Positions 1-64,000 of a stretch of DNA of 64,000 bases are shown piece after piece; positions within the stretch are counted from its first letter, which is position 1, and each line of letters begins with the position of its first letter. The stretch comes from Candidatus Sulfurimonas baltica. GTDB lineage: Bacteria; Campylobacterota; Campylobacteria; Campylobacterales; Sulfurimonadaceae. Both the position numbers and the translations under genes were made by a program. The stretch lies in NCBI RefSeq assembly GCF_015265455.1, contig NZ_CP054492.1, positions 806,001-870,000 of the forward strand, read 5' to 3'. The notes under the pieces were generated by a model, which saw nothing but the letters and a program-made list of their open reading frames with translations, was not told where the DNA came from and ran no database searches.

Positions 1-1
1 G

Positions 2-427
2 TTTTTATTTGGTGCTGGATTTAGTATTGCAAAAGCTTTTAGCGAAACAGGCTTGGCAGATGAAGTTGCATCTTATCTTATAGTTATGACAGACCTGCCA
101 CCAATACTTCTGCTTTTTAGTGTGGCAATGCTTATTACTTTTACAACAGAGATAACTTCAAACACTGCACTAATCTCTATAATGCTTCCTGTTATATACG
201 CAGTAGCAGAGCAAGCCGGCATAAATACAACTCTCTTTATGATGGTCGCAACGATATGTGCCAGTTATGCTTTTATACTTCCAATCGCCACGCCGCCAAA
301 TGCAATAGCCATGAGCAGTGGAGCGGTATCTGTTAAAAATATGGCGAGATACGGAATAGTTCTAAATCTTGTCGGAGTATTTTTAATAGTGATGATTGCC
401 CAGTTTTTCTGGAAAGGGATTATTTAA
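2..427 (+). CDS. DASS/SLC13-type anion:sodium symporter, C-terminal part
   Basis: Open from the left edge in frame 2, so the 5' end lies outside the window. The visible 141 residues are hydrophobic and carry features of the divalent anion:Na+ symporter family (SLC13/DASS): a glycine-rich GAGFSIAKAF segment, a TTEITSNTA segment like the family's SNT motif, and a proline-rich ATPPNAIA motif near the C-terminus, typical of the second substrate/Na+ loop. It probably imports a dicarboxylate or sulfate across the inner membrane; substrate cannot be told from this piece. A TTG at position 53 could be mistaken for a start, but the conserved reading continues upstream of it. Followed after 56 bases by a small Dabb gene on the same strand. 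Confidence 0.8.
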   Translation, partial: FLFGAGFSIAKAFSETGLADEVASYLIVMTDLPPILLLFSVAMLITFTTEITSNTALISIMLPVIYAVAEQAGINTTLFMMVATICASYAFILPIATPPNAIAMSSGAVSVKNMARYGIVLNLVGVFLIVMIAQFFWKGII

Positions 428-483
428 GGGCTATATTGCCTCTAGTTAGATAAAATTTTGCCAAATATATTAGAAGGTTTGTA

Positions 484-774
484 ATGATAGTTCATATAGT
501 AATGTTTAAATTTAAAGAAGAAAATAGAGATTCAAATATTGAAGAGGTTGTAAAAAGGTTAAACTCTTTAGTTGAGCTAATACCAACTCTAAAATCTATG
601 GAAGTAGGGGTTGACTTTTCACGAACCGAGAGAGCATTTGATATGTCACTATACTCAACATTTGATACAAAAGAAGATTTGCAGGCTTATGCAGTGCATC
701 CTGAGCATCTAAAAGTAGTAGAGCTTATAAAATCTGTAACTCTAGAGTCCAAGGTCGTTGATTACGTATTGTAA
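484..774 (+). CDS. Dabb (stress-responsive alpha/beta barrel) family protein
   Basis: A 96-residue cytosolic protein beginning IVHIVMFKFKEE, the usual N-terminal strand of the Dabb ferredoxin-like dimeric barrel, and ending with the family's HPEHLKVV helix and a final VVDYVL strand. Length is normal for a single-domain Dabb protein. Members are small dimers with varied, mostly unknown roles; no catalytic residues can be assigned. The ATG is preceded by an AAGG ribosome-binding site, and a TAGATAAAAT sequence about 25 bases further upstream could be a -10 box. It ends 8 bases from the convergent barrel gene. Confidence 0.8.
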   Translation: MIVHIVMFKFKEENRDSNIEEVVKRLNSLVELIPTLKSMEVGVDFSRTERAFDMSLYSTFDTKEDLQAYAVHPEHLKVVELIKSVTLESKVVDYVL

Positions 775-782
775 TCATACCT

Positions 783-1907
783 TTAGTAGTTCCAAGTCAC
801 TCTTAACCAGACAAAGTCACTTACCTGTTTTTTCCCAAACTCACTCAAGTCTGAACCACTGTTTATGTTGTAAGAGAAGTCAAGATCTATATTGTTACTA
901 AAACTATAAGCAGCTCCAATTTTATTTTGCTGTGAGAGGTCTTGAAGGTTTGTCATATTGTTGTAGTAGATACTAAAATATAGTAGCTCATAGGGCTCTT
1001 TTTGAGAAATTGATGTAATGGCATAATCTTTTGCAATAAATGGAAGTGTGACCATTGATGTTTTAATCTGCTCTTTGTTTAAACCATCTGATTGATAGAT
1101 GTATTCACTGATTATTGTAAGTTCAAAGTCAGTTAGGTAGCGGATACCTAAAAGATATGAGTAATTATCATCAATGACTTTAGCATATTCACCATGAACT
1201 TCAAAGTTTGTTTGAATATTTTTGGAAAAGTCAAAACCTATTTTTTCCTTGGTTACGTCTGAATAGTTGTAAATTAAGTCTATATCAGTGTCATGCCAAA
1301 GAAGGTAAAGACGCATAGCAATGTTATTTGATTCTTCTTGATTTGTAGCAAGGGTGTAGTAGTCTTTATTTAGTGATTCACTTGCACGCAGATATACAAG
1401 GTCAAGAGAGAGATTTTTTAAATCGCTGCTAAAGCTTTTGTTATAGCTGTATTTACTTATAACATATCCCTCTCGTGAGAGTGTTGGCTGTAGAGGATCT
1501 TTTGCTCTGTCAAAAAAAGCTACGGGATTGAAAAAGTATCCTTTTCCCCATCCAAGAGACTCTTTTCCCACCATAACTGTGTGGTTTGCATTTAGTTTAG
1601 CTCCAACATAAAGCTCATTAACTGGAAAATAGCTTTGTGCTGTTTTATCTTTTATATGGTCATAAGTAGCCATTACGGAGGTTTTAAATGTGAACATTTC
1701 GTAGAAGTAAGAAAAATTAAACAGCCCCTCTAGATGAAGAGAGTTTTGATAATCATCATCTGCATTATCAAGTTGCTGAACCCTGTTGTCAAGTCGAAGA
1801 TAACCATTGTACTCATAAGTCTTAGGTTCTATTTCACCCATATCAAATGCATACTCATCAGCAATAAGTGACAAAGATATAAAGATTAGAAGTAGAACTT
1901 TTAACAT
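783..1907 (-). CDS. Outer-membrane beta-barrel protein of an ABC/LolA-like operon
   Basis: 374 residues with a short N-terminal signal sequence (LKVLLLIFISLSLIADEYA) and then alternating aromatic and polar strands ending in the aromatic-terminated WLRVTWNY, the usual signature of an outer-membrane barrel needing BAM insertion. I do not recognise a precise family; it resembles DUF1302-like or alginate-export-like barrels. It is last in an operon with a LolA-like periplasmic protein and an FtsX-type ABC exporter (1915-4560), so it is probably the outer-membrane end or client of that envelope system. No channel selectivity can be inferred. Confidence 0.65.
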   Translation of the reverse strand: MLKVLLLIFISLSLIADEYAFDMGEIEPKTYEYNGYLRLDNRVQQLDNADDDYQNSLHLEGLFNFSYFYEMFTFKTSVMATYDHIKDKTAQSYFPVNELYVGAKLNANHTVMVGKESLGWGKGYFFNPVAFFDRAKDPLQPTLSREGYVISKYSYNKSFSSDLKNLSLDLVYLRASESLNKDYYTLATNQEESNNIAMRLYLLWHDTDIDLIYNYSDVTKEKIGFDFSKNIQTNFEVHGEYAKVIDDNYSYLLGIRYLTDFELTIISEYIYQSDGLNKEQIKTSMVTLPFIAKDYAITSISQKEPYELLYFSIYYNNMTNLQDLSQQNKIGAAYSFSNNIDLDFSYNINSGSDLSEFGKKQVSDFVWLRVTWNY

Positions 1908-1914
1908 GTATATA

Positions 1915-2628
1915 TTATCTTCTTAGGTCTGAAGCATTAGCAAGAGTATCTAGTGTAAATGCCTCATCAGGAAAGTTCTTAGGTGTGATTTTTCCGTAAA
2001 TCATAATAGATTTATAATCTTTATACATAGGCGACATAGTCTCAACAACAGAAGGGCGGACAATTCCATCACCAAAGTCTTTTAGCTCTTTGTAATAGAG
2101 TGTTTTAATCAGCATCTTAGTAGAAGTATAGCACTCCACCTCCATAGGTGTAAGAGTTTTTTTATCTACTTGCATTACAAGCTTATCGTAAGAGACAGTG
2201 TCATTTTTTGCTTTTAGAGTAAGAAGTATAAAATCTTCTTTTTCCTCTTTAGTTACAACATCATACTCAGTGCTAAAATCAAGTCTCATAATATCAGCAT
2301 TGTTAAATACACCGCCTACAACTGATTGCATTGATGTAATACGTAGAGGTCTTCCAACATTTGGAATATATAGCCACATGTTGTCACCAAGACGTAGAGT
2401 TGCACGACCTTTTTCACTATCTGGAGATAAAAACAGCGAAACCATTTTATCTTTGTCTTTTTTTGCTTGAAACATCATAAACTCTTTTTTAGAGCCATCT
2501 GGCTCTATGTTTATAAGTTTTTTATACATTTGTGCAGATACTGGTGTTAGTTTTCTGTCAATTGTCTCAAGTATAGTTTCTGCTAATAGCATTGTGCTTA
2601 GTGTTAGTAATAGGGCAAATAATTTCAT
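1915..2628 (-). CDS. Outer membrane lipoprotein-sorting (LolA-like) periplasmic protein
   Basis: 237 residues with a signal peptide (KLFALLLTLSTMLLAETI) and a body matching the LolA-like domain found beside FtsX/MacB permeases: MFQAKKDKDKMVSLFLSP, then RATLRLGDNMWLYIPNVGRPLRI, then a C-terminal GKITPKNFPDEAFTL strand. LolA-like proteins have a half-open barrel that carries acyl chains or lipoproteins across the periplasm. It sits 10 bases after the permease gene and 7 bases before the barrel gene, so the set forms ATPase, permease, carrier and outer-membrane component. Cargo is unknown. It differs from housekeeping LolA in length and context. Confidence 0.75.
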   Translation of the reverse strand: MKLFALLLTLSTMLLAETILETIDRKLTPVSAQMYKKLINIEPDGSKKEFMMFQAKKDKDKMVSLFLSPDSEKGRATLRLGDNMWLYIPNVGRPLRITSMQSVVGGVFNNADIMRLDFSTEYDVVTKEEKEDFILLTLKAKNDTVSYDKLVMQVDKKTLTPMEVECYTSTKMLIKTLYYKELKDFGDGIVRPSVVETMSPMYKDYKSIMIYGKITPKNFPDEAFTLDTLANASDLRR

Positions 2629-2638
2629 TAGTAAAATC

Positions 2639-3877
2639 CTAGTTTTGTCTTAAAGCATCAACTGGGTTGAGCTTTGCTGCTTTTCTAGCAGGAGAGATTG
2701 AAGCAATAAGAGAGATTATTATTACTATAACACTTACCATTAGCATCTCGTTTACATGTAGAACAGGATTTAGTGTTAGTTCCGCTTGTCTACCAAAAGA
2801 GAAAGTAATACCGACTGTATTGATAACTAAGACGATTAGATAAGAGATAATACTTCCTAAGATGGTGCCAAAAATACCGAGCATAAGCCCCTCTGTTAAA
2901 AAAAGCTTTGTTATAGTGCTTGGTGTAGTACCCATGGCCGCAATAGTTCCTATCTCTTTTATACGCTCGTAAACGCTCATAACCATTACATTTAAAACAG
3001 AAATAAGCACTATGGAGATTAAAATTATTTTAATAGATATATCCATAAGGTTTAACATTTTAACTATGTTATAAAAAGGGCTAAGCTGCTCCCATGAGTG
3101 CACTTCAAAAACCGGCTTTCCTTTTTGGTCGGTAAACTTAGCTAGTGGCTCTAGTTCCTTCATGGCTTTTTCTAAATTGTTAACATCTTTAAGTCTAATT
3201 ACCACTTCACTTATCTCTACCTCTTTTAGTCTAAGAAGCTTTTTAACATCATTGATATGAATATAACCATCTCTTCCTCCTGGTCCTGAAGCAGCCTCTA
3301 CACTTCCTGCAACCATAAAGTTAAGCCCGTTAACAGACCCTTTTTGGTTAGTCGCAACTAAAACTACTGTATCGCCTGTTTTAACCTGCATACCTTTTGC
3401 CAATAACTCTGGCACTAAGATAGTTCCCTCTTTAAGTGAGTCTATTGTGGCACCTTGTATTCGTGATTCAAACAGTGGAAGAGTTTTAGACTCTTTTTGT
3501 GGGTCAATACCGTTTAGTCTAATACTTGTTGATTCTATATAGTTGGAGAACATTGAACCGAGTTTAAGGCGCATTGCATAACTCTCAATAAAAGGGCTCT
3601 CATCTAAAATCTCTGTTATTTTAGCTATCTGCTTCTCATTAAGGTTTTTGTTAAGCGGCAAGTTGTCAACAGAGGCTACATACCCTTTTTTGTGAATTTG
3701 TAAATGTCCTAACATTGAGTCAGTAACCTGACCAACCATATATGCTTTAAAGCTGCCAGAGAGTGCTGAGTAGATTAAAACAAACATTACACCTATAGTA
3801 ATTAAACTAGCTGTTAAGATAGTTCTTCTACCGCTTCTAAGTAGGTTTCTAAAAGAAATTTTTATGATATTTTTCAT
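2639..3877 (-). CDS. FtsX/LolE-type ABC transporter permease
   Basis: 412 residues with the MacB/LolCE layout: one N-terminal membrane helix (about 18-40), a large periplasmic domain (about 45-270) and three C-terminal helices (about 280-400) with the FtsX-domain signature VMSVYERIKEIGTIAAMGTT just after the second helix, then SPARKAAKLNPVDALR at the end. Such permeases work by mechanotransmission, moving lipoproteins, lipids or peptides from the outer leaflet of the inner membrane rather than through a pore. Its stop shares one base with the start region of the upstream ATPase gene, showing translational coupling. Cargo is inferred as lipidic from the LolA-like neighbour. Confidence 0.85.
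   Translation of the reverse strand: MKNIIKISFRNLLRSGRRTILTASLITIGVMFVLIYSALSGSFKAYMVGQVTDSMLGHLQIHKKGYVASVDNLPLNKNLNEKQIAKITEILDESPFIESYAMRLKLGSMFSNYIESTSIRLNGIDPQKESKTLPLFESRIQGATIDSLKEGTILVPELLAKGMQVKTGDTVVLVATNQKGSVNGLNFMVAGSVEAASGPGGRDGYIHINDVKKLLRLKEVEISEVVIRLKDVNNLEKAMKELEPLAKFTDQKGKPVFEVHSWEQLSPFYNIVKMLNLMDISIKIILISIVLISVLNVMVMSVYERIKEIGTIAAMGTTPSTITKLFLTEGLMLGIFGTILGSIISYLIVLVINTVGITFSFGRQAELTLNPVLHVNEMLMVSVIVIIISLIASISPARKAAKLNPVDALRQN
2753..2760. repeat. Iterated palindrome TACATGTA (17 copies; first copy given)
   Basis: Copies start at 2753, 7873, 10234, 18868, 18976, 20055, 25414, 29056, 33536, 38098, 46709, 50965, 52123, 53535, 59366, 60407 and 62068. Most are inside genes on either strand and in different frames; those at 33536 and 52123 are intergenic. 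Ten are followed by G on the + strand. I counted by eye, so a copy may be missed. Confidence 0.8.
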
Positions 3878-4560
3878 TATGCAACCCTTCTGTCATCTGT
3901 AACTACACCATCAACAAGCGTAATGATTCTATCTACTGCTGTAACAATCTTTTCATCATGGGTAGCGAAAATAAACGTAGTGTTAAACTCTTTTTGAATA
4001 TTGCGCATAAGAGTAATAATCTGATTTGATGTATGAGTATCTAGGTTTGCAGTAGGCTCATCAGCAAAGACAATCTTAGGTTTTGTAACTAAAGCTCTCG
4101 CAATGGCTACACGCTGTCTTTGTCCACCTGAGAGTTGATCTGGAAATTTATCTTTTTGGTCTAACATATCAACATCTTTAAGCAGTGTCATAATTCTATC
4201 ATGACGCTCTTTTTCTGGTAGATTTTGAATCATAATTAAGGGATATTCAATGTTCTCATAAACTGAAAGTACAGGGATGAGGTTAAAACTTTGAAAGATA
4301 AAACCTATATTTTCACCTCTGAACTTTGCTAATGCTGTTGTGTCTAGCTGAGTTACGTCTGTCTCATCTATAAATATTTTTCCATCAGTCGGCTTATCTA
4401 AGCAGCCAAGCAGATTTAATACGGTACTTTTTCCGCTGCCGCTTGGCCCAACAATTGCAACAAACTCACCGTAGTTTATTTGAAGGTTAAGGTCTTTTAA
4501 AACTGTTAAATCAACCTCTCCCATTTTATATACTTTACTGACATTTTGATTGGATATCAT
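3877..4560 (-). CDS. ABC transporter ATP-binding protein (LolD/MacB type)
   Basis: 227 residues with Walker A GPSGSGKST (about 40-48), Q-loop FQSFNLIPVLSVYENI, signature LSGGQRQRVAIARAL, Walker B IVFADEPTANLD and the H-loop ATHD. The sequence belongs to the LolD/MacB/FtsE group that energises FtsX-type permeases, and the next gene encodes such a permease. First gene of a four-gene minus-strand operon ending with the barrel at 783. The start is preceded by GGAG (reading minus), and a 146-base AT-rich divergent promoter region separates it from the M48 protease gene. Confidence 0.88.
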   Translation of the reverse strand: MISNQNVSKVYKMGEVDLTVLKDLNLQINYGEFVAIVGPSGSGKSTVLNLLGCLDKPTDGKIFIDETDVTQLDTTALAKFRGENIGFIFQSFNLIPVLSVYENIEYPLIMIQNLPEKERHDRIMTLLKDVDMLDQKDKFPDQLSGGQRQRVAIARALVTKPKIVFADEPTANLDTHTSNQIITLMRNIQKEFNTTFIFATHDEKIVTAVDRIITLVDGVVTDDRRVA

Positions 4561-4706
4561 ATTAAGCTCCTTCTATTTTTTGTATTTTACCTAATAATAA
4601 ATAACAATAAGGAATATTAGTAATATTTATAAGATATATATTAAATAGTTATAAAATAAGTTTATAGAAAATAATGATAGAATACGAAAAAATTTAAGGT
4701 ATTTAA

Positions 4707-5963
4707 ATGTTAATGATGATTGTTGGTATATATACTGTTTTTGTGCTTATTACTATTTATACAAGTGTTATGCAGATTGGCTATGTGAACAAAGCAAAAA
4801 GGGGCAAAGCCGTACTTTTATCAGATGCGGACTTTGTTAAAGCAGGGGACTATAGTGTTGCAAAAGAGAAGATGTCTATAGCAACTGCTTTTATAGATTA
4901 TTTACTATTTATAATGTGGATAGGATTTGGTATTAAAGCTTTAGAGAGTACTCTATTGTTTGAAAATGAAGCTGTAATGAATGTTGCTGTTGTTATGGGA
5001 TTTTTGATTATAGGTTCTCTTATTTCTTTGCCATTTTCATATTATGAGAAATTTATTTTAGACGAAAAATTTGGTTTTAATAAATCAAGTATGGCTCAGT
5101 GGATAAAAGATACTGCTATCTCATTTGCAATGACGCTTATATTTGGTTCTTTGGTTGTTTGGGGCGTTTACCTAATAATATCTAACTTTACTCTCTGGTG
5201 GCTTTGGAGTTTTCTTTTTATCTTTAGTGTTGTTATACTCATAAATATGCTTTATCCAGCATTTAGAGCGATGTTTTTTGACAAACTAACTCCTCTTAAA
5301 GATGAAAAACTTGATTCTGAGATAAAATCTCTAATGGATAAAACAGGCTTTGTAAGCTCTGGTGTATTTGTAAGCGATGCAAGCAAGAGAGATGCAAGAC
5401 TAAACGCTTACTTTGGCGGATTTGGCAAAGCAAAAAGAGTTGTACTTTTTGATACTTTAATTGAAAAGCTTAGCACAAGAGAGTTACTTGCAGTTTTAGG
5501 ACATGAACTAGGACATTTTGCACATGGAGATATATATAAAAACATAGGTTTAGTCGGAGCTATGCTTTTTGCAATGTTTGGAATCTTTGGAAATCTTCCT
5601 GAGTCACTTTACTTAGAGTTAGGACTATCTCAAGCACCTTATGTACTAATTATTTTACTGCTTCTTTTTATGCCGGTTTTAGGTTTTTTAATGATGCCGA
5701 TTATGGGAATAGTTAGTCGTCATAATGAGTACGAAGCAGATAAAATGGGTAGCGAATTAGCAGGAATCGGCGGTGAGATTGAACTTGCAAATGCACTTAA
5801 AAAACTTGTGACTGAAAATAAAAGTTTTCCACTATCACATCCTCTTTATATCTTTTTTCACTACACTCACCCACCTGTTTTAGAGCGTTTAAAGGCATTG
5901 GGTGTTGATGTAGCAGAGTTAGATAAAAGTGCTTTAGAGGGTACATGTCAAGCAAATATTTAG
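4707..5963 (+). CDS. M48 family metallopeptidase (Ste24/CAAX protease-like)
   Basis: 418-residue integral membrane zinc protease. Several membrane helices precede the catalytic motif HELGH (266-270, inside GHELGHFAHGD); the third zinc ligand is the glutamate of NEYEADKMG further on. The N-terminal half matches the M48 N-terminal domain, including the KFILDEKFGFNKS segment. Bacterial Ste24-like enzymes cleave membrane or misfolded substrates; bacteria do not generally prenylate proteins, so a quality-control role is more likely than CAAX processing. The ATG has an AAGG ribosome-binding site 7 bases upstream. Its end overlaps the prmC start by 19 bases. Confidence 0.88.
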   Translation: MLMMIVGIYTVFVLITIYTSVMQIGYVNKAKRGKAVLLSDADFVKAGDYSVAKEKMSIATAFIDYLLFIMWIGFGIKALESTLLFENEAVMNVAVVMGFLIIGSLISLPFSYYEKFILDEKFGFNKSSMAQWIKDTAISFAMTLIFGSLVVWGVYLIISNFTLWWLWSFLFIFSVVILINMLYPAFRAMFFDKLTPLKDEKLDSEIKSLMDKTGFVSSGVFVSDASKRDARLNAYFGGFGKAKRVVLFDTLIEKLSTRELLAVLGHELGHFAHGDIYKNIGLVGAMLFAMFGIFGNLPESLYLELGLSQAPYVLIILLLLFMPVLGFLMMPIMGIVSRHNEYEADKMGSELAGIGGEIELANALKKLVTENKSFPLSHPLYIFFHYTHPPVLERLKALGVDVAELDKSALEGTCQANI

Positions 5964-6778
5964 TAAAAGATATTTTAAAAGAGATAACTACAACGCTCAA
6001 CCCTATAATAGAGAGAGCATCAAGAGAGGCACAACTTCTTCTTATGGCTCATCTTCGTGTTGATGAGCTTTGGCTTTTAACAAACCAAACCTCACATGTA
6101 GATAATAGTGAGAATCTTTTTGAGTGGGTTAAAAGAAGAGGTAAAAATGAGCCTTTGGAGTACATAACTAACAGTGTGAGTTTTTACAGTGAAGAGTTTT
6201 ATATAGCAAAAGGAGCTCTGATTCCTCGCCCTGAAACAGAACTTTTAATAGATGAAGTTATAAAAAATGTTTCAGATAAAAATGCAAAAATAACATTTGC
6301 CGAAGTTGGTGTGGGAAGTGGTATTATCTCTATAATGCTTGCAAAAATATTTCCAAATTCAAATATTATAGCTGTTGATATCTCACAAGAAGCACTTGAT
6401 ATTGCAGAGATAAATATAAAAAAGTTTGAACTTCAAGATAGAATTGAATTGAGGTTAGGTTCACTGCTTGAGCCTATAACTGAACATATAGATTATTTAG
6501 TCTCTAATCCACCGTATATTGCCGATAATGAACCTCTTGAGTATAATCTCTCTTATGAACCTCAAAATGCTCTCTTTGGCGGCACAGTTGGTGATGAGAT
6601 AGTTAAAGAACTTCTTGATGAAGCCTTAAATAGAAACATTAACTTATTTAGTTGTGAATTTGGTTATGACCAAAAGGATAAGATACAATCTTATTTGAAA
6701 AATAAAAAATTTGATAGTTTAGTATTTTATAAAGACTTAGCCAGTTTTGATAGAGGCTTTACAATAAGGTTATACTAG
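5945..6778 (+). CDS. prmC: Peptide chain release factor N5-glutamine methyltransferase
   Basis: 277 residues. An N-terminal helical domain recognises the release factor; the Rossmann methyltransferase fold starts near residue 115 with VGVGSGIISI (SAM-binding loop), and the active-site tetrapeptide region is SNPPYIADNE, the NPPY motif that positions the glutamine amide. RF1/RF2 are methylated at their GGQ glutamine to promote peptide release. IPRPETE just before the SAM domain is also characteristic. The ATG start lies inside the end of the M48 gene (19-base overlap) and the stop overlaps the GTG start of the next gene, so the three genes are probably one transcript. Confidence 0.9.
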   Translation: MSSKYLVKDILKEITTTLNPIIERASREAQLLLMAHLRVDELWLLTNQTSHVDNSENLFEWVKRRGKNEPLEYITNSVSFYSEEFYIAKGALIPRPETELLIDEVIKNVSDKNAKITFAEVGVGSGIISIMLAKIFPNSNIIAVDISQEALDIAEINIKKFELQDRIELRLGSLLEPITEHIDYLVSNPPYIADNEPLEYNLSYEPQNALFGGTVGDEIVKELLDEALNRNINLFSCEFGYDQKDKIQSYLKNKKFDSLVFYKDLASFDRGFTIRLY

Positions 6779-7257
6779 TGAGTAAAAGAATTTATTTTGA
6801 TTTTAGTTATTTGATTATATTAGCAGCAACATTTGGAGCTATTATGGTTTTGGGCCCAATAGTAGCACCTGTTGTTTTTAACTCTAGTGATGTATTGATT
6901 GGAGTAACGCTTGATAAGTACAATGCCGGAATAATTATGGGTGAAATTTTCCACCGTTTTTCGTACTGGGTGTATGCTTTGGCTTTTTATGTTTTCATAT
7001 ATGAGGCGCTGCTATACAAAAGTGGTAAGCGTGATACGATAGCTTTTATCAGTGCAGTTACAGTTGTTTTTTCTGCACTTATGTTTAGTGCTGTATATGC
7101 CCCTAAAATACTTGCAATGCAAGCCTTGGGAATAGAAGCAACTCAAAGTGACACCTTTGCTAATATCCATTTTGCAAGTGAACTTGATTTTAAAATTTTG
7201 GCGGTTTCACTTATTCTATTATTCATCAGAAGATTGATGCTTTTAAGAGTGTCATAA
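6778..7257 (+). CDS. DUF4149-like four-helix membrane protein
   Basis: 159 residues starting with GTG that overlaps the prmC stop. Four hydrophobic segments (about 8-30, 57-78, 85-108 and 135-155) form a small inner-membrane protein; the GPIVAPVVF motif in helix 1 and a conserved-looking GEIFHRF motif before helix 2 fit the DUF4149 family. No function is established for the family. An inverted repeat AAGAGTGT / ACACTCTT (7245-7252 and 7279-7286) straddles its stop codon with a long loop and could contribute to termination, but it is not a classical terminator. Confidence 0.65.
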   Translation: MSKRIYFDFSYLIILAATFGAIMVLGPIVAPVVFNSSDVLIGVTLDKYNAGIIMGEIFHRFSYWVYALAFYVFIYEALLYKSGKRDTIAFISAVTVVFSALMFSAVYAPKILAMQALGIEATQSDTFANIHFASELDFKILAVSLILLFIRRLMLLRVS

Positions 7258-7327
7258 ACTTTTTTTAACGTAGAATTAACACTCTTTAGCTATATTTATA
7301 CAATTATAAATATAGGAAACATTTTCT

Positions 7328-8431
7328 ATGAAAAAAACTACAATTTTTCTTTACACACTCTTACTTATTTTTACATACTCTTCGCTATGTGCCTTTTCAA
7401 AGGAGGCAAATTCAGAACCTGTCTTAGTCCAGAGCGGTAAGCAAAAACATTGGTGCAGTGTCTGTGGAATGAATATAAAAATGAACTATAAAACTTCTCA
7501 TACTTCTAAACTGCCTAGTGGCAAAAACAGACAATATTGCTCTATTAGATGTTTAACAGTGGATATGCATGAGCATAACCTAAATGCTGATGATGTGAAA
7601 GTGGTAGATGTATTAAGTGAAGAGCTTATAGATGCAAAAGCAGCTTTTTACGTAGTTGGCTCAGATATTAAAGGGACGATGACGAAGGTTAGCAAGCTAG
7701 CTTTTGAAAATGCCGAATCAGCAGAAGATTTTAGTATTGAAAACGGCGGAGATGTTGTTAGTTTTGATAAAGCTCTTGAGATTGCAAAAAAATCTTTAGA
7801 GTCTGATATCCAAATGATAAATAAAAAGAAAATAAAAAAAATATACCCAATGGGGAAGAAAATATTTGAAAATACATGTAAAAAAGATATTGAGCCAAAA
7901 AACTATTTACAAATCAATGAGTTGAAGTCAGCTATTAAAAATGAGAACTTATGTAAAGAAAAAAATGGTGAAGAGCTAGATGAAAAAGAGCTTCAGGCAG
8001 TTTCAGTTTATCTGTGGGAAGTAAAAAAGTTTGATGATTTAGAAAAAATTGCTAATACAATAAAAGTAACAAAAGATGAGAAATGTCCAATTTGTGGCAT
8101 GTTTGTATATAAATATCCAAAATGGGCTGCTCAAATTTTTTATGGCGATTCTCATCTTTCATTTGACGGGATAAAAGACATGATGAAGTATTATTTTAAA
8201 CATAAAGATAGTGTTTCAAAAATCTTAGTTACAGATTATTACTCTCAAAAAGCTATAGACGGAGCGGAAGCATACTATGTTATAGGGAGTGATGTTTATG
8301 GACCTATGGGAGATGAAATAATTCCATTTAAAAATGAGAGTGAAGCAAAAACTTTTAACATTGATCATAAGGGGTTTAAGGTTTTAAATTTTATTGATAT
8401 AAATAAAGAAGAAGTAGATAAGCTTGATTAA
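7328..8431 (+). CDS. Double NosL-domain periplasmic protein
   Basis: 367 residues. A signal sequence (1-22) leads into a first NosL-like domain with CSVCGM (C43, C46, M48) and a second cluster C71/C75/M80/H81, then a linker (about 170-235), then a second NosL-like domain with CPICGM (C253, C256, M258). Both domains repeat the AAFYVVGSD / AEAYYVIGSD strand and the GPMG/GTMT loop typical of NosL. NosL delivers copper for nitrous oxide reductase assembly. The linker resembles a cytochrome c domain without haem-binding residues (GKKIFENTC start, AVSVYLWEVKK end). First of five tightly packed genes; no nosZ is visible, so the target is unknown. Copper binding is inferred from family and ligands. 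Confidence 0.85.
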   Translation: MKKTTIFLYTLLLIFTYSSLCAFSKEANSEPVLVQSGKQKHWCSVCGMNIKMNYKTSHTSKLPSGKNRQYCSIRCLTVDMHEHNLNADDVKVVDVLSEELIDAKAAFYVVGSDIKGTMTKVSKLAFENAESAEDFSIENGGDVVSFDKALEIAKKSLESDIQMINKKKIKKIYPMGKKIFENTCKKDIEPKNYLQINELKSAIKNENLCKEKNGEELDEKELQAVSVYLWEVKKFDDLEKIANTIKVTKDEKCPICGMFVYKYPKWAAQIFYGDSHLSFDGIKDMMKYYFKHKDSVSKILVTDYYSQKAIDGAEAYYVIGSDVYGPMGDEIIPFKNESEAKTFNIDHKGFKVLNFIDINKEEVDKLD

Positions 8432-8732
8432 TAAAAAAAGCAGAGTTCTCTTTTATATTTTTTTGTTTCTTATTGGAGCTGTGATTACAGAGATTATCTA
8501 TCTTGGCACTAAAGGCAGTAGTGAAACTATAGACTCTAAAGTGGCATTTGTGAAGCTGGCAGGGCTACCGGATTTAGCTATCTCAACTGAAGCGAGTTAT
8601 GTTAGACACAGAAGCATGAGCGATATGTTTTCTATATTTAAAGATGATGTGAGCTTGAGAGAGTATTTTGTATCAACTTTTACCTACTCGCACTCTCACA
8701 TTATTAATAAAAAGAGTTTAAATGAGAAGTAA
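8424..8732 (+). CDS. Small membrane-anchored protein of the NosL/ABC cassette
   Basis: 102 residues starting at a TTG that overlaps the end of the NosL gene by 8 bases. One N-terminal helix (about 9-28) would anchor a roughly 70-residue periplasmic domain; near the C-terminus is a short HSH motif (YSHSHIINKK) that could bind a metal, and another HR pair lies at VRHRSMSDMF. I do not recognise the family. The 8-base overlap upstream and 11-base overlap with the permease downstream make it a co-translated part of the cassette. Its placement between a copper-chaperone-like protein and an ABC permease suggests an adaptor role, which is inference only. Confidence 0.6.
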   Translation: MINKKSRVLFYIFLFLIGAVITEIIYLGTKGSSETIDSKVAFVKLAGLPDLAISTEASYVRHRSMSDMFSIFKDDVSLREYFVSTFTYSHSHIINKKSLNEK

Positions 8733-9897
8733 AATAAATATTTATCTAATAGAGTATGCAATAAACTCTCTACTGAGACAAAAATATAAAAGCTTTTTTA
8801 TAACTGCTGTCTTAACTACTCTTATATTTATACTAACCTCAGTCTTTTTTATAACCAATTCAATAAAATATGAACTCCAAAGCACTGTAGATTCTCTGCC
8901 GGAGATAGTAGTACAAAAGATAAAAGCTGGTCGTCACAGTGATATAGATGTTAGTGTAGCCGATGATATACTAGAAATTGCGGGGGTTACCTCTACTGTT
9001 TCGAGAGTTTGGGGATATTACTATTTTGAAAATATTGGTGTTAATTTTAGTATTGTCGGTATAGAGAAGTATGAACAACAATATAAAAACTCCTTTGAAA
9101 ATATTGCTAAAACATTTGACTTTAGCGTTAACTCGATGATTGTCGGAGAGGGTGTTAAAAATAGTATGAACAAGAGCTACTACAACGAGTATTTTAACTT
9201 TATAAAACCAGATGGTAAACTCAAAAAAATCATGATTAGTGGAGTTTTTAAACCAGAGACTGAGCTAGAATCAAATGATATTATAGTTATGAGCAAAGAT
9301 AATGTCAGAGAAATTTTTGATATAGAAGACTCAAAAGCCACAGATATTGTTGTTAATGTTTCAAATGTAGATGAAATCCAAACCGTTGCTTCAAAAATCA
9401 AGCTTATGTTTCCAGATAGCAGAGTGATAACAAAAGATGATTTGAAAATTAGTTATCAAAATATTTTTGATTACAAAAGTGGAGTTTTTTTAGCACTTTT
9501 TACAATCGCACTATTTACATTTTTTATAATTATTTACGATAAAGCAAGCGGACTAAGTAGCGAAGAAAAAAGAGAGATAGGGATACTTAAGGCAATTGGC
9601 TGGAGAGTTGATGATGTTTTAAAGGAGAAGTTTTATGAGGGTTTTATTATTTCGTTTTTTTCATATCTGCTTGGTGTCTTACTCTCTTTAGCCTTTGTAT
9701 ACATCCTTAAAGCACCATTTTTGCAAAATATTTTTACAGGGTATTCAGAGTTGAAAACATCTTTTGAGTTACCTTTTGTTTTTGACATTCAAACACTGTC
9801 CCTTATCTTCTTTTTAAGTGTGCCAATTTATATAGCCGCTATTATTATCCCATCTTGGAGAAGTGCTACACTAGACAGCGACGAGGTTATAAGATGA
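8722..9897 (+). CDS. FtsX/MacB-type ABC permease of the NosL cassette
   Basis: 391 residues: an N-terminal helix (about 22-45), a periplasmic domain (about 48-250) and three C-terminal helices (about 255-385), with the FtsX signature EEKREIGILKAIGW after the second helix. The C-terminus (IPSWRSATLDSDEVIR) matches the usual end of MacB-like permeases. Together with the ATPase whose ATG overlaps its stop (ATGA at 9894-9897), it makes a complete mechanotransmission-type exporter or assembly machine. Nos clusters normally have the NosFY ABC pair acting with NosD; this permease is a different class, so an analogous rather than homologous system is likely. Confidence 0.8.
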   Translation: MRSKINIYLIEYAINSLLRQKYKSFFITAVLTTLIFILTSVFFITNSIKYELQSTVDSLPEIVVQKIKAGRHSDIDVSVADDILEIAGVTSTVSRVWGYYYFENIGVNFSIVGIEKYEQQYKNSFENIAKTFDFSVNSMIVGEGVKNSMNKSYYNEYFNFIKPDGKLKKIMISGVFKPETELESNDIIVMSKDNVREIFDIEDSKATDIVVNVSNVDEIQTVASKIKLMFPDSRVITKDDLKISYQNIFDYKSGVFLALFTIALFTFFIIIYDKASGLSSEEKREIGILKAIGWRVDDVLKEKFYEGFIISFFSYLLGVLLSLAFVYILKAPFLQNIFTGYSELKTSFELPFVFDIQTLSLIFFLSVPIYIAAIIIPSWRSATLDSDEVIR

Positions 9898-10562
9898 TTG
9901 AGTTGAAAAATATAACTAAAAAATATGAAATAAATAAAAACAATATTATAACGGCAATAGATAATATAAACTTATCTATTAAAGAAGGTGAATTGGTCGT
10001 TTTAAGAGGTCCAAGCGGAAGTGGAAAAAGTACTATTTTATCACTTATTGCAGCTCTTAGTAAGCCTACTAGCGGAGAAGTTATTGTTGATAAAAAAAGA
10101 ATCTCTAAACTATCAGATGATTTTGCATCAGATTTCAGGCGTGACAACATAGGTTTTATTTTTCAAAAGTATAATCTTCTTGCAAATCTTAGTGTTAAAG
10201 AAAATATTATTCTTCCTCTTATCCCGATGAATCTACATGTAGATGTTATTGAGCAAAAACTATCAAGAGTTTTAGACATGTTTCATATAGAGCATAAAAA
10301 AGATATTCTAGTTAAAAATTTGTCCGGCGGGGAACAGCAAAGGGTAGCCATAGCTCGCGCATATATCAATGAACCTAAAATAATTTTAGCTGATGAGCCA
10401 ACTGCAAACTTGGACAAGAATCTTTCACTTGCATTTATAGCGATATTAAAAGAGCTAAAAGCTCAAGGGAGAACAGTTGTTATAGCTACACATGACCCTG
10501 TCTTTTTTACCCTTGATATAGTCGATAGAGAGATAGAAATAAACCAAGGCGTAATTAGCTAA
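9894..10562 (+). CDS. ABC transporter ATP-binding protein of the NosL cassette
   Basis: About 222 residues from the ATG at 9894 (MIELKNITKK), which overlaps the permease stop as ATGA; a longer frame from 9855 would only extend into the permease and is less likely. Motifs: Walker A GPSGSGKST, Q-loop FQKYNLLANLSVKENI, signature LSGGEQQRVAIARAY, Walker B IILADEPTANLD and H-loop ATHD. It is of the LolD/MacB type matching its FtsX-like partner. The stop overlaps the next start by one base (TAATG), so all five cassette genes are translationally linked. Confidence 0.85.
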   Translation: MIELKNITKKYEINKNNIITAIDNINLSIKEGELVVLRGPSGSGKSTILSLIAALSKPTSGEVIVDKKRISKLSDDFASDFRRDNIGFIFQKYNLLANLSVKENIILPLIPMNLHVDVIEQKLSRVLDMFHIEHKKDILVKNLSGGEQQRVAIARAYINEPKIILADEPTANLDKNLSLAFIAILKELKAQGRTVVIATHDPVFFTLDIVDREIEINQGVIS

Positions 10563-11509
10563 TGTTACTCTCTCCACAGGTCTTGACTATACTTATCCTA
10601 AATTTTATATTTGCCATTTTTGCAATAGTTGCATTTGCTCTTAGCGCGAATATATTTTTGAAATTTGATATTAACTCTACATCTAAAATTCAATATGATT
10701 TAGAGAAGCAAAGTGTTTTAGCTGCTACAATCATTAAGTTTATCTTTGCTATAAAAATTCCACTTTTTTTATTTTTTATTTTTACTATTGATAAAATATC
10801 AAATGTATTGACAGGCGCTATGTGCGGGGCAGGAGTCATTGATGCTACTGAATATGGAGCTTATCTAATAGCGCTAAAAATCATAAATCTTTATTTATTT
10901 GCTTATTGGCTGAAACTACATGCAGAAGATGTAAAGTATGAGAATCAACCATATACTAAGATAAAGTTTGGAGTATTTATTGCTCTGTTTTTCTTTTTGA
11001 TGGTTGAGATAATATTGGATGCAGTTATGTTTAACGCAATAGATATAGATAAGATGGTGAGCTGTTGCGGAAGTTTATATTCTAGTTCTTCTTCCTCTGC
11101 AATTGGCGCTGTTTTTACATTAGATACAACTACTGTTTTAACTATATTTTATTGTAATTTTTTATTTATAGCACTGTTTTATTTTTTAAAAAAACGACAT
11201 TTGTTTGCATTGGCAAATATACTTTTTATTGTAGTTGCTTTGATTAGTCTAATCTCTTTTTTTGGTACATATATCTATGCGCTCCCATCACATCATTGCC
11301 CATTTTGTTTTTTAAAGCATGACTACTACTATGTTGGGTATATTATATATTTTTTACAATTTATAGGAACATTTTATGGGATAGCAGTTGGTTTTATAAA
11401 AGAGTCACAAAAGTCTTATAACATATCAATTTTATTTAATGCTCTTTATGTAGTTTTACTTAGCTTGTATGTAGCAATATATTACATAAAAAAAGGTGTT
11501 ATGCTCTAA
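10562..11509 (+). CDS. Eight-helix membrane protein with Cys motifs, NosL cassette
   Basis: 315 residues with about eight predicted membrane helices (roughly 8-30, 50-72, 95-115, 130-150, 183-205, 211-236, 250-275, 283-306). Notable cysteines sit in loops: GAMCGAGV after helix 2, SCCG followed by a serine run after helix 4, and HHCPFC after helix 6. CPFC is a CxxC arrangement that could be redox active or bind copper. I do not recognise the family. As the last gene of the NosL/ABC cassette, starting one base inside the ATPase stop, it is the best candidate for the inner-membrane metal or thiol-handling partner. It ends 4 bases inside the convergent gene at 11506. Confidence 0.65.
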   Translation: MLLSPQVLTILILNFIFAIFAIVAFALSANIFLKFDINSTSKIQYDLEKQSVLAATIIKFIFAIKIPLFLFFIFTIDKISNVLTGAMCGAGVIDATEYGAYLIALKIINLYLFAYWLKLHAEDVKYENQPYTKIKFGVFIALFFFLMVEIILDAVMFNAIDIDKMVSCCGSLYSSSSSSAIGAVFTLDTTTVLTIFYCNFLFIALFYFLKKRHLFALANILFIVVALISLISFFGTYIYALPSHHCPFCFLKHDYYYVGYIIYFLQFIGTFYGIAVGFIKESQKSYNISILFNALYVVLLSLYVAIYYIKKGVML

Positions 11510-11934
11510 ATTGTAAAACAACTCTCATGGTTGACTTGAAAGTTAAACAGTTCTTTTTTTGTTCTTGAACTTTTATATAAATACTGGAGTGATATATTTG
11601 CTTCCAATAATTGTTTTGAACTAATACAAGTGCCCCTTATAATAGCTTCTTTCATAGTAGCTCTATCTTCTAGTTTTACGGCTTCATCTGTTTGTGAATT
11701 TGTATCTATTTCATAAATATATACAAGTTTGGAATTACCTGTTTTTATATTTACAAGTTTAGTATATCTATCAATTTGTTTAGGAAGTGTTTGTGAGTTG
11801 GCTGGCTCATCGACATCAATGATAAATTTGTTTTGTATAGTGGTATAATCTACAAGTTCTTTATTCTGCATCTTCATATCAGTTGCAAAAGTAACTATAG
11901 TAAGAAACAATATTATCAAAAGTTGCTTTATCAT
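11506..11934 (-). CDS. Small secreted protein downstream of ftsZ
   Basis: 142 residues with a signal peptide (KQLLIILFLTIVTFATD) and a body of no recognised family: a DYTTIQNKFIIDVDEPANS segment, a central strand-rich stretch, and a possible disulfide pair, C-ISSKQLLEANI near residue 106 and CFTI at the very end. Length, signal and two cysteines suggest a small periplasmic protein. It follows ftsZ by 18 bases on the same strand and may be read through from the division operon. Its stop overlaps the stop of the converging cassette gene by 4 bases. Confidence 0.6.
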   Translation of the reverse strand: MIKQLLIILFLTIVTFATDMKMQNKELVDYTTIQNKFIIDVDEPANSQTLPKQIDRYTKLVNIKTGNSKLVYIYEIDTNSQTDEAVKLEDRATMKEAIIRGTCISSKQLLEANISLQYLYKSSRTKKELFNFQVNHESCFTI

Positions 11935-11952
11935 TGTATATCCTTTGTGATT

Positions 11953-13062
11953 TTAGTCTTGTTGTCTTCTCATAAAAGATGGAAAATCTAATTCATCACT
12001 ATTAAAATCACCACCAACAACTATTCTAGGGCGAGCTTTAATTACCGGAGAAGGAGTTTCACTAACAAAATTTTCATTGTTTGTTAAGTCTTTTTCAAAA
12101 CCAGTTGCTACTATTGTTATTTTCATATAGTTCTCAGGCAATGTTTCATCAGTTGAAGTACCAAATATAACTTCAGCATCATCATGTGCGCTCTCTTGAA
12201 CTACAATCATAGCATCAGATATTTCCATCATAGGAAAGTTTGGATGCATGTTAAAGTGAACTAATACACCCATAGCACCGTTTATTGACATATTGTCAAG
12301 AAGAGGAGACTCAATAGCTGCTTTAATAGCTTCATAAGCAGCATTTTCACCCTCATGCTCTCCAACACCCATTAGTGCCATTCCTTTGTGTCCCATAACA
12401 GTTTTTAGGTCTGCAAAGTCAAGGTTGATGTCATTTTCACTATTGGAGAGAATAATTCCAGATGTTCCGCTAACAGCTTGAGCCAAAACACTATCAACAA
12501 TTTTAAAACTATCTTTTAATCCCAGTTTTCTATCAATAATAGATAGTAGTTTGTCATTTGGTATAACAACTATAGAATCACTCTCTTTTTTAAGCTCATT
12601 TAGTCCAGCTTCTGCAAGTTTTAATCTTTTTGGGCCTTCAAATGTAAAAGGTTTTGTTACAACAGAGATAGTTAACGCACCAACTTCTTTAGCAATTTTT
12701 GCAACTATTGGGGCAGCACCAGTTCCTGTTCCGCCACCAAGACCTGCAGAAATAAATACAATGTCAGCGCCACTAAGAGCATTCTTGATTTCATCATAAT
12801 TTTCAACAGCAGAGTCTTCACCAACAGCAGGTTTCATCCCAGCGCCAAGACCCTTTGTCAGTTTAACGCCTATTTGTATTTTTGAAGTAGCTTCTGATTT
12901 ACTTAGTGCTTGAGCATCTGTATTTATAAGCATCATCTCTATGCCTTTAACACCCTCTTTAAGCATGTGACCAATCATATTTCCACCGCCTCCGCCAACT
13001 CCGACTGCGATTATTCTTGCACCACTTGTACTACTTGTTTCTTCAATTAAAAATGCTTCCAT
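11953..13062 (-). CDS. ftsZ: Cell division protein FtsZ
   Basis: 369 residues. The tubulin-type GTPase shows the N-terminal AVGVGGGGGNMIGHM loop, the signature GLGGGTGTGAAP (T4 loop) and the T7-loop region NLDFADLKTVM with its catalytic acidic residue. The C-terminal peptide LDFPSFMRRQQ corresponds to the conserved tail that binds FtsA and other membrane tethers. FtsZ polymerises into the Z ring at midcell. It lies 9 bases after ftsA with an ATG start and a GGAG site, in the ppiD-like/ftsA/ftsZ order I recall for Campylobacter. No oddities seen. Confidence 0.97.
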   Translation of the reverse strand: MEAFLIEETSSTSGARIIAVGVGGGGGNMIGHMLKEGVKGIEMMLINTDAQALSKSEATSKIQIGVKLTKGLGAGMKPAVGEDSAVENYDEIKNALSGADIVFISAGLGGGTGTGAAPIVAKIAKEVGALTISVVTKPFTFEGPKRLKLAEAGLNELKKESDSIVVIPNDKLLSIIDRKLGLKDSFKIVDSVLAQAVSGTSGIILSNSENDINLDFADLKTVMGHKGMALMGVGEHEGENAAYEAIKAAIESPLLDNMSINGAMGVLVHFNMHPNFPMMEISDAMIVVQESAHDDAEVIFGTSTDETLPENYMKITIVATGFEKDLTNNENFVSETPSPVIKARPRIVVGGDFNSDELDFPSFMRRQQD

Positions 13063-13071
13063 AATCTCTCC

Positions 13072-14430
13072 TTAAAATAACTGGGTTGCCCAGTTCCAAA
13101 ATTTACTAAATGTTCCTGCTTCGTCACTCTTTTTTTCTTTATTAGAAGAGATGGAAATCATCCTATCTCTTTTTGTTTCATCCGGTGATGGAGGAGTTGG
13201 AATATCTGAATCATCACTAAAATCTACACTACTATTTTGTATATGTTCCTCGTTTGAATGTCGAACTCTTTTGTTTACATCTATCTCATATTGTGTATAT
13301 GATGATGCAGCGTACATAACTAGTCCAATTGCACTTGAGTATTCCGCTGAGCGAAGATTATTAAAAAGACCATCCATCTCCTTAGGCTTTGCAATACGAA
13401 CGGGGATAGAGCCAAAAGTTGCTACTGCTAAATCTCTTATACCTTCCATTTGGGAAAAGCCACCAGTTAAAACTACACCGGCACCTATCTGATCTTTTAG
13501 ACCACTGTTCTCTATGAACTGTGCTAAAATCATTAAGGTTTCTTCAACTCTTGCATATATAACATTATGCACAACTTCTAAAGAGACTTCATGAGTAGTT
13601 GTTTCATCCCCAATGATAGGTAGCTCAATTAGATCATTGCTTGGAGTAAGTAATGAACCATAATTTAGCTTTACGCTGTCAGCAACATTAAGCGGTGTGT
13701 GTAGTGCCATAGATAAATCGCTCGTAACGTGGTTAGATGCAACGCCAAGGAAGTCATTGTATCTAATTGAGTTACCTGAATGGATAATAATATTACTTGT
13801 ATTTCCACCCATATCTATGAGAGCAACGCCTAATGCTTTTTCATCTTCGTTTAGTGTAGCAATAGATGAGGCATAGCTATTTAAAACAATGTTTTCTACT
13901 TCAATCCCAGCTCCGCGTACAGCTTTTTTTAAATTGTTAAGATTAGATTTTTGAGTAGTGATTATATGTGTATCTACTTCAAGTCTTGAAGCATTCATCC
14001 CAAGTGGATCTTCTATAAAGTCTTGGTCATCTACTTTGAAATTGAAAGGTAGTGCATGAAGTACTTCAAACTCATTTGGTATGTTAGCGTTATACAGAGA
14101 AGTTTGCATTACTTTTTCTATCTCTTTAAAGCTTATTTCTTTGTTTTGGATATTTACTATTCCGTTTGAGTTTAAACTTTTTGTGTAAGCACCAGAAATT
14201 GAGACAATAGCAGTTTTAACATCACTTCCCGAGACTCTTTTAGCATCGCTAACTGCAGTTCTTATTGATTTTGATGCTAACTCTATATTGGTAATGCTTC
14301 CCTTTTTAAGACCTTGAGCCTTAGAGATTCCAGCACCAGTGATGGCAATTGAATTATCATCACCTATCTCGGCTATAATTGCACATATTTTTGTTGAGCC
14401 AATATCAATGGCTAAAACAGTTCTACTCAA
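13072..14430 (-). CDS. ftsA: Cell division protein FtsA
   Basis: 452 residues of the actin-fold ATPase that tethers FtsZ to the membrane. Evidence: N-terminal AIDIGSTKICAII (phosphate 1), ALIDMGGNTSNI (phosphate 2) and GVVLTGGFSQMEGI (adenosine motif). The C-terminal end KFWNWATQLF is an amphipathic helix, the membrane-targeting sequence. The start is TTG, one base after the upstream ppiD-like stop; the ribosome-binding AAGGA falls inside that upstream gene, implying translational coupling. A polar, Ser/Asp/Pro-rich linker (about 405-435) joins the fold to the tail helix. Confidence 0.96.
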   Translation of the reverse strand: MSRTVLAIDIGSTKICAIIAEIGDDNSIAITGAGISKAQGLKKGSITNIELASKSIRTAVSDAKRVSGSDVKTAIVSISGAYTKSLNSNGIVNIQNKEISFKEIEKVMQTSLYNANIPNEFEVLHALPFNFKVDDQDFIEDPLGMNASRLEVDTHIITTQKSNLNNLKKAVRGAGIEVENIVLNSYASSIATLNEDEKALGVALIDMGGNTSNIIIHSGNSIRYNDFLGVASNHVTSDLSMALHTPLNVADSVKLNYGSLLTPSNDLIELPIIGDETTTHEVSLEVVHNVIYARVEETLMILAQFIENSGLKDQIGAGVVLTGGFSQMEGIRDLAVATFGSIPVRIAKPKEMDGLFNNLRSAEYSSAIGLVMYAASSYTQYEIDVNKRVRHSNEEHIQNSSVDFSDDSDIPTPPSPDETKRDRMISISSNKEKKSDEAGTFSKFWNWATQLF

Positions 14431-14431
14431 C

Positions 14432-15895
14432 TTAGAGTCCTTGGATGAAAATCTCTGTCTTGTACTTGTTTTGTAACTTTTTAATCAAGCCTTCATTAAA
14501 CATAGCACTTTTTAATCTAACAATAGGATTTTCTTTATTAGTGTTAGTTTTATCAAGCAGTTTTTGTTCCAAGATGTTATAGATAACAATATTTCCATTT
14601 TCTAATGCAATAAATCCTCTCTTCTCTTGGGAAATAAATAGTTTACTTAAAAATTCATTTGCATCTTTTAGCTCTAAGTTTGTTAGTTTGTCTGCATCTG
14701 TAGCTGTTATAAAACTTGTTTTATAGCCACTAAATGTATCAACTGAGTTTTTTGCTAATTCTAATAATTTAGATCGTTTTTGCTCCTCTACATAAAGCGG
14801 CAAAACATCAGCTTTAGCTTCAGCATAGCTTTTAACTTCTGCCGGATTAGTTTTAACCAATTCAAAAGTATAATAATCTTCCCCAACTAAAATAGGTTTT
14901 AAGAATGGTGATGTCGTAGTTAATTTTGATATATTTGTTATAACATCACTGTTAAATGGATTATTTGACACAGAGATAGTTGAGCTTTTAACATCAGCAT
15001 TTTCCAAGGTTCCTTTTTTATATGCTACATATGCTCTTAGAGCCTCTTTCTTTGTCTCTTTAGCATTCAACTCTTCAGTAATTTTATCTTTTGCATTTTC
15101 TAATGATAAAATTTTCCCATCAATGTCTTTAAAGTGGGTTTTATTTTCATTGTAGTATTCATTTATTGTATTTGAATCAAACTCTTTTGAAATTTTTGAC
15201 TGCTTGATAAATTTAATCTCATAGCTAATCTCAGTCATAAAACTGTTTTTTATACCTTCCCAGAAAGACTTCAATAGCTCATCTGAAGTTTCAATATTTA
15301 TGTCTTTTACACTTAAAAGTTTATAGTTGATTTTATCAGCTATATTTTCAATTGTGTTAATTATTTTCAGTTCACTATCTCTAGCATCAGTAGAAATTAA
15401 ATTATAAGCTTTTTCAATTAATAACTCTTTTTTTACATCAGTTTCATAATCTTTAAGAGTTAAATTGTTTCTAGATAGTGCTTGTTTATACACCTCTTTG
15501 TCAAAAACACCATCTTTAAAGAAGTACTCTTGTGTTTTAATTCTCTCAAGTAGCTCATTATCACTAATCTCAAGATTATAAGACTTTGCAAGGTTTAATA
15601 TAAGAGCTTGTTGAGTGAGTTGTCTCAGTGCTTGAGATTTGAGTCCAAAACTTTTAGCCTTTTCTTCATCAAAGTTCCCTTGAAACATTTGGCTATATTG
15701 ATTGTATAGGTTTGAGTAGCTTTTTTGTAGCTCACCCATAGTTATCTCTACGTTTCCAACTTTGGCAACTGCGCCAGCCTTGTCACCATAGCTATATTGT
15801 CCCCAGCCAACAAAACCTGCTCCGACAAAAGCTATTGTAGAAATCCAAATTGTAATTATGAGCCATTTTTTATGTCTCTGCATCCATGTAATCAT
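14432..15895 (-). CDS. SurA_N/PpiD-like membrane-anchored periplasmic chaperone
   Basis: 487 residues. A cytoplasmic start MITWMQRHKKW precedes one membrane helix (about 11-30), then a SurA N-terminal-like helical domain (about 38-160) with the YFFKDGVFDKEVYKQAL segment typical of PpiD/SurA proteins. The rest has a weak parvulin-like region and a charged helical tail; no clear PPIase active site can be read, so it may be chaperone only. It would help outer-membrane proteins fold as they leave the Sec translocon. It heads the ftsA-ftsZ operon, an arrangement I recall from Campylobacter (Cj0694-ftsA-ftsZ). The 167-base upstream region is a divergent promoter. Confidence 0.82.
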   Translation of the reverse strand: MITWMQRHKKWLIITIWISTIAFVGAGFVGWGQYSYGDKAGAVAKVGNVEITMGELQKSYSNLYNQYSQMFQGNFDEEKAKSFGLKSQALRQLTQQALILNLAKSYNLEISDNELLERIKTQEYFFKDGVFDKEVYKQALSRNNLTLKDYETDVKKELLIEKAYNLISTDARDSELKIINTIENIADKINYKLLSVKDINIETSDELLKSFWEGIKNSFMTEISYEIKFIKQSKISKEFDSNTINEYYNENKTHFKDIDGKILSLENAKDKITEELNAKETKKEALRAYVAYKKGTLENADVKSSTISVSNNPFNSDVITNISKLTTTSPFLKPILVGEDYYTFELVKTNPAEVKSYAEAKADVLPLYVEEQKRSKLLELAKNSVDTFSGYKTSFITATDADKLTNLELKDANEFLSKLFISQEKRGFIALENGNIVIYNILEQKLLDKTNTNKENPIVRLKSAMFNEGLIKKLQNKYKTEIFIQGL

Positions 15896-16062
15896 TAAGC
15901 AAAACCTTAAGTGTGATATTTTTGTTATTTTAGGTAAATTCGCATTAAAACTTAATAAAGAAGTTAAATCTTTTTAATAACAATAGCAGATATTTTTTTA
16001 TTAAGTGAACTGTAAAATAAAAAGGGATAAAATCTATAAAAATAAGCTTAAAGGCATAGAAA

Positions 16063-16416
16063 ATGAGTACTGTAGAGAAGTATAAAAATATTGAGAATGA
16101 ATTACCAAAATTACCAAAGGTTTTATTAAACACTATCCAGTCAGGGGTCTTGGAGATTAAAAGTGTGGATAAGAGTTGCGAAAAATATCTGGATGGATGT
16201 TCTAAAATTCCAGAACTGACAAATGCACATTATGTCGTTTATTCTACGTACATAAAAAAAAGTGACCACCAATACGAACAATTTATATTTTTAGACAAAG
16301 AAGGTGCAGAAGTTTGTCATGTAAGCGGAAAGCAAATGGAACTATACGGAATTTTGTTGTGTCCCAATTTACCATTTAGTGATGAGTACCAAGCTTCACT
16401 TAATGAACATCAATAG
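16063..16416 (+). CDS. Conserved-looking hypothetical protein upstream of bioA
   Basis: 117 residues, soluble, no signal or membrane helix. It contains five cysteines (among them SCEKYLDGCSKIP, VCHVSG and LLCPNLPF) and a mixed alpha/beta pattern; I do not recognise a family. A ribosome-binding AAAGG lies 9 bases before the ATG, and GGATAAAATC about 35 bases upstream resembles a -10 box, so it probably starts a transcript shared with bioA 21 bases downstream. Function unknown; a link to biotin synthesis rests only on position. Confidence 0.6.
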   Translation: MSTVEKYKNIENELPKLPKVLLNTIQSGVLEIKSVDKSCEKYLDGCSKIPELTNAHYVVYSTYIKKSDHQYEQFIFLDKEGAEVCHVSGKQMELYGILLCPNLPFSDEYQASLNEHQ

Positions 16417-16437
16417 TTTAACAAACGTTAATATAAT

Positions 16438-17739
16438 ATGAATAATTTAGAGTTAAAAAATAGAGATTTGGATGTTTTATGGCATCCGTGTACACAGATG
16501 AAAGATCATGAAACCCTTCCTTTAATACCAATTAAAAAAGCACATGGAGTTTATTTAGAAGATTTTGAGGGTAATAAATTTATTGATGCTATCAGCAGTT
16601 GGTGGGTTAATATATTTGGGCATACAAACAGCTATATAAATGAAAAAATAAAAAATCAGTTGGATACTCTAGAACATGTTATATTAGCAGGTTTTACACA
16701 TGAGCAGGTAGTGAGATTATCTGAGAGGTTAGTAAAACTAACGCCGGATGGTTTGGACAAATGTTTTTATTCAGACAATGGTTCAAGTGCTGTAGAAGTA
16801 GCGTTAAAGATGAGTTTTCACGCTCATAAAAATGATGGTAAAGATGGCAAAGATATTTTTGTTTCACTAACAAACTCTTACCATGGTGAGACTATAGGAG
16901 CTTTAAGCGTCGGTGACGTAGAACTTTATAAAGAGACCTATGAGCCTCTGTTACTTAAAACAATACAAACTCCGGTACCTAAAGACATGAGCATAGAATC
17001 GGCAAGAGAAGCAGCCAAAGAGTTTGAAAAACTTTGTAAACAAAGGTCAAGTGAGATAAGTGCAATAATATTAGAGCCATTAGTTCAAGGTGCTGGGTAT
17101 ATGCACATGTATCATCCGGAATTTTTAGTTCTTGTTAGAGATATATGTGACAGATATGATGTTCACCTTATTGCCGATGAAGTTATGGTTGGTTTTGGAA
17201 GGACAGGGGAGTTGTTCGCATGTGAAAAAGCTAAAATAACACCTGACTTTATAGTTCTATCAAAAGGACTCACCGGTGGCTATCTGCCACTATCAGTTGT
17301 CCTTACTTCCAATGAAATATATGCAAAGTTTTATTGTGATTATAGTGAACATAAAGCATTCTTACACTCTCACAGCTACACAGGAAATGCTCTTGCTTGC
17401 GCAGCTGCAAATGCAACTCTTGACATATTTGAAAATGATGATGTTATAGAAAAAAACAGAGTAATATCAAAATATATGGGTGAAAAGCTTGAGAATTTTA
17501 AAAAGCTAAAAAATGTGGCATCAGTTAGACAAACTGGGATGATTTGCGTAGTAGAGTTAAAAGGGTATAGCTCGGCAGAGAGGATAGGATTAAAAGTTTA
17601 TAATTATGGATTGGAAAATGGTGTTTTATTGCGACCACTTGGACATATAGTCTATTTTATGCCACCATATATCATAACAAATCAAGAGATTGACAAGATG
17701 ATGGATACAGCCTATGAAGCTATATCGCTTCTCCCTTAG
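16438..17739 (+). CDS. bioA: Adenosylmethionine-8-amino-7-oxononanoate aminotransferase
   Basis: 433 residues of a class III PLP aminotransferase. It transfers the amino group of S-adenosylmethionine to 8-amino-7-oxononanoate, giving 7,8-diaminononanoate in biotin synthesis. Diagnostic features are the N-terminal LWHPCTQM motif, SSWWVNIFGH, YSDNGSSAVEVALKM, the PLP Asp region LIADEVMVGFGRTGELFACE and the Schiff-base lysine in LSKGLTGGYLPLS. Length is normal for BioA. No other bio genes are adjacent. Its stop overlaps the converging aldolase-like gene by 4 bases. Confidence 0.95.
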   Translation: MNNLELKNRDLDVLWHPCTQMKDHETLPLIPIKKAHGVYLEDFEGNKFIDAISSWWVNIFGHTNSYINEKIKNQLDTLEHVILAGFTHEQVVRLSERLVKLTPDGLDKCFYSDNGSSAVEVALKMSFHAHKNDGKDGKDIFVSLTNSYHGETIGALSVGDVELYKETYEPLLLKTIQTPVPKDMSIESAREAAKEFEKLCKQRSSEISAIILEPLVQGAGYMHMYHPEFLVLVRDICDRYDVHLIADEVMVGFGRTGELFACEKAKITPDFIVLSKGLTGGYLPLSVVLTSNEIYAKFYCDYSEHKAFLHSHSYTGNALACAAANATLDIFENDDVIEKNRVISKYMGEKLENFKKLKNVASVRQTGMICVVELKGYSSAERIGLKVYNYGLENGVLLRPLGHIVYFMPPYIITNQEIDKMMDTAYEAISLLP

Positions 17740-18323
17740 TCAACAGTAGAGTCTTTGACAGAGCCATCAAGAAGCAATAATCTACAACTCTTTTCTAGAA
17801 TGGCGATTTTTTTAGCCATTTCATGTAAGTCTCTGTTAAATGTATAAACACCATACCCTCTAATAACCATAATATCCGTTTTTTGACTCTGAAAATAGTA
17901 GGCAATTTCACTCTGAGCTCTATCATACCAGTCGTCAAACTGTTTTGGGTCTACTATTAGTAGAGAACCTATCTCTTTGTATCCAAAGTAATCTTTTGGA
18001 ATTATCATATTATGATTTAGGGAATAGGCAGTTGTAAAAGGCGGCATAGTAAAACATATAAATTTAGCATCAGAAATTTGGGAGTAAATGCTGTGATGGA
18101 TGTTAGCATCAATACTCGCCTGGTTCCATCTATAGTCTTTTTTAAAATACAACTCAATAAGATTTTCGTCGATAGAATCAAAAACAGCCTCTTTAGTGTT
18201 AATAAGGAAACGGTTTGATTCAGTTTTGGCAGATAATGAACCATGGTAAATTCCGAAGAAATCTTTTCTAAACATTGAAAGGGCTAGTAAGGATAGCTTT
18301 TTTTTAAGATTTTCTCTATTCAT
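17736..18323 (-). CDS. Class II aldolase/adducin-fold protein lacking zinc ligands
   Basis: 195 residues aligning by eye with the class II aldolase (FucA/AraD/MtnB) fold: GIYHGSLSAK stands for the phosphate-loop GNxS region, DANIHHSIYSQ for the E-x-x-H-x-x-IY helix, and VIRGYGVYTFNRDLHEMA for the (N/H)HG(V/L) region. The three zinc histidines are replaced: the HxH pair reads F-x-M (CFTMPPFTTAYS) and the third reads Y (RGYG). The protein is therefore probably not an aldolase and may be structural or regulatory. It lies 23 bases after dnaJ on the same strand. The family match is by pattern, so moderate confidence. Confidence 0.7.
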   Translation of the reverse strand: MNRENLKKKLSLLALSMFRKDFFGIYHGSLSAKTESNRFLINTKEAVFDSIDENLIELYFKKDYRWNQASIDANIHHSIYSQISDAKFICFTMPPFTTAYSLNHNMIIPKDYFGYKEIGSLLIVDPKQFDDWYDRAQSEIAYYFQSQKTDIMVIRGYGVYTFNRDLHEMAKKIAILEKSCRLLLLDGSVKDSTVD

Positions 18324-18346
18324 GTTTAGCCTTTAATATATTTAGT

Positions 18347-19471
18347 TTATTTAAACCAGCTTTTCATTTTTTCTATAGCTGAGTCTAGTACGCCTTCGTG
18401 TGGTTTTGATTCAATTCCAAAAGATTCTTGAAGCTTTTGTAACAACTCTTTTTGTTCATCATTAAGTTTTGTCGGGTATGTTATGTTCACCTGAGCAATC
18501 AAGTTTCCTTTTCCATGTCCGTGAACATCTTCTATACCTTCACCTCTAAATGTAAAGTGTTGTTTGTCTTTTGTTCCAACATCAAGTTTTAACTCTAGCT
18601 CACCCGTAAGTGAAGGTATTGTTAAACTCTCGCCAGAAACAGCTTGGGTAAAAAAGACTGGAATAGCGATATAAACATCATTACCTTCTCTTTGAAAGTG
18701 CTTATCAGGTTTTACGCTAAAAGTAACATACAAGTCGCCTCTTGTGCCACGTTTGCCTATGTTGCCTTTTCCAGATACTCTTAGGCGATTTCCATCATCA
18801 ATACCTTTTGGAATTTTAACAGTAACATTACCGCGCTCTTCCTTGTATCCGTCCCCATCACAACTTTTACATGTATCAGCCGGAGCACTCCCGACACCTT
18901 GACATGCTGGACAAGTTTGAGAGAAAGTCATAAAGCCCTGTTTTATAAAAACTTGACCTTGACCTTTACACTGCTTACATGTAGATAGTTTTCCATCTTT
19001 AGCACCAGTACCTTTACAAGGCTTACAAGCATTTTTATATGTAAACTCTATATCTTTTTCACAACCAAAAATAGCTTCATTGAAACTAAGATACATGTCA
19101 ACATTCATGTCAAGATTGTATTTTTCCACATCCGCAGGATTTTGACGACGACGACTCTGCCCACCACCAAAACCATTAAACATCTCTTCAAACATTGAAC
19201 CTAAGTCATCAAAGCCACCAGAAGAACGACTTCCACCGCCCATCCCTTGTAGACCCTCTTTTCCATAGCGGTCATAGACACCACGCTGTTTATCATCACT
19301 TAGGCACTGATAAGCTTCGTTGCATAATTTAAATTTATGCTCAGCCTCTTTATCGCCAGGATTTTTATCTGGATGGTAAATCTTAGCCATTGCTCTATAG
19401 GCTTTTTTTATTGTTGCTTTGTCTGCATTTTGTGAGACTTCTAATATTTCGTAATAGCTTAAATCTTGCAT
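18347..19471 (-). CDS. dnaJ: Chaperone protein DnaJ
   Basis: About 374 residues from the ATG at 19471 ([12 protein letters not shown]); an upstream in-frame TTG at 19507 would add twelve atypical residues and is rejected. J domain with HPDKNPGD (HPD stimulates DnaK ATPase), a Gly/Phe-rich linker (about 70-115), four zinc-binding repeats ([32 protein letters not shown]; about 145-210) and the C-terminal substrate-binding domains. A complete type I Hsp40 that loads substrates on DnaK. No dnaK, grpE or hrcA is adjacent. The aldolase-fold gene follows in the same direction. Confidence 0.96.
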
Positions 19472-19533
19472 ATTATTATTATATATCCTACATCTTAATT
19501 TTCGCAATTATATCGTTTTTAATTTAATATCTG

Positions 19534-19546
19534 TATAATTCCACCT
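19534..19546 (+). promoter_or_regulatory. Candidate -10 box just before mltA
   Basis: TGTATAAT lies 7 bases before the ATG at 19547 (TATAAT at 19534-19539). If used, transcription would start almost at the start codon, and no Shine-Dalgarno sequence is visible before it, so the mRNA could be leaderless or nearly so. This is a single short match and could be chance. Confidence 0.3.
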
Positions 19547-20641
19547 ATGAAATATAATATACTCTTTTTAATAATTCTGATATTTTTTATCGGTTGTACA
19601 AAATCTCCGGATGCACTGTTAAAAAGTGTACCCAAAACATATCTCGTAAAAGGTAGCTTTGATGAGTTACCAGAGTATAAAAAAGAGAATTATCTTGTCG
19701 CTTTAGACTCTTTTATAAATAGCTGCAAGAGTGAAAAAACAAAAAAAATCTACAAAGATTTATGCCTGCGTGCAGAGCAAGCCTCAGACCCTGAAATATT
19801 TTTAACAAATGAGTTCACCCCATATGAAATTACTATGCACAATAGTAAAAATAATACTTTGCTGACAGGCTACTATGAGGCGCATTTAAATGGTTCACTG
19901 GTGAAAAAAGAGCCATATGTTTACCCGATATATGAGACCCCTAATGATTTAGTTGTTATTGATTTAGGTGCTCAGTACGGAGAACTTAAAAACTATAGAC
20001 TTAGAGGCAGGCTGACTGGAAATAGAGTAGTTCCATATTATGATAGAGAAGAGCTACATGTAAAAACTTTAGATGCTAATATTATTTGCTATACAGACTC
20101 TAAAGTAGACCTCTTTTTTTTAGAAGTTCAAGGTTCAGGTCGTGTTACATTTGAAAATGGAGAGACTATTTTTATTGGCTACGATAATCAAAACGGACAT
20201 AAATACAGCTCTATTGGAAAATACTTAGTCCAAATTGGTGAAATATCACAAGAGAAGATATCTTTGCAGTCAATAAAAGAGTGGTTTGAGAAAAATCCAT
20301 CTAGAGTTGATGAAGTGCTTAATCATAACAAGTCGATGGTTTTTTTTAGACAAAGCAGACAAGAAGCGACCGGGTCCTTAGGATTAGTTCTTACTCCTGA
20401 GCGTTCTGTAGCAGTTGACCCAAGCTTTATTCCACTTGGAAGCATGCTATATCTTAGTGCAGAGATCAATAAGAAAAGTGTTAACAGAGTTGTTATGGCA
20501 CAAGATACTGGTGGAGCGATTAAAGGGAGTGTGAGGGCAGATATGTTTTTAGGTTTTGGTGATGAGGCGCAAGAGATAGCAGGTGAGTTGAAATCACCTT
20601 TAAAATTATGGATACTGCTCCCAAAGAACGAGATTAATTAA
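19547..20641 (+). CDS. mltA: Murein transglycosylase A, MltA-type lipoprotein
   Basis: 364 residues. The N-terminus is a lipoprotein signal ending IGCTKS, so it is lipid-anchored in the envelope. The MltA barrel is recognisable from LTGYYEAHL, FFLEVQGSGRV, FIGYDNQNGHKYSSIG, LTPERSVAVDPSFIPLGS and the 3D domain AQDTGGAIKGSVRADMFLGFG, whose aspartates include the catalytic one. The enzyme cleaves peptidoglycan glycan strands, releasing 1,6-anhydro-muropeptides. Its stop overlaps the recR start by one base, so recR and the following mla-like genes are probably co-transcribed. Confidence 0.92.
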   Translation: MKYNILFLIILIFFIGCTKSPDALLKSVPKTYLVKGSFDELPEYKKENYLVALDSFINSCKSEKTKKIYKDLCLRAEQASDPEIFLTNEFTPYEITMHNSKNNTLLTGYYEAHLNGSLVKKEPYVYPIYETPNDLVVIDLGAQYGELKNYRLRGRLTGNRVVPYYDREELHVKTLDANIICYTDSKVDLFFLEVQGSGRVTFENGETIFIGYDNQNGHKYSSIGKYLVQIGEISQEKISLQSIKEWFEKNPSRVDEVLNHNKSMVFFRQSRQEATGSLGLVLTPERSVAVDPSFIPLGSMLYLSAEINKKSVNRVVMAQDTGGAIKGSVRADMFLGFGDEAQEIAGELKSPLKLWILLPKNEIN

Positions 20642-21210
20642 TGAGAGGTTCGTTAAATAAATTTAATAAACTCGTAGAAGCTTTACAGGAACTTCCAACA
20701 ATAGGAAAAAAATCAGCTACAAGACTTGCTTATCATATGTTAATTAAAGATAGTTTTGTTGGGATGAAGATTTCACATGCAATTGAAGAGGGACTTGGTT
20801 GTTTGAAAAAGTGCAGTTCTTGCGGTGGTATGAGCGAAGATGACTTATGTTTTATTTGTTGCGATGAGAGAAGAGATAACTCTTTGCTTTGTATAGTTGA
20901 AAATGCAAAGGATATACTTCTCTTGGAGGAGAATGCCCTCTTTGACGGTAGATATTTTGTGCTTGAGTCTTTGGATGAACTTGATATGTCAAGTTTGGTT
21001 AAAATGGTAAGCAGTGGCATAAAAGAGGTAGTGTTTGCACTTACACCTTCTATCGCCAATGATGCCGTTATGTTGTATATTGAAGATAAGTTGAGTTCTT
21101 TTGATATCAACTATTCAAAAATTGCGCAGGGTGTTCCAACGGGAGTCAGTCTGGAAAATATAGATTTACTCTCTTTGACGAGAGCATTGGAAGATAGGGT
21201 GAGGGTATAG
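20641..21210 (+). CDS. recR: Recombination protein RecR
   Basis: 189 residues, the usual length. An N-terminal helix-hairpin-helix segment (LQELPTIGKKSATRLAYHM), a four-cysteine zinc finger (CSSCGGMSEDDLCFICCD) and a Toprim domain beginning LLCIVENAKDILLLE. The C-terminal Walker-like segment is GVPTGVSLENID, where many RecR proteins have G(I/V)P(V/M)G. RecR joins RecO (and RecF) to load RecA on gapped DNA. It lies between mltA and mlaA with a 1-base gap downstream, an unrelated passenger in an envelope operon. Confidence 0.95.
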   Translation: MRGSLNKFNKLVEALQELPTIGKKSATRLAYHMLIKDSFVGMKISHAIEEGLGCLKKCSSCGGMSEDDLCFICCDERRDNSLLCIVENAKDILLLEENALFDGRYFVLESLDELDMSSLVKMVSSGIKEVVFALTPSIANDAVMLYIEDKLSSFDINYSKIAQGVPTGVSLENIDLLSLTRALEDRVRV

Positions 21211-21211
21211 A

Positions 21212-21985
21212 TTGAAGTCCATATATTTAGTTTTTTTAATACTAATAACATTTAATTTTAGCGGATGTAGTTTAAAAGATATAAAACAGCCAAATGAGAT
21301 AGTCCACTCTCAAGAAGATTCACTGCTTAGTGAGTTTGAGAATGAACTTAAAGTAGAAGAGATTTATGATCCATTTGGTGGATACAACAGAATAATGACA
21401 AGCTTCAATGATGGTGTTTATGAATATTTCTTAAAACCTGTTTCTAAAGGTTACAAAGCAGTTGTTCATGAAGAGATTAGAATAAGTGTAGGGAATTTTT
21501 TTAACAATATCTATTTTCCACAGCGCTTTGTAAATAATCTGTTACAAGGTAAATTTAAAAACGCTTCTGAAGAGACGGGAAGATTTGTAATAAATACTAC
21601 AGTTGGTCTCTTAGGTCTGTTTGACCCTGCTAAAAGTTATTTTAATCTTGTAGAGCATAAAGAGGACTTTGGTCAAACATTAGGGTTCTACGGTGTAGGC
21701 AGTGGACCACATATAGTATTACCACTTTTAGGACCATCAAATTTAAGAGATGCACTAAGTTTATATCCTGATTCTTTGCTAAGTCCAGTTGATTATGAGG
21801 ACAGAAGTTATTGGACTTTAACTGATACTTGGTTAGAATACACGGCAGTAAGAACATATGAATATGTAAACGCAAATTCACTTGACATAGAAAGATATGA
21901 AGAGATGAAAAAAGATGCTGTAGATTTATATCCATTTTTAAGAGATATATATGAGCAGTACAGAGAGAATCAAATTAAGGAGTAG
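21212..21985 (+). CDS. mlaA: MlaA (VacJ) family outer-membrane lipoprotein
   Basis: 257 residues with a TTG start one base after recR. The lipoprotein signal ends FSGCSLKD. The MlaA domain is marked by DPFGGYNRIMTSFNDGVYEYFLKPVSKGY, VGNFFNNIYFPQRFVNNLLQG, GRFVINTTVGLLGLFDPA and GHIVLPLLGPSNLRD-type residues (here GPHIVLPLLGPS). MlaA is a ring in the inner leaflet of the outer membrane that removes misplaced phospholipids from the outer leaflet and hands them to MlaC. The next gene encodes an MlaC-like protein. Confidence 0.93.
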   Translation: MKSIYLVFLILITFNFSGCSLKDIKQPNEIVHSQEDSLLSEFENELKVEEIYDPFGGYNRIMTSFNDGVYEYFLKPVSKGYKAVVHEEIRISVGNFFNNIYFPQRFVNNLLQGKFKNASEETGRFVINTTVGLLGLFDPAKSYFNLVEHKEDFGQTLGFYGVGSGPHIVLPLLGPSNLRDALSLYPDSLLSPVDYEDRSYWTLTDTWLEYTAVRTYEYVNANSLDIERYEEMKKDAVDLYPFLRDIYEQYRENQIKE

Positions 21986-21989
21986 ATTA

Positions 21990-22592
21990 ATGAATGAAAT
22001 ATTTAAAAAAGCACTTTTACTATTGGCTGGATTGGTGTTTGCACAGAGTTTGGTGGCAGATGAGAAAATAGAGCTTAAAGAGCATTTTTTAAACAAGATT
22101 GATGAAGTTGTTTTGATAGTCAAGGACGGTAGCTTATCAAAGGATGACAGAAACGGAAATATAATCAAATCATTATCACCTATGTTTGACTTTGAACTAA
22201 TGGCAAAACTTAGTCTTGGAAACACATGGAAGCAACTAGCAGACAACGATAAAGAAAAGTTTATCAATCTTTATGTAGAGAGAATGAAACAATCATATTC
22301 ATCTAAAATTGATGCTTATAAAGATGAAAATGTTCAAGTAAAAGAGATACAGCAGTCAAAAAGTAATAGAATAGCTTTGATAACAGACCTTGTAAGTAAA
22401 GAGGAGAAACTGGAGATTGTATATAAATTTTATAAACCTAAAGAGAAAAAAAGCGATAAAGATATCTGGCTGATTTATGATGTTGAAATCTTAGGAGTCA
22501 GTATTTTAAAAGCAGACATGGCACAATTCAAAGAGTTTTTACAAACGAAAAGTATAGGTGAACTTATGGATGTTTTGGCCAAAAGGTCGTAA
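21990..22592 (+). CDS. mlaC: MlaC/Ttg2D-like periplasmic phospholipid-binding protein
   Basis: About 200 residues from the ATG at 21990, which has AAGGAG 8 bases upstream; an upstream in-frame ATG at 21951 inside mlaA is not used. Signal peptide (IFKKALLLLAGLVFAQSLVA), then the Tol-Tol/MlaC domain: the FNLE-like helix reads MFDFELMAKLSLG, followed by NTWKQLADNDKEKFINLYVERMKQSYSSKI. MlaC carries a phospholipid between MlaA and an inner-membrane machine. Here the next gene is an MMPL/RND transporter and not MlaFEDB, so lipid delivery probably goes through that protein (inference). Confidence 0.88.
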   Translation: MNEIFKKALLLLAGLVFAQSLVADEKIELKEHFLNKIDEVVLIVKDGSLSKDDRNGNIIKSLSPMFDFELMAKLSLGNTWKQLADNDKEKFINLYVERMKQSYSSKIDAYKDENVQVKEIQQSKSNRIALITDLVSKEEKLEIVYKFYKPKEKKSDKDIWLIYDVEILGVSILKADMAQFKEFLQTKSIGELMDVLAKRS

Positions 22593-22598
22593 ACAGCA

Positions 22599-25085
22599 AT
22601 GTTAACAAGCTTATATAAAAACTACCTTTTAAAATATCCAAAAGTTATTTTACTCTTTATGGCCGTGTTTGTAGCCATAATGGCACTCTTTGCAATTAAA
22701 CTAGAGATTGATGCAAGTGCTGAAACATTACTTCTTGAAGGTGATAAGGACCTAAAATACTCAAGAGAAGTTTCAAAACGATTTAAAGCACCAGACTTTT
22801 TGGTTGTTACATATAGTGTTGAAGATGACCTGTTAAGTGATGAGAATATCAATAATATTAAATTGTTGAGTTCACAAATAAAAACTCTCAAAATAGTAGA
22901 ATCTATAAATTCTATAGTAAATGTTCCACTTTTGCAATCTCCAGTTAGACCGGTTAAAGAGTTGATGAAAGATATTCCAACACTTGAATCTCCAAATATG
23001 GATAAGGCTTTGGCAAAGCAGGAGTTCTTAAATAGTGCAATATACAAACAAAACTTGGTAAGTGAAGATTTTAAGACTACGGCACTCTCTGTCAACCTAA
23101 AAAGAGATGAAAAGTATTTTAATCTAATAGATGACAGAGATAAATTTATAAAACTAAAAAAACAAAAAGTTTTAACAAAAGCCGAAAATGAGAACTTTAA
23201 AAATGCTTCGCAGGAACTAAAAAATTATAGAGATATTGTTAGAGAAGAGAACCATCAGTCAATAGTTAAAATCAGAGATATCTTAACCGCATTCGAATCA
23301 AAGAATAAAAATGTAAAGCTCCATCTGGGCGGAGTTGATATGATTGCTGATGATATGGTTGAGTTTGTAAAATATGATTTAAAAACATTTGGATTTTTGA
23401 TAATCGGACTCTTAATAGTTATACTTTATATACTTCTTAAAAAGGTTCAGTGGGTTGTAATAGCACTCTTTATATGTACCGTGTCTCTGATCGTTACTAG
23501 TGGTTTTTTAGGTCTTTTTGGCTGGGAAATAACTGTTGTGTCATCAAACTATATCTCTCTTCAGTTGATTATGAACATGTCACTGGTAGTGCATCTAATT
23601 GTAAGGTATAAAGAACTCAATTTAGAAAATTCAAATCATACGCAAATGGAGTTAGCTTTAAATACAGTTCTTTCAATGGCAAAACCATCGTTTTTTGTTG
23701 TTATTACAACTATAGCTGGGTTTAGCTCTTTGGTGTTTAGCAATATTTTACCTGTTATTAATTTTGGCTGGATGATGAGTGTCGGTATAGTAGTGTCATT
23801 ATTGATGACATTTATTCTTTTTCCTATTGTATTGATTTTATTTGAGAAGTACAAAATTCAAAAATCTAATCAAGTGGAGATTCCATTTACTAGTAAAATA
23901 GCACATGTGGCCTACTATCATAAAAAAACAGTACTTATTATTACGCTTGCTATTGTTGCCTTCTCCGTAACTGGAGCTAGTAAACTTAGGGTTGAGAATA
24001 GTTTTATAGACTATTTCAAGAAAGATACGCAGATATATAAAGGTATGGTTGTGATAGACCAAAATCTTGGAGGAACTACTCCACTTGATGTTATATTGAC
24101 ATTTAAAGAGAGTAGTGATGAAGTAAAGTCTGTTAGTATTAATACTAAAGACTCAGACATAGAATTAGATGAGTTTGCGGGCGAGTTTGCAGAGAGTGAA
24201 GAGGATAAAGAGCAGTATTGGTTCACTCAATCTAAGATGCAAAAGATAAGAGAGGTTCATAACTATCTTGACGCTCTTGAGCCAATAGGCAAGGTGCTAT
24301 CGCTCTCTACTATGGGTGAAGTTATAAAAACTTTAAATGATGGTAAGGAAGCAGATGGTGTGACTTTAGCACTTCTTTATAAAGAGTTGCCAGAGAAGTA
24401 TAAAAAAATTATTTTATCTCCTTATATAGATATAGAAAATAATCAGGTAAGAATAAGTACGAGGATAATTGACTCTATGCCAAATCTGCAAAGAGATGAA
24501 TTAATCAAAAAAATAGATAAAGATTTAAACACTATGTTAAATCCGAAGTATGAAGAGCATAAAGTATCAAATCTTTTAGTTATGTACAATAATATGCTTC
24601 AGTCTCTTTTTGAGTCACAAATAAAGACTATAGGGATAGTTGTAGTAATCCTCTTTTTTATGTTTTTAATGCTGTTTAAAAGTCTGAAAATCGCAACAAT
24701 AGCCATAATAGCAAACACTATCCCAGTAAGTGTAATATTTGGGTTTATGGGGTGGATGGATATACCTCTGGATATGATGACAATAACTATTGCAGCGATT
24801 AGTATAGGTATTGCGGTCGATGATACAATACACTATATTTACAGGTACTCTTTGGAGTATAGAGAAACAAGTAATGCTAAATTATCTATGTTTAACTCAC
24901 ATGCAAGTATAGGAACAGCAATGTTTTATACTACAACCATAATTATGACAGGATTTTCGATTTTGGTATTATCCAATTTTATTCCAACTATCTATTTTGG
25001 TTTATTAACTATGCTAGCTATGTTTATGGCAATTGTTGCAGATCTTATGTTGCTGCCTGTATTGCTTTTGCTTTTTGGTATTTAG
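22599..25085 (+). CDS. MMPL/RND-family transporter linked to mlaA-mlaC (HpnN-like)
   Basis: 828 residues with the RND duplicated layout: helix (about 17-35), periplasmic loop, five to six helices (about 255-415), helix (about 435-455), second periplasmic loop (about 460-670) and six C-terminal helices. IGIAVDDTIHYIYRY in the fourth helix of the second half is the RND/MMPL proton-relay signature. It resembles HpnN and MMPL lipid transporters more than drug pumps. Placement 6 bases after the mlaC-like gene argues for phospholipid transport between inner and outer membranes. I recall the same trio in C. jejuni (Cj1371-Cj1373). Direction of transport is unknown. Confidence 0.85.
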   Translation: MLTSLYKNYLLKYPKVILLFMAVFVAIMALFAIKLEIDASAETLLLEGDKDLKYSREVSKRFKAPDFLVVTYSVEDDLLSDENINNIKLLSSQIKTLKIVESINSIVNVPLLQSPVRPVKELMKDIPTLESPNMDKALAKQEFLNSAIYKQNLVSEDFKTTALSVNLKRDEKYFNLIDDRDKFIKLKKQKVLTKAENENFKNASQELKNYRDIVREENHQSIVKIRDILTAFESKNKNVKLHLGGVDMIADDMVEFVKYDLKTFGFLIIGLLIVILYILLKKVQWVVIALFICTVSLIVTSGFLGLFGWEITVVSSNYISLQLIMNMSLVVHLIVRYKELNLENSNHTQMELALNTVLSMAKPSFFVVITTIAGFSSLVFSNILPVINFGWMMSVGIVVSLLMTFILFPIVLILFEKYKIQKSNQVEIPFTSKIAHVAYYHKKTVLIITLAIVAFSVTGASKLRVENSFIDYFKKDTQIYKGMVVIDQNLGGTTPLDVILTFKESSDEVKSVSINTKDSDIELDEFAGEFAESEEDKEQYWFTQSKMQKIREVHNYLDALEPIGKVLSLSTMGEVIKTLNDGKEADGVTLALLYKELPEKYKKIILSPYIDIENNQVRISTRIIDSMPNLQRDELIKKIDKDLNTMLNPKYEEHKVSNLLVMYNNMLQSLFESQIKTIGIVVVILFFMFLMLFKSLKIATIAIIANTIPVSVIFGFMGWMDIPLDMMTITIAAISIGIAVDDTIHYIYRYSLEYRETSNAKLSMFNSHASIGTAMFYTTTIIMTGFSILVLSNFIPTIYFGLLTMLAMFMAIVADLMLLPVLLLLFGI

Positions 25086-25099
25086 GTCTAATATATGTT

Positions 25100-25891
25100 T
25101 TAGAGTTTAAAGCTCTTTGACATGTAGGTTTTAATATCTTCAGTTTTTAATTCACTATTTACAAAAAGTTCATTCGCTAAAACACCTTGGCCCAGAAGCA
25201 TATCTGCACCATCTTTGTATATAATGTTTTTTTCATGTGCTAGTTTTAAAAATGGTGTTAATTTTCCATATATAGCATCTGCAACGAAAGATGTATTATT
25301 TAAAACTTTTTCAATTATATCTTTTGGAGCAGGTAGTTCTTCATCTTTTAATCCAGCACTTGTTGTGTTTACAACTAGGTCATAATTTTTGAGTTCAAAA
25401 TCATCCCAAGTGCTACATGTAGAGACTAAATCCTTAAAATATTCAAGTCTAGAAGCACTTCGATTTAAAACTGTAACATCAATATTGTCTTGTGCAAATC
25501 TGCTTGCTAGTGCCTTTGCAGTTCCTCCGGCACCAAGAATTAAAACACTCTTAACGTCACCAAATTCTTTTATAGCAAACATAAAACCGTCTGCATCAGT
25601 GTTGTATCCAATCAGCCTACCATTTTCATTTATGATTGTATTAACAACACCTACTGTTTTTGCAAACCCTCTAACCTCGTCACAAGCTTCATATGCTGCC
25701 TCTTTATGAGGAACAGTAATATTAGCTCCGCTAAGCTTAAGAGCAATAAAAGTCTCTTTTAGTTTTGAGCCATCCTTAAGATAAACTCTTGTGTAGCAGG
25801 CAGGATATTTTAGATTTTTAAACACAGAATTGTGCATAAGTGGAGATCTAGAGTGAGAAACCGGATCGCCAAATATAGCGAATAGCTTCAT
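25100..25891 (-). CDS. aroE: Shikimate dehydrogenase (NADP+)
   Basis: 263 residues. Reduces 3-dehydroshikimate to shikimate. The N-terminal substrate domain has FGDPVSHSRSPLMHN and the catalytic lysine in GANITVPHKEAA; the Rossmann domain has LILGAGGTAKA (pyridine-nucleotide loop) and NRSASR, whose Arg suits NADP. TTSAG and GADMLLGQG are also family motifs. Last gene of the minus-strand operon that begins at 33388; its ATG overlaps the trpE stop by one base. Converges on the MMPL gene with 14 bases between stops. Confidence 0.95.
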   Translation of the reverse strand: MKLFAIFGDPVSHSRSPLMHNSVFKNLKYPACYTRVYLKDGSKLKETFIALKLSGANITVPHKEAAYEACDEVRGFAKTVGVVNTIINENGRLIGYNTDADGFMFAIKEFGDVKSVLILGAGGTAKALASRFAQDNIDVTVLNRSASRLEYFKDLVSTCSTWDDFELKNYDLVVNTTSAGLKDEELPAPKDIIEKVLNNTSFVADAIYGKLTPFLKLAHEKNIIYKDGADMLLGQGVLANELFVNSELKTEDIKTYMSKSFKL

Positions 25892-27294
25892 TAATCTAAA
25901 TCTTCTAGAGAATGCACAAGAGCACCCAATTTATTTTTTACTTCTAAATACTCTAGTTCATTTTGACTATCAGCAACAACACCGGCACCAGCTTGGAGAA
26001 CAACCTTATCCTCTCTAACCATTGCTGTTCTAATTGTTATAGCACTGTCCATATTTCCATCAAATCCAAAGTAACCCACACTTCCACTGTAAAAGCCTCT
26101 TTTAAGACCTTCATATTGTGCTATAAGCTCCATAGCTCTAATTTTTGGAGCACCAGTCATAGTTCCTGCAGTAAAAGTAGCCATAAACAAATCAAACATA
26201 TCTTTGTCATCATCTAGCTCTGCTGTTACGTCTGATACAATATGCATTACATGTGAAAAACGCTCTATATGCATCATATCTTCAACTTTTACACTTCCGG
26301 TTTTAGCAACTCTACTAACATCATTTCTTCCCAAATCAATCAGCATAAGATGTTCAGATAGCTCTTTTGGATCATGTAGTAGCTCTATCTCAAGTTCTTT
26401 GTCTCTCTCTTTTGTATTGCCTCTTTTACGAGTTCCAGCAATAGGGCGAAGTAGAAGTTTGCCATTAGTAAGTCTAACCATAACTTCGGGAGAACTTCCA
26501 ACAATATTAAAATCTTCATATTCCATCAAAAACATATACGGAGATGGGTTTTTAGTTCTTAAAATTCTATAAAAACTAAATGGATCAACTTTTATATTTC
26601 TCGTAAAGCGGTTAGTCATAAGAATCTGAAAAACATCCCCACTTTTTATCATCTCTTTGGAGTCATCAACCATTTTAAAGAAGTGCTCTTTGGAGTGTGC
26701 AAAAGTTCCTTTGTCATTTCCAATATTTTTTTTCATATGAATATATTCATATGAGCTTTTAAGCTCATCTTCAATCATATCAAACTTTTCAGCAAACTCT
26801 TTTATAGTGCTCACTAGAGTGAGTTGATGGTTTTTATGTGAATAAACTAAAATTATTTTTGGCAAGATAAGATCTAAATCAGGAGTGTTAAGCTCATCTA
26901 CTAAATTATCCATACTTGAATTAAGTTTTGGTTCAAACACTTTAACCATATCGTAGCCGATATAACCTATGAAACCGTCAACGTAGCCAATTTTTAACTC
27001 TGTAGTGGCTTTTTTATATATTGTTGTGTCTATATTTTTATAATAATTTTTTAAAAAAGAAAAAGGTGATTCATCTTTGATTGACGAAGCTCCATTTGCA
27101 TCTGTATAAATCGTTTGGTTGTTTGTGTATTGAAGTCGCTCTCTCGCACCGATACAGATAAAGCTATAATTTCCATCGCTTTGTCCAGCACTCTCAAAAA
27201 GATAAGAAATCTCATCTTTAAACATACTCTTTAGTTTTGCATAAACAGCAATAGGAGCTAACTGGTCTTGAAAAAATTGTTTAGAATATATCAT
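25891..27294 (-). CDS. trpE: Anthranilate synthase component I
   Basis: 467 residues of the chorismate-binding family. The C-terminal half has RPIAGTRKRGNTKERD, DLGRNDVSRVAKTGSVKVE, TFTAGTMTGAPKIRAMELI and SGSVGYFG, the chorismate/Mg site. The N-terminal half has SYLFESAGQSDGNYSFI, matching the LLES-type tryptophan feedback site of TrpE, so TrpE is preferred over PabB. It forms anthranilate from chorismate with a glutamine amidotransferase partner (TrpG), not present nearby. It is placed between a SPOR gene and aroE, away from other trp genes. Confidence 0.87.
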   Translation of the reverse strand: MIYSKQFFQDQLAPIAVYAKLKSMFKDEISYLFESAGQSDGNYSFICIGARERLQYTNNQTIYTDANGASSIKDESPFSFLKNYYKNIDTTIYKKATTELKIGYVDGFIGYIGYDMVKVFEPKLNSSMDNLVDELNTPDLDLILPKIILVYSHKNHQLTLVSTIKEFAEKFDMIEDELKSSYEYIHMKKNIGNDKGTFAHSKEHFFKMVDDSKEMIKSGDVFQILMTNRFTRNIKVDPFSFYRILRTKNPSPYMFLMEYEDFNIVGSSPEVMVRLTNGKLLLRPIAGTRKRGNTKERDKELEIELLHDPKELSEHLMLIDLGRNDVSRVAKTGSVKVEDMMHIERFSHVMHIVSDVTAELDDDKDMFDLFMATFTAGTMTGAPKIRAMELIAQYEGLKRGFYSGSVGYFGFDGNMDSAITIRTAMVREDKVVLQAGAGVVADSQNELEYLEVKNKLGALVHSLEDLD

Positions 27295-27297
27295 TTA

Positions 27298-27963
27298 TTA
27301 TATTTTAATTAAAAATGCACCAGCTTCAATAGAACTTCTCACTGTTCTAAGTGCTTCTCTTGCTTCTTTTTCAGACGTAAATGGGCCTACTAAAACTTTA
27401 TTTAATGTTTTTGAATTTTGAGTTACCTCATGAAACTTATACTTAAACCCTTTGTTTGTTATGGAATCCAAGAATTTTTTATTTGGCTTATATTTCGAAA
27501 AAGATCCAACTTGAATATAGTAATTTTGCGAAGATGTGATTTTAACTTCAGGAGCTCTTTTTACTGCTGTTTTTGTTCTCTCTTGTTTCGTAATTTTTGG
27601 TTCAGAAACTTCTTTGATTACCTCTTTCTCAATTGTTGAAACATTCTCTTTGTTGCTCTCTTCTTTGAGTTTTTGCGCAATTCTATCAAGGGAATCATTA
27701 TTTTGATTAGCATCTTGCACAACTTTAACCTCTTCAAAAAGAGGCTCTTCTTCTATAGATTTTGCTTGTTTCTTTTGTGGCTCAGGAGGAAGTACTGCTT
27801 GAGGAAGATTGTCTGTACCATTTGATGTTAAAGTATTCATAAGTAAAACTACTATAATTAAAATAACTCCTAAAGTAGCAACTGCTAAAATAACCTTTTT
27901 ATTGCCTCCGGCACCACCGCCCTTGTTTAAAATAATATCGTTTAATTCATTTTTTTCTTCCAT
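27298..27963 (-). CDS. SPOR-domain membrane protein
   Basis: 221 residues: a cytoplasmic N-terminus with a GGGAGG stretch, one membrane helix (about 25-44), a charged periplasmic linker rich in Lys/Glu (about 55-135) and a C-terminal SPOR domain (about 145-221, YYIQVGSFSKYKPN...FTSEKEAREALRTVR). SPOR domains bind denuded glycan strands at the septum, so it is probably a division-site or cell-wall protein. It lies 3 bases before trpE and 74 bases after the DUF1882 gene. I recall the equivalent slot in C. jejuni as Cj0404. Confidence 0.85.
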   Translation of the reverse strand: MEEKNELNDIILNKGGGAGGNKKVILAVATLGVILIIVVLLMNTLTSNGTDNLPQAVLPPEPQKKQAKSIEEEPLFEEVKVVQDANQNNDSLDRIAQKLKEESNKENVSTIEKEVIKEVSEPKITKQERTKTAVKRAPEVKITSSQNYYIQVGSFSKYKPNKKFLDSITNKGFKYKFHEVTQNSKTLNKVLVGPFTSEKEAREALRTVRSSIEAGAFLIKI

Positions 27964-28037
27964 AACTTACCCCTATTAAATTGTTTAGACTAATAATACC
28001 AAAAACTTGTTAAGATTACATATACTTTACAAGAAAG

Positions 28038-28580
28038 CTACATGTGTTTTGACCAAGATGCTCCACGCTCTTTAGCAAATACTTCATATGGTAAAGTTAA
28101 AATATTATATTCATCCGGTGTATCATCATTTGGAAACATTTTCCATTGCTTAGGCTGTTTCGCAGCTAATTTCATAGAAATCATCTTTCCAAGTTGTATT
28201 GCTTCTTGTAGAGTTGTATGCCCTTTATGAATGTAAACATGAAGATGTCCCTCTGTCTTAGTTTGATAAGCTGTAAAGTTTATATACCCCTCTTCACGAA
28301 GTAAAAGTTGTGCTTTATGGTAAAAACGCTCAGGGTCTCTGCCATTATAGTCAATTACTATATTTTCAACTTTACCATGGGAGTTAACTATCGAATGAGC
28401 AACGGTTATTTCACCTTTTAAATGTTGGTTAATAACAGCTTGGGTTAGAGATGAATTTACCTTTTCAAATTTATTATAAAAAGTGCGGCCTTTAAATGTA
28501 AGCTTATCAACTACTGTTTCTTTTTTAAGCCAGTAGTGGCTGCTTACCATTTTTATAAGTTTTAAATCCATAGAAGTCAT
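28038..28580 (-). CDS. DUF1882 family protein (Campylobacterota-specific)
   Basis: 180 residues without a signal or membrane helix. The sequence ([29 protein letters not shown], then [24 protein letters not shown], then [19 protein letters not shown]) is what I recall as DUF1882, found essentially in Campylobacterota. Histidines in [10 protein letters not shown] could bind metal or phosphate, and the last part recalls primase-like or nucleotide-binding folds only weakly; no function is established. It sits 13 bases after glyA in the conserved order glyA-DUF1882-SPOR. Confidence 0.75.
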
Positions 28581-28593
28581 ATATTAATATCCC

Positions 28594-29841
28594 TTAGTAG
28601 GTTGCTTGATTGTATATTACAAAATTTTGAGCTAAGGCTTTTAGATCCTCTTTTATAGTAGCTTGTAGCTGTGTATTATTAATATCATCCAAAACATCTG
28701 CCATTTTGTTTGCAATAAATTCAAACTCTTTTTCTTTCATACCACGAGATGTAAGAGCAGGTGAGCCAACTCTAATACCTGAAGTTACAAAAGGACTTCT
28801 TGTCTCACCTGGAACAGTATTCTTATTAATAGTTATACCAGCATTTCCTAAAGCTATGTCTGCATCTTTACCGCTTATTTCAGTACCAACGAAAGATACC
28901 AAGATTAAGTGATTGTCAGTACCGCCACTAACTACATCATAACCTCTTTTAACCATAACTTCGCCAAGTACTTTAGCATTCGCTTTTACTTGTTTAGCAT
29001 ACTCTTTCCATTCTGGTGAAAGGTTGTATTTGAAACCAACTGCTTTTGCAGCGATTACATGTACAAGTGGTCCACCTTGAAGTGCAGGAAAGATAGCAGA
29101 GTTCATTTTCTTAGCTATATCTTCGTCATTAGTCATAATTAAACCACCTCTTGGACCAGCAAGAGTTTTATGAGTAGTTGTAGTTACAACATGTGCATGT
29201 GGAAATGGGCTAGGGTGTTCACCAGCGCATACTAAACCAGCAATGTGAGCAATGTCAGCAAATAAAATTGCACCTACAGCATCAGCTATTTCACGGAATT
29301 TTTTGAAGTCTATTTCACGAGCGTATGCAGAAGCACCACAAACGATAATTTTAGGTTTAGTAATTTGAGCAATATCCATTACTCTATCGTAATTAATACG
29401 ACCATCAAGCTCTACACCATAAGTGAAAGAGTGGTAGTTTTGACCAGAAAAACTTGGCTTTGAACCGTGCGTTAAGTGACCACCGTGACTTAAGTCCATA
29501 CCTAAAAGTTTGTCACCTGCTTTTAAAAGAGCAGCATAAACTGCAGCATTTGCTTGAGAACCTGAGTGTGGTTGAACATTAGCATAGTTACATCCAAAAA
29601 GTTCACATGCTCTGTCAATTGCTAACTGTTCAACACCATCAGCATATTCACAACCACCATAGTAACGCTTGCCAGGGTAACCCTCAGCATACTTGTTTGT
29701 AAAAACTGAACCCATAGCTTCCATAACAGCAGGAAGTGTAAAGTTCTCAGAAGCAATCATCTCTAAATGGTCAGTTTGACGCTCTAACTCTTTTTCACAT
29801 AAATCAAAAATTTCACTATCGTATTCTTTTAAAAAACTCAT
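28594..29841 (-). CDS. glyA: Serine hydroxymethyltransferase
   Basis: 415 residues, full length. Interconverts serine and glycine with tetrahydrofolate, supplying one-carbon units. Evidence: [51 protein letters not shown], the PLP-lysine motif [16 protein letters not shown] and the C-terminal [21 protein letters not shown]. It lies 5 bases after lysS and 13 before the DUF1882 gene in the same operon. No oddities. Confidence 0.97.
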
Positions 29842-29846
29842 CTATT

Positions 29847-31364
29847 CTATTCCTCATCTTCTTTATTTTTTTCTTCTATATGGATTGGTTTCATTGCTGG
29901 AAACAATAAAACATCTCTAATGCTATGTTCATTTGTCAATAACATAACTAGCCTATCTATTCCTATTCCTTGTCCTGCCGTTGGTGCCATTCCATAGCTT
30001 AAAGCTTCAACAAAATCTATATCCATTTCATGTGCTTCATCATCACCACTATCTTTTGCAACTCCTTGAGCCTCAAAACGCTGCAACTGGTCAACTGGGT
30101 CATTTAACTCACTAAATGCATTGGCAATTTCACGACCTGCAATAAAAAGCTCAAATCTCTCAGTAATATCTGGATTTTCATCACTTCTACGAGCAAGAGG
30201 TGATACTTCAACCGGATACTCAGTTATGAAAGTTGGATTAATAAGTTTTGCTTCAACAAATTCATCAAACAGTTCACCTTGGAGCTGTCCTAGATTTATA
30301 CCAGGTTTAACTGTTATATTCTTACTATTTAAAAATTCAACGATTTTTTCTTTATTGTTCACTATATCTGATGGAACATTACCAATAGAAGATAGTGATT
30401 CTATAAGTGGAATTTCTGTAAATAGTTCAAAGTTTATTTCTAAATCCCCATAAGGTAGTATTGTAGGAAGATTTAAATGCTCGAAAAGATATTTAAAATA
30501 CTCTTTTGTTATTGCAATTAAATCTTTATAAGTCTTATAAGCCCAGTAAAACTCTATAGATGTGAATTCTGGATTATGAGTAGCATCCATACCTTCATTT
30601 CTAAAGTTGCGGTTTATTTCAAACACAGCTTCAAATCCACCAACAATAAGTCTTTTGAGATAAAGTTCAGGAGCAATTCTTAAAAATCTGTCTATACCAA
30701 GTGCATTATGATGAGTTACAAAAGGTTTAGCATTTGCTCCGCCCGCAATTGGGTGCATCATAGGCGTTTCTACTTCTAAAAAGCCTTTGTCTTCAAAAAA
30801 ACGTCTTGTCAAAGATATAACTTTTGAACGAGTTTTAAAGGTTTTTCGAACTTCAGTGTTCATAATTAGATCTAGGTATCTTTTTCTATATCTAATCTCT
30901 TTGTCTGTGACACCATGAAATTTTTCTGGAAGAGGAGATATAGCTTTTGTTAAAAGTTTTAACTCATCTGCATGTAAAGATAATTCACCTTGTCCAGTTA
31001 CAAAAGGATAGCCGTTTACTTCAATAATGTCACCAACTTCGATATTTTTTTTAAAAATATCGTTGTAGAAGCCTTCAGGAAGATTGTCTCGAGCAACATA
31101 AATTTGCAACATTCCACTCTCATCTTCTATTTTTATAAAACTAGCTTTACCCATAATTCTAAGAAGTTTTATACGTCCACTAACAATATAATGGCGGTTT
31201 TCATTACGTTTACCTTCTCTATCTGCAACATCAGTATTAACATTTAAATACTTTTCTATAGTTGTATTTCTTTTAGAGTCGTTAGAATATGGGTTGTACC
31301 CAGCTTTTTTAAGCAACTCTGCTTTTTCAATTCTTTGTTGTATAAATTTGTTATCAAAAACCAA
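29847..31364 (-). CDS. lysS: Lysyl-tRNA synthetase, class II
   Basis: 505 residues. An N-terminal OB-fold anticodon-binding domain (about 60-150), then the class II core with motif 1 around [15 protein letters not shown], motif 2 [20 protein letters not shown] and motif 3 [24 protein letters not shown]. The start is TTG: in-frame upstream codons reach a stop, and AAAGGA lies 8 bases before it. Gap to fur is 11 bases upstream and to glyA 5 bases downstream. Confidence 0.97.
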
Positions 31365-31375
31365 TGGCTTTTCCT

Positions 31376-31852
31376 TTATTTAGTTTGACAGTTTTTGCAG
31401 ATTCCATAAATCTGCATTGAGTGGTCTTGCATATTGAAACCAAGTTCTTCAGCAATCTTATGTTGCCTCTGCTCTATGAGTTCATCTACAAACTCTGTAA
31501 TAATTCCGCACTCTGTACATATAAGATGGTCGTGATGGTGTTTTGCGCCAAGTTCATACTTTTTTCCTTGAGCACCAAAAGATAAAGATGTAACCATGTT
31601 TGAATCTTCTAATAGAGATAGAGTTCTATAAACAGTAGCAATTCCAGTTTTTAAATCTGGAAATTTTTCTTGCATAAGATGATGAAGAGATTCTGGTGTT
31701 AAGTGTTCATCAGAATTGTAGAGAGTTTCTAAAATAATCTCTCTTTGAATTGTGAATTTTAGAGCATTTTTTTTAAGAAGTGCCTTGAAATCGTTTAGTA
31801 GTTGTTTATATTCAATCGTTTTATCATTAAAGTCAGTAATTATATCTGTCAT
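31376..31852 (-). CDS. fur: Ferric uptake regulator Fur
   Basis: 158 residues. Winged-helix domain with [30 protein letters not shown] and the recognition segment [16 protein letters not shown]; the dimerisation domain carries the regulatory metal ligands [12 protein letters not shown] and a C-terminal CKNC, giving two CxxC pairs for structural zinc. Represses iron-uptake genes when Fe(II) is bound. Its N-terminal extension (about 20 residues) is like that of Campylobacter Fur. It lies 1 base after cvpA-like gene, in the order fur-lysS-glyA known from Campylobacter. Confidence 0.94.
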
Positions 31853-31853
31853 A

Positions 31854-32474
31854 TTATTTATTGTCTTCCTTGATGGATGAATTTTGTTCTAGATTTTCTT
31901 TTATTTTATCTTTTACATTTTCTACAATGCTAAGTGTTGAATTTTCTATAGTTTTATCTATTGTCATATTTATATCATTAGATATATTGACAGGATCAAG
32001 CTTCATAATAATGCTACCTGTTTCAACAAGTATTGGAAACATAAAACTGTTTTTCATAACCGAGTCTATACTTGTTCTCATAGCTTTTATATTGTATATA
32101 GCATAAGCTATAACTGCTACTATAAAGAAAAATTTACTTGCACCAAAGAAAAAACCTAATATTTTATCAAAAATTCCCAATCCACTCACAGAGCTTAATT
32201 TTTTAAATATAAAACCAATAGCTACCATAAACAGCCAAAATATAGCTAGAGTAACTAAAAAACCTGTAAAGTTTATGGCAGCACTGCTTTCAAATTTAAA
32301 TATTAGGTCACTAATACGTTGTCCAACAGTGTCTCCAACACGAGAAGCTACAAATATACCACCTATAATGCCAAGTAATCCAAATAGTTCTTTAAAAAAT
32401 CCATTTAAAATCCCTTTTAGTCCCAAAAAAAGTATTATTGTTGAAATAATAATATCAAAATAGTTAAATTCCAT
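31854..32474 (-). CDS. CvpA family membrane protein
   Basis: 206 residues. Four membrane helices (about 5-22, 28-45, 65-88, 103-125) match the CvpA family: FDIIISTIILFLGLKGILNGFFKE at the start and GRR-type turn replaced by SRVGDTVGQR. The C-terminal 65 residues are soluble, amphipathic and charged. CvpA homologues are linked to colicin V production and envelope tolerance; mechanism unknown. Its start overlaps the diguanylate cyclase stop by one base and fur follows after one base. Confidence 0.83.
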   Translation of the reverse strand: MEFNYFDIIISTIILFLGLKGILNGFFKELFGLLGIIGGIFVASRVGDTVGQRISDLIFKFESSAAINFTGFLVTLAIFWLFMVAIGFIFKKLSSVSGLGIFDKILGFFFGASKFFFIVAVIAYAIYNIKAMRTSIDSVMKNSFMFPILVETGSIIMKLDPVNISNDINMTIDKTIENSTLSIVENVKDKIKENLEQNSSIKEDNK

Positions 32475-33388
32475 TAGATTAGTACCGTTTGCACTTGATT
32501 TTTACCATTACTTTTTGCAATATACAGAGCCCTGTCTGCTCTTTCTATTAGAGAGTCAGGCGTGTCTCCAGTCTTGAACATCGTAGTTCCAATACTTGCT
32601 GTTACATTAATAGTTTTACCCTTATATATAAGGTTGTTAGCACGAATAAGTTCTAAGATTCTATTGGTTATACTCATGCAACGTTTAGTATCTATTCTAT
32701 TTAAAATAATTATAAACTCCTCTCCACCATATCTAAATATTTTGTCACCGTCTCTCAGTGTTCTTTTAAGAATATTTGATATAAATATTAAAATTTTGTC
32801 TCCAGCAATGTGTCCGTAAGTATCATTTACAATTTTAAAGTCATCCAAGTCCATTATAAGCGTATGCACTTCATAGTTGCTATTTCCCTCTTCACATAAG
32901 GTTTCTAGGTATGCTGACAAGGCCCTTCTATTATAAACCTTTGTCAATGAATCAATATTTGTTTTGTTTTCTAGTGTTTTTACTTGATTAGAGAGGTTTA
33001 CAATAATCTCATTTGCTTTTTCTATCTCGTCACTCATCTGTTTTTGAATTTCATAAAATTTTTTTGTCACATTCGGTATATCAATATCTTTTACAAGATA
33101 ATTGTCAATAATCTCACTATGCTCTTGTGATATTTCTAAAAATTTACCACTTGTGGATTTATATTGCCTTAAACCTTCTGCTGCAATATCTTTGTAAGCA
33201 TTATGGAAAGTTGATTTTGCATACTCCAGCGTTGTAATATCACTGCCGTCAATATTGCCTATGGCCTCTGTTGCTACACCTAAGTAGTTTACTAATTGTT
33301 CAATATTTGCATTATCTTGTTCATCAATAGAGACAATAAGATTGTCATATATCTCTTTAGCAAGAGATTTTAATTCTTCTTTTTGCAT
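32474..33388 (-). CDS. GGDEF-domain diguanylate cyclase
   Basis: 304 residues. The N-terminal half (about 1-135) is helical with no recognised sensor motif and ends in a coiled coil (SDEIEKANEIIVNLSNQVKTLE). The GGDEF domain (about 140-304) has the active A-site GGEEF in FRYGGEEFIIIL, an RDGD inhibitory site five residues before it, and a DSLTKVYNRRAL start. It should make cyclic di-GMP and be product-inhibited. No membrane helix, so cytosolic. It heads the operon that includes cvpA-like, fur, lysS and glyA. Confidence 0.9.
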   Translation of the reverse strand: MQKEELKSLAKEIYDNLIVSIDEQDNANIEQLVNYLGVATEAIGNIDGSDITTLEYAKSTFHNAYKDIAAEGLRQYKSTSGKFLEISQEHSEIIDNYLVKDIDIPNVTKKFYEIQKQMSDEIEKANEIIVNLSNQVKTLENKTNIDSLTKVYNRRALSAYLETLCEEGNSNYEVHTLIMDLDDFKIVNDTYGHIAGDKILIFISNILKRTLRDGDKIFRYGGEEFIIILNRIDTKRCMSITNRILELIRANNLIYKGKTINVTASIGTTMFKTGDTPDSLIERADRALYIAKSNGKNQVQTVLI

Positions 33389-33573
33389 TAAACTGTCTTC
33401 CTATGTGAAATGTAGCTAATATTATACACATTTATTCATAAAAATATCTTTTAATAAAATTCTTGAATAAATATCTATAATTAATCAGAGCTATTTTAGG
33501 TATTATTATGTAATATTACAAAAAACATATAATTGTACATGTAGTTTAGTACATTTCTAAATAAAGGTTTATA

Positions 33574-34923
33574 ATGAGTATCTGGAGTCCAACTAGTTGG
33601 AGAGAAAAACCAATTTTACAACAACCGACTTACCAAAATAAAGATGAGTTAAATAGAGTTTTATCTGAGTTAAAAAACTATCCTCCACTCGTATTTGCTG
33701 GTGAAGCAAGAAGATTGAAAAGTGAACTTGCAGATGTTGCGAGCGGTAATGCTTTTTTACTTCAAGGTGGAGATTGTGCAGAGAGCTTTAGTGAGTTTCA
33801 TGCCCATAATATTCGCGATACGTTTAAAGCACTTTTGCAAATGGCAGTCGTTATGACATATGCCGGCGGCGTTCCGGTTGTTAAAGTCGGTCGTTTAGGT
33901 GGGCAGTTTGCTAAGCCCCGTTCTGCTGACACTGAAACATTTGACGGTGTTACTCTCGATTCATATCGCGGAGATATTATTAATGGTGTAGATTTCACAA
34001 AAGAGGCTCGTACACCGGATCCTGAGCGTATGATAAAAGCATATAACCAGTCTGCTGCAACTTTAAATCTGCTTCGTGCATTTGCTTCTGGTGGTTTGGC
34101 TGACTTGCATCAAGTTCACCAGTGGAATTTAGATTTTGCACATCAAAGTGAAGTTTCTGCAAAGTATGAAAAATTGGCAGAGGAGATTGAAAACTCTCTG
34201 CGATTTATGAAAGCTTGCGGTATTACATCAAAAACATATAGAAATCTAAGAGAAACAGATTTTTATACTTCACACGAAGCACTTCTGCTTCCATACGAAG
34301 AGGCTTTTACAAGAAAAGACTCTTTAAGTGGAGATTGGTATGACACTTCAGCTCACATGTTATGGATCGGCGACAGAACTCGCCAGCTTGACGGTGCTCA
34401 TGTTGAATACCTTAGAGGGGTGAAAAATCCAATAGGTGTTAAAGCAGGTCCTTCAATGGACCCAGAAGATTTAATTAAACTTTGTCATACTCTAAATCCT
34501 GAAAATGAAGCTGGACGTCTGAACATTATTGTAAGAATGGGTGCTGATAAAGTTGGTGACGGTATGCCTAAACTAATTCGTGCAATTGAAAAAGAGGGGA
34601 TGAATGTTGTTTGGAGCTGTGATCCAATGCATGGAAATACTATAAAATCATCAAACAGCTACAAAACTAGACCAGTTGATTCAATCCTTACAGAAATGAA
34701 ACAATTTTTTCAAGTTCATAAAGCTGAAGGTACAGTTGCTGGCGGTGTTCACCTAGAGATGACAGGTAAAAATGTTACTGAGTGTATTGGTGGTTCATTT
34801 GTTGTAACCGAAGAGGATTTAAGTTCTCGATACCATACTCATTGTGACCCAAGACTAAATGCAGATCAAGCTTTAGATTTAGCGTTTTTAATTGCAGATA
34901 CTTTAAAAGAGTCTCGTAAGTAA
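33574..34923 (+). CDS. 3-deoxy-7-phosphoheptulonate (DAHP) synthase, class II
   Basis: 449 residues. Joins phosphoenolpyruvate and erythrose 4-phosphate at the head of the shikimate pathway. It is the class II (plant-like) type: [17 protein letters not shown] at the start, [52 protein letters not shown] and [18 protein letters not shown]. The metal Cys is in GGDCAE. Monocistronic, with a 185-base upstream region containing a TACATGTA site at 33536-33543 about 30 bases before the start. Two hairpins follow the stop. Confidence 0.95.
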
Positions 34924-34930
34924 AAAAGTT

Positions 34931-34948
34931 TCTTACCTTTTGGTAAGA
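34931..34948 (+). terminator. Small hairpin after DAHP synthase
   Basis: TCTTACC and GGTAAGA form a perfect 7-bp stem around a TTTT loop, 7 bases after the DAHP synthase stop. It lacks a U-tract of its own and stands in front of the larger hairpin at 34953-34986, so the two may act together. Confidence 0.5.
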
Positions 34949-34952
34949 GCTT

Positions 34953-34986
34953 ATTAAGTTTATAACAACACGGTTATAAACTTAAT
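34953..34986. terminator. Bidirectional terminator hairpin overlapping the ABC-F stop
   Basis: ATTAAGTTTATAAC (34953-34966) and GTTATAAACTTAAT (34973-34986) are a perfect 14-bp inverted repeat with a 6-base loop. It lies between two convergent genes and its right arm contains the last four codons and stop (34974-34976) of the ABC-F gene. Position and symmetry fit a shared transcription terminator, although the stem is AT-rich. Confidence 0.7.
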
Positions 34987-36911
34987 ATCTCCTCTTCTTT
35001 CTCCTGTATAGTCAATAACTCTTCAACTTTTTGTTCATAACTATCTTCTAGTTTTTTTAGTTCTTGTGCCAATTTTGTTATACCAATCTCTTCGTAGCAT
35101 TTTGGATTAGCTAAACAGTTATTTTTTTCTTCCATTTCAAGTTCAAGTTTTTCTATCTCTAAAGGCAAATTTTCAAGTGCTATTTTTTCTTTAAAAGTAA
35201 GTTTTAATACTTTTTCTTTCTCTCTTATTTTTGGTTTCTCCAGCTCGGATTCTTTATCCATCTCATCTAAGATCTTCAACTCTTTTTCAAGCTCTAAATA
35301 TTCGGTATACTCCTGGTAACTCTCTTCGATTCGTTTATCACTTTTAAAAATAAATAATTTTTTTGCAATTTTGTCTACAAAATATCTATCATGGCTTACT
35401 ATTATAACTGCTCCCGTAAAGTTAGTTAACTGCTCTTCTAAAATGTTAATAGTAGGAATATCTAAATCATTTGTAGGCTCATCAAGTATTAAAATATCTA
35501 CATTTTTAGTAAAGAGCAGAGCGAGGGCAATACGGTTTTTTTCTCCACCGCTGAGAACACCTATCTTTTTATCTAAAAACTCTCTTGGAAACAGAAAGTT
35601 TTTCAGATAACCATACACATGCATGTTTTTTCCGCGAACATCTACTCTATCTCCACCAAGAGGACAAAAAGTCTCTATAAGATTTTTATCATCGTCTAGC
35701 ATCTCTCTATGTTGGTCGAAGTATCCTATTTTAAACTCACCACGCTTTATAATTCCACTCGTTGGTTCTATTCTTCCTAAAAGAGCCTTAAGGAGAGTCG
35801 ATTTTCCGCTACCGTTTGGTCCGACAATTGCAATAACATCTTTTTGAAGTATTCTGGTTGTAAACTCTTTTAAAAGCTCTTTTGTTCCGAGTGTTAAGCC
35901 CAAATTTTCTACTTCGAAAAGCATTTTTTGCTTATTAATACTTTTATCACGATTAAAGTGTTTAGCTTCTCTTTGAAGTTCAATAGACATTTTTTTTATT
36001 TTTGCAGGATTTGTTTTTGCATCTTCTCGAATATTCATAAGTCGCTCTTTGCGACCCTCGTTTCGTTTAAGTCTTGCCCTTACTCCTCTTGCATACCACT
36101 CATTTTCTCTTTTTAAAACTCCAAGAAGATTGTCATGCTGTTTTTGCAGAGTTCTCAGATATTCTGATTTTTGAGTTAGATAGTTGCTGTACCCACCGCT
36201 ATATTCTCTAAGTGAACAATCTTCTACTTCTACACTTTTAGTAGCAATTCTATCTATAAAGTATCTATCATGAGAGATAAAAACAATTGTAAATTTTTCT
36301 TTTAACAAAAGCTCTTCTAAAAATTCAACCATGTAAACATCAAGGTGATTGGTAGGTTCATCAAGAAGTAATATATCAGGTTTTTGAAGTAATAGTGATG
36401 CTAAAGCTACACGACGCTGTTCCCCTCCGCTTAATAGAGTTATTGGTTTCTCTTCATATCGCTTTAAATCAAAGTGCTGAATTATACGCTCTATTTTGTC
36501 ATCTATGTTCCACGCATTATGATGTTCTATATATTTTGATAATTTTTCATGTTCGTCTATAAGAAGTTTATTCTCAAAGTCATCTGCTAGTAAAAGTGAC
36601 AGTTCATCGTATCTATTTTTAGCAATATTTATTTCACTAAGTCCATCTTCAACTGCTTCTCTAACTGTGTGTCCCTCTTTGAAATTAGGTCTTTGGTCTA
36701 ACATTTTAACTTCTAAGTTTTGTCTAATTATTCTATCTCCGGCATCTTGTTCAAGAGTGCCATTTACAATTTTCATAAGAGTAGACTTTCCGCTCCCATT
36801 TTTACCTATAACAACTATCCTGTCACCTTCATTTACATGAAAATTTACATCTATTAAAATCTTTTGTGCTTCGTAGTGTTTTGATATGTTTAGTAGGTCT
36901 ATTAATGCCAT
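34974..36911 (-). CDS. ABC-F family ATPase (Uup-like)
   Basis: 645 residues with two ABC domains and no membrane segment. Domain 1: GKNGSGKSTLMK, LLSGGEQRRVALASLLL, LLLDEPTNHLD. Domain 2: GPNGSGKSTLLK, LSGGEKNRIALALLF, ILDEPTNDLD. An interdomain linker of charged helices (about 245-310) is the P-site tRNA interaction motif of ABC-F proteins, and a C-terminal coiled coil (about 565-645, very Glu/Lys rich) matches the Uup subgroup. ABC-F proteins bind the ribosome to relieve stalling; Uup is also linked to DNA structure maintenance. The start ATG is followed upstream by a small hairpin in its leader. Confidence 0.9.
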   Translation of the reverse strand: MALIDLLNISKHYEAQKILIDVNFHVNEGDRIVVIGKNGSGKSTLMKIVNGTLEQDAGDRIIRQNLEVKMLDQRPNFKEGHTVREAVEDGLSEINIAKNRYDELSLLLADDFENKLLIDEHEKLSKYIEHHNAWNIDDKIERIIQHFDLKRYEEKPITLLSGGEQRRVALASLLLQKPDILLLDEPTNHLDVYMVEFLEELLLKEKFTIVFISHDRYFIDRIATKSVEVEDCSLREYSGGYSNYLTQKSEYLRTLQKQHDNLLGVLKRENEWYARGVRARLKRNEGRKERLMNIREDAKTNPAKIKKMSIELQREAKHFNRDKSINKQKMLFEVENLGLTLGTKELLKEFTTRILQKDVIAIVGPNGSGKSTLLKALLGRIEPTSGIIKRGEFKIGYFDQHREMLDDDKNLIETFCPLGGDRVDVRGKNMHVYGYLKNFLFPREFLDKKIGVLSGGEKNRIALALLFTKNVDILILDEPTNDLDIPTINILEEQLTNFTGAVIIVSHDRYFVDKIAKKLFIFKSDKRIEESYQEYTEYLELEKELKILDEMDKESELEKPKIREKEKVLKLTFKEKIALENLPLEIEKLELEMEEKNNCLANPKCYEEIGITKLAQELKKLEDSYEQKVEELLTIQEKEEEILSL

Positions 36912-37214
36912 TTAAATTTTTCATTTCCCCTAAAATAGGGATTTATTTAGGTTTTATATCTAAATGCAATAATATCGTTATGTTGGTTAAGATATGCTGA
37001 TTATATTTTATGAAGAAATTTATAATAATAATAAATTGAGTTGTATTGTGATTAATGTATATGTTAATATGGATGGTTAATATGTTTTTAATTGTTTTTA
37101 TAATAATATAAAAAATAATATTTATATTTGGCAATAATAATGGTTGGTCAGGCAGGATAGGCACTCCAGAATATGATTTATTTCGTGTATACAAAATACT
37201 AGTAAGGCGAGAGT
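36912..37214. other. 303-base AT-rich divergent intergenic region
   Basis: Separates the ABC-F gene from a histidine kinase gene reading away from it, so it must hold both promoters. A small perfect hairpin CCCTA-AAA-TAGGG (36928-36940) lies in the ABC-F leader 17 bases before its start. The centre is almost pure A/T with poly-ATA runs. An 83-codon open frame on the minus strand (36943-37194) has low-complexity Ile/Asn composition and is not a credible gene. Confidence 0.6.
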
Positions 37215-38471
37215 ATGAAAGATTTGACAGTTAATAGGAATACGGATAGTTCAGTATCATTAAATAGTGCATCGGATAGTTTTGGATTGGCAAATTTAGA
37301 GTCGTTTGGTGGCGTGGAGTCGTTAAATATGATAGAAGAAACATCTCCAGAGCTTACAATTTCTGATAATAATAACCTACGCCAAAAAGAGGCACTGATT
37401 TTCTCCTCTGTTAGTGATGGAATTCTTGTTTTAGATATAGATGGAAATCACACGATTGTTAATCAGGCTGCAGCTGATATGCTTGGTTATACAATTGAAG
37501 AAATGGTTGGCAAACATAGCCATAAAATGTGGCATCACACACATCCAGACGGTACTTCTTTTCATGAGTCCGAATGCCCAATATACAAAACAATTAAAAA
37601 GAATAGCACGTCACATAGGAATGAGTGTATGTTCTGGCGTAAAGATGGGAGCAGTTTTATTGTAGACTACTCTAGTAACCCATTAGTTAAAAATGGTGAG
37701 GTTAATGGTGTTGTTGTAGTTTTTAGGGATATTAGTGAGCTAAAAGAAGCACAAAAAGAGTTGAAAATACAGCAGGACATTGTACTTGCACAGTCGAGAC
37801 AAGCAGCTATGGGCGAAATGGTAGCCATGATAGCACATCAATGGAGACAACCTCTTACCATAGTTTCAATGGCGGTTAATAATTTGAAAATAGATATGGA
37901 CTTAGGTACAGAAATAACTAATGAGACTATTGATGAGATGAGTGATACAATTTTTGAGCAAGTTAATCATCTCTCAAATACTATAGATGATTTTAGTGAT
38001 TTTTTAAAACCAGATAAGAAGAAAGAATCAGTAAATATTTGCGACGTGATGGAGCGTGCTATTAGGATGACAGGCAGTGGTCTTAAAAACAACAATATAC
38101 ATGTAGATATTAAAATGAATTGTAAAAGCAATATAAAGGCATACCCCGGTGAGTTGTTACAAGTTTTTTTAAATATTATTAACAATTCTAAAGATGCTAT
38201 TAAGCATTCTCAAGTGAAGGAGCCTCGCATAGCTATTGATGTTAATGAAATTGACGGATTAGTTATTGCTTCCATTTGCGACAATGGTGGGGGGATAGCA
38301 TATCCTACATTAAAACTGCTAGGTCAACCTTATGTCTCAACCAGAAACAAAAACGGCACAGGTCTTGGAATTTATATGTCTAAAACAATAATAGAAAAGC
38401 ACCTAGGTGGAACACTTAGTTGGAAAAATATAGGGGAAGGAGCTTGTTTTACAGTTGCTTTACAACTATAA
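37215..38471 (+). CDS. PAS-domain sensor histidine kinase (orphan)
   Basis: 418 residues, no membrane helix, so cytosolic. A PAS domain (about 60-180) with LVLDIDGNHTIVNQAAADMLGYT-like sequence and a PAC end VVVFRDISELKEAQ; then a short coiled coil and the kinase core: H-box RQAAMGEMVAMIAHQWRQPL, N-box NIINNSKDAIKHS, G1 CDNGGGI and G2 GTGLGIYMSK. This H-box variant (AHQWRQPL) is very common in Campylobacterota. No response regulator is adjacent. It is the first of three kinases of this type in the window (others at 50030 and 52277). Confidence 0.9.
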   Translation: MKDLTVNRNTDSSVSLNSASDSFGLANLESFGGVESLNMIEETSPELTISDNNNLRQKEALIFSSVSDGILVLDIDGNHTIVNQAAADMLGYTIEEMVGKHSHKMWHHTHPDGTSFHESECPIYKTIKKNSTSHRNECMFWRKDGSSFIVDYSSNPLVKNGEVNGVVVVFRDISELKEAQKELKIQQDIVLAQSRQAAMGEMVAMIAHQWRQPLTIVSMAVNNLKIDMDLGTEITNETIDEMSDTIFEQVNHLSNTIDDFSDFLKPDKKKESVNICDVMERAIRMTGSGLKNNNIHVDIKMNCKSNIKAYPGELLQVFLNIINNSKDAIKHSQVKEPRIAIDVNEIDGLVIASICDNGGGIAYPTLKLLGQPYVSTRNKNGTGLGIYMSKTIIEKHLGGTLSWKNIGEGACFTVALQL

Positions 38472-38520
38472 TTATTAATTTATACTATATGCTATACTTC
38501 TGAAAATTGAAGGATATATT

Positions 38521-38751
38521 ATGGTTATAGGAATTGTAGCTGGACTACTTACATTTTTTTTAGGATTTATCGGAACGTTTATTGTTAGGATAGCAATAGT
38601 AAAAGATCCATTTTTAAAAACTACATTACCTACATTGATACACTTTTTGTTAAATGCAGCTATTATAATTCCCATTATTGGGGTTGTTATTGCACTTCTT
38701 GCAAATATTTATTTTGTATGGGTTAACTTTAAAATGGCTATAAAAGCTTAA
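38521..38751 (+). CDS. Small two-helix membrane protein
   Basis: 76 residues, mostly hydrophobic: two helices (about 3-26 and 40-68) joined by a short basic turn (VKDPFLKTTLPT). An AAGGA ribosome-binding site lies 9 bases before the ATG. No family recognised. Codon use is like that of the neighbours and the start context is good, so it is probably real. It is followed by about 250 bases with no gene, in which I see only AT-rich sequence and no clear structure. Confidence 0.6.
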   Translation: MVIGIVAGLLTFFLGFIGTFIVRIAIVKDPFLKTTLPTLIHFLLNAAIIIPIIGVVIALLANIYFVWVNFKMAIKA

Positions 38752-39002
38752 ATAAACAACTTCAAAAAGAACCTTGGTCTTTCTATTTCTGAGTGCTTTT
38801 ATTTCATTATACATTTTATCTTTTTATCAAGAATTACTTTTTTAAGGTCTGTAAGGTTAAGCAGTTTATTACAAACCGAACTCCTATCTAGTGAAAATAC
38901 GTAACAAATAAAACAGTTTTAATATTTATATATATATTTTATTATATTTTTTATTATTAAAATAAGATATGATTAAAGTGAAATTTATAAAGTGGAGGGT
39001 GT

Positions 39003-39350
39003 ATGTCAATTTTAGAAAATAACACGCGTAAAAATGAGCGTGAACATATAAAGATACTTTATAAGAATTATATAGATGCTATGAATAGCTATAATATTTC
39101 TTTACGATACCGGATGTATTGGCAAAAAGATGAGGACGGATGTGATAAGCTTATGATACAACATCTAAAAACTCGTAAAAGCGAATCCATTGGCAGGCGT
39201 TGCGGTGAAACAGAAAGAATAAAATCAGATTTTTATAAATCAAAAATTGAAATAATAAAACTTCTTTTAAATATGGAAGAAAATGTTAAAAATAAAAAAA
39301 GCCCAAAAGGCATTTCACCAATAGAAATTTTATATGCTACCCTTACCTAA
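39003..39350 (+). CDS. Hypothetical charged protein
   Basis: 115 residues, soluble, highly charged and helical (KNEREHIKILYKNYIDAMNSYNISLRYRMYW, then a C-terminal KNKKSPKGISPIEILY tail). Two cysteines (DGCDKL, RRCGET). A GGAGG site lies 6 bases before the ATG, which is strong evidence for translation. No family recognised and no operon partner: 251 bases precede it and 146 bases separate it from sodB. It could be a small regulatory or accessory protein; nothing firmer can be said. Confidence 0.55.
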   Translation: MSILENNTRKNEREHIKILYKNYIDAMNSYNISLRYRMYWQKDEDGCDKLMIQHLKTRKSESIGRRCGETERIKSDFYKSKIEIIKLLLNMEENVKNKKSPKGISPIEILYATLT

Positions 39351-39496
39351 ACAATTTTTTAGATTTTTTAATACTCTTTTATAGATTTATATCAACTAAA
39401 TAACCTTATATAAAAAATTATTATTTTAAATTTTATATATTGTGCATTATTATTAGATATAATTTATGAATAATCTTTTATATTGAGGAGTATAAT

Positions 39497-40084
39497 ATGA
39501 AATTTGAATTGATGCAATTGCCGTACGAAACAAATGCGCTGGAACCGTATATATCTGTAGAGACCATAAGCTACCATTATGGCAAACACCATTTAGCTTA
39601 TGTAAATAAACTAAACGCTCTTACAGAGGGGACTGAGTACTCAAATAAGTCACTTGAGTATATAGTGAAAAATGCTGATGGTGCCATTTTTAACAATGCA
39701 GCACAAGTATGTAACCATGATTTTTATTGGCATGGTCTTAGTGGTGCAGCTACTGCTCCATCAATAGAGTTATCTAACCTTATGGAGAGTTCTTTTGGCT
39801 CTGTAGCAGCCTTTAAAGAGAAGTTTATCAGTACTGCAGCAGGATATTTTGGCTCCGGATGGGTCTGGTTGAGCCTAGATAAAGATAAAAAGCTTATTAT
39901 TGAAGCAACATCTAATGCGGACAACCCGATACGTCATAACAGAATACCGCTTCTTACATGTGATGTATGGGAGCATGCATATTATATTGATTATCGCAAT
40001 ATGCGACCTGAGTATCTTGAAAATTGGTGGAAACTTATCAATTGGCAATTTGTTTCAGACAACCTTTCTAATACAGAAAAATAA
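39497..40084 (+). CDS. sodB: Superoxide dismutase [Fe]
   Basis: 195 residues, normal length. Metal ligands are readable: His in ISYHYGKHHLAYV, His in NHDFYWHGL, and Asp/His in CDVWEHAYYIDYRN. The NAAQVCNHDFYWHGL segment and the AAGYFGSGW...LS region are typical of the iron-type enzyme, although the Fe/Mn distinction from sequence is not absolute. It removes superoxide in the cytosol. GAGG lies 10 bases before the ATG. Followed 24 bases later by alanine dehydrogenase, possibly one transcript. Confidence 0.95.
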   Translation: MKFELMQLPYETNALEPYISVETISYHYGKHHLAYVNKLNALTEGTEYSNKSLEYIVKNADGAIFNNAAQVCNHDFYWHGLSGAATAPSIELSNLMESSFGSVAAFKEKFISTAAGYFGSGWVWLSLDKDKKLIIEATSNADNPIRHNRIPLLTCDVWEHAYYIDYRNMRPEYLENWWKLINWQFVSDNLSNTEK

Positions 40085-40108
40085 ACTTACGCCATTATAG
40101 GAAATAAA

Positions 40109-41209
40109 ATGACTATCGGTATACCAAAAGAGATTAAAACAGATGAGTATCGTGTATCGGTTACACCTGCCGGTGTAGCTGAACTTACAAAAGATGGGCA
40201 TGAGGTTTTCGTACAGAGTAGCGCAGGGGATGGGAGTGGTTTTAGCGATTGTGATTATGAAGTAGCAGGGGCAATACTCTTAGAGAATGTGGAAGAGTTG
40301 TTTCATAAGGCAGATATGATTGTAAAAGTTAAAGAGCCAATCGAGCGAGAGTATAAACTATTTAAACAAAACCAGACACTCTTTACTTACCTTCATCTTG
40401 CAGCAGACAAACAGCTAACAGACTTTTTACTTGAAAAAGGGATAAGAGCCTTCTCTTATGAGACTTTAAAAATTGGGAACAGGTTGCCACTTTTAGAACC
40501 AATGAGTGAAGTGGCAGGGAAAATGGCTTCTTTGATGGGTGCAGTTCATTTGGGACGCTATCATGGAGGAAGTGGTCTTCTTGCCGGTGGAGTAGTTGGA
40601 ACACACAGAACTAAGGTAATGGTGCTTGGTGGTGGAGTTGCCGGCAAAGCTGCGGCAGAAGTCGCCGCAGGTTTAGGAGCTGATGTTACAATACTCGATA
40701 TAAATACCGAACGTCTACACTATCTAAATGATGTAATGCCGGCAAATGTAGCAACTCTTTATAGCTGCAGTGAAGCAATAGAGACTTTACTCCCACATGT
40801 AGACATAATAGTAGGAACTATACTTATTCCAGGCGCAAAAGCTCCAAAACTTATAACACGTGAAATGTTAAGTAAGATGAAAAAAGGGAGCGTACTAGTT
40901 GATGTTTCAATTGATCAAGGGGGATGTTTTGAGAGCTCCCATGCAACTACGCATACAGAACCTACATTTATAGAAGAGGGGATAGTACACTATTGTGTTG
41001 CCAATATGCCGGGGGCATATCCTAGAACTTCAACTTACGCTTTAACAAATGCAACAATAGTTTATGTCAAACATTTAGCTAACTACGGGTCTGAAAATAT
41101 TTGTAAACAAATGCCTGTTATGGTTACTGCTTTAAATACTTATGACGGAGTGCTTTACAACAAGGCGGTCGGATTGGCTCATGGCATACAAAGTAGAGAC
41201 TTTAACTAA
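40109..41209 (+). CDS. ald: Alanine dehydrogenase
   Basis: 366 residues. Catalyses NAD-linked interconversion of alanine and pyruvate plus ammonia. Evidence: IPKEIKTDEYRVSVTPAGVAEL at the start (substrate Arg), KVKEPIEREY, TYLHLAADK with the catalytic His, the NAD loop VMVLGGGVAGKAAAEVAAGLGADV, DVSIDQGGCFE and CVANMPGAYPRTST. Full length for the family. It shares a short spacing with sodB and overlaps the convergent phosphodiesterase gene by 4 bases at the stop codons. Confidence 0.95.
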   Translation: MTIGIPKEIKTDEYRVSVTPAGVAELTKDGHEVFVQSSAGDGSGFSDCDYEVAGAILLENVEELFHKADMIVKVKEPIEREYKLFKQNQTLFTYLHLAADKQLTDFLLEKGIRAFSYETLKIGNRLPLLEPMSEVAGKMASLMGAVHLGRYHGGSGLLAGGVVGTHRTKVMVLGGGVAGKAAAEVAAGLGADVTILDINTERLHYLNDVMPANVATLYSCSEAIETLLPHVDIIVGTILIPGAKAPKLITREMLSKMKKGSVLVDVSIDQGGCFESSHATTHTEPTFIEEGIVHYCVANMPGAYPRTSTYALTNATIVYVKHLANYGSENICKQMPVMVTALNTYDGVLYNKAVGLAHGIQSRDFN

Positions 41210-43563
41210 ATCACAATATGTTCAAATTTTTCAATCTCATTATACGGCATAGGTTCTCCAATATAGTAGCCTTGAATAAAGTCAACTCCTATTTCTGAGA
41301 CAATGTCTGAAATCTCTTTGTGTGATACAAACTCTGCAATAGTTTTCATATTTGCAATTTTCGCAAATGAGATTATTGTCTCTGAAACAAGGCGCATATG
41401 CCTATTTGTATCTATATTCTTAATAAGTGATCCATCAATCTTTACATAATCGACATCTAGCTTTAACAGATATTCGAAATTCGAGTAGCCTGTTCCAAAA
41501 TCATCTATAGCCAATTTACATCCAAGAAGTTTTGCTTTTTCGATAAATGAATAAAAATCATCAAAGTTTTCTATTCCTTCTGATTCAACAAGTTCAATAA
41601 CTATTTTGTGACCAATATTACTCTCTCTTACTTTTTGTATAAAATAGTCAGTTGTTTCTTGATTTATTATGTCATCTATAGTGAGGTTTATTGAAAATTT
41701 ATAGTCATGATGTTTAGCTGCTTCAATTGCCTTATCAATCATAATTATTGTGATTTTAGAGTAAAGTTTTGCTTTTTTTGCAATCTCTAAAAAGAAAAAT
41801 GGAGAAATTATTTTCCCATCTGTGTCAATCATTCTTACAAGTGCTTCGAATTTTTCAACTTTTTTGTTGTGTTGATTATATATAGGCTGAAAAAATGCGA
41901 CTATTCTATTGTCCTCTATAGCTTTTTTTACTTTTTTAGTCCATTCAAGATTATTTTTATACTCTTTTTCAATATTAAAAGATTTGTCATAAATAACAAA
42001 ATCTTTTTTCAATTGCTTAGCTATTTTTAATCCTATATCTGCATCAATGAATAAATCTTCCTTATTTAGGGCTATACCAGCCGTTACTCCAATCATTATT
42101 TCATGTTGCTGATAAAATACAGGTTTATTTGTCAACTCTCTTATTAGCTTCTCGATAGTATCTTTAAATTGATCTTTTGTTGTACACTCTCTGCAAATAA
42201 ATGCAAACTGGTCAGCTTGCAATCTGTATGCTTCCGTATAGAGACTATCTGTATTTTTAGATAACCTTTTAGAGAGTTCTATGATAACATAGTCTCCTAT
42301 TTCGTGACCGTAAAAATCATTGATTTGTTTAAATGAATCTATATCCACAATAGCAAGAGAAGGGTGTTCGCTATTTTCAATGTCATTTAAAAGTTTAAAA
42401 CGATTACCTAGTTTTGTGAGAGTATCTGTTTCGTAATGTTTTTCTAACATTTCTGTTTTTTCTACAAGTTCTGTAATATCATAGCGTAAAGCAATGTATT
42501 CAATAATATTTCCGTGAGTGTCTAAGATAGGGATGATTGTCTGACTGATATAAAAGCAGCTGCCATCTTTCTTGACATTTTTCATACTCCCTTTCCATAC
42601 TTTTTTATTTTGTATGGTGTCCCACATCTCCTTATACTCATTTGGTGGAGTTTCTTTATATCTGAAAATATTGTGTTGTTTTCCTATAAGTTCTTCTCTT
42701 GTATATCCGGTAATTGAGCAGAGTGCATCGTTTACATAAGTTATATCTCCTTTAAGGTTACTCTTAGAAACATAAGCACTGGCATCTAATGCTTTTTTGT
42801 ACTCTAGCAAAGATTTATCTGATTTTTTTCTTGCCTCTAATTCAGAAGATAGATTTAAAAATGATTTATAAAGTTGATTTTGCATTGTATTGATAGATTC
42901 TGTTAGATTGTCAAGCTCATCACGGTTAGATTTAGAAACAGTTTTATTGAGAATTAAAGGTTTAGATTCAGAGTCAACTTTTAAATATTTAGTGTACTCT
43001 GCTATTTTTTCAAGATGTCGTGTTACTAATCTCTGGAAGATAAAGAGTATAAAAAATGAGATTAAAAATGTTTTTATACCTTGTGATAATAATATAACAA
43101 TAATTTTATCAACAAGTTGTTGATATAGTTTATTTAAATCAGCAACTATAGTGAGCTCACCCAAAACAATATCTTCATTGTCATGTGAATATAATAGTTT
43201 GATTTTTTTTGTAATAAAATTTTTATTTACCTTATCTCCACGTTCATAGTGTTCACCTTCTGTAAGATCAATAGCGGTAAATTCAATGTCTGGCAGATTT
43301 AAAATCCCATCTAGCTGTAAAAGAGTTTGTGTCTTGTCATATACCCAAATACTTTGATTGATACTTGCTATATAACCCGACTCAATAAGAGAAAGTTGCG
43401 TATTAATTGATTTTATACCATTCCTGTAGTCCATATAAAGTTGTGTTATGGTGATTACTAAAGTTATGACTGCACTAAAAATCAGCGTAAATATCATTAA
43501 CTTAAAAGATATTTTTCTATCAATAAAATAGTTATATAAAAAGTTTTTAATCATATTTGACAA
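41206..43563 (-). CDS. Membrane PAS-GGDEF-EAL protein, probable c-di-GMP phosphodiesterase
   Basis: 785 residues: helix (about 20-43), periplasmic domain (about 45-150), helix (about 155-178), a HAMP-like region, PAS (about 255-365), GGDEF (about 375-525) and EAL (about 545-785). The GGDEF signature is degenerate (LQADQF at 448-453), so cyclase activity is unlikely. The EAL domain looks active: EALVRM (573-575 EAL), FSINLT, IELVESEG, IDDFGTGYSN and KIDGSLI. The start overlaps the end of the solute-binding protein gene by 17 bases, suggesting ligand sensing through that protein controls c-di-GMP breakdown. Confidence 0.9.
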   Translation of the reverse strand: MSNMIKNFLYNYFIDRKISFKLMIFTLIFSAVITLVITITQLYMDYRNGIKSINTQLSLIESGYIASINQSIWVYDKTQTLLQLDGILNLPDIEFTAIDLTEGEHYERGDKVNKNFITKKIKLLYSHDNEDIVLGELTIVADLNKLYQQLVDKIIVILLSQGIKTFLISFFILFIFQRLVTRHLEKIAEYTKYLKVDSESKPLILNKTVSKSNRDELDNLTESINTMQNQLYKSFLNLSSELEARKKSDKSLLEYKKALDASAYVSKSNLKGDITYVNDALCSITGYTREELIGKQHNIFRYKETPPNEYKEMWDTIQNKKVWKGSMKNVKKDGSCFYISQTIIPILDTHGNIIEYIALRYDITELVEKTEMLEKHYETDTLTKLGNRFKLLNDIENSEHPSLAIVDIDSFKQINDFYGHEIGDYVIIELSKRLSKNTDSLYTEAYRLQADQFAFICRECTTKDQFKDTIEKLIRELTNKPVFYQQHEIMIGVTAGIALNKEDLFIDADIGLKIAKQLKKDFVIYDKSFNIEKEYKNNLEWTKKVKKAIEDNRIVAFFQPIYNQHNKKVEKFEALVRMIDTDGKIISPFFFLEIAKKAKLYSKITIIMIDKAIEAAKHHDYKFSINLTIDDIINQETTDYFIQKVRESNIGHKIVIELVESEGIENFDDFYSFIEKAKLLGCKLAIDDFGTGYSNFEYLLKLDVDYVKIDGSLIKNIDTNRHMRLVSETIISFAKIANMKTIAEFVSHKEISDIVSEIGVDFIQGYYIGEPMPYNEIEKFEHIVI

Positions 43564-44287
43564 TCCTAATCGAATCGGCTATATTTTTTTCCAAATCCTT
43601 AAGAAAATCATCACTAATTTGTTTTAGAGTACCATCTTTTATCATTGAATTGAAAGCTTCTTCTAGCTTAGGTATAAGTTTCTTATGCTTTTTATGCAAG
43701 TGCATATATATGGGGCTTGAAATTAGAGGTTTTGAAGCCATAAATAAATTTTTCTCTTTTGTTTCACTGAGTCCTGAGAGTAGTGCAATTTTACTTGTTA
43801 CTATAACATCAAGTCTATTGCTCGAGAGCATTTTTATTAGCGTTATATGATTGGTTGTTTTTGTTATTGAAAGAGGTTTGGCATTCTCTGCAATCTGTTC
43901 TGCGATTTTCATACCTCTTATAACGCCAACATTATGAAATTTCAAATCCAACGGTTTTTTTATATGTAAATTTTCTCTGCTAATAACAACTATGTCAATT
44001 GAATGAATGGCTACTGGTATGCGAACTAAATTTGGATAGTGATCGCTTATTTCCCAAATTCTCCCAGCTTCTCCGTCATCAATACCATTGTTGGCATTAA
44101 TTAAAGAGCGTTGATTAGGAAGCGTTTGGTATTTAAGTGCAATTTCAGCCCTTTTAAAACCCTCTTTAATGATTGACTCAAGAAGGTTTGTCTCAGGAAA
44201 ACTATAGCCAGAGTTAATAGTTAATATTTGCCCTGAAGCTTGCAAAAATGAGAATGTTATTAGAAAAATAATTGTAATCTTACCCAT
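43547..44287 (-). CDS. Periplasmic solute-binding protein (family 3-like)
   Basis: 246 residues with a signal peptide (GKITIIFLITFSFLQASG) and a bilobed binding-protein pattern: INSGYSFPETNLLESIIKEGFKRAEI, PLDLKFHNVGVIRGMKIAEQ, TNHITLIKMLSSNRLDVIVTSK and a final EEAFNSMIKDGTLKQISDDFLKD helix, as in family 3 amino-acid binding proteins. No transporter subunits are near; instead it is translationally coupled to the GGDEF-EAL receptor. A sensory role is therefore more likely than uptake. Ligand not predictable. Confidence 0.8.
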   Translation of the reverse strand: MGKITIIFLITFSFLQASGQILTINSGYSFPETNLLESIIKEGFKRAEIALKYQTLPNQRSLINANNGIDDGEAGRIWEISDHYPNLVRIPVAIHSIDIVVISRENLHIKKPLDLKFHNVGVIRGMKIAEQIAENAKPLSITKTTNHITLIKMLSSNRLDVIVTSKIALLSGLSETKEKNLFMASKPLISSPIYMHLHKKHKKLIPKLEEAFNSMIKDGTLKQISDDFLKDLEKNIADSIRIVKYD

Positions 44288-44297
44288 TAAAGCACCT

Positions 44298-45644
44298 TTA
44301 GAATTTATATGTAATTAACAAGTCTAAATCTAGAAGTTTAACCTGCTCACCAGAGTAAAAATACTCACTAGTTTTATAAATAATACCGCTTAGTATATTT
44401 ATAGATTTTATCGGATAATATGAAAAAAGTAAAGCAGATTCTATTGCATCGCCTTTTGGCTGTGTTGCCGTTTCAAGCGGTTTTGCCGGAGAGAATGTAC
44501 CATCGGTGGTCGATTTTCCGTAATCAGCATGACTTGTGATAATTTTGAAATTTTTTGCAAGTTGAAAATTCACCCCTAGTTTAAATGCATCAACATTTGC
44601 TCTGTATGCATTTCTTGAAAAAAATGAAGAGGTGTATGCCGGGTCACCGCCTAAAGGGTTTAGTATTTTTGCATTTCCTGAGTGGTTGTAGGCTACATAA
44701 GTAGAAATATTTTTATAATTGAAGCTGGCTTTTATACCATACAGATTTGCATTATTTGCATCCAGCCATTGTGAAGCTAAGTTCTTTCCAATACTGCGTA
44801 CATTTAGGTACTGCGCAGAGAAGGAATAAGGTACTTCATTGTATTTGTTTTTATATATTACATCAACATAAAGCATATTGATAATGTCATGTATATAAAA
44901 ATCCCATAGATGCAGAGTTGTGTCAGGGAGTGAATTGTTTATAAGAGCCAAGCCTGAGATTCCATTTGTTTTTGCTGTGGTGTCTGCCAATATTTGTTGC
45001 TCAACTTGTAAAAAATCTCCCCTGATATCAATAGCACTTTGTGTTGAACCTGCAGTTTTTGTAGTCTCACCAATCAGCCCGAACTCTACAGGTGCTCTTG
45101 TTCCAAAAGCCATTTTATCTATTTGTAGAACTATAAATTGGTTGTTAGAAATATTTGAGTTTGAATAATATAGTGCTTCAAACATATTTGGCATATACGT
45201 ATAGATGGAATTGGTTAAAGGAGAGTCTATTTTTTGTCGCCCTGCAATAATATGATGCTGTTTGTCTTTATAAAATAGGTTTACTTCTCCAAGAACAGCT
45301 TTGGCTGAATAATCTTTTGTGAAAAATCGTCCAGCTGCACCTATTGTGTCTGGATCATCAAAGTTGTTTAGTCCGGTATCCTGCGCATAGTAGAGTGCAA
45401 CAGAAGCTCCAATATTTGATAATGTAGGTGAGGTATAGCGAATATGCCCACCAATTGCACTTCCATCAATACTGTAATCTTTAGAGCGGCCACTTTTAAT
45501 ATAAGAAGGAGAAAAAACATAGTAAAAGCGAATAAGACCAGATACATCACCCCATTTAGCTTTTTCTTCTGAATTATTTTGTGCATAGAGGCTGGTAGAT
45601 AGCATAAAAGGCATGATTGTTAAGATAAAACGCTGATTAATCAT
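44298..45644 (-). CDS. Outer-membrane porin (Campylobacterota OprD/MOMP-like)
   Basis: About 448 residues from the ATG at 45644 (MINQRFILTIMPFML), which has GGAG 6 bases upstream and begins a signal peptide ending SLYAQ. An upstream in-frame start at 45827 would add 61 residues before the signal peptide and is rejected. The body has the alternating strands of a trimeric porin: GDVSGLIRFYYVFSPSYI at the start, repeated YYAQDTG-like segments and the aromatic C-terminus LLDLDLLITYKF. It resembles the Opr-family porins of Sulfurimonas. It lies 10 bases before the solute-binding gene. Confidence 0.8.
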   Translation of the reverse strand: MINQRFILTIMPFMLSTSLYAQNNSEEKAKWGDVSGLIRFYYVFSPSYIKSGRSKDYSIDGSAIGGHIRYTSPTLSNIGASVALYYAQDTGLNNFDDPDTIGAAGRFFTKDYSAKAVLGEVNLFYKDKQHHIIAGRQKIDSPLTNSIYTYMPNMFEALYYSNSNISNNQFIVLQIDKMAFGTRAPVEFGLIGETTKTAGSTQSAIDIRGDFLQVEQQILADTTAKTNGISGLALINNSLPDTTLHLWDFYIHDIINMLYVDVIYKNKYNEVPYSFSAQYLNVRSIGKNLASQWLDANNANLYGIKASFNYKNISTYVAYNHSGNAKILNPLGGDPAYTSSFFSRNAYRANVDAFKLGVNFQLAKNFKIITSHADYGKSTTDGTFSPAKPLETATQPKGDAIESALLFSYYPIKSINILSGIIYKTSEYFYSGEQVKLLDLDLLITYKF

Positions 45645-45902
45645 AATGCACTCCAGACCGTAATTTAAAAATAGTATCAGATAAATATAAAAAAACATAT
45701 TAATTATAGTAAGTTTTATTTTGTAATAATTAATTTTGGCAAAGTTAAGATCCAATTCACGGAGTCTATTTGATAATGGGTCAATTAGACCCTGAATAAA
45801 GCCAAGAGTGACGGAGGTGTTCGTCATATAGAAGAGATGCCGTCATTCCAAACTTGATTTGTAATCTTATTTATTATTTAATCAGAGAATTCAATTAAAT
45901 AT
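45645..45902. other. Intergenic region with short palindromic repeats
   Basis: 258 bases between the porin start and the end of the split permease genes. It holds a GGGTC-AATTA-GACCC hairpin (45778-45792) and paired TGACGG (about 45809) and CCGTCATTCC (45840-45849) segments, reminiscent of dispersed REP-like repeats. The 61-residue open frame through it is not a convincing protein. It should also hold the porin promoter. Confidence 0.45.
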
Positions 45903-46397
45903 TTACCGCCTTTTTTCCAAATACTCCATAACTGCACCTTGTGCCACTGATGATAAAATTATGTACAAGGTCATTATTATTGTAAATAAAACTCCAAACA
46001 GGTCAATCATAAAAGGGAGAAGAGGAAGTTTTACTGCACGGGCATAGAGAAAAGTAACCAGCAGTCTATCTTTTACTCCTTCGTTTCTCATATCGCTCAA
46101 AACTCCGTACCAAGCATAGATTGGACCATGGCTTAAAACTCCTCCAAGAACTGAGTATATTACACCTTTTATCCCGCTCTCTTTTCCAAAATGTTTAATA
46201 ATCTCTTTTGGTTTTAAAAAGTAGTTAAGCATAGCTGTTATAAAAATAATAAATAAAAAAATCGGTAAAAGATTATATAAAATAGTTCCGCTCTTTTGTA
46301 TTGAAGCGAGAGTGTTTGATGTGTCAAATATAAAAAGTGTTAGATACATAAGTGATACAGCTGCTAAAAACTTAAGACCTTTGAATTTTATTTTCAT
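45903..46397 (-). CDS. Permease, C-terminal-type half (YraQ/DUF318-like)
   Basis: 164 residues with about four membrane helices (9-26, 40-60, 80-100, 130-155). The SGIKGVIYSVLGGVLSHGPIYAWYGVLSDMRNEGV segment matches the predicted permease family (COG0701, YraQ/ArsP type), in which each half of the protein carries a similar motif. The start overlaps the stop of the preceding permease half (ATGA), so the two proteins are co-translated and probably form one complex. Substrate unknown; relatives export arsenicals or are uncharacterised. Confidence 0.7.
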   Translation of the reverse strand: MKIKFKGLKFLAAVSLMYLTLFIFDTSNTLASIQKSGTILYNLLPIFLFIIFITAMLNYFLKPKEIIKHFGKESGIKGVIYSVLGGVLSHGPIYAWYGVLSDMRNEGVKDRLLVTFLYARAVKLPLLPFMIDLFGVLFTIIMTLYIILSSVAQGAVMEYLEKRR

Positions 46398-46807
46398 GAT
46401 AAAAGTTCCAAACTGATAACAGTAAAATATGAAACTAGTAGGGTGCTTATCAGCGCTAAAACATTACGATAAAAAGTAAATCTAAGTCCAAATACAGAAG
46501 CTTCAGCCGGTATTTGAACAAGACCGATGGTTACCCAAGCAAGAGTAAAGGCGCTCATGGCATAAAAAGAGACACCTTGTTCTATTAGTTCACCAGCTAT
46601 GACGTAAGAGAGTATACCTTGTCCTACTGAAACTGCACCGACAAGAGTTCCTGTTAAAACATCGAGAATATCACCATGACCAAATAATTTTGAGAGTGTC
46701 TGCGGAGTTACATGTACCTGCATCAAGCCGACAAGTGCAACCGTTGCAACTATCATCGGTGTCATGGAAAAAAATCCAAGTGATGCTTTTATAAATGCTT
46801 TTTTCAT
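46394..46807 (-). CDS. Permease, N-terminal-type half (YraQ/DUF318-like)
   Basis: 137 residues with about four helices (12-32, 48-70, 75-98, 110-133). LFGHGDILDVLTGTLVGAVSVGQGILSYVIAGELIEQGVS repeats the family motif seen in the second half and in COG0701 permeases. The split into two short genes rather than one of about 300 residues is unusual but clean: both have good starts and their ends overlap by 4 bases, so this is not a frameshift remnant. A 228-base divergent region separates it from the cheBR gene and holds a copy of the mntP upstream repeat. Confidence 0.7.
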   Translation of the reverse strand: MKKAFIKASLGFFSMTPMIVATVALVGLMQVHVTPQTLSKLFGHGDILDVLTGTLVGAVSVGQGILSYVIAGELIEQGVSFYAMSAFTLAWVTIGLVQIPAEASVFGLRFTFYRNVLALISTLLVSYFTVISLELLS

Positions 46808-46831
46808 TATTACTGCTTTTATTTTTTTGTC

Positions 46832-46925
46832 TATTTATAGCATAAGAAAGTCTATCTTTATATCTTTTATGGAAAAATGCCATTGAAATTAAATAATTGG
46901 GTTATATATATTTTAAGTTTTGCTT
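46832..46925 (+). repeat. Copy A of mntP upstream region with decayed mntP start
   Basis: 46841-46900 matches 51448-51507 at 57 of 60 bases. The match continues at lower identity (18 of 25) into what is the mntP coding start in the other copy: the position of the mntP ATG reads ATA here (46908-46910) and is followed by TTT TAA, so the copy is a dead 5' end of mntP. It sits upstream of the split permease genes and marks the left edge of the cheBR/kinase block. Confidence 0.85.
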
Positions 46926-47035
46926 ATCAATACGAATTGGTATGAAAAATTAAGAGTTTAATAAATACCAAATCAGTTGTTTAACAGTTTAAAATAGATA
47001 ATATTAAAAATAATTATTCCAATCAAGAGGTTATT

Positions 47036-48055
47036 ATGGTAAAAAAAAAGATGGGTTCTGCTGAAAATGAAACGGGAAAACATATAAGCTTCCCTATAGT
47101 CGGTATAGGCGCTTCAGCTGGCGGTATTTCATCTTTTGGAGCTTTTTTTTCTGCTATGCCAGAGGGGGTAAATATAAACATGGCTTTTGTCATCGTTCAG
47201 CATCTAGCCCCCGACCATAAAAGCATCCTTACAGAAATCATACAAAGATATACAACAATGAAAGTGTATGAGGTTAAAGACGGGATGAAAGTAGAACCAA
47301 ACTGCACCTATATCATCCCTCCTAACTTCGACATGGCCTTTATCAACGGAAAATTGCAACTCCTTGAGCCTCCATCACCTAGAGGTCATCGTCTTCCAAT
47401 AGATTTCTTTTTTCGTTCTTTGGCTCATGACCAGCATGAGAAGGCTATCGGAATCATACTATCTGGAACCGGAAGTGATGGTACTCAGGGTATTAAAGCC
47501 ATTAAAGAAGAGGGTGGGATGGTAATAGTCCAAAAGCCAGATACTGCCGAGTATGACGGCATGCCCAAAAGTGCAATTGCTACCGGTTTGGTTGATTTTG
47601 TGTTGCCACTGGTTGAAATGCCATCGAAGCTCATCGCCTATGCTAACCATGCCTTTTTTATAATAAATAAAACCGAATTAACAATAAGCCAAAAACATGA
47701 AAATGAACTCAATAAAATATTTATTATACTCCGTTCCAATGTCGGCCATGATTTTTCCAACTATAAAGCAAGTACCATAAACCGTCGCATTGAAAGACGC
47801 ATGGCACTGCATCAGATTGAGATGATAGAAGGATATGTTAAGTATCTGCAGCAGACACCAGAAGAGATAGATGCCCTTTTCCATGAACTTCTCATAGGAG
47901 TGACAAATTTTTTCCGCGACCCCGACGCATTTATATCGCTGGAAAAAGTCATCCAAAAACTTTTTGTCAATAAATTAGCAAACGACACTATTAGAGTGTG
48001 GACAGCAGGATGCTCAACCGGGGGAGGAAGCTTACTCAATTGCAATCCTCATTAA
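47036..48055 (+). CDS. CheB-CheR fusion, 5' part (CheB plus start of CheR), frameshifted
   Basis: 339 codons. Residues about 18-205 are a CheB methylesterase domain without a receiver: catalytic Ser27 in GIGASAGG, His56 in VQHLAPDH and Asp148 in GTGSDGT. A CheR N-terminal helical domain follows (about 225-300, NYKASTINRRIERRMALHQI), then the SAM-binding start of CheR (VWTAGCSTG) where the frame is lost after 48020 and ends in unrelated residues and a stop. Removing one G from the G5 run joins it to the next frame as TGEEAYSIAIL. The intact gene (47036-50003) would encode 988 residues. C-ending codons look more frequent than in neighbouring genes. Confidence 0.85.
   Translation: MVKKKMGSAENETGKHISFPIVGIGASAGGISSFGAFFSAMPEGVNINMAFVIVQHLAPDHKSILTEIIQRYTTMKVYEVKDGMKVEPNCTYIIPPNFDMAFINGKLQLLEPPSPRGHRLPIDFFFRSLAHDQHEKAIGIILSGTGSDGTQGIKAIKEEGGMVIVQKPDTAEYDGMPKSAIATGLVDFVLPLVEMPSKLIAYANHAFFIINKTELTISQKHENELNKIFIILRSNVGHDFSNYKASTINRRIERRMALHQIEMIEGYVKYLQQTPEEIDALFHELLIGVTNFFRDPDAFISLEKVIQKLFVNKLANDTIRVWTAGCSTGGGSLLNCNPH
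48020..48024 (+). other. G5 tract at the cheB-cheR frameshift
   Basis: ACC-GGGGG-AGGAAGC: with four G the reading is T-G-E-E-A-Y-S-I-A-I, exactly the CheR SAM motif (GCSTGEE); with five the frame stops at 48055. The downstream frame is open from this point to 50003. Either a mutation, a sequencing error, or a short homopolymer that slips. Confidence 0.85.
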
Positions 48056-48062
48056 AGAGTAC

Positions 48063-50003
48063 ATGCACAAGACTCAAAAAAACAATACAGTCCAAATCTT
48101 TGCTACCGATATTGACCCAAAGGCGATAGCCAAAGCGCGCGCTGGAATCTACCCTGCAGATATTGTAGCTGATATATCGAGTGAGAGGTTATCTTATTTT
48201 TTTCAACCTGAGTCAGGCGGGAACACTTACCGAGTAAACAAAAACATCAGAGATATGCTAATTTTTTCTGAACAAAATCTTATCAAAGATCCTCCCTTTT
48301 CAAAAATTGACCTTGTCAGTTGCAGAAATCTACTTATCTATATGAATTCAGAGTTGCAAAAGAAGATTTTCCCTTTGTTTCATTATGCACTCAATCCGGG
48401 TGGAATTTTGTTTTTGGGAAGTTCTGAGACTATTGGCGATTACGGAAACCTTTTTTCTGTAATCGACAACAAAGCAAATATTTATGAGCGCAAAGAGTAT
48501 TTTAACAATGAACATAAAATCAACATAAGCAAGATATTTCCCGTCGGCACTTCCATCCGTACAGCTACACCGCAGATGGTTGAAAAAGAGGTTCCACCAT
48601 TAAAGCTACCATTTAAAGAATTAACAGAACAAACCCTTTTAAAATACATCGCACATGCAGCTACCCTTGTCAATGACAAAGGAGACCTTCTATACCTGCA
48701 TGGGCAAACAGGAGCATATTTTGAACTTCCATCAGGTGAACCAGGCATTAGCAACATTATAAAAATGGCACGAAAAGGGTTGCAACGCGCTATAAGCATT
48801 GCTCTTCATAAGGCGACACAGACTAAAAAAACTGTACACAGCTCAATGCTTAGTGTAAAAATAAATAAAACTTTTATAAATGTAAATCTAGTGGTTATTC
48901 CAGTGCAAACAAGCCTTTCAAAAGGTGATAACTCTTCACTGTATCTCGTGATTTTTAAAGAAATTCCCATCTCAGAAGAGCAGCAAAAAGAGCTCTCATG
49001 GAATGAAAAAAATATTTCAGAGTCAGACGCCGGAATACAAATAGAAACACTCACAAAAGAGCTTCAAGACCAAGGAGAGTTTTTAAAAACTGCCAATGAA
49101 AAACTTGAAAACTCAAATGAAGAGTTGAAATCATTCAGTGAAGAACTTCAGTCTGTGAATGAAGAGTTGCAATCTGCCAACGAAGAGCTTGAAACTTCAA
49201 AAGAGGAGTTGCAATCGGTAAACGAGGAGCTCTCAACGGTCAATACTGAACTGCAAATAAAAGTCGTGGATTTATCCCGCTCAAACAATGATATGAACAA
49301 CCTTTTAGCAGGCACAGACATAGGAACGGTGTTTGTTGACCAAAAACTTTGCATACTCCGTTTTACTCCGGCACTCACAAAAGTAATCTACCTTCTTCCA
49401 AATGATTTAGGACGACCACTCAGCCATATAGCTTCAAACCTTGTTGGTTATGACAACTTAAAGAGTGATATCCAAAGGACTCTTGACACTTTGATTCCAA
49501 AAGAGATTGAGGTGCAGACCATAGATGGCAGGTGGTATATGATGCGTATCCAGCCATACCGCACACTAGAGAACATTATCGAGGGAGCGGTAATCACCTT
49601 TGTGGACATTACTGAAATCATAAAGATGAGAGAAACGCTCAGTGATGCCAATCAAAGACTACTGCATATGGCTGTCATCATCAGAGATGCAAATGATGCT
49701 ATCACCATGCAAGACTTAGATGGTGAAATTTTGGCATGGAATCCAATGGCAAAAAAAATGTACGGATGGAGCGAAGCCGAAGCATTGAAGATGAATGTAA
49801 AAGAGATAATTCCACAGGAACTGAAAAATGATAACTTAAAGCTTATACAAAAGCTTGCTAAACATGAAGTTATGGAACCTTATCAAACAAAAAGAAAAAC
49901 AAAATCCGGTTCAATTATTGATATTTTTTTAACAGCTACAGCTTTAGTAAATGAAGCTGGGGAAATGTACGCATTTGCTACAACAGAACGTGAGATAAAA
50001 TAA
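48063..50003 (+). CDS. CheB-CheR fusion, 3' part (CheR, coiled coil, PAS domains)
   Basis: 646 codons in the frame shifted by one from the upstream part. Residues about 1-150 finish the CheR methyltransferase: IFATDIDPKAIAKARAGIYP, then VSCRNLLIYM and NPGGILFLGSSE. A long heptad coiled coil follows (about 335-400, repeats of NEELQSxNEELExS), then a PAS-like region (LLAGTDIGTVFVDQKL) and a second PAS (about 540-646, DANDAITMQDLDGEILAWN). This is the standard CheB-CheR-coiled-coil-PAS receptor-like fusion. The ATG at 48063 has no clear ribosome site, so this half alone may not be expressed. A kinase gene follows after 26 bases. Confidence 0.85.
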   Translation: MHKTQKNNTVQIFATDIDPKAIAKARAGIYPADIVADISSERLSYFFQPESGGNTYRVNKNIRDMLIFSEQNLIKDPPFSKIDLVSCRNLLIYMNSELQKKIFPLFHYALNPGGILFLGSSETIGDYGNLFSVIDNKANIYERKEYFNNEHKINISKIFPVGTSIRTATPQMVEKEVPPLKLPFKELTEQTLLKYIAHAATLVNDKGDLLYLHGQTGAYFELPSGEPGISNIIKMARKGLQRAISIALHKATQTKKTVHSSMLSVKINKTFINVNLVVIPVQTSLSKGDNSSLYLVIFKEIPISEEQQKELSWNEKNISESDAGIQIETLTKELQDQGEFLKTANEKLENSNEELKSFSEELQSVNEELQSANEELETSKEELQSVNEELSTVNTELQIKVVDLSRSNNDMNNLLAGTDIGTVFVDQKLCILRFTPALTKVIYLLPNDLGRPLSHIASNLVGYDNLKSDIQRTLDTLIPKEIEVQTIDGRWYMMRIQPYRTLENIIEGAVITFVDITEIIKMRETLSDANQRLLHMAVIIRDANDAITMQDLDGEILAWNPMAKKMYGWSEAEALKMNVKEIIPQELKNDNLKLIQKLAKHEVMEPYQTKRKTKSGSIIDIFLTATALVNEAGEMYAFATTEREIK

Positions 50004-50029
50004 AAACACCTTAACAAGGCTAAAAAACG

Positions 50030-51322
50030 ATGAGAGAAACAATAAACCAACAAGAATCCAGAGAGACTTTAAGAGTGAAAGCTGTTGAATTTTTTAATAA
50101 TAAAGTGTCAGAACTTCACAAGCAGATTGATGCAATGTCAATGCAAGAGATAAAGCTTATGTTTGAGGAGCTTGAAATACACAAGATTGAGCTTGAGATG
50201 CAAAATGAAGCGTTAAAAGAGACACAAGATAAGCTCAACATTTCAAAACAAAAGTATTTTGACCTTTACAATCTGGCTCCGGTTGGTTATTTCACTCTGA
50301 ACCACAAAGGGGTAGTTTTAAAATCAAATCTTACTGCAGCCAACATGCTTGGAGTTACAAGAAGTTCCATAATTGAAAAAAATCTAACAAATTTTATACC
50401 TAAAGAAAGTCAAGATATATACTATCTGTATCACAAAAAAATATTGGAGACAGCCAAAGCAGAGTCATGCGACATACAGGTACTAAAAAATAACTCTACA
50501 AGCTTCTGGGCACATATGGTAGGCTCCATGGTTGAAAATGAGGATAATGAACCCTTAATTAATATTACTATCAGCGACATATCGGAGCTCAAGAAAACAC
50601 AAGAAAAGCTCCTTCAACAAGAACAGCTTATGCTCTCCCAGTCACGTCAAGCAGCAATGGGGGAGATGCTCTCCATGATTGCCCACCAGTGGAGACAACC
50701 ACTTATGGTAATATCCTTGGCAGCGAGTAACATTAAGATAGGTATTGCCATGGGCAAGACTGTTACAAATGAACAGCTTGACGAAATGAGCGACTATATT
50801 TCAGATCAGACAAAATACCTTTCCAAGACTATCGACGATTTCAGAAATTTCTTTCATCCCAACAAACAACGCACGACAATTACCCTCAACAAGATTGTTG
50901 ATGACACTATAAATATCATTGGAAAAAGTTTGGAGAACGACAACATAGAAGTAGTCATCAACGGTACATGTAGGCGAGAGATTGAGACCTTCCCCAATGA
51001 ACTGCTTCAGGTACTCCTTAGCCTCATCAACAATGCCAAAGACGCCATCAATGAGTTGCATAAAAACGGAGCAAAGATTTATATCACTATCACGGAGAGA
51101 GACACAGAAGTTGCTCTTTGCGTTTGTGATGAGGGTGGCGGAATTCCGCAAGATATACTCTCTCGTCTTGGAGAGCCCTACACAACCTCTAAAGTCGTAA
51201 GTGGAACAGGTCTGGGTATCTATATGTCAAAGATGATTGTAGAGAAGCATATTAAAGGAACATTGAGCTGGGTAAATAGGGATAAGGGTGCCTGTTTTAC
51301 TGTAGCCATTCCGCTGAAATAA
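50030..51322 (+). CDS. PAS-domain sensor histidine kinase downstream of cheBR
   Basis: 430 residues, soluble. An N-terminal coiled coil (about 20-75, FEELEIHKIELEMQNEALKE) leads into a PAS domain (about 78-185), then the kinase core with H-box RQAAMGEMLSMIAHQWRQPL, N-box LINNAKDAINEL, G1 CDEGGGIP and G2 GTGLGIYMSKMIVEKH. It lies 26 bases after the cheBR stop, so it is probably co-transcribed, and shares with it a codon usage richer in C-ending codons. No response regulator nearby. It may take its signal from the CheBR-PAS protein (inference). Confidence 0.9.
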   Translation: MRETINQQESRETLRVKAVEFFNNKVSELHKQIDAMSMQEIKLMFEELEIHKIELEMQNEALKETQDKLNISKQKYFDLYNLAPVGYFTLNHKGVVLKSNLTAANMLGVTRSSIIEKNLTNFIPKESQDIYYLYHKKILETAKAESCDIQVLKNNSTSFWAHMVGSMVENEDNEPLINITISDISELKKTQEKLLQQEQLMLSQSRQAAMGEMLSMIAHQWRQPLMVISLAASNIKIGIAMGKTVTNEQLDEMSDYISDQTKYLSKTIDDFRNFFHPNKQRTTITLNKIVDDTINIIGKSLENDNIEVVINGTCRREIETFPNELLQVLLSLINNAKDAINELHKNGAKIYITITERDTEVALCVCDEGGGIPQDILSRLGEPYTTSKVVSGTGLGIYMSKMIVEKHIKGTLSWVNRDKGACFTVAIPLK

Positions 51323-51438
51323 GAGTTAAAACACTGCAAAAACTAAAAGTAAAATATTAAAATGTACTAACTTTCCAAACAAAACTATACGAAAGACTTT
51401 TTTCAGAGTGTTCAGTTAATTGTGCATATAACATACTA

Positions 51439-51517
51439 CATTTATAACATAAGAAAGTCTATCTTTATATTTTTTATGCAAAAATGCCGTTGAAATTAAA
51501 TAATTGGATTAAATATG
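51439..51517 (+). repeat. Copy B of the mntP upstream region
   Basis: The intact copy, ending in the mntP start codon (ATG 51515-51517). 51448-51507 matches 46841-46900 at 57 of 60 bases in the same orientation; similarity to the left stops after about nine further bases. It contains the presumed mntP promoter. I looked for a yybP-ykoY (Mn) riboswitch here and saw none. Confidence 0.85.
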
Positions 51518-52066
51518 TTTGAAGTGATACTTTTAGCCTTTGCACTTAGTATGGATGCGTTTGCAGTCTCAATCGGAATTGGGGTGAAAACCAAAGAGTT
51601 TAATAAAAATCTAGCCATAAAAGTTGCGGTTTTATTTGGATTTTTTCAAGGAATAATGCCTCTTTTTGGCTATTTGGCGAGTGTTGGACTTGGAACTTTT
51701 ATAGAGTCGTTTGCTCATTGGATTGCATTTTTGCTTCTAAGTCTTATCGGTAGCAAAATGCTCTATGACAGTTTTGGGGAGAACACAGAAGAAGAGATAT
51801 CGGCAGTAACGGACAAAGTGCTTCTTCTGCTGGCAATTGCAACAAGCATAGATGCTATGGCAGCCGGTTTTACACTAGAACTTTTAGATTTAAACCCTTT
51901 TGTTTCTATGATTGTAATAGGTATAGTTACATATATATTTAGTTATATCGGTGTGTATGTCGGAACAAAAGGGGGAGGTGCTTACGAGGATAAAGCTGAG
52001 AAAATCGGCGGAGTTGTCCTTATTGGCATTGGTCTGAAAATTTTACTGGAAAATACAATATTTTAA
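51515..52066 (+). CDS. mntP: Manganese efflux pump MntP
   Basis: 183 residues with six membrane helices. Duplicate motifs of the MntP family: LSMDAFAVSIGIGVK in the first half and TSIDAMAAGFTLELL in the second, with conserved aspartates for Mn(II). GFFQGIMPLFGYLASVGL and the C-terminal GGVVLIGIGLKILLE are also typical. Exports Mn(II) from the cytosol. A ribosome-binding site is not obvious. The upstream region is duplicated on the far side of the cheBR/kinase block. Confidence 0.93.
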   Translation: MFEVILLAFALSMDAFAVSIGIGVKTKEFNKNLAIKVAVLFGFFQGIMPLFGYLASVGLGTFIESFAHWIAFLLLSLIGSKMLYDSFGENTEEEISAVTDKVLLLLAIATSIDAMAAGFTLELLDLNPFVSMIVIGIVTYIFSYIGVYVGTKGGGAYEDKAEKIGGVVLIGIGLKILLENTIF

Positions 52067-52129
52067 TACATAAAGCGAGTGCTCATATGGGGCACAAGCC
52101 CAAGAACCTTTGAGATAAAATCTACATGT

Positions 52130-52158
52130 AGAGCAATTGTAACTTTGCTCTTTCTCCC
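52130..52158 (+). terminator. Possible terminator after mntP
   Basis: AGAGCAA (52130-52136) and TTGCTCT (52145-52151) form a perfect 7-bp stem with an 8-base loop, followed by a pyrimidine-rich TTCTCCCTTT tail. It lies 64 bases after mntP in an otherwise featureless 195-base gap. The weak U-tract lowers confidence. Confidence 0.4.
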
Positions 52159-52276
52159 TTTGCCAAACAGACTAACAATATTCATAAACTCTTTATGTAT
52201 CTCATCAACTCTTTATAAATCAGTTAATAAGTCTAAAACAGATACAATTTTATAAATACAAATGCAGGATTATTTG

Positions 52277-54787
52277 ATGAAAAATAAAAATTTAAACAAT
52301 TTTGAGAGTGCCTTACTTATTGCCATTTTCTATTTTATATTGGGTATTTTATGGATATACTTTTCTGATACTGTTGTTGAAGCCATCTCTACCGATAAAA
52401 ACAACTTAAATCTTCTTCAAACTTACAAAGGTTTTTTTTACGTCTTCTCTACAAGTATTATCCTCTATTTTATTGTTTTATACTTTTTGAAAAAACAATC
52501 CGAAGCTATGAATCTTATAAAATCCAAACAGGAGTTATATGACAACATTATTAACAGTGTCGAAAATATACTTTTTGTAAAAGATATGGATGGTGTATAT
52601 ATTGCTTGTAATAGTGCTTTTGAAAGATTTATGGGTAGTTCTAAAGATGAGATAATCGGTAAAACAGACTATGATTTTTTTGATAAAGAATCTGCTGATT
52701 TTTTTCGCAACAAAGATAAAAATATAATTTTACAAAACAAACCAAACTCAAACTTTGAGTGGGTTCCTTTTAGCGATGGAAAAGATCGTTACATCTATAC
52801 AGTAAAAGCGCCACTATTAGATACTAATGGTAATGTCTTTGGGGTTGTTGGGAATTCAGCTGACTTTACTGAACAAAAACAGATGGAAGAAAAAATAATA
52901 AATAGTGAAAAAAGATTCTCTGATTTGTTATATAACATAAACTTGGGAGTAGTAGTTCATGCCCCTGATACAACTGTTATTTATAGTAATCCAAAGGCAT
53001 CGGAACTTCTTGGCTTAGACAGTGAAAACATTAAAGGTCGCTTAGCAGCTGATGAGCAATGGGTATTTATTTGTGAAGATGAAACTCCTTTGAAAATTGA
53101 GGATTATCCTGTAAATTTAGTTTTGTCTAGCAAAAAACCTATAAAAAATATAATGATTGGAGTTGTTAATAAAAATAGTATTGAGAGTAAAAAAAGTATT
53201 ATCTGGATATTGGTAAACGGTTTTGCAGCTTTTGATTCTAAAGGCGAGATTACAGAAGTTGTTATAAGTTTTATGGATATTACTGAGCGCAAAGAGGCAG
53301 AAAAGCTACTTCACGAAAGAGAGGAACAATTTAAGTCGTTAATGGAACAATCCCCATCTGTGATTGAAATATATGATTTAGATGGTTTACAAATAGATGT
53401 TAATAGTGCATATGAAAAATTATGGGAATTTCCGGCAAGTCATACTATAAATAAGTTCAATTTATTTAAAAGCGAAGAGGTAAAAAAGACAGGTCTATTG
53501 GAGCATATCAAAATGGCTTATGCTGGTGAATCTGTACATGTACCAATATATCAGTTTAATCCTACCGGTAAAACAGAAGGGAGTGGCTTAGGCAGGGTAC
53601 GTTGGTTAAAGACTATTATTTACCCTTTAAAAGACAATAAAGGAACTGTACAAAACATTGTTATTTCACATGAAGATGTTACAGAACAACAAAATGTTCT
53701 TGAATTACTAGAGCAGAAAAAGAGAGAGTTTGAAACTATAATACTAGAATCGCCAAATCCAATTATGTTGCATAACGAAGATGGTAAAGTTTTAATGGTA
53801 AACAAAGTATGGGAAGAACTTACAGGCTACAGCTTCAGTGAAATAAACACCATAGAAAAATGGACACAAAAAGCATATGGCGAAGAGATGCCAACTGTAA
53901 AAAAACATATAGATGAATTGTATGAGCTCAATAAGGCTGTTGGGGAGGGGGAATACCCTATTATTACAAAAAATAAAGAGATAATTATATGGCAGTTTAG
54001 CTCAGCTCCATTAGGTGTAATGGATGGTAAACGCACTGTCATATCATCAGCAATGGATATTACAGAACTAAAAAGAAAAGATGAAATGTTAATTATACAA
54101 TCACGCTCTGCAGCAATGGGAGAGATGATAAGCATGATTGCTCATCAATGGCGTCAGCCTTTGGCAATTATTGCTATGTGGACAAATAATATGCTATTAG
54201 ATATATCCCTTGATGATTTTAACAGTAAAAGTGCTGAGGAGTACTCTAATAGTATACTTAAACAGACACAATATCTATCTAAAACAATAGATGACTTTAG
54301 AAACTTTTTCAAACCAGATAAGATACTTTCCCCTGTTAAGTTAAAAGATATTTTAGAAGAGACACACTCAATGGTAAAAGATATTCTTGTTAATAATAGT
54401 ATTGAATTTAAATACTCTTATGATTCCGATTCAGAGGTGAGTGCTTATCCAAGAGAGTTGATGCAAGTGTTTGTAAATATCATAAATAATTCTAAAGATT
54501 CAATATTATCCCATAAAGTAGAAAATGCCACGATTGAAATTAAAGTATACGATGATGAAGAGTATGTAAATACAGAGATATGTGATAATGGGAAGGGTAT
54601 AGATAAAAAAATATTACCAAAAATATTTGATCCCTACTTTACTACAAAAGGTGAAATGTCAGGGACAGGTCTTGGACTTTATATGAGTAAAATGATTATA
54701 CATGAACATCTCAGTGGCAAAATCGAGGTTACAAGCGAAGATAGAACCACTTGTTTTAAGATTAGATTACCTATTCTTAAAACGTAA
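52277..54787 (+). CDS. Membrane multi-PAS sensor histidine kinase (orphan)
   Basis: About 836 residues from the ATG at 52277, chosen because AGGA lies 7 bases upstream; an ATG at 52262 is in frame but lacks such a site. Two N-terminal helices (about 10-30 and 48-70) anchor it. Four PAS/PAC units follow (about 80-205, 215-345, 350-480, 490-605; PAC ends such as GNSADFTEQKQ, FMDITERKEAE, ISHEDVTEQQN). The kinase core has H-box RSAAMGEMISMIAHQWRQPL, N-box NIINNSKDSILSH, G1 CDNGKGI and G2 GTGLGLYMSK. No response regulator adjacent. Third kinase of this family in the window. Confidence 0.9.
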   Translation: MKNKNLNNFESALLIAIFYFILGILWIYFSDTVVEAISTDKNNLNLLQTYKGFFYVFSTSIILYFIVLYFLKKQSEAMNLIKSKQELYDNIINSVENILFVKDMDGVYIACNSAFERFMGSSKDEIIGKTDYDFFDKESADFFRNKDKNIILQNKPNSNFEWVPFSDGKDRYIYTVKAPLLDTNGNVFGVVGNSADFTEQKQMEEKIINSEKRFSDLLYNINLGVVVHAPDTTVIYSNPKASELLGLDSENIKGRLAADEQWVFICEDETPLKIEDYPVNLVLSSKKPIKNIMIGVVNKNSIESKKSIIWILVNGFAAFDSKGEITEVVISFMDITERKEAEKLLHEREEQFKSLMEQSPSVIEIYDLDGLQIDVNSAYEKLWEFPASHTINKFNLFKSEEVKKTGLLEHIKMAYAGESVHVPIYQFNPTGKTEGSGLGRVRWLKTIIYPLKDNKGTVQNIVISHEDVTEQQNVLELLEQKKREFETIILESPNPIMLHNEDGKVLMVNKVWEELTGYSFSEINTIEKWTQKAYGEEMPTVKKHIDELYELNKAVGEGEYPIITKNKEIIIWQFSSAPLGVMDGKRTVISSAMDITELKRKDEMLIIQSRSAAMGEMISMIAHQWRQPLAIIAMWTNNMLLDISLDDFNSKSAEEYSNSILKQTQYLSKTIDDFRNFFKPDKILSPVKLKDILEETHSMVKDILVNNSIEFKYSYDSDSEVSAYPRELMQVFVNIINNSKDSILSHKVENATIEIKVYDDEEYVNTEICDNGKGIDKKILPKIFDPYFTTKGEMSGTGLGLYMSKMIIHEHLSGKIEVTSEDRTTCFKIRLPILKT

Positions 54788-54827
54788 TAGTTCTTGAAAT
54801 TAATTTTTTAAGAAAAAATCTACTTAC

Positions 54828-55017
54828 TTACTTACCTACAGTAAGTGAGAAAGCATCTAAATCCGCGTCAGAGTATTTTGCAACTTGACCTTTCATAAGA
54901 CCTTTCATCGGACCACCATAAGTGCCAGCCTTGTACCCCTTAAGAGCATCAGCAATCTCAGCATGAGTCATCTCAGCAACATTTTTAGATTTGTTAAGAG
55001 CAGCTTTGCTCCAATCA
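54828..55017 (-). pseudogene. Cytochrome c553, 3' part, cut off by IS5-type insertion
   Basis: Encodes the C-terminal two thirds of a small class I cytochrome c: DWSKAALNKSKNVAEM, ALKGYKAGTYGG and the axial-methionine region PMKGLMKGQVAKYSDADL, with the usual final helix. The haem-binding CxxCH is absent because it lies in the other fragment (56519-56617). Joining the two halves across one copy of ATCA restores an in-frame 94-residue protein. An open frame reaches 14 bases into the insertion element but has no credible start. Confidence 0.9.
55014..55017. repeat. Target-site duplication, left copy (ATCA)
   Basis: ATCA immediately left of the element, matched by ATCA at 56519-56522 on the right. 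A 4-bp duplication is the usual size for the IS5 group. The same four bases are needed once to restore the cytochrome reading frame. Confidence 0.75.
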
Positions 55018-55126
55018 GGAGACCACTGCACAGTAAATAACCCCAGAACATCAAGGAAAACTCCCTAAAACAAGCACTTTAACAGCACTTTTTGGCTAAA
55101 ATATCTGCTATAAACAAGGTAGAGAC

Positions 55127-56380
55127 ATGGCATTTAAAGATACAAACAACACATTTTCAGATATAGCAATAACATCAAGACTCCATAAGGTAAATTCGTT
55201 TCTTAAAGAGTTAGATTCAATAATAAACTTTGAGAAACTAAGACCAATACTAAATAAAAATGGTAGAGGCGGAAAGAATGCTACTGGCTCGCCTGCTTAT
55301 GACAATGTGTTAATGTTTAGAATACTCCTCGTGCAAAAATACTACAACCTCAGTGATCAATCAATGGAAGATGCACTTTATGTCAATTTATTGTTTATAA
55401 GGTTTGTTGGACTTAGTTTAGAAGATACCGTACCAGACGAATCTACAATTTGTAGATTTAGAAACTCACTACTTGCAAATAAACTATATGATAAGCTTTT
55501 TAATGCAGTCAACAAACAACTAGAAGATAATAACTTTATCGCCAAAGAGGGTAAATCAGTATTAGTAGATGCTTCTCTTATCAAAAGTGAAAACACTCAA
55601 ATCAACAATAAAACTAAAGAGCAAAAAAGTGAAGATAAATTAAAAGTAGAAACTGATAATAGCAAACTAGACATTCAAATAAATGAAGAGCTAAAATCAA
55701 GAACACCTTCAAAAAAGAAAATAGAAAAATTGTTAAACGCTAAAGAATACAATTCAAAAACAATGAAAAACGCTCAACTGGACACACTTCAAGATATAGA
55801 TACTAAAGATGTAAAAATTTCTCAAGAGATTATTGAAAATGAGAAAGATAGCTATGAGCATAAGAATAAAATAGATACAGATATAAGAATAGGTTACCAA
55901 TCCTCAAAAAAACAATATACACAAGGATATAAAACTCATATTGCATCAGATGAAGAGAGCGGAGTGATTCTAAAAACAATGACTACATTTGCTAACACTT
56001 CAGATATAGATGTGCTTGAACCATTTATAGAATCAATTCCAAATGTAAAAGCTTGTTATGCCGATAAAGCCTATAAGTCCAAAGAGATAGATGAGCTTCT
56101 GCAATCAAAAGATATTGAGAATATGATATGTCTTAAAGAGAAGCAGAAAATGAGCAGTGATGAGAGAAAAATCCAGCGAGAAGATGAGAAACCAAAACAC
56201 AAGATAAGAGCAAAAGTTGAACATAGATTCGCAGATTTGAAAGTTCAAATGAAAGGACATACTACAAGATTTATAGGTTTGGTTAGAAACAATATGAATT
56301 TTACCATCGCTTGTATAGCAGCTAACCTAAGATTATTGGCATATAGACAGATGAACATGAGAAAGAGTGTTAATAGATGA
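55127..56380 (+). CDS. IS5-family transposase (DDE)
   Basis: 417 residues. The N-terminal DUF772-type domain (about 35-135) has MFRILLVQKYYNLSDQSMEDAL and VPDESTICRFRNSL; the catalytic DDE core has Asp in VLVDASLIKSE, Asp in ACYADKAYKSKEI and Glu in KVEHRFADLK. A Lys/Glu-rich insertion (about 165-245) between the first and second Asp makes it longer than IS5 itself. The frame is complete and has an AAGGTAGAG ribosome-binding region before the ATG. A likely terminator follows at 56442. Confidence 0.92.
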   Translation: MAFKDTNNTFSDIAITSRLHKVNSFLKELDSIINFEKLRPILNKNGRGGKNATGSPAYDNVLMFRILLVQKYYNLSDQSMEDALYVNLLFIRFVGLSLEDTVPDESTICRFRNSLLANKLYDKLFNAVNKQLEDNNFIAKEGKSVLVDASLIKSENTQINNKTKEQKSEDKLKVETDNSKLDIQINEELKSRTPSKKKIEKLLNAKEYNSKTMKNAQLDTLQDIDTKDVKISQEIIENEKDSYEHKNKIDTDIRIGYQSSKKQYTQGYKTHIASDEESGVILKTMTTFANTSDIDVLEPFIESIPNVKACYADKAYKSKEIDELLQSKDIENMICLKEKQKMSSDERKIQREDEKPKHKIRAKVEHRFADLKVQMKGHTTRFIGLVRNNMNFTIACIAANLRLLAYRQMNMRKSVNR

Positions 56381-56441
56381 AAGAGATAGAAGTAAATATC
56401 TCAAATATCCATAATATTAATGGAATATATTATCAATTTGG

Positions 56442-56464
56442 AATATACGAAAGTGTATTTTTTT
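56442..56464 (+). terminator. Terminator-like hairpin at the IS 3' end
   Basis: AATATAC (56442-56448) and GTGTATT (56453-56459) pair around a GAAA loop (one G-U pair) and run into seven T. It lies 62 bases after the transposase stop inside the element, where it would end transposase transcription. Confidence 0.5.
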
Positions 56465-56518
56465 AAATATTTGCAAAATTAGATGCAAATGAACTTCTTG
56501 TTGTTATGCAGTGCTCCC

Positions 56519-56617
56519 ATCAGTCCCATGACATCCAGTACAAGTGCTAACATTTACCTCAGCCATCAAAGTTGTTGTTGCAGCTAGAGCAACAATTGTA
56601 GTAAAGATTTTTTTCAT
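56519..56617 (-). pseudogene. Cytochrome c553, 5' part (signal peptide and CxxCH)
   Basis: Exactly 33 codons from ATG 56617 to the target-site duplication. It encodes a signal peptide (MKKIFTTIVALAATTTLMA) and the haem-binding motif CTGCH. Reading on into the element gives a few foreign residues and a stop, so only a 37-residue peptide could be made. A GGAA site precedes the ATG on the minus strand. Together with 54828-55017 this was a periplasmic monohaem electron carrier. Confidence 0.9.
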
Positions 56618-56975
56618 TTATATATTTCCTTGGAATTAAATTTAACATATTTGCATATATTTGAATAATTATAGTTACTGTAATCTTAAATGTATATTAA
56701 AATAATTGTAGGTTATATGTTAAAAAGTATATAAGGTACTAGAACATTAATGATAACGATTCGAATAATTCGTAAAAGCTTAAGATATCACATGAAAACA
56801 ACTATATATTTAAAGTAATTACGGTACAATATTTTTAAAAAAGCCTTCATTTAATTTCGTGATTTTATAGTTGTTTTAGTACGTGACTATATAATTACAA
56901 AAGGCTTTTAGAATATAATTATGCTTAAGTTGTTGGTTGATTCATAACTAGCAAATTGCTCTAATAGGAATATAT
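56618..56975. promoter_or_regulatory. Region between the cytochrome and hox with interleaved inverted repeats
   Basis: 358 bases that must hold the hox promoter and the old cytochrome promoter. It contains the palindrome CGAATAATTCG (56762-56772), a perfect 12-bp inverted repeat AAAACAACTATA (56795-56806) / TATAGTTGTTTT (56866-56877), and a 9-bp one AAAAGCCTT (56839-56847) / AAGGCTTTT (56901-56909). The two pairs interleave. They could be regulator sites for hydrogenase expression or RNA structure. No gene seen. Confidence 0.55.
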
Positions 56976-57449
56976 ATGAACTTAAAAGCTGATGATAGAT
57001 TTAAGATGGTTGAAAAAACCATAAAAAAATTAAATTATGATAAAAGTGCTCTTATAGAGGCTTTGCACACTGCTCAGGAGACATTTGGTTATCTCTCAAA
57101 TGATACTCTTAGGTTTATTGCTAAAAGATTAAAACTTCCACACTCTAAAGTTTATGGTGTTGCTACTTTTTATCACTTTTTTAGACTAAAACCAAATGGA
57201 AAACATACGGCAGTTGTATGTATGGGAACAGCTTGTTACATAAAAGGTGCTGATAAAATCATACAACAGTTAGAAGAGCGTTTTGGTATCAAAGCAGGAG
57301 AAACTACAAAAGATGGAATCATTTCAGTGCTTTCTGCTAGATGTGTTGGGGCTTGTTCACTTGCTCCAATAGTTTTATATGATGAAAAACCTATTGGGAA
57401 TCTCAGTCTAGAACAGTCTATACAAAAAGTAGAGGAGCTTATAAAATGA
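56976..57449 (+). CDS. hoxE: NAD-linked [NiFe] hydrogenase diaphorase subunit HoxE (NuoE-like)
   Basis: 157 residues of the thioredoxin-like [2Fe-2S] family. An N-terminal helical part (LIEALHTAQETFGYLSNDTLRFIAKRLKLP, AVATFYHFF-type GVATFYHFFRLKP) is followed by the four cluster cysteines in VCMGTACYIKGA and SARCVGACSLAP. It is the NuoE-like electron-transfer subunit of the bidirectional hydrogenase. An AGGAAT ribosome site precedes the ATG. First gene of hoxEFUYHW; its stop overlaps hoxF (ATGA). Assignment to Hox rather than complex I rests on the adjacent hoxYH. Confidence 0.9.
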   Translation: MNLKADDRFKMVEKTIKKLNYDKSALIEALHTAQETFGYLSNDTLRFIAKRLKLPHSKVYGVATFYHFFRLKPNGKHTAVVCMGTACYIKGADKIIQQLEERFGIKAGETTKDGIISVLSARCVGACSLAPIVLYDEKPIGNLSLEQSIQKVEELIK

Positions 57450-59065
57450 TAGAGTCATTAGAAGAATTACTTGCACATGCCTTGAAAAAGAAAGAGAGTG
57501 AAAAAAATTCTCATGAAGAGTTGAGAGTTTGTATAGGGAGTAGTTGTGCCTCTTTGGGTGCAGATGAACTTAAAAAAGGCTTAAAAACTAAAGTAAAAGA
57601 TGAAAATCTAGATAAGCAATGTAGCGTTAAGGGAGTAGGTTGTAATGGACTATGTTCTGCTGCGATAATGGTTTCTCATTATGATAAAGAAAAAGAGCTA
57701 GAGACAATATATGGTGGAGTTGAACAAAACGACATCGATGATTTAGTTGGTATTATAAAAGACAAAAGTTCTTTAGAGAATAAAAAATGTGATATGAATG
57801 AGCCATTTTTTACAAAGCAGAAAAAAATTGTTTTAGAAAATGCAGGAGTAATTGACCCTGATGATATAGATGACTATATAGCACACGGCGGATATATAGC
57901 TCTATTTACTGCCTTAGAAGAGATGCGTCCAGAAGATATTATCAATGAAGTCAAGGTAAGTGGATTAAGAGGACGAGGAGGAGGAGGTTATCCTACTGGT
58001 CTTAAGTGGGAGACTGTTGCTAAGGTCGAGAGTAATCAAAAGTATATTGTGTGTAATGGTGATGAAGGAGACCCTGGAGCATTTATGGACAGAGCGGTCA
58101 TGGAGGCTGATCCTCATAAAATCATTGAAGGAATGGCTCTATGTGCTTATGCTTGTGGAGCAGACAAAGGTTATATTTATGTAAGAGCAGAGTATCCAGA
58201 AGCTGTAAAAAAATTAAATAAAGCTATAAAACAAGCTAGAAATAATGGAATTCTTGGAAATCAAATAGCCAATAGTGGATTTAATTTTGATTTGGAAGTT
58301 CGTTTGGGTGGTGGTGCCTTTGTGTGTGGAGAAGCTACAGCTCTAGTAACTTCTATAGAGGGAAATAGAGGACAACCTAGACAAAAACCTCCTCATTTGA
58401 GTAATAGCGGTCTTTGGGGAGAACCAACTATATTAAATAACGTAGAAACTTTTGCAAATATAGCACCAATAATAAAAAATGGTGGAGAGTGGTATAGCTC
58501 TATGGGTACCAAAAATTCTACTGGTACAAAAGTTTTTGCATTAACTGGAAATATTAAAAACACAGGACTTGTTGAAGTTCCTATGGGTATAACTTTGCGT
58601 GAACTTATCTATGATATCGGAGGAGGTGTCACGGATGATAAACCTCTAAAGGCGATACAAACAGGAGGTCCAAGTGGTGGATGTATTCCTGAAGAGCTTT
58701 TGGATATCAAAGTGGATTATGACTCATTAAAAGAGGTAGGTTCTATCATGGGAAGTGGCGGACTTATCGTTATGGATGAAAATTCTAATATGCTTGAAGT
58801 TGCACGCTTCTTTATGGAGTTTAGTAAAGATGAATCTTGTGGTAAGTGTGTGCCATGTAGAGTCGGTACAACTGAGCTTACAAACTTACTTGATAAGTTT
58901 GTAAAAAAAGAGGCTAGTAAAAGTGATTTTCAACTTTTAAAAGACATGTGTGAAGTAGTCAAAGAGAGTTCGCTGTGTGGTCTTGGACAAGCTGCTCCAA
59001 ATCCAGTACTAAGTACTATAAAATACTTTGAAAATGAGTATCTTGAAGGTATAAAAGATGATTAA
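57446..59065 (+). CDS. hoxF: NAD-linked hydrogenase diaphorase subunit HoxF
   Basis: 539 residues. An N-terminal thioredoxin-like [2Fe-2S] domain (about 20-105, cysteines in CIGSSCAS and CSVKGVGCNGLCSA), the NADH/FMN domain (NuoF-like) with GLRGRGGGGYPTGLKWE (NADH loop) and CNGDEGDPGAFMDR (FMN), and a C-terminal [4Fe-4S] site ESCGKCVPCRVGT plus CGLGQ. It oxidises or reduces NAD(H), linking it to the hydrogenase. Full length; overlaps hoxE by 4 bases and hoxU by 8. Confidence 0.95.
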   Translation: MIESLEELLAHALKKKESEKNSHEELRVCIGSSCASLGADELKKGLKTKVKDENLDKQCSVKGVGCNGLCSAAIMVSHYDKEKELETIYGGVEQNDIDDLVGIIKDKSSLENKKCDMNEPFFTKQKKIVLENAGVIDPDDIDDYIAHGGYIALFTALEEMRPEDIINEVKVSGLRGRGGGGYPTGLKWETVAKVESNQKYIVCNGDEGDPGAFMDRAVMEADPHKIIEGMALCAYACGADKGYIYVRAEYPEAVKKLNKAIKQARNNGILGNQIANSGFNFDLEVRLGGGAFVCGEATALVTSIEGNRGQPRQKPPHLSNSGLWGEPTILNNVETFANIAPIIKNGGEWYSSMGTKNSTGTKVFALTGNIKNTGLVEVPMGITLRELIYDIGGGVTDDKPLKAIQTGGPSGGCIPEELLDIKVDYDSLKEVGSIMGSGGLIVMDENSNMLEVARFFMEFSKDESCGKCVPCRVGTTELTNLLDKFVKKEASKSDFQLLKDMCEVVKESSLCGLGQAAPNPVLSTIKYFENEYLEGIKDD

Positions 59066-59777
59066 AGATAAAGTAAGAGTAAAAACATTTAAGATTGACG
59101 ATGTTGCTGTAACAGGTAGATCTGATAGTACAATTTTAGAAGTTGCAAAGGAACACGGCATACATATCCCAACGCTTTGTTACTTAGAAGGTTTAAGTTG
59201 TGTTGGAGCTTGTAGAATGTGTATAGTAGAGATTAAAGGTAGTTCAAAACTAATACCATCTTGTACTGCAAAGATAAAAGAAGATATGGAAGTTATAACA
59301 AATTCTTCTAGACTTATAAAACATAGAAAAATGATACTCTCAATGATATTTGCTGAGAGAACTCATACATGTAGTGTATGTGTTTCAAATGGACATTGTG
59401 AACTTCAATCACAAGCTACTGATATAGGACTAGAGCATAGTCTAGTGCCTTATATACATAAAGGTTTTGATGTTGATGCTTCACATAAAGAGTATGTTTA
59501 CGATCCTAACAGATGTATACTTTGTACACGTTGTGTTAGAGTATGTAGCGAAGTAGAGGGTGCTCATGCTTTGGATATCTTAGGACGTGGAATTAGTGCC
59601 AAGATAATTCACGATATGGATGAGCCATGGAGTACAAGCGAGAGTTGTACTAGTTGTGGCAAATGTGTTCAAGTCTGTCCTACGGGAGCACTCTTCGAAA
59701 AAGGTGCTAGTGCTACAGAGATGGTAAAAAAGAAGAGCATTGTAACCAACCTAATTCAAGCGAGGAAAAATAAATGA
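59058..59777 (+). CDS. hoxU: NAD-linked hydrogenase diaphorase subunit HoxU
   Basis: 239 residues. An N-terminal [2Fe-2S] ferredoxin domain (CYLEGLSCVGACRMC, then SCTAKI), a His/Cys [4Fe-4S] segment (HTCSVCVSNGHCELQ) and two ferredoxin-type [4Fe-4S] sites (CILCTRCVRVC, CTSCGKCVQVCPTGAL). It matches the short NuoG-like HoxU, which passes electrons between HoxF and HoxY. Overlaps hoxF by 8 bases and hoxY by 4, so strictly coupled. Confidence 0.94.
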   Translation: MIKDKVRVKTFKIDDVAVTGRSDSTILEVAKEHGIHIPTLCYLEGLSCVGACRMCIVEIKGSSKLIPSCTAKIKEDMEVITNSSRLIKHRKMILSMIFAERTHTCSVCVSNGHCELQSQATDIGLEHSLVPYIHKGFDVDASHKEYVYDPNRCILCTRCVRVCSEVEGAHALDILGRGISAKIIHDMDEPWSTSESCTSCGKCVQVCPTGALFEKGASATEMVKKKSIVTNLIQARKNK

Positions 59778-60313
59778 GTAAAGTAAGAGTAGCAACAATA
59801 TGGCTTGATGGTTGTTCTGGTTGTCATATGTCTTTTTTGGATATGGACGAGAGACTTATTGAACTTGCAGAGTTGATAGATGTAGTTTATAGTCCTTATG
59901 TAGATGCAAAAGAGTTTCCTACAAATGTTGATTTAACTATTGTTGAGGGAGCTTTAAGCACGGATCATGATTTAAAGATGATTAAAAAAATTAGAAAAAA
60001 CTCTAAAAAGATACTCGCACTTGGAGATTGTGCCATCACAGGAAATATCTCGGCTTTAAAAAATCTTTTTGGTACAGAAGCTGTTTTAAAGAAAGGTTAT
60101 TTTGATTTAGTAGATTTTAATGAGAGTGGAGAATATCCATCTAAAATGGTTCCTAAACTCTTAGATAAAGTTATACCTCTAAATGAAGCAGTTGATATAG
60201 ACTTTTTTGTGCCAGGTTGTCCCACTCCAGCTGATGCAATTTATGAAGTTATAAAAGGTATCTTAGAAAATCGAGAAGTTGATATAAGTAAATTGACAAG
60301 GTTTGGAAAATGA
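59774..60313 (+). CDS. hoxY: NAD-linked [NiFe] hydrogenase small subunit HoxY
   Basis: 179 residues. The small subunit with a single proximal [4Fe-4S] cluster: LDGCSGCHMSF at the N-terminus, GDCAITG in the middle and VPGCPTPADAIYEVI near the end. The short length and absence of a twin-arginine signal place it in the cytosolic group 3d (and 3c-like) type, unlike the membrane uptake hydrogenases typical of Campylobacterota. Overlaps hoxU and hoxH by 4 bases each. Confidence 0.94.
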   Translation: MSKVRVATIWLDGCSGCHMSFLDMDERLIELAELIDVVYSPYVDAKEFPTNVDLTIVEGALSTDHDLKMIKKIRKNSKKILALGDCAITGNISALKNLFGTEAVLKKGYFDLVDFNESGEYPSKMVPKLLDKVIPLNEAVDIDFFVPGCPTPADAIYEVIKGILENREVDISKLTRFGK

Positions 60314-61734
60314 AAAAAATAATAATTGACCCTGTAACAAGGATAGAAGGGCATGCTAAGATAACTATAGATTTGAATGATCAAGGTAAAGTAGACGATG
60401 CGAGAATACATGTAACACAGTACCGTGGTTTTGAAAAAATATGTGAAGGTCGCCCATACTCTGAAATGCCAGCTCTAACTGCAAGGATATGTGGAATATG
60501 TCCAGTAAGTCATGCAATTTCCTCAGTAGATGCTTGTGACAACATCTTAGCAGTTCGCCCTCCTAAAGCTGCTAGGAGTATAAGAAGAGTTATAAACTTG
60601 GCTCAAATTATACAGTCTCATGCTTTGAACTTTTATCATCTAAGTAGTCCTGATTTCATTTATGGATTTGATGCAAAACCAGAGGATAGAAATATATTTA
60701 AGCTTATGCAAACTCATCCTGATATGGCAAAAGATGGTATAAAATTAAGAGCCTTTGGTCAGAAGATTATAGAGAGATTAGGTGGAAAAAGAATTCATCC
60801 TACAAAGATAATCCCAGGTGGAGTGAGTCAAAAGCTTGAGCCAGAAGTACGAGACCAGATTCTAAAAGAGATTCCAGAAGCTATGGACATAGCTAAAAGA
60901 GCACTAAAGTACTATACGGATAATTTACATAAGTTTAAAAGAGAGATAGATTCTTTTGGAAACTTTCCATCACTTTTTATGGGACTTGTTGATAAGAAAG
61001 GAAATCTAACTCATTATGATGGACAACTTCGTATAGTAGATGCTGAGGGAAATATACTAGAAGATGCAATTGAGCCTAGGTTTTATAAGGATTATATAGG
61101 TGAAGCTGTTGAAGATGATAGTTACTTAAAATCTCCGTATTATAAACCACTTGGTTACCCTAATGGTATGTATAGAGTAGGGCCATTGGCTAGACTAAAT
61201 ATTATAAATGCTTGTGGCACACCTGAAGCAGACGCAGAGTTTGAAAGGTTTAAAAACATCAATAACGGAAAACCAGTCTTGAACAGTTTTTACTATCACT
61301 ATGCGAGACTTATTGAGATTATTTATGGGATTGAACGCATTGAAAAGATTTTAAAAAATCCTAAAACTTCAGAAGATACTGTCCGCTCTTATGCAGAGGT
61401 TAATAGAAACAGGGGAGTCGGGTGTTCAGAAGCTCCTAGAGGAACTCTGTTTCATGATTATGGCGTGAACGATGATGGGATTATTACTGATGTAAATCTT
61501 ATCATAGCAACAGGGAATAATAATATGGCTATGAATGCGGGGGTAAAACAAGTAGCACAAGAATTTATTGATGGAAATAACATTACAGATGGTGCGCTCA
61601 ATAGAGTTGAAGCAGTAATACGCTGTTTTGATCCGTGTCTTAGCTGTTCAACTCATTCACAAGGTTTGTATAGTTCAACTATAGAAATTCGTGACCATAA
61701 CAAAGAGATAATAAAAATAATTTCAAGGGCCTAA
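60310..61734 (+). CDS. hoxH: NAD-linked [NiFe] hydrogenase large subunit HoxH
   Basis: 474 residues. Ni-Fe ligands: RICGICPVSH (C61, C64, H68) and DPCLSCSTH (C443, C446, H449). A 25-residue C-terminal extension after H449 (starting SQGLYSSTIEI) should be removed by a protease on nickel loading; that protease is encoded by the next gene. Catalyses reversible H2 oxidation with NAD. All expected active-site residues are present, so the enzyme is likely functional. Hyp maturation genes are not in the window. Confidence 0.96.
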   Translation: MKKIIIDPVTRIEGHAKITIDLNDQGKVDDARIHVTQYRGFEKICEGRPYSEMPALTARICGICPVSHAISSVDACDNILAVRPPKAARSIRRVINLAQIIQSHALNFYHLSSPDFIYGFDAKPEDRNIFKLMQTHPDMAKDGIKLRAFGQKIIERLGGKRIHPTKIIPGGVSQKLEPEVRDQILKEIPEAMDIAKRALKYYTDNLHKFKREIDSFGNFPSLFMGLVDKKGNLTHYDGQLRIVDAEGNILEDAIEPRFYKDYIGEAVEDDSYLKSPYYKPLGYPNGMYRVGPLARLNIINACGTPEADAEFERFKNINNGKPVLNSFYYHYARLIEIIYGIERIEKILKNPKTSEDTVRSYAEVNRNRGVGCSEAPRGTLFHDYGVNDDGIITDVNLIIATGNNNMAMNAGVKQVAQEFIDGNNITDGALNRVEAVIRCFDPCLSCSTHSQGLYSSTIEIRDHNKEIIKIISRA

Positions 61735-61735
61735 T

Positions 61736-62167
61736 TTGAGGGCTATAGTTGGTTTTGGAAATGAGCTTAGAGGAGAAGACGCTTTTGGAGTAGATGTAGT
61801 GAATCTCCTTCAAAAGCTTTCCCTCAAAGATACAAAGCTGATAACTCTTTTTCAGCTAACTCCTGAACTTTGTATGGATTTACTTGATGCAGATGAGGTA
61901 GTTTTTATAGATGCTGCATTTTGTGAGGACAATCAATATGCTTTAGCTTGTAGTATACAAAATCAAACCTCCTTAACTCTAAGTCACCATATATCAATAA
62001 ATACAATAAAAGAGATGTTAAATATTTTATACAACCATTATCCTAAAATAGAAGTCTTTTCTATGCTTACATGTAGTTTTGATGAGATAAAAAATAGAGA
62101 TTTATATGAGTGTAGGTTAAATGAAATAGTAAAATTTATTAGTACAAAGAATTCTATTTACAAGTAA
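61736..62167 (+). CDS. hoxW: Hydrogenase maturation endopeptidase (HoxW-type)
   Basis: 143 residues starting at TTG one base after hoxH. The M52 family start VGFGNELRGEDAFGVDVV holds the nickel-sensing acidic residue, VFIDAAFC the second acid, and LSHHISINTIKEML a histidine in the position of the third ligand. It probably cleaves the C-terminal extension of HoxH. Location directly after hoxH favours HoxW. No terminator is visible in the 80 bases before the next gene. Confidence 0.88.
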   Translation: MRAIVGFGNELRGEDAFGVDVVNLLQKLSLKDTKLITLFQLTPELCMDLLDADEVVFIDAAFCEDNQYALACSIQNQTSLTLSHHISINTIKEMLNILYNHYPKIEVFSMLTCSFDEIKNRDLYECRLNEIVKFISTKNSIYK

Positions 62168-62247
62168 ATAAAGTTATATAATCAACATCTAATATAAAAC
62201 AATATAAAATACTATCATTCTCTATCACAAACTATAAAAGGTTTTTT

Positions 62248-64000
62248 ATGAAACATTTAATAGGTCAAAATTGGCACAGTATAGAGGCTAAAGAGATTAT
62301 AGAACTATTTGAGAGTGATAGTAGCGATGGTTTATCGCCACTAAGCATAAACCACCGTGAAGAGTTCTTTGGTAAAAATATATTAAAAGAAACTAAACAA
62401 GACTCTAAGTTAAAAAAATTCTTTATGCAGTTTCATAGTGCTTTAATATATATACTTTTAGGTGCATCTGCAGTGACTGCTTTTTTGCAAGAGTGGATAG
62501 ATAGCGGGGTGATTTTTGCCGTAGTAATTATTAACGTTATTATAGGGTATATACAAGAGGTAAAAGCACAAGAGGCAATCGAGTCACTAAAAAATATGAT
62601 GAATGCCGAAGCTATAGTGATTAGAGATGGAATAAAGATAAATATATCTTCTATTGATTTAGTCCCAGGGGACATAGTCTTACTGGAATCTGGCTCAAAA
62701 GTACCTGCTGATATGAGACTTTTAGAGTGTAAAAATCTAAAAGTAGATGAGTCTATGCTCACAGGAGAATCACTCCCTTCACAAAAGAATACAGACATAC
62801 ATAAAGAAAATATTACACTTAATGACAGAGACAACATGACATACTCCGGAACATATGTAACTTATGGCAGAGCAAAAGGTATAGTTGTAGCAACGGCAGG
62901 GTATACAGAGCTTGGAAAAATTGCGCATCTCATAGAAAACACCACATCTATGGATACTCCCCTTACAAAGAAAATTTCAGCCTTTAGTAAAATTTTACTC
63001 TACGTGATATTAGCTCTTGCTGCATTTACATTTGTTGTTGGTATATTAAGAGATAATAGTGCGGTTGACATGTTTATGGCTTCAGTTGCTTTAGCCGTTG
63101 GAGCTATTCCAGAGGGGTTGCCTGCGGCTGTTACTATTACCCTTGCTATTGGGGTGAGTCGTATGGCTAGTAAAAATGCCATAATCAGAAAACTTCCGGC
63201 CGTTGAGACACTTGGAAGTGTTACAGTGATATGTTCAGATAAAACAGGAACCTTGACACAAAATAAGATGAGTGTTACACATATATATTGCTCAAACAAT
63301 ACATATGAAATAACCGGAAATGGGTATGAACCAAAAGGCGATTTTTTGCAAGATGGCAATAAATTAGAATTTTTCAGTGATGAATTAAAAGATCTTCTAA
63401 GAGCTGGCTATCTTTGTAATGAGTCTTATTTGGTAAACAAAGATGGACATTACAGTATAAACGGTGACCCTACTGAAGGTTCACTTATTGTTAGTGCTTT
63501 GAAAAGTGGTTATGAAGAACGGATACTAAACAAAACCTTTCCAAGAAGTGATTTGCTCCCATTTGAATCAGATAGACAGTTTATGGCTACCATCAACATG
63601 GATGTAGAGAATAATCAGAATATTTTATATTTAAAAGGTTCGGTTGAGAAAATCTTAAATATTTGTGAATTTGAATTTATAGATGAAAAACTTGGAGAAT
63701 TAAATAAAGATAAGATTCTTGAAAAAGTAAAAGAGTTCGCAGGTCAAGGTTTAAGGGTACTTGCAATTTCTAAAAAATTAGTAGCAGGAGATAAAATAGA
63801 CAGCAGGCTGCTTGATAATAAATTTATCTTCCTAGGTCTTGTGGCTATGATGGACCCACCACGGGCAGAAGCGATAGAAGCTGTTAAAGAGTCTATTGGA
63901 GCTGGAATAAAAATTATTATGATAACAGGCGATCATGCTCTTACCGCATTTTCTATAGCAAAAATGATGTCTATAGTTGACGAGGGTGCAAAGTTTGAGG
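62248..64000 (+). CDS. P-type cation-transporting ATPase (P2/Ca2+-type), 5' part
   Basis: Open from ATG 62248 to the right edge (584 codons, incomplete). The N-terminal cation-ATPase domain ([14 protein letters not shown]) is followed by two helices, actuator motif LTGES, helix 4 with [14 protein letters not shown], phosphorylation site [10 protein letters not shown], nucleotide-binding domain and the hinge start [15 protein letters not shown] in helix 4 fits P2A/P2B-like calcium or related cation pumps rather than heavy-metal P1B types, and no N-terminal metal-binding domain is present. It is probably an inner-membrane cation exporter. No functional link to hox is apparent. Confidence 0.9.

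Follow-up and report, generated by a model that had tools for sequence, protein, structure and literature searches.

Which machine do five overlapping genes build when they join a NosL-type protein to an FtsX-type ABC transporter, in a Sulfurimonas genome where nosZ is not matched (TIGR04246, 0 matches)? The window, which is the whole stretch of 64,000 nucleotides that was analysed, belongs to a genome (G000) of 2.74 Mb in one contig. We regard it as probable that this cassette is an ATP-driven periplasmic copper-loading machine for copper-dependent anaerobic respiratory enzymes, with NosZ and MccA as clients.

Gene organisation of the locus

The first-pass annotation had placed five overlapping genes at positions 7328-11509, and all five open reading frames were found there on the + strand:

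7328-8431, + strand: gene 1, two-domain NosL protein, 367 aa (signal peptide, NosL domain 1 with CSVCGM...QYCSIRCL, central domain, NosL domain 2 with CPICGM ... GPMG)
8424-8732, + strand: gene 2, small anchored protein, 102 aa, TTG start (one N-terminal TM helix and a short periplasmic tail with LPDLAISTEA..RHR)
8722-9897, + strand: gene 3, FtsX-type permease, 391 aa (PF02687)
9894-10562, + strand: gene 4, ABC ATPase of the FtsE/LolD class, 222 aa from the ATG at 9894 (GPSGSGKST, LSGGEQQR and ILADEPTANLD)
10562-11509, + strand: gene 5, eight-helix Cys-rich membrane protein (8TM), 315 aa

Read from the sequence in gene order, the junctions are an 8-bp overlap, an 11-bp overlap, an ATGA overlap and a TAATG overlap. 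The list of open reading frames offers an alternative start for gene 4 (TTG at 9855, 235 aa). A second FtsX/LolD pair lies near the cassette and is separate from it (window 1915-4560, minus strand), together with a LolA-like outer-membrane lipoprotein-sorting protein.

Component proteins

The gene 1 product matches the Pfam NosL family PF05573 at 178.5 bits (cut-off 24) in two stretches (genome-scan scores 123 and 61.8 bits), and matches the NosL of PDB entries 7osf and 7znq by sequence at E 3e-5. Its AlphaFold model (pLDDT 91) retrieved the NosL of NosDFYL with Foldseek at E 2e-7, confirming the NosL fold. Both Cu(I) ligand motifs, CxxCGM and GxMG, are present and align with the NosL of the NosDFYL structure; C253, C256, G257, M258 and M327 of the second domain are invariant in 31 homologues, and the motif of the first domain is degraded in some homologues. 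The window's protein has a signal peptide and no evident lipobox. The central domain contains two conserved cysteines (C184 and C209). Its identification as a cytochrome c is doubtful: Foldseek matches to cytochrome c6 were recurrent but insignificant (E 3-7), no profile of the NosC cytochromes matched and no CxxCH is present. A sixth gene, encoding a small NosL-like protein, follows the cassette in 51 of 90 loci and is absent from the window. Elsewhere in the same genome (L034:7421-9253 and 9262-11355, contig C1 at about 1.381-1.385 Mb), a 610-aa membrane polyferredoxin with a fused C-terminal NosL domain adjoins a TonB receptor, an arrangement that looks like copper uptake with reduction.

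FtsX/LolD-class ABC systems perform mechanical work in the periplasm, and genes 3 and 4 belong to this type VII class through an FtsX permease domain and an FtsE/LolD-class ATPase. Gene 3 scored 45.5 bits against FtsX PF02687 (cut-off 25.5), and an FtsX-type permease gene was found in 87 fetched loci; gene 4 scored 126.7 bits against ABC_tran PF00005. Neither protein reached any equivalog cut-off for LolCDE, FtsEX or MacB: the permease has weak LolCE/MacB similarity (LolCE 43 bits, cut-off 362), and the ATPase scored 202.8 bits for FtsE (cut-off 265) and 193.6 bits for LolD (cut-off 308).

Gene 2 matched no Pfam and no NCBIfam family. A small anchored open reading frame (60-120 aa) is present directly 5' of the FtsX gene in most cassettes and evolves fast: one group keeps LPDLA...EA..IRHR, while conservation in others is limited to the anchor and a terminal FVY-like motif. 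The HSH motif of this protein is poorly conserved, being absent from L043, L046, L055 and the majority of the other relatives, and a reading of it as a metal site finds no support.

The gene 5 product has no sequence match in Pfam, NCBIfam or PDB, and its AlphaFold model (pLDDT 83, eight long helices) no PDB fold match below E 0.4; judged by these comparisons, it is a new family. In particular, none of these searches linked it to DsbB or VKOR. The CCG and HCPFC motifs noticed at first sight are real and their cysteines invariant, and a third invariant motif, GAMC..GV, was found; the invariant residues are C88 in GAMC..GV, C168 and C169 in CC, and H244, C246 and C249 in H.CPFC. All five cysteines are on even loops, which average 0.6-0.8 Lys/Arg against 1.9-3.7 on odd loops, and the positive-inside rule therefore predicts every invariant cysteine on the periplasmic side. 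In two loci (L204:4713-5186 and L187:10097-10570), a 157-aa YtkA-like protein with an NMNMGYH motif is encoded directly after the eight-helix protein and is possibly another copper carrier.

Distribution and conservation of the cassette

Homologues of the eight-helix protein were found in 48 of the 121 genomes of the family and in 161 of the 397 sampled genomes of Campylobacterota. Nearly all fetched loci keep the order NosL, small anchored protein, FtsX, ATPase, 8TM, and at least six families of the phylum have the cassette (family names, apart from Sulfurimonas and Wolinella, are putative readings). The view that the five genes form one unit is thus upheld, and the contrary case, a set seldom found intact among relatives, is contradicted. 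Synteny is mostly kept among Sulfurimonas loci, where the cassette follows an M48 peptidase gene, prmC and a gene with DUF4149. FtsX-ATPase-8TM stands without an adjacent NosL gene in some Arcobacteraceae-like genomes (L174, L189, L193, L210-L212), next to a dksA-like gene and mostly also truD. GTDB genomes contain 539 relatives, of which the best 80 come from Campylobacterota wherever the taxon is named. Spread by plasmids was rejected: tblastn gave no match among 72,556 plasmid records.

Association with nosZ and mccA

As scored by TIGR04246, nosZ is present in 128 of the 397 genomes. The cassette occurs in 103 of these 128 and in 58 of the 269 genomes without nosZ (odds ratio 15; raw genome counts that ignore kinship), and with the MccA genomes left out it occurs in 60/85 and 46/257, respectively. 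Among the 27 genomes with both coordinates on contig 1, it is located less than 25 kb from nosZ in 12, where 0.57 would be expected. NosZ can nevertheless be made without it, since 25 nosZ genomes have no cassette; moreover, nos genomes with the cassette also retain the NosDFY genes, so that it is no simple replacement there. In the Wolinella succinogenes assembly (G275), nosZ is split in two pieces (C1:870653-873755).

The second context is mccA, whose product is a haem-copper sulfite reductase. A full MccA query (1269 bits against PDB 4RKM) matched 96 genomes in two score groups, 55 with at least 987 bits (Wolinella type) and 41 with at most 638 bits, a division drawn after the gap in bit scores had been seen. 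All 55 Wolinella-type genomes (again a raw count) carry the cassette, 9.6-13.3 kb from mccA in the 30/30 pairs with listed coordinates, whereas only 7 of the 41 genomes with the more distant type do. The order is mccA-FKBP-4Fe4S-NrfD-CcsA-Sel1-NosL-small-FtsX-ATPase-8TM, and a fragment flanking the cassette in these clusters matches MccA 4RKM. The cassette closes the mcc cluster in Campylobacteraceae, in Sulfurospirillum-like and some Arcobacteraceae-like genomes (putative names) and in Wolinella; in Wolinella succinogenes, whose MccA is identical to 4RKM over 691 residues, it is located at L167:6417-10374. In the 8TM tree, the mcc-linked proteins (16/16) fall into a single clade with support 0.98, and the nos-linked ones are scattered; the single clade indicates that mcc linkage probably arose once and has held since. 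The Shewanella locus of sir, a related sulfite reductase, carries nosL and nosY (PMC5955497), which suggests that NosDFYL and the cassette may replace each other at a sulfite reductase.

These two independent copper-enzyme contexts, together with the invariant NosL ligand motifs, support the copper link proposed at first. Copper also figures in the surroundings of one copy (L036), which has a multicopper oxidase and CopB nearby. The description of the locus as lacking nosZ holds for the window's genome, but many relatives of the cassette adjoin nosZ. The possibility that it is just the usual nos accessory set agrees with those relatives, yet the cassette is also locked to mccA and is under purifying selection in a nosZ-less clade (see below).

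The cassette in the window's genome

The client in the window's own genome was sought among several candidates. MccA is excluded there (no match at E 0.01), as is a multicopper oxidase or NirK (no PF07732 match), and the absence of NosD (PF05048) speaks against a remnant nos cluster. A haem-copper oxidase is present, but such oxidases in general were rejected as the client, being also found in G077 and G119, the two Sulfurimonas genomes in the sample that lack the cassette. The window's genome also has norCB (norC-norB with accessory genes at L218:6802-11198) and may be that of a denitrifier with a truncated pathway, releasing N2O.

In the tree, nos-adjacent Sulfurimonas cassettes surround the window's 8TM protein, and nosZ was therefore probably lost in this lineage. 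This placement gives some weight to the idea that the window's cassette was left behind when a nos system was lost and no longer has a function, as do the absence of nosZ and nosD, the presence of norCB as in a truncated denitrifier, and the lack of the sixth NosL-like gene. However, we consider this idea unlikely: all five genes are intact with their motifs and overlaps, nosZ is absent from the genomes of 11 of the 31 Sulfurimonas cassettes sampled, and one nosZ-less clade (G059, G079 and G091) retains the cassette, its FtsX, ATPase and 8TM genes having dN/dS of 0.05-0.12 at dS values from about 0.7 upwards. Purifying selection in this clade points to a likely role, in at least some Sulfurimonas, that involves neither NosZ nor MccA. 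Both nosZ and Wolinella-type MccA are absent from 46 of the 161 genomes with the cassette, so that the two clients do not explain all occurrences; a third one probably exists.

Proposed mechanism and significance

In a copper-loading machine, the NosL protein would carry Cu(I) on its CxxCGM/GxMG sites, while the FtsX permease and the LolD-class ATPase would convert cytoplasmic ATP into conformational work in the periplasm. This step is modelled on type VII ABC systems and on NosFY, which acts on NosD so that copper passes from NosL to NosZ. The small anchored protein might couple the permease to NosL, and the five periplasmic cysteines of the eight-helix protein might supply or receive thiolate-bound Cu(I), or keep thiols reduced. 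In the window's genome, which lacks NosZ and MccA, the machine would serve a third client protein, or the cassette would be a recent remnant of a lost nos system. The data show the five-gene unit, its conservation, its position at nosZ and mccA and the invariance of the metal-type residues; copper as the metal, the direction of transfer and the roles of the single parts are what we infer.

The machine could instead act on the enzyme or on its folding state, either by a LolCDE-like release from the membrane or by thiol exchange with a DsbB/VKOR-like eight-helix protein. FtsX/LolD-class systems extract or remodel lipoproteins, and it is to the LolCDE/FtsE class that the ABC pair of the cassette comes closest. 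HCPFC looks like a redox CxxC; mcc clusters also include a haem lyase and FKBP folding factors, and DsbD_2-type genes follow some copies of the cassette. Against this, the conserved soluble partner is a NosL with intact copper ligands, the signal peptide of the window's NosL shows no evident lipobox, the eight-helix protein matched neither DsbB nor VKOR by sequence or fold, and its additional invariant CC and MC cysteines suit thiolate metal binding as well as redox. We hold this explanation to be rather improbable. Copper export or detoxification, also suggested at first, is highly improbable: a multicopper oxidase and CopB near one copy (L036) would fit it, but the obligate mccA linkage and the enrichment at nosZ, the lack of the cassette in most genomes of a phylum whose members all face copper, and the absence of any Cus-type or P-type ATPase partner in the cassette do not. 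An outer-membrane client likewise found no support.

The preferred copper-loading reading bears on two enzymes whose copper sites are filled in a way so far only partly understood: MccA and N2O reductase, the latter being the principal known biological sink of N2O. Fixed to MccA in 55/55 genomes, the cassette is a candidate for the missing MccA copper inserter; common at nosZ, it is a candidate extra NosZ assembly factor in Campylobacterota. It further suggests that another ABC class, besides that of NosDFY, has come to do the same kind of job, and predicts a so far unrecognised copper enzyme in genomes without NosZ and MccA. More tentatively, and as something possible rather than probable, it may represent an undescribed class of metal-insertion machine that combines a type VII ABC motor with a new eight-helix thiolate family and loads copper into respiratory enzymes as unrelated as NosZ and MccA and, in many Campylobacterota, into a third one.

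Comparison with known systems

The five-gene set has so far gone almost unnoticed. The sole description of nos-linked copies that we found is a remark on the nos cluster of Sulfurospirillum cavolei, in which five genes, an ABC permease and an ATPase among them, are inserted between nosL and nosY (PMC4794192); the insertion fits the order nosL-small-FtsX-ATPase-8TM-nosL-NosY seen in L179, and that paper proposes no function and no mcc link. No paper tying such a cassette to MccA was found in a literature search that covered mostly papers free of subscription. A NosL-NosDFY locus without nosZ was noted in Parageobacillus (PMC13068155) and, unlike the cassette, has NosD. In the mcc cluster of Wolinella succinogenes (cited in PMC6976685 after Kern et al. 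2011), locus L167 shows the cassette downstream of mccABCD-ccsA, whereas the window's genome, having no MccA, falls outside this sulfite respiration system.

With the type VII ABC systems (LolCDE, MacB and FtsEX) the cassette shares the FtsX domain and the FtsE/LolD-class ATPase, but its partner proteins differ and its scores are under all equivalog cut-offs. With NosDFYL (PDB 7osf, 7znq) it shares a NosL-family Cu(I) protein with CxxCGM and GxMG, an ABC ATPase with a permease, and placement at nosZ. It is not itself a NosDFYL system: its permease is of the FtsX type (PF02687) and not NosY, it has no NosD beta-helix protein, and nosZ is missing from the window's genome. In addition, its NosL is doubled around a central domain, and two components are added, the small anchored protein and the eight-helix Cys protein. 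We conclude that the cassette is a second copper-loading ABC machine, which would work like NosDFYL with a different class of ABC transporter.
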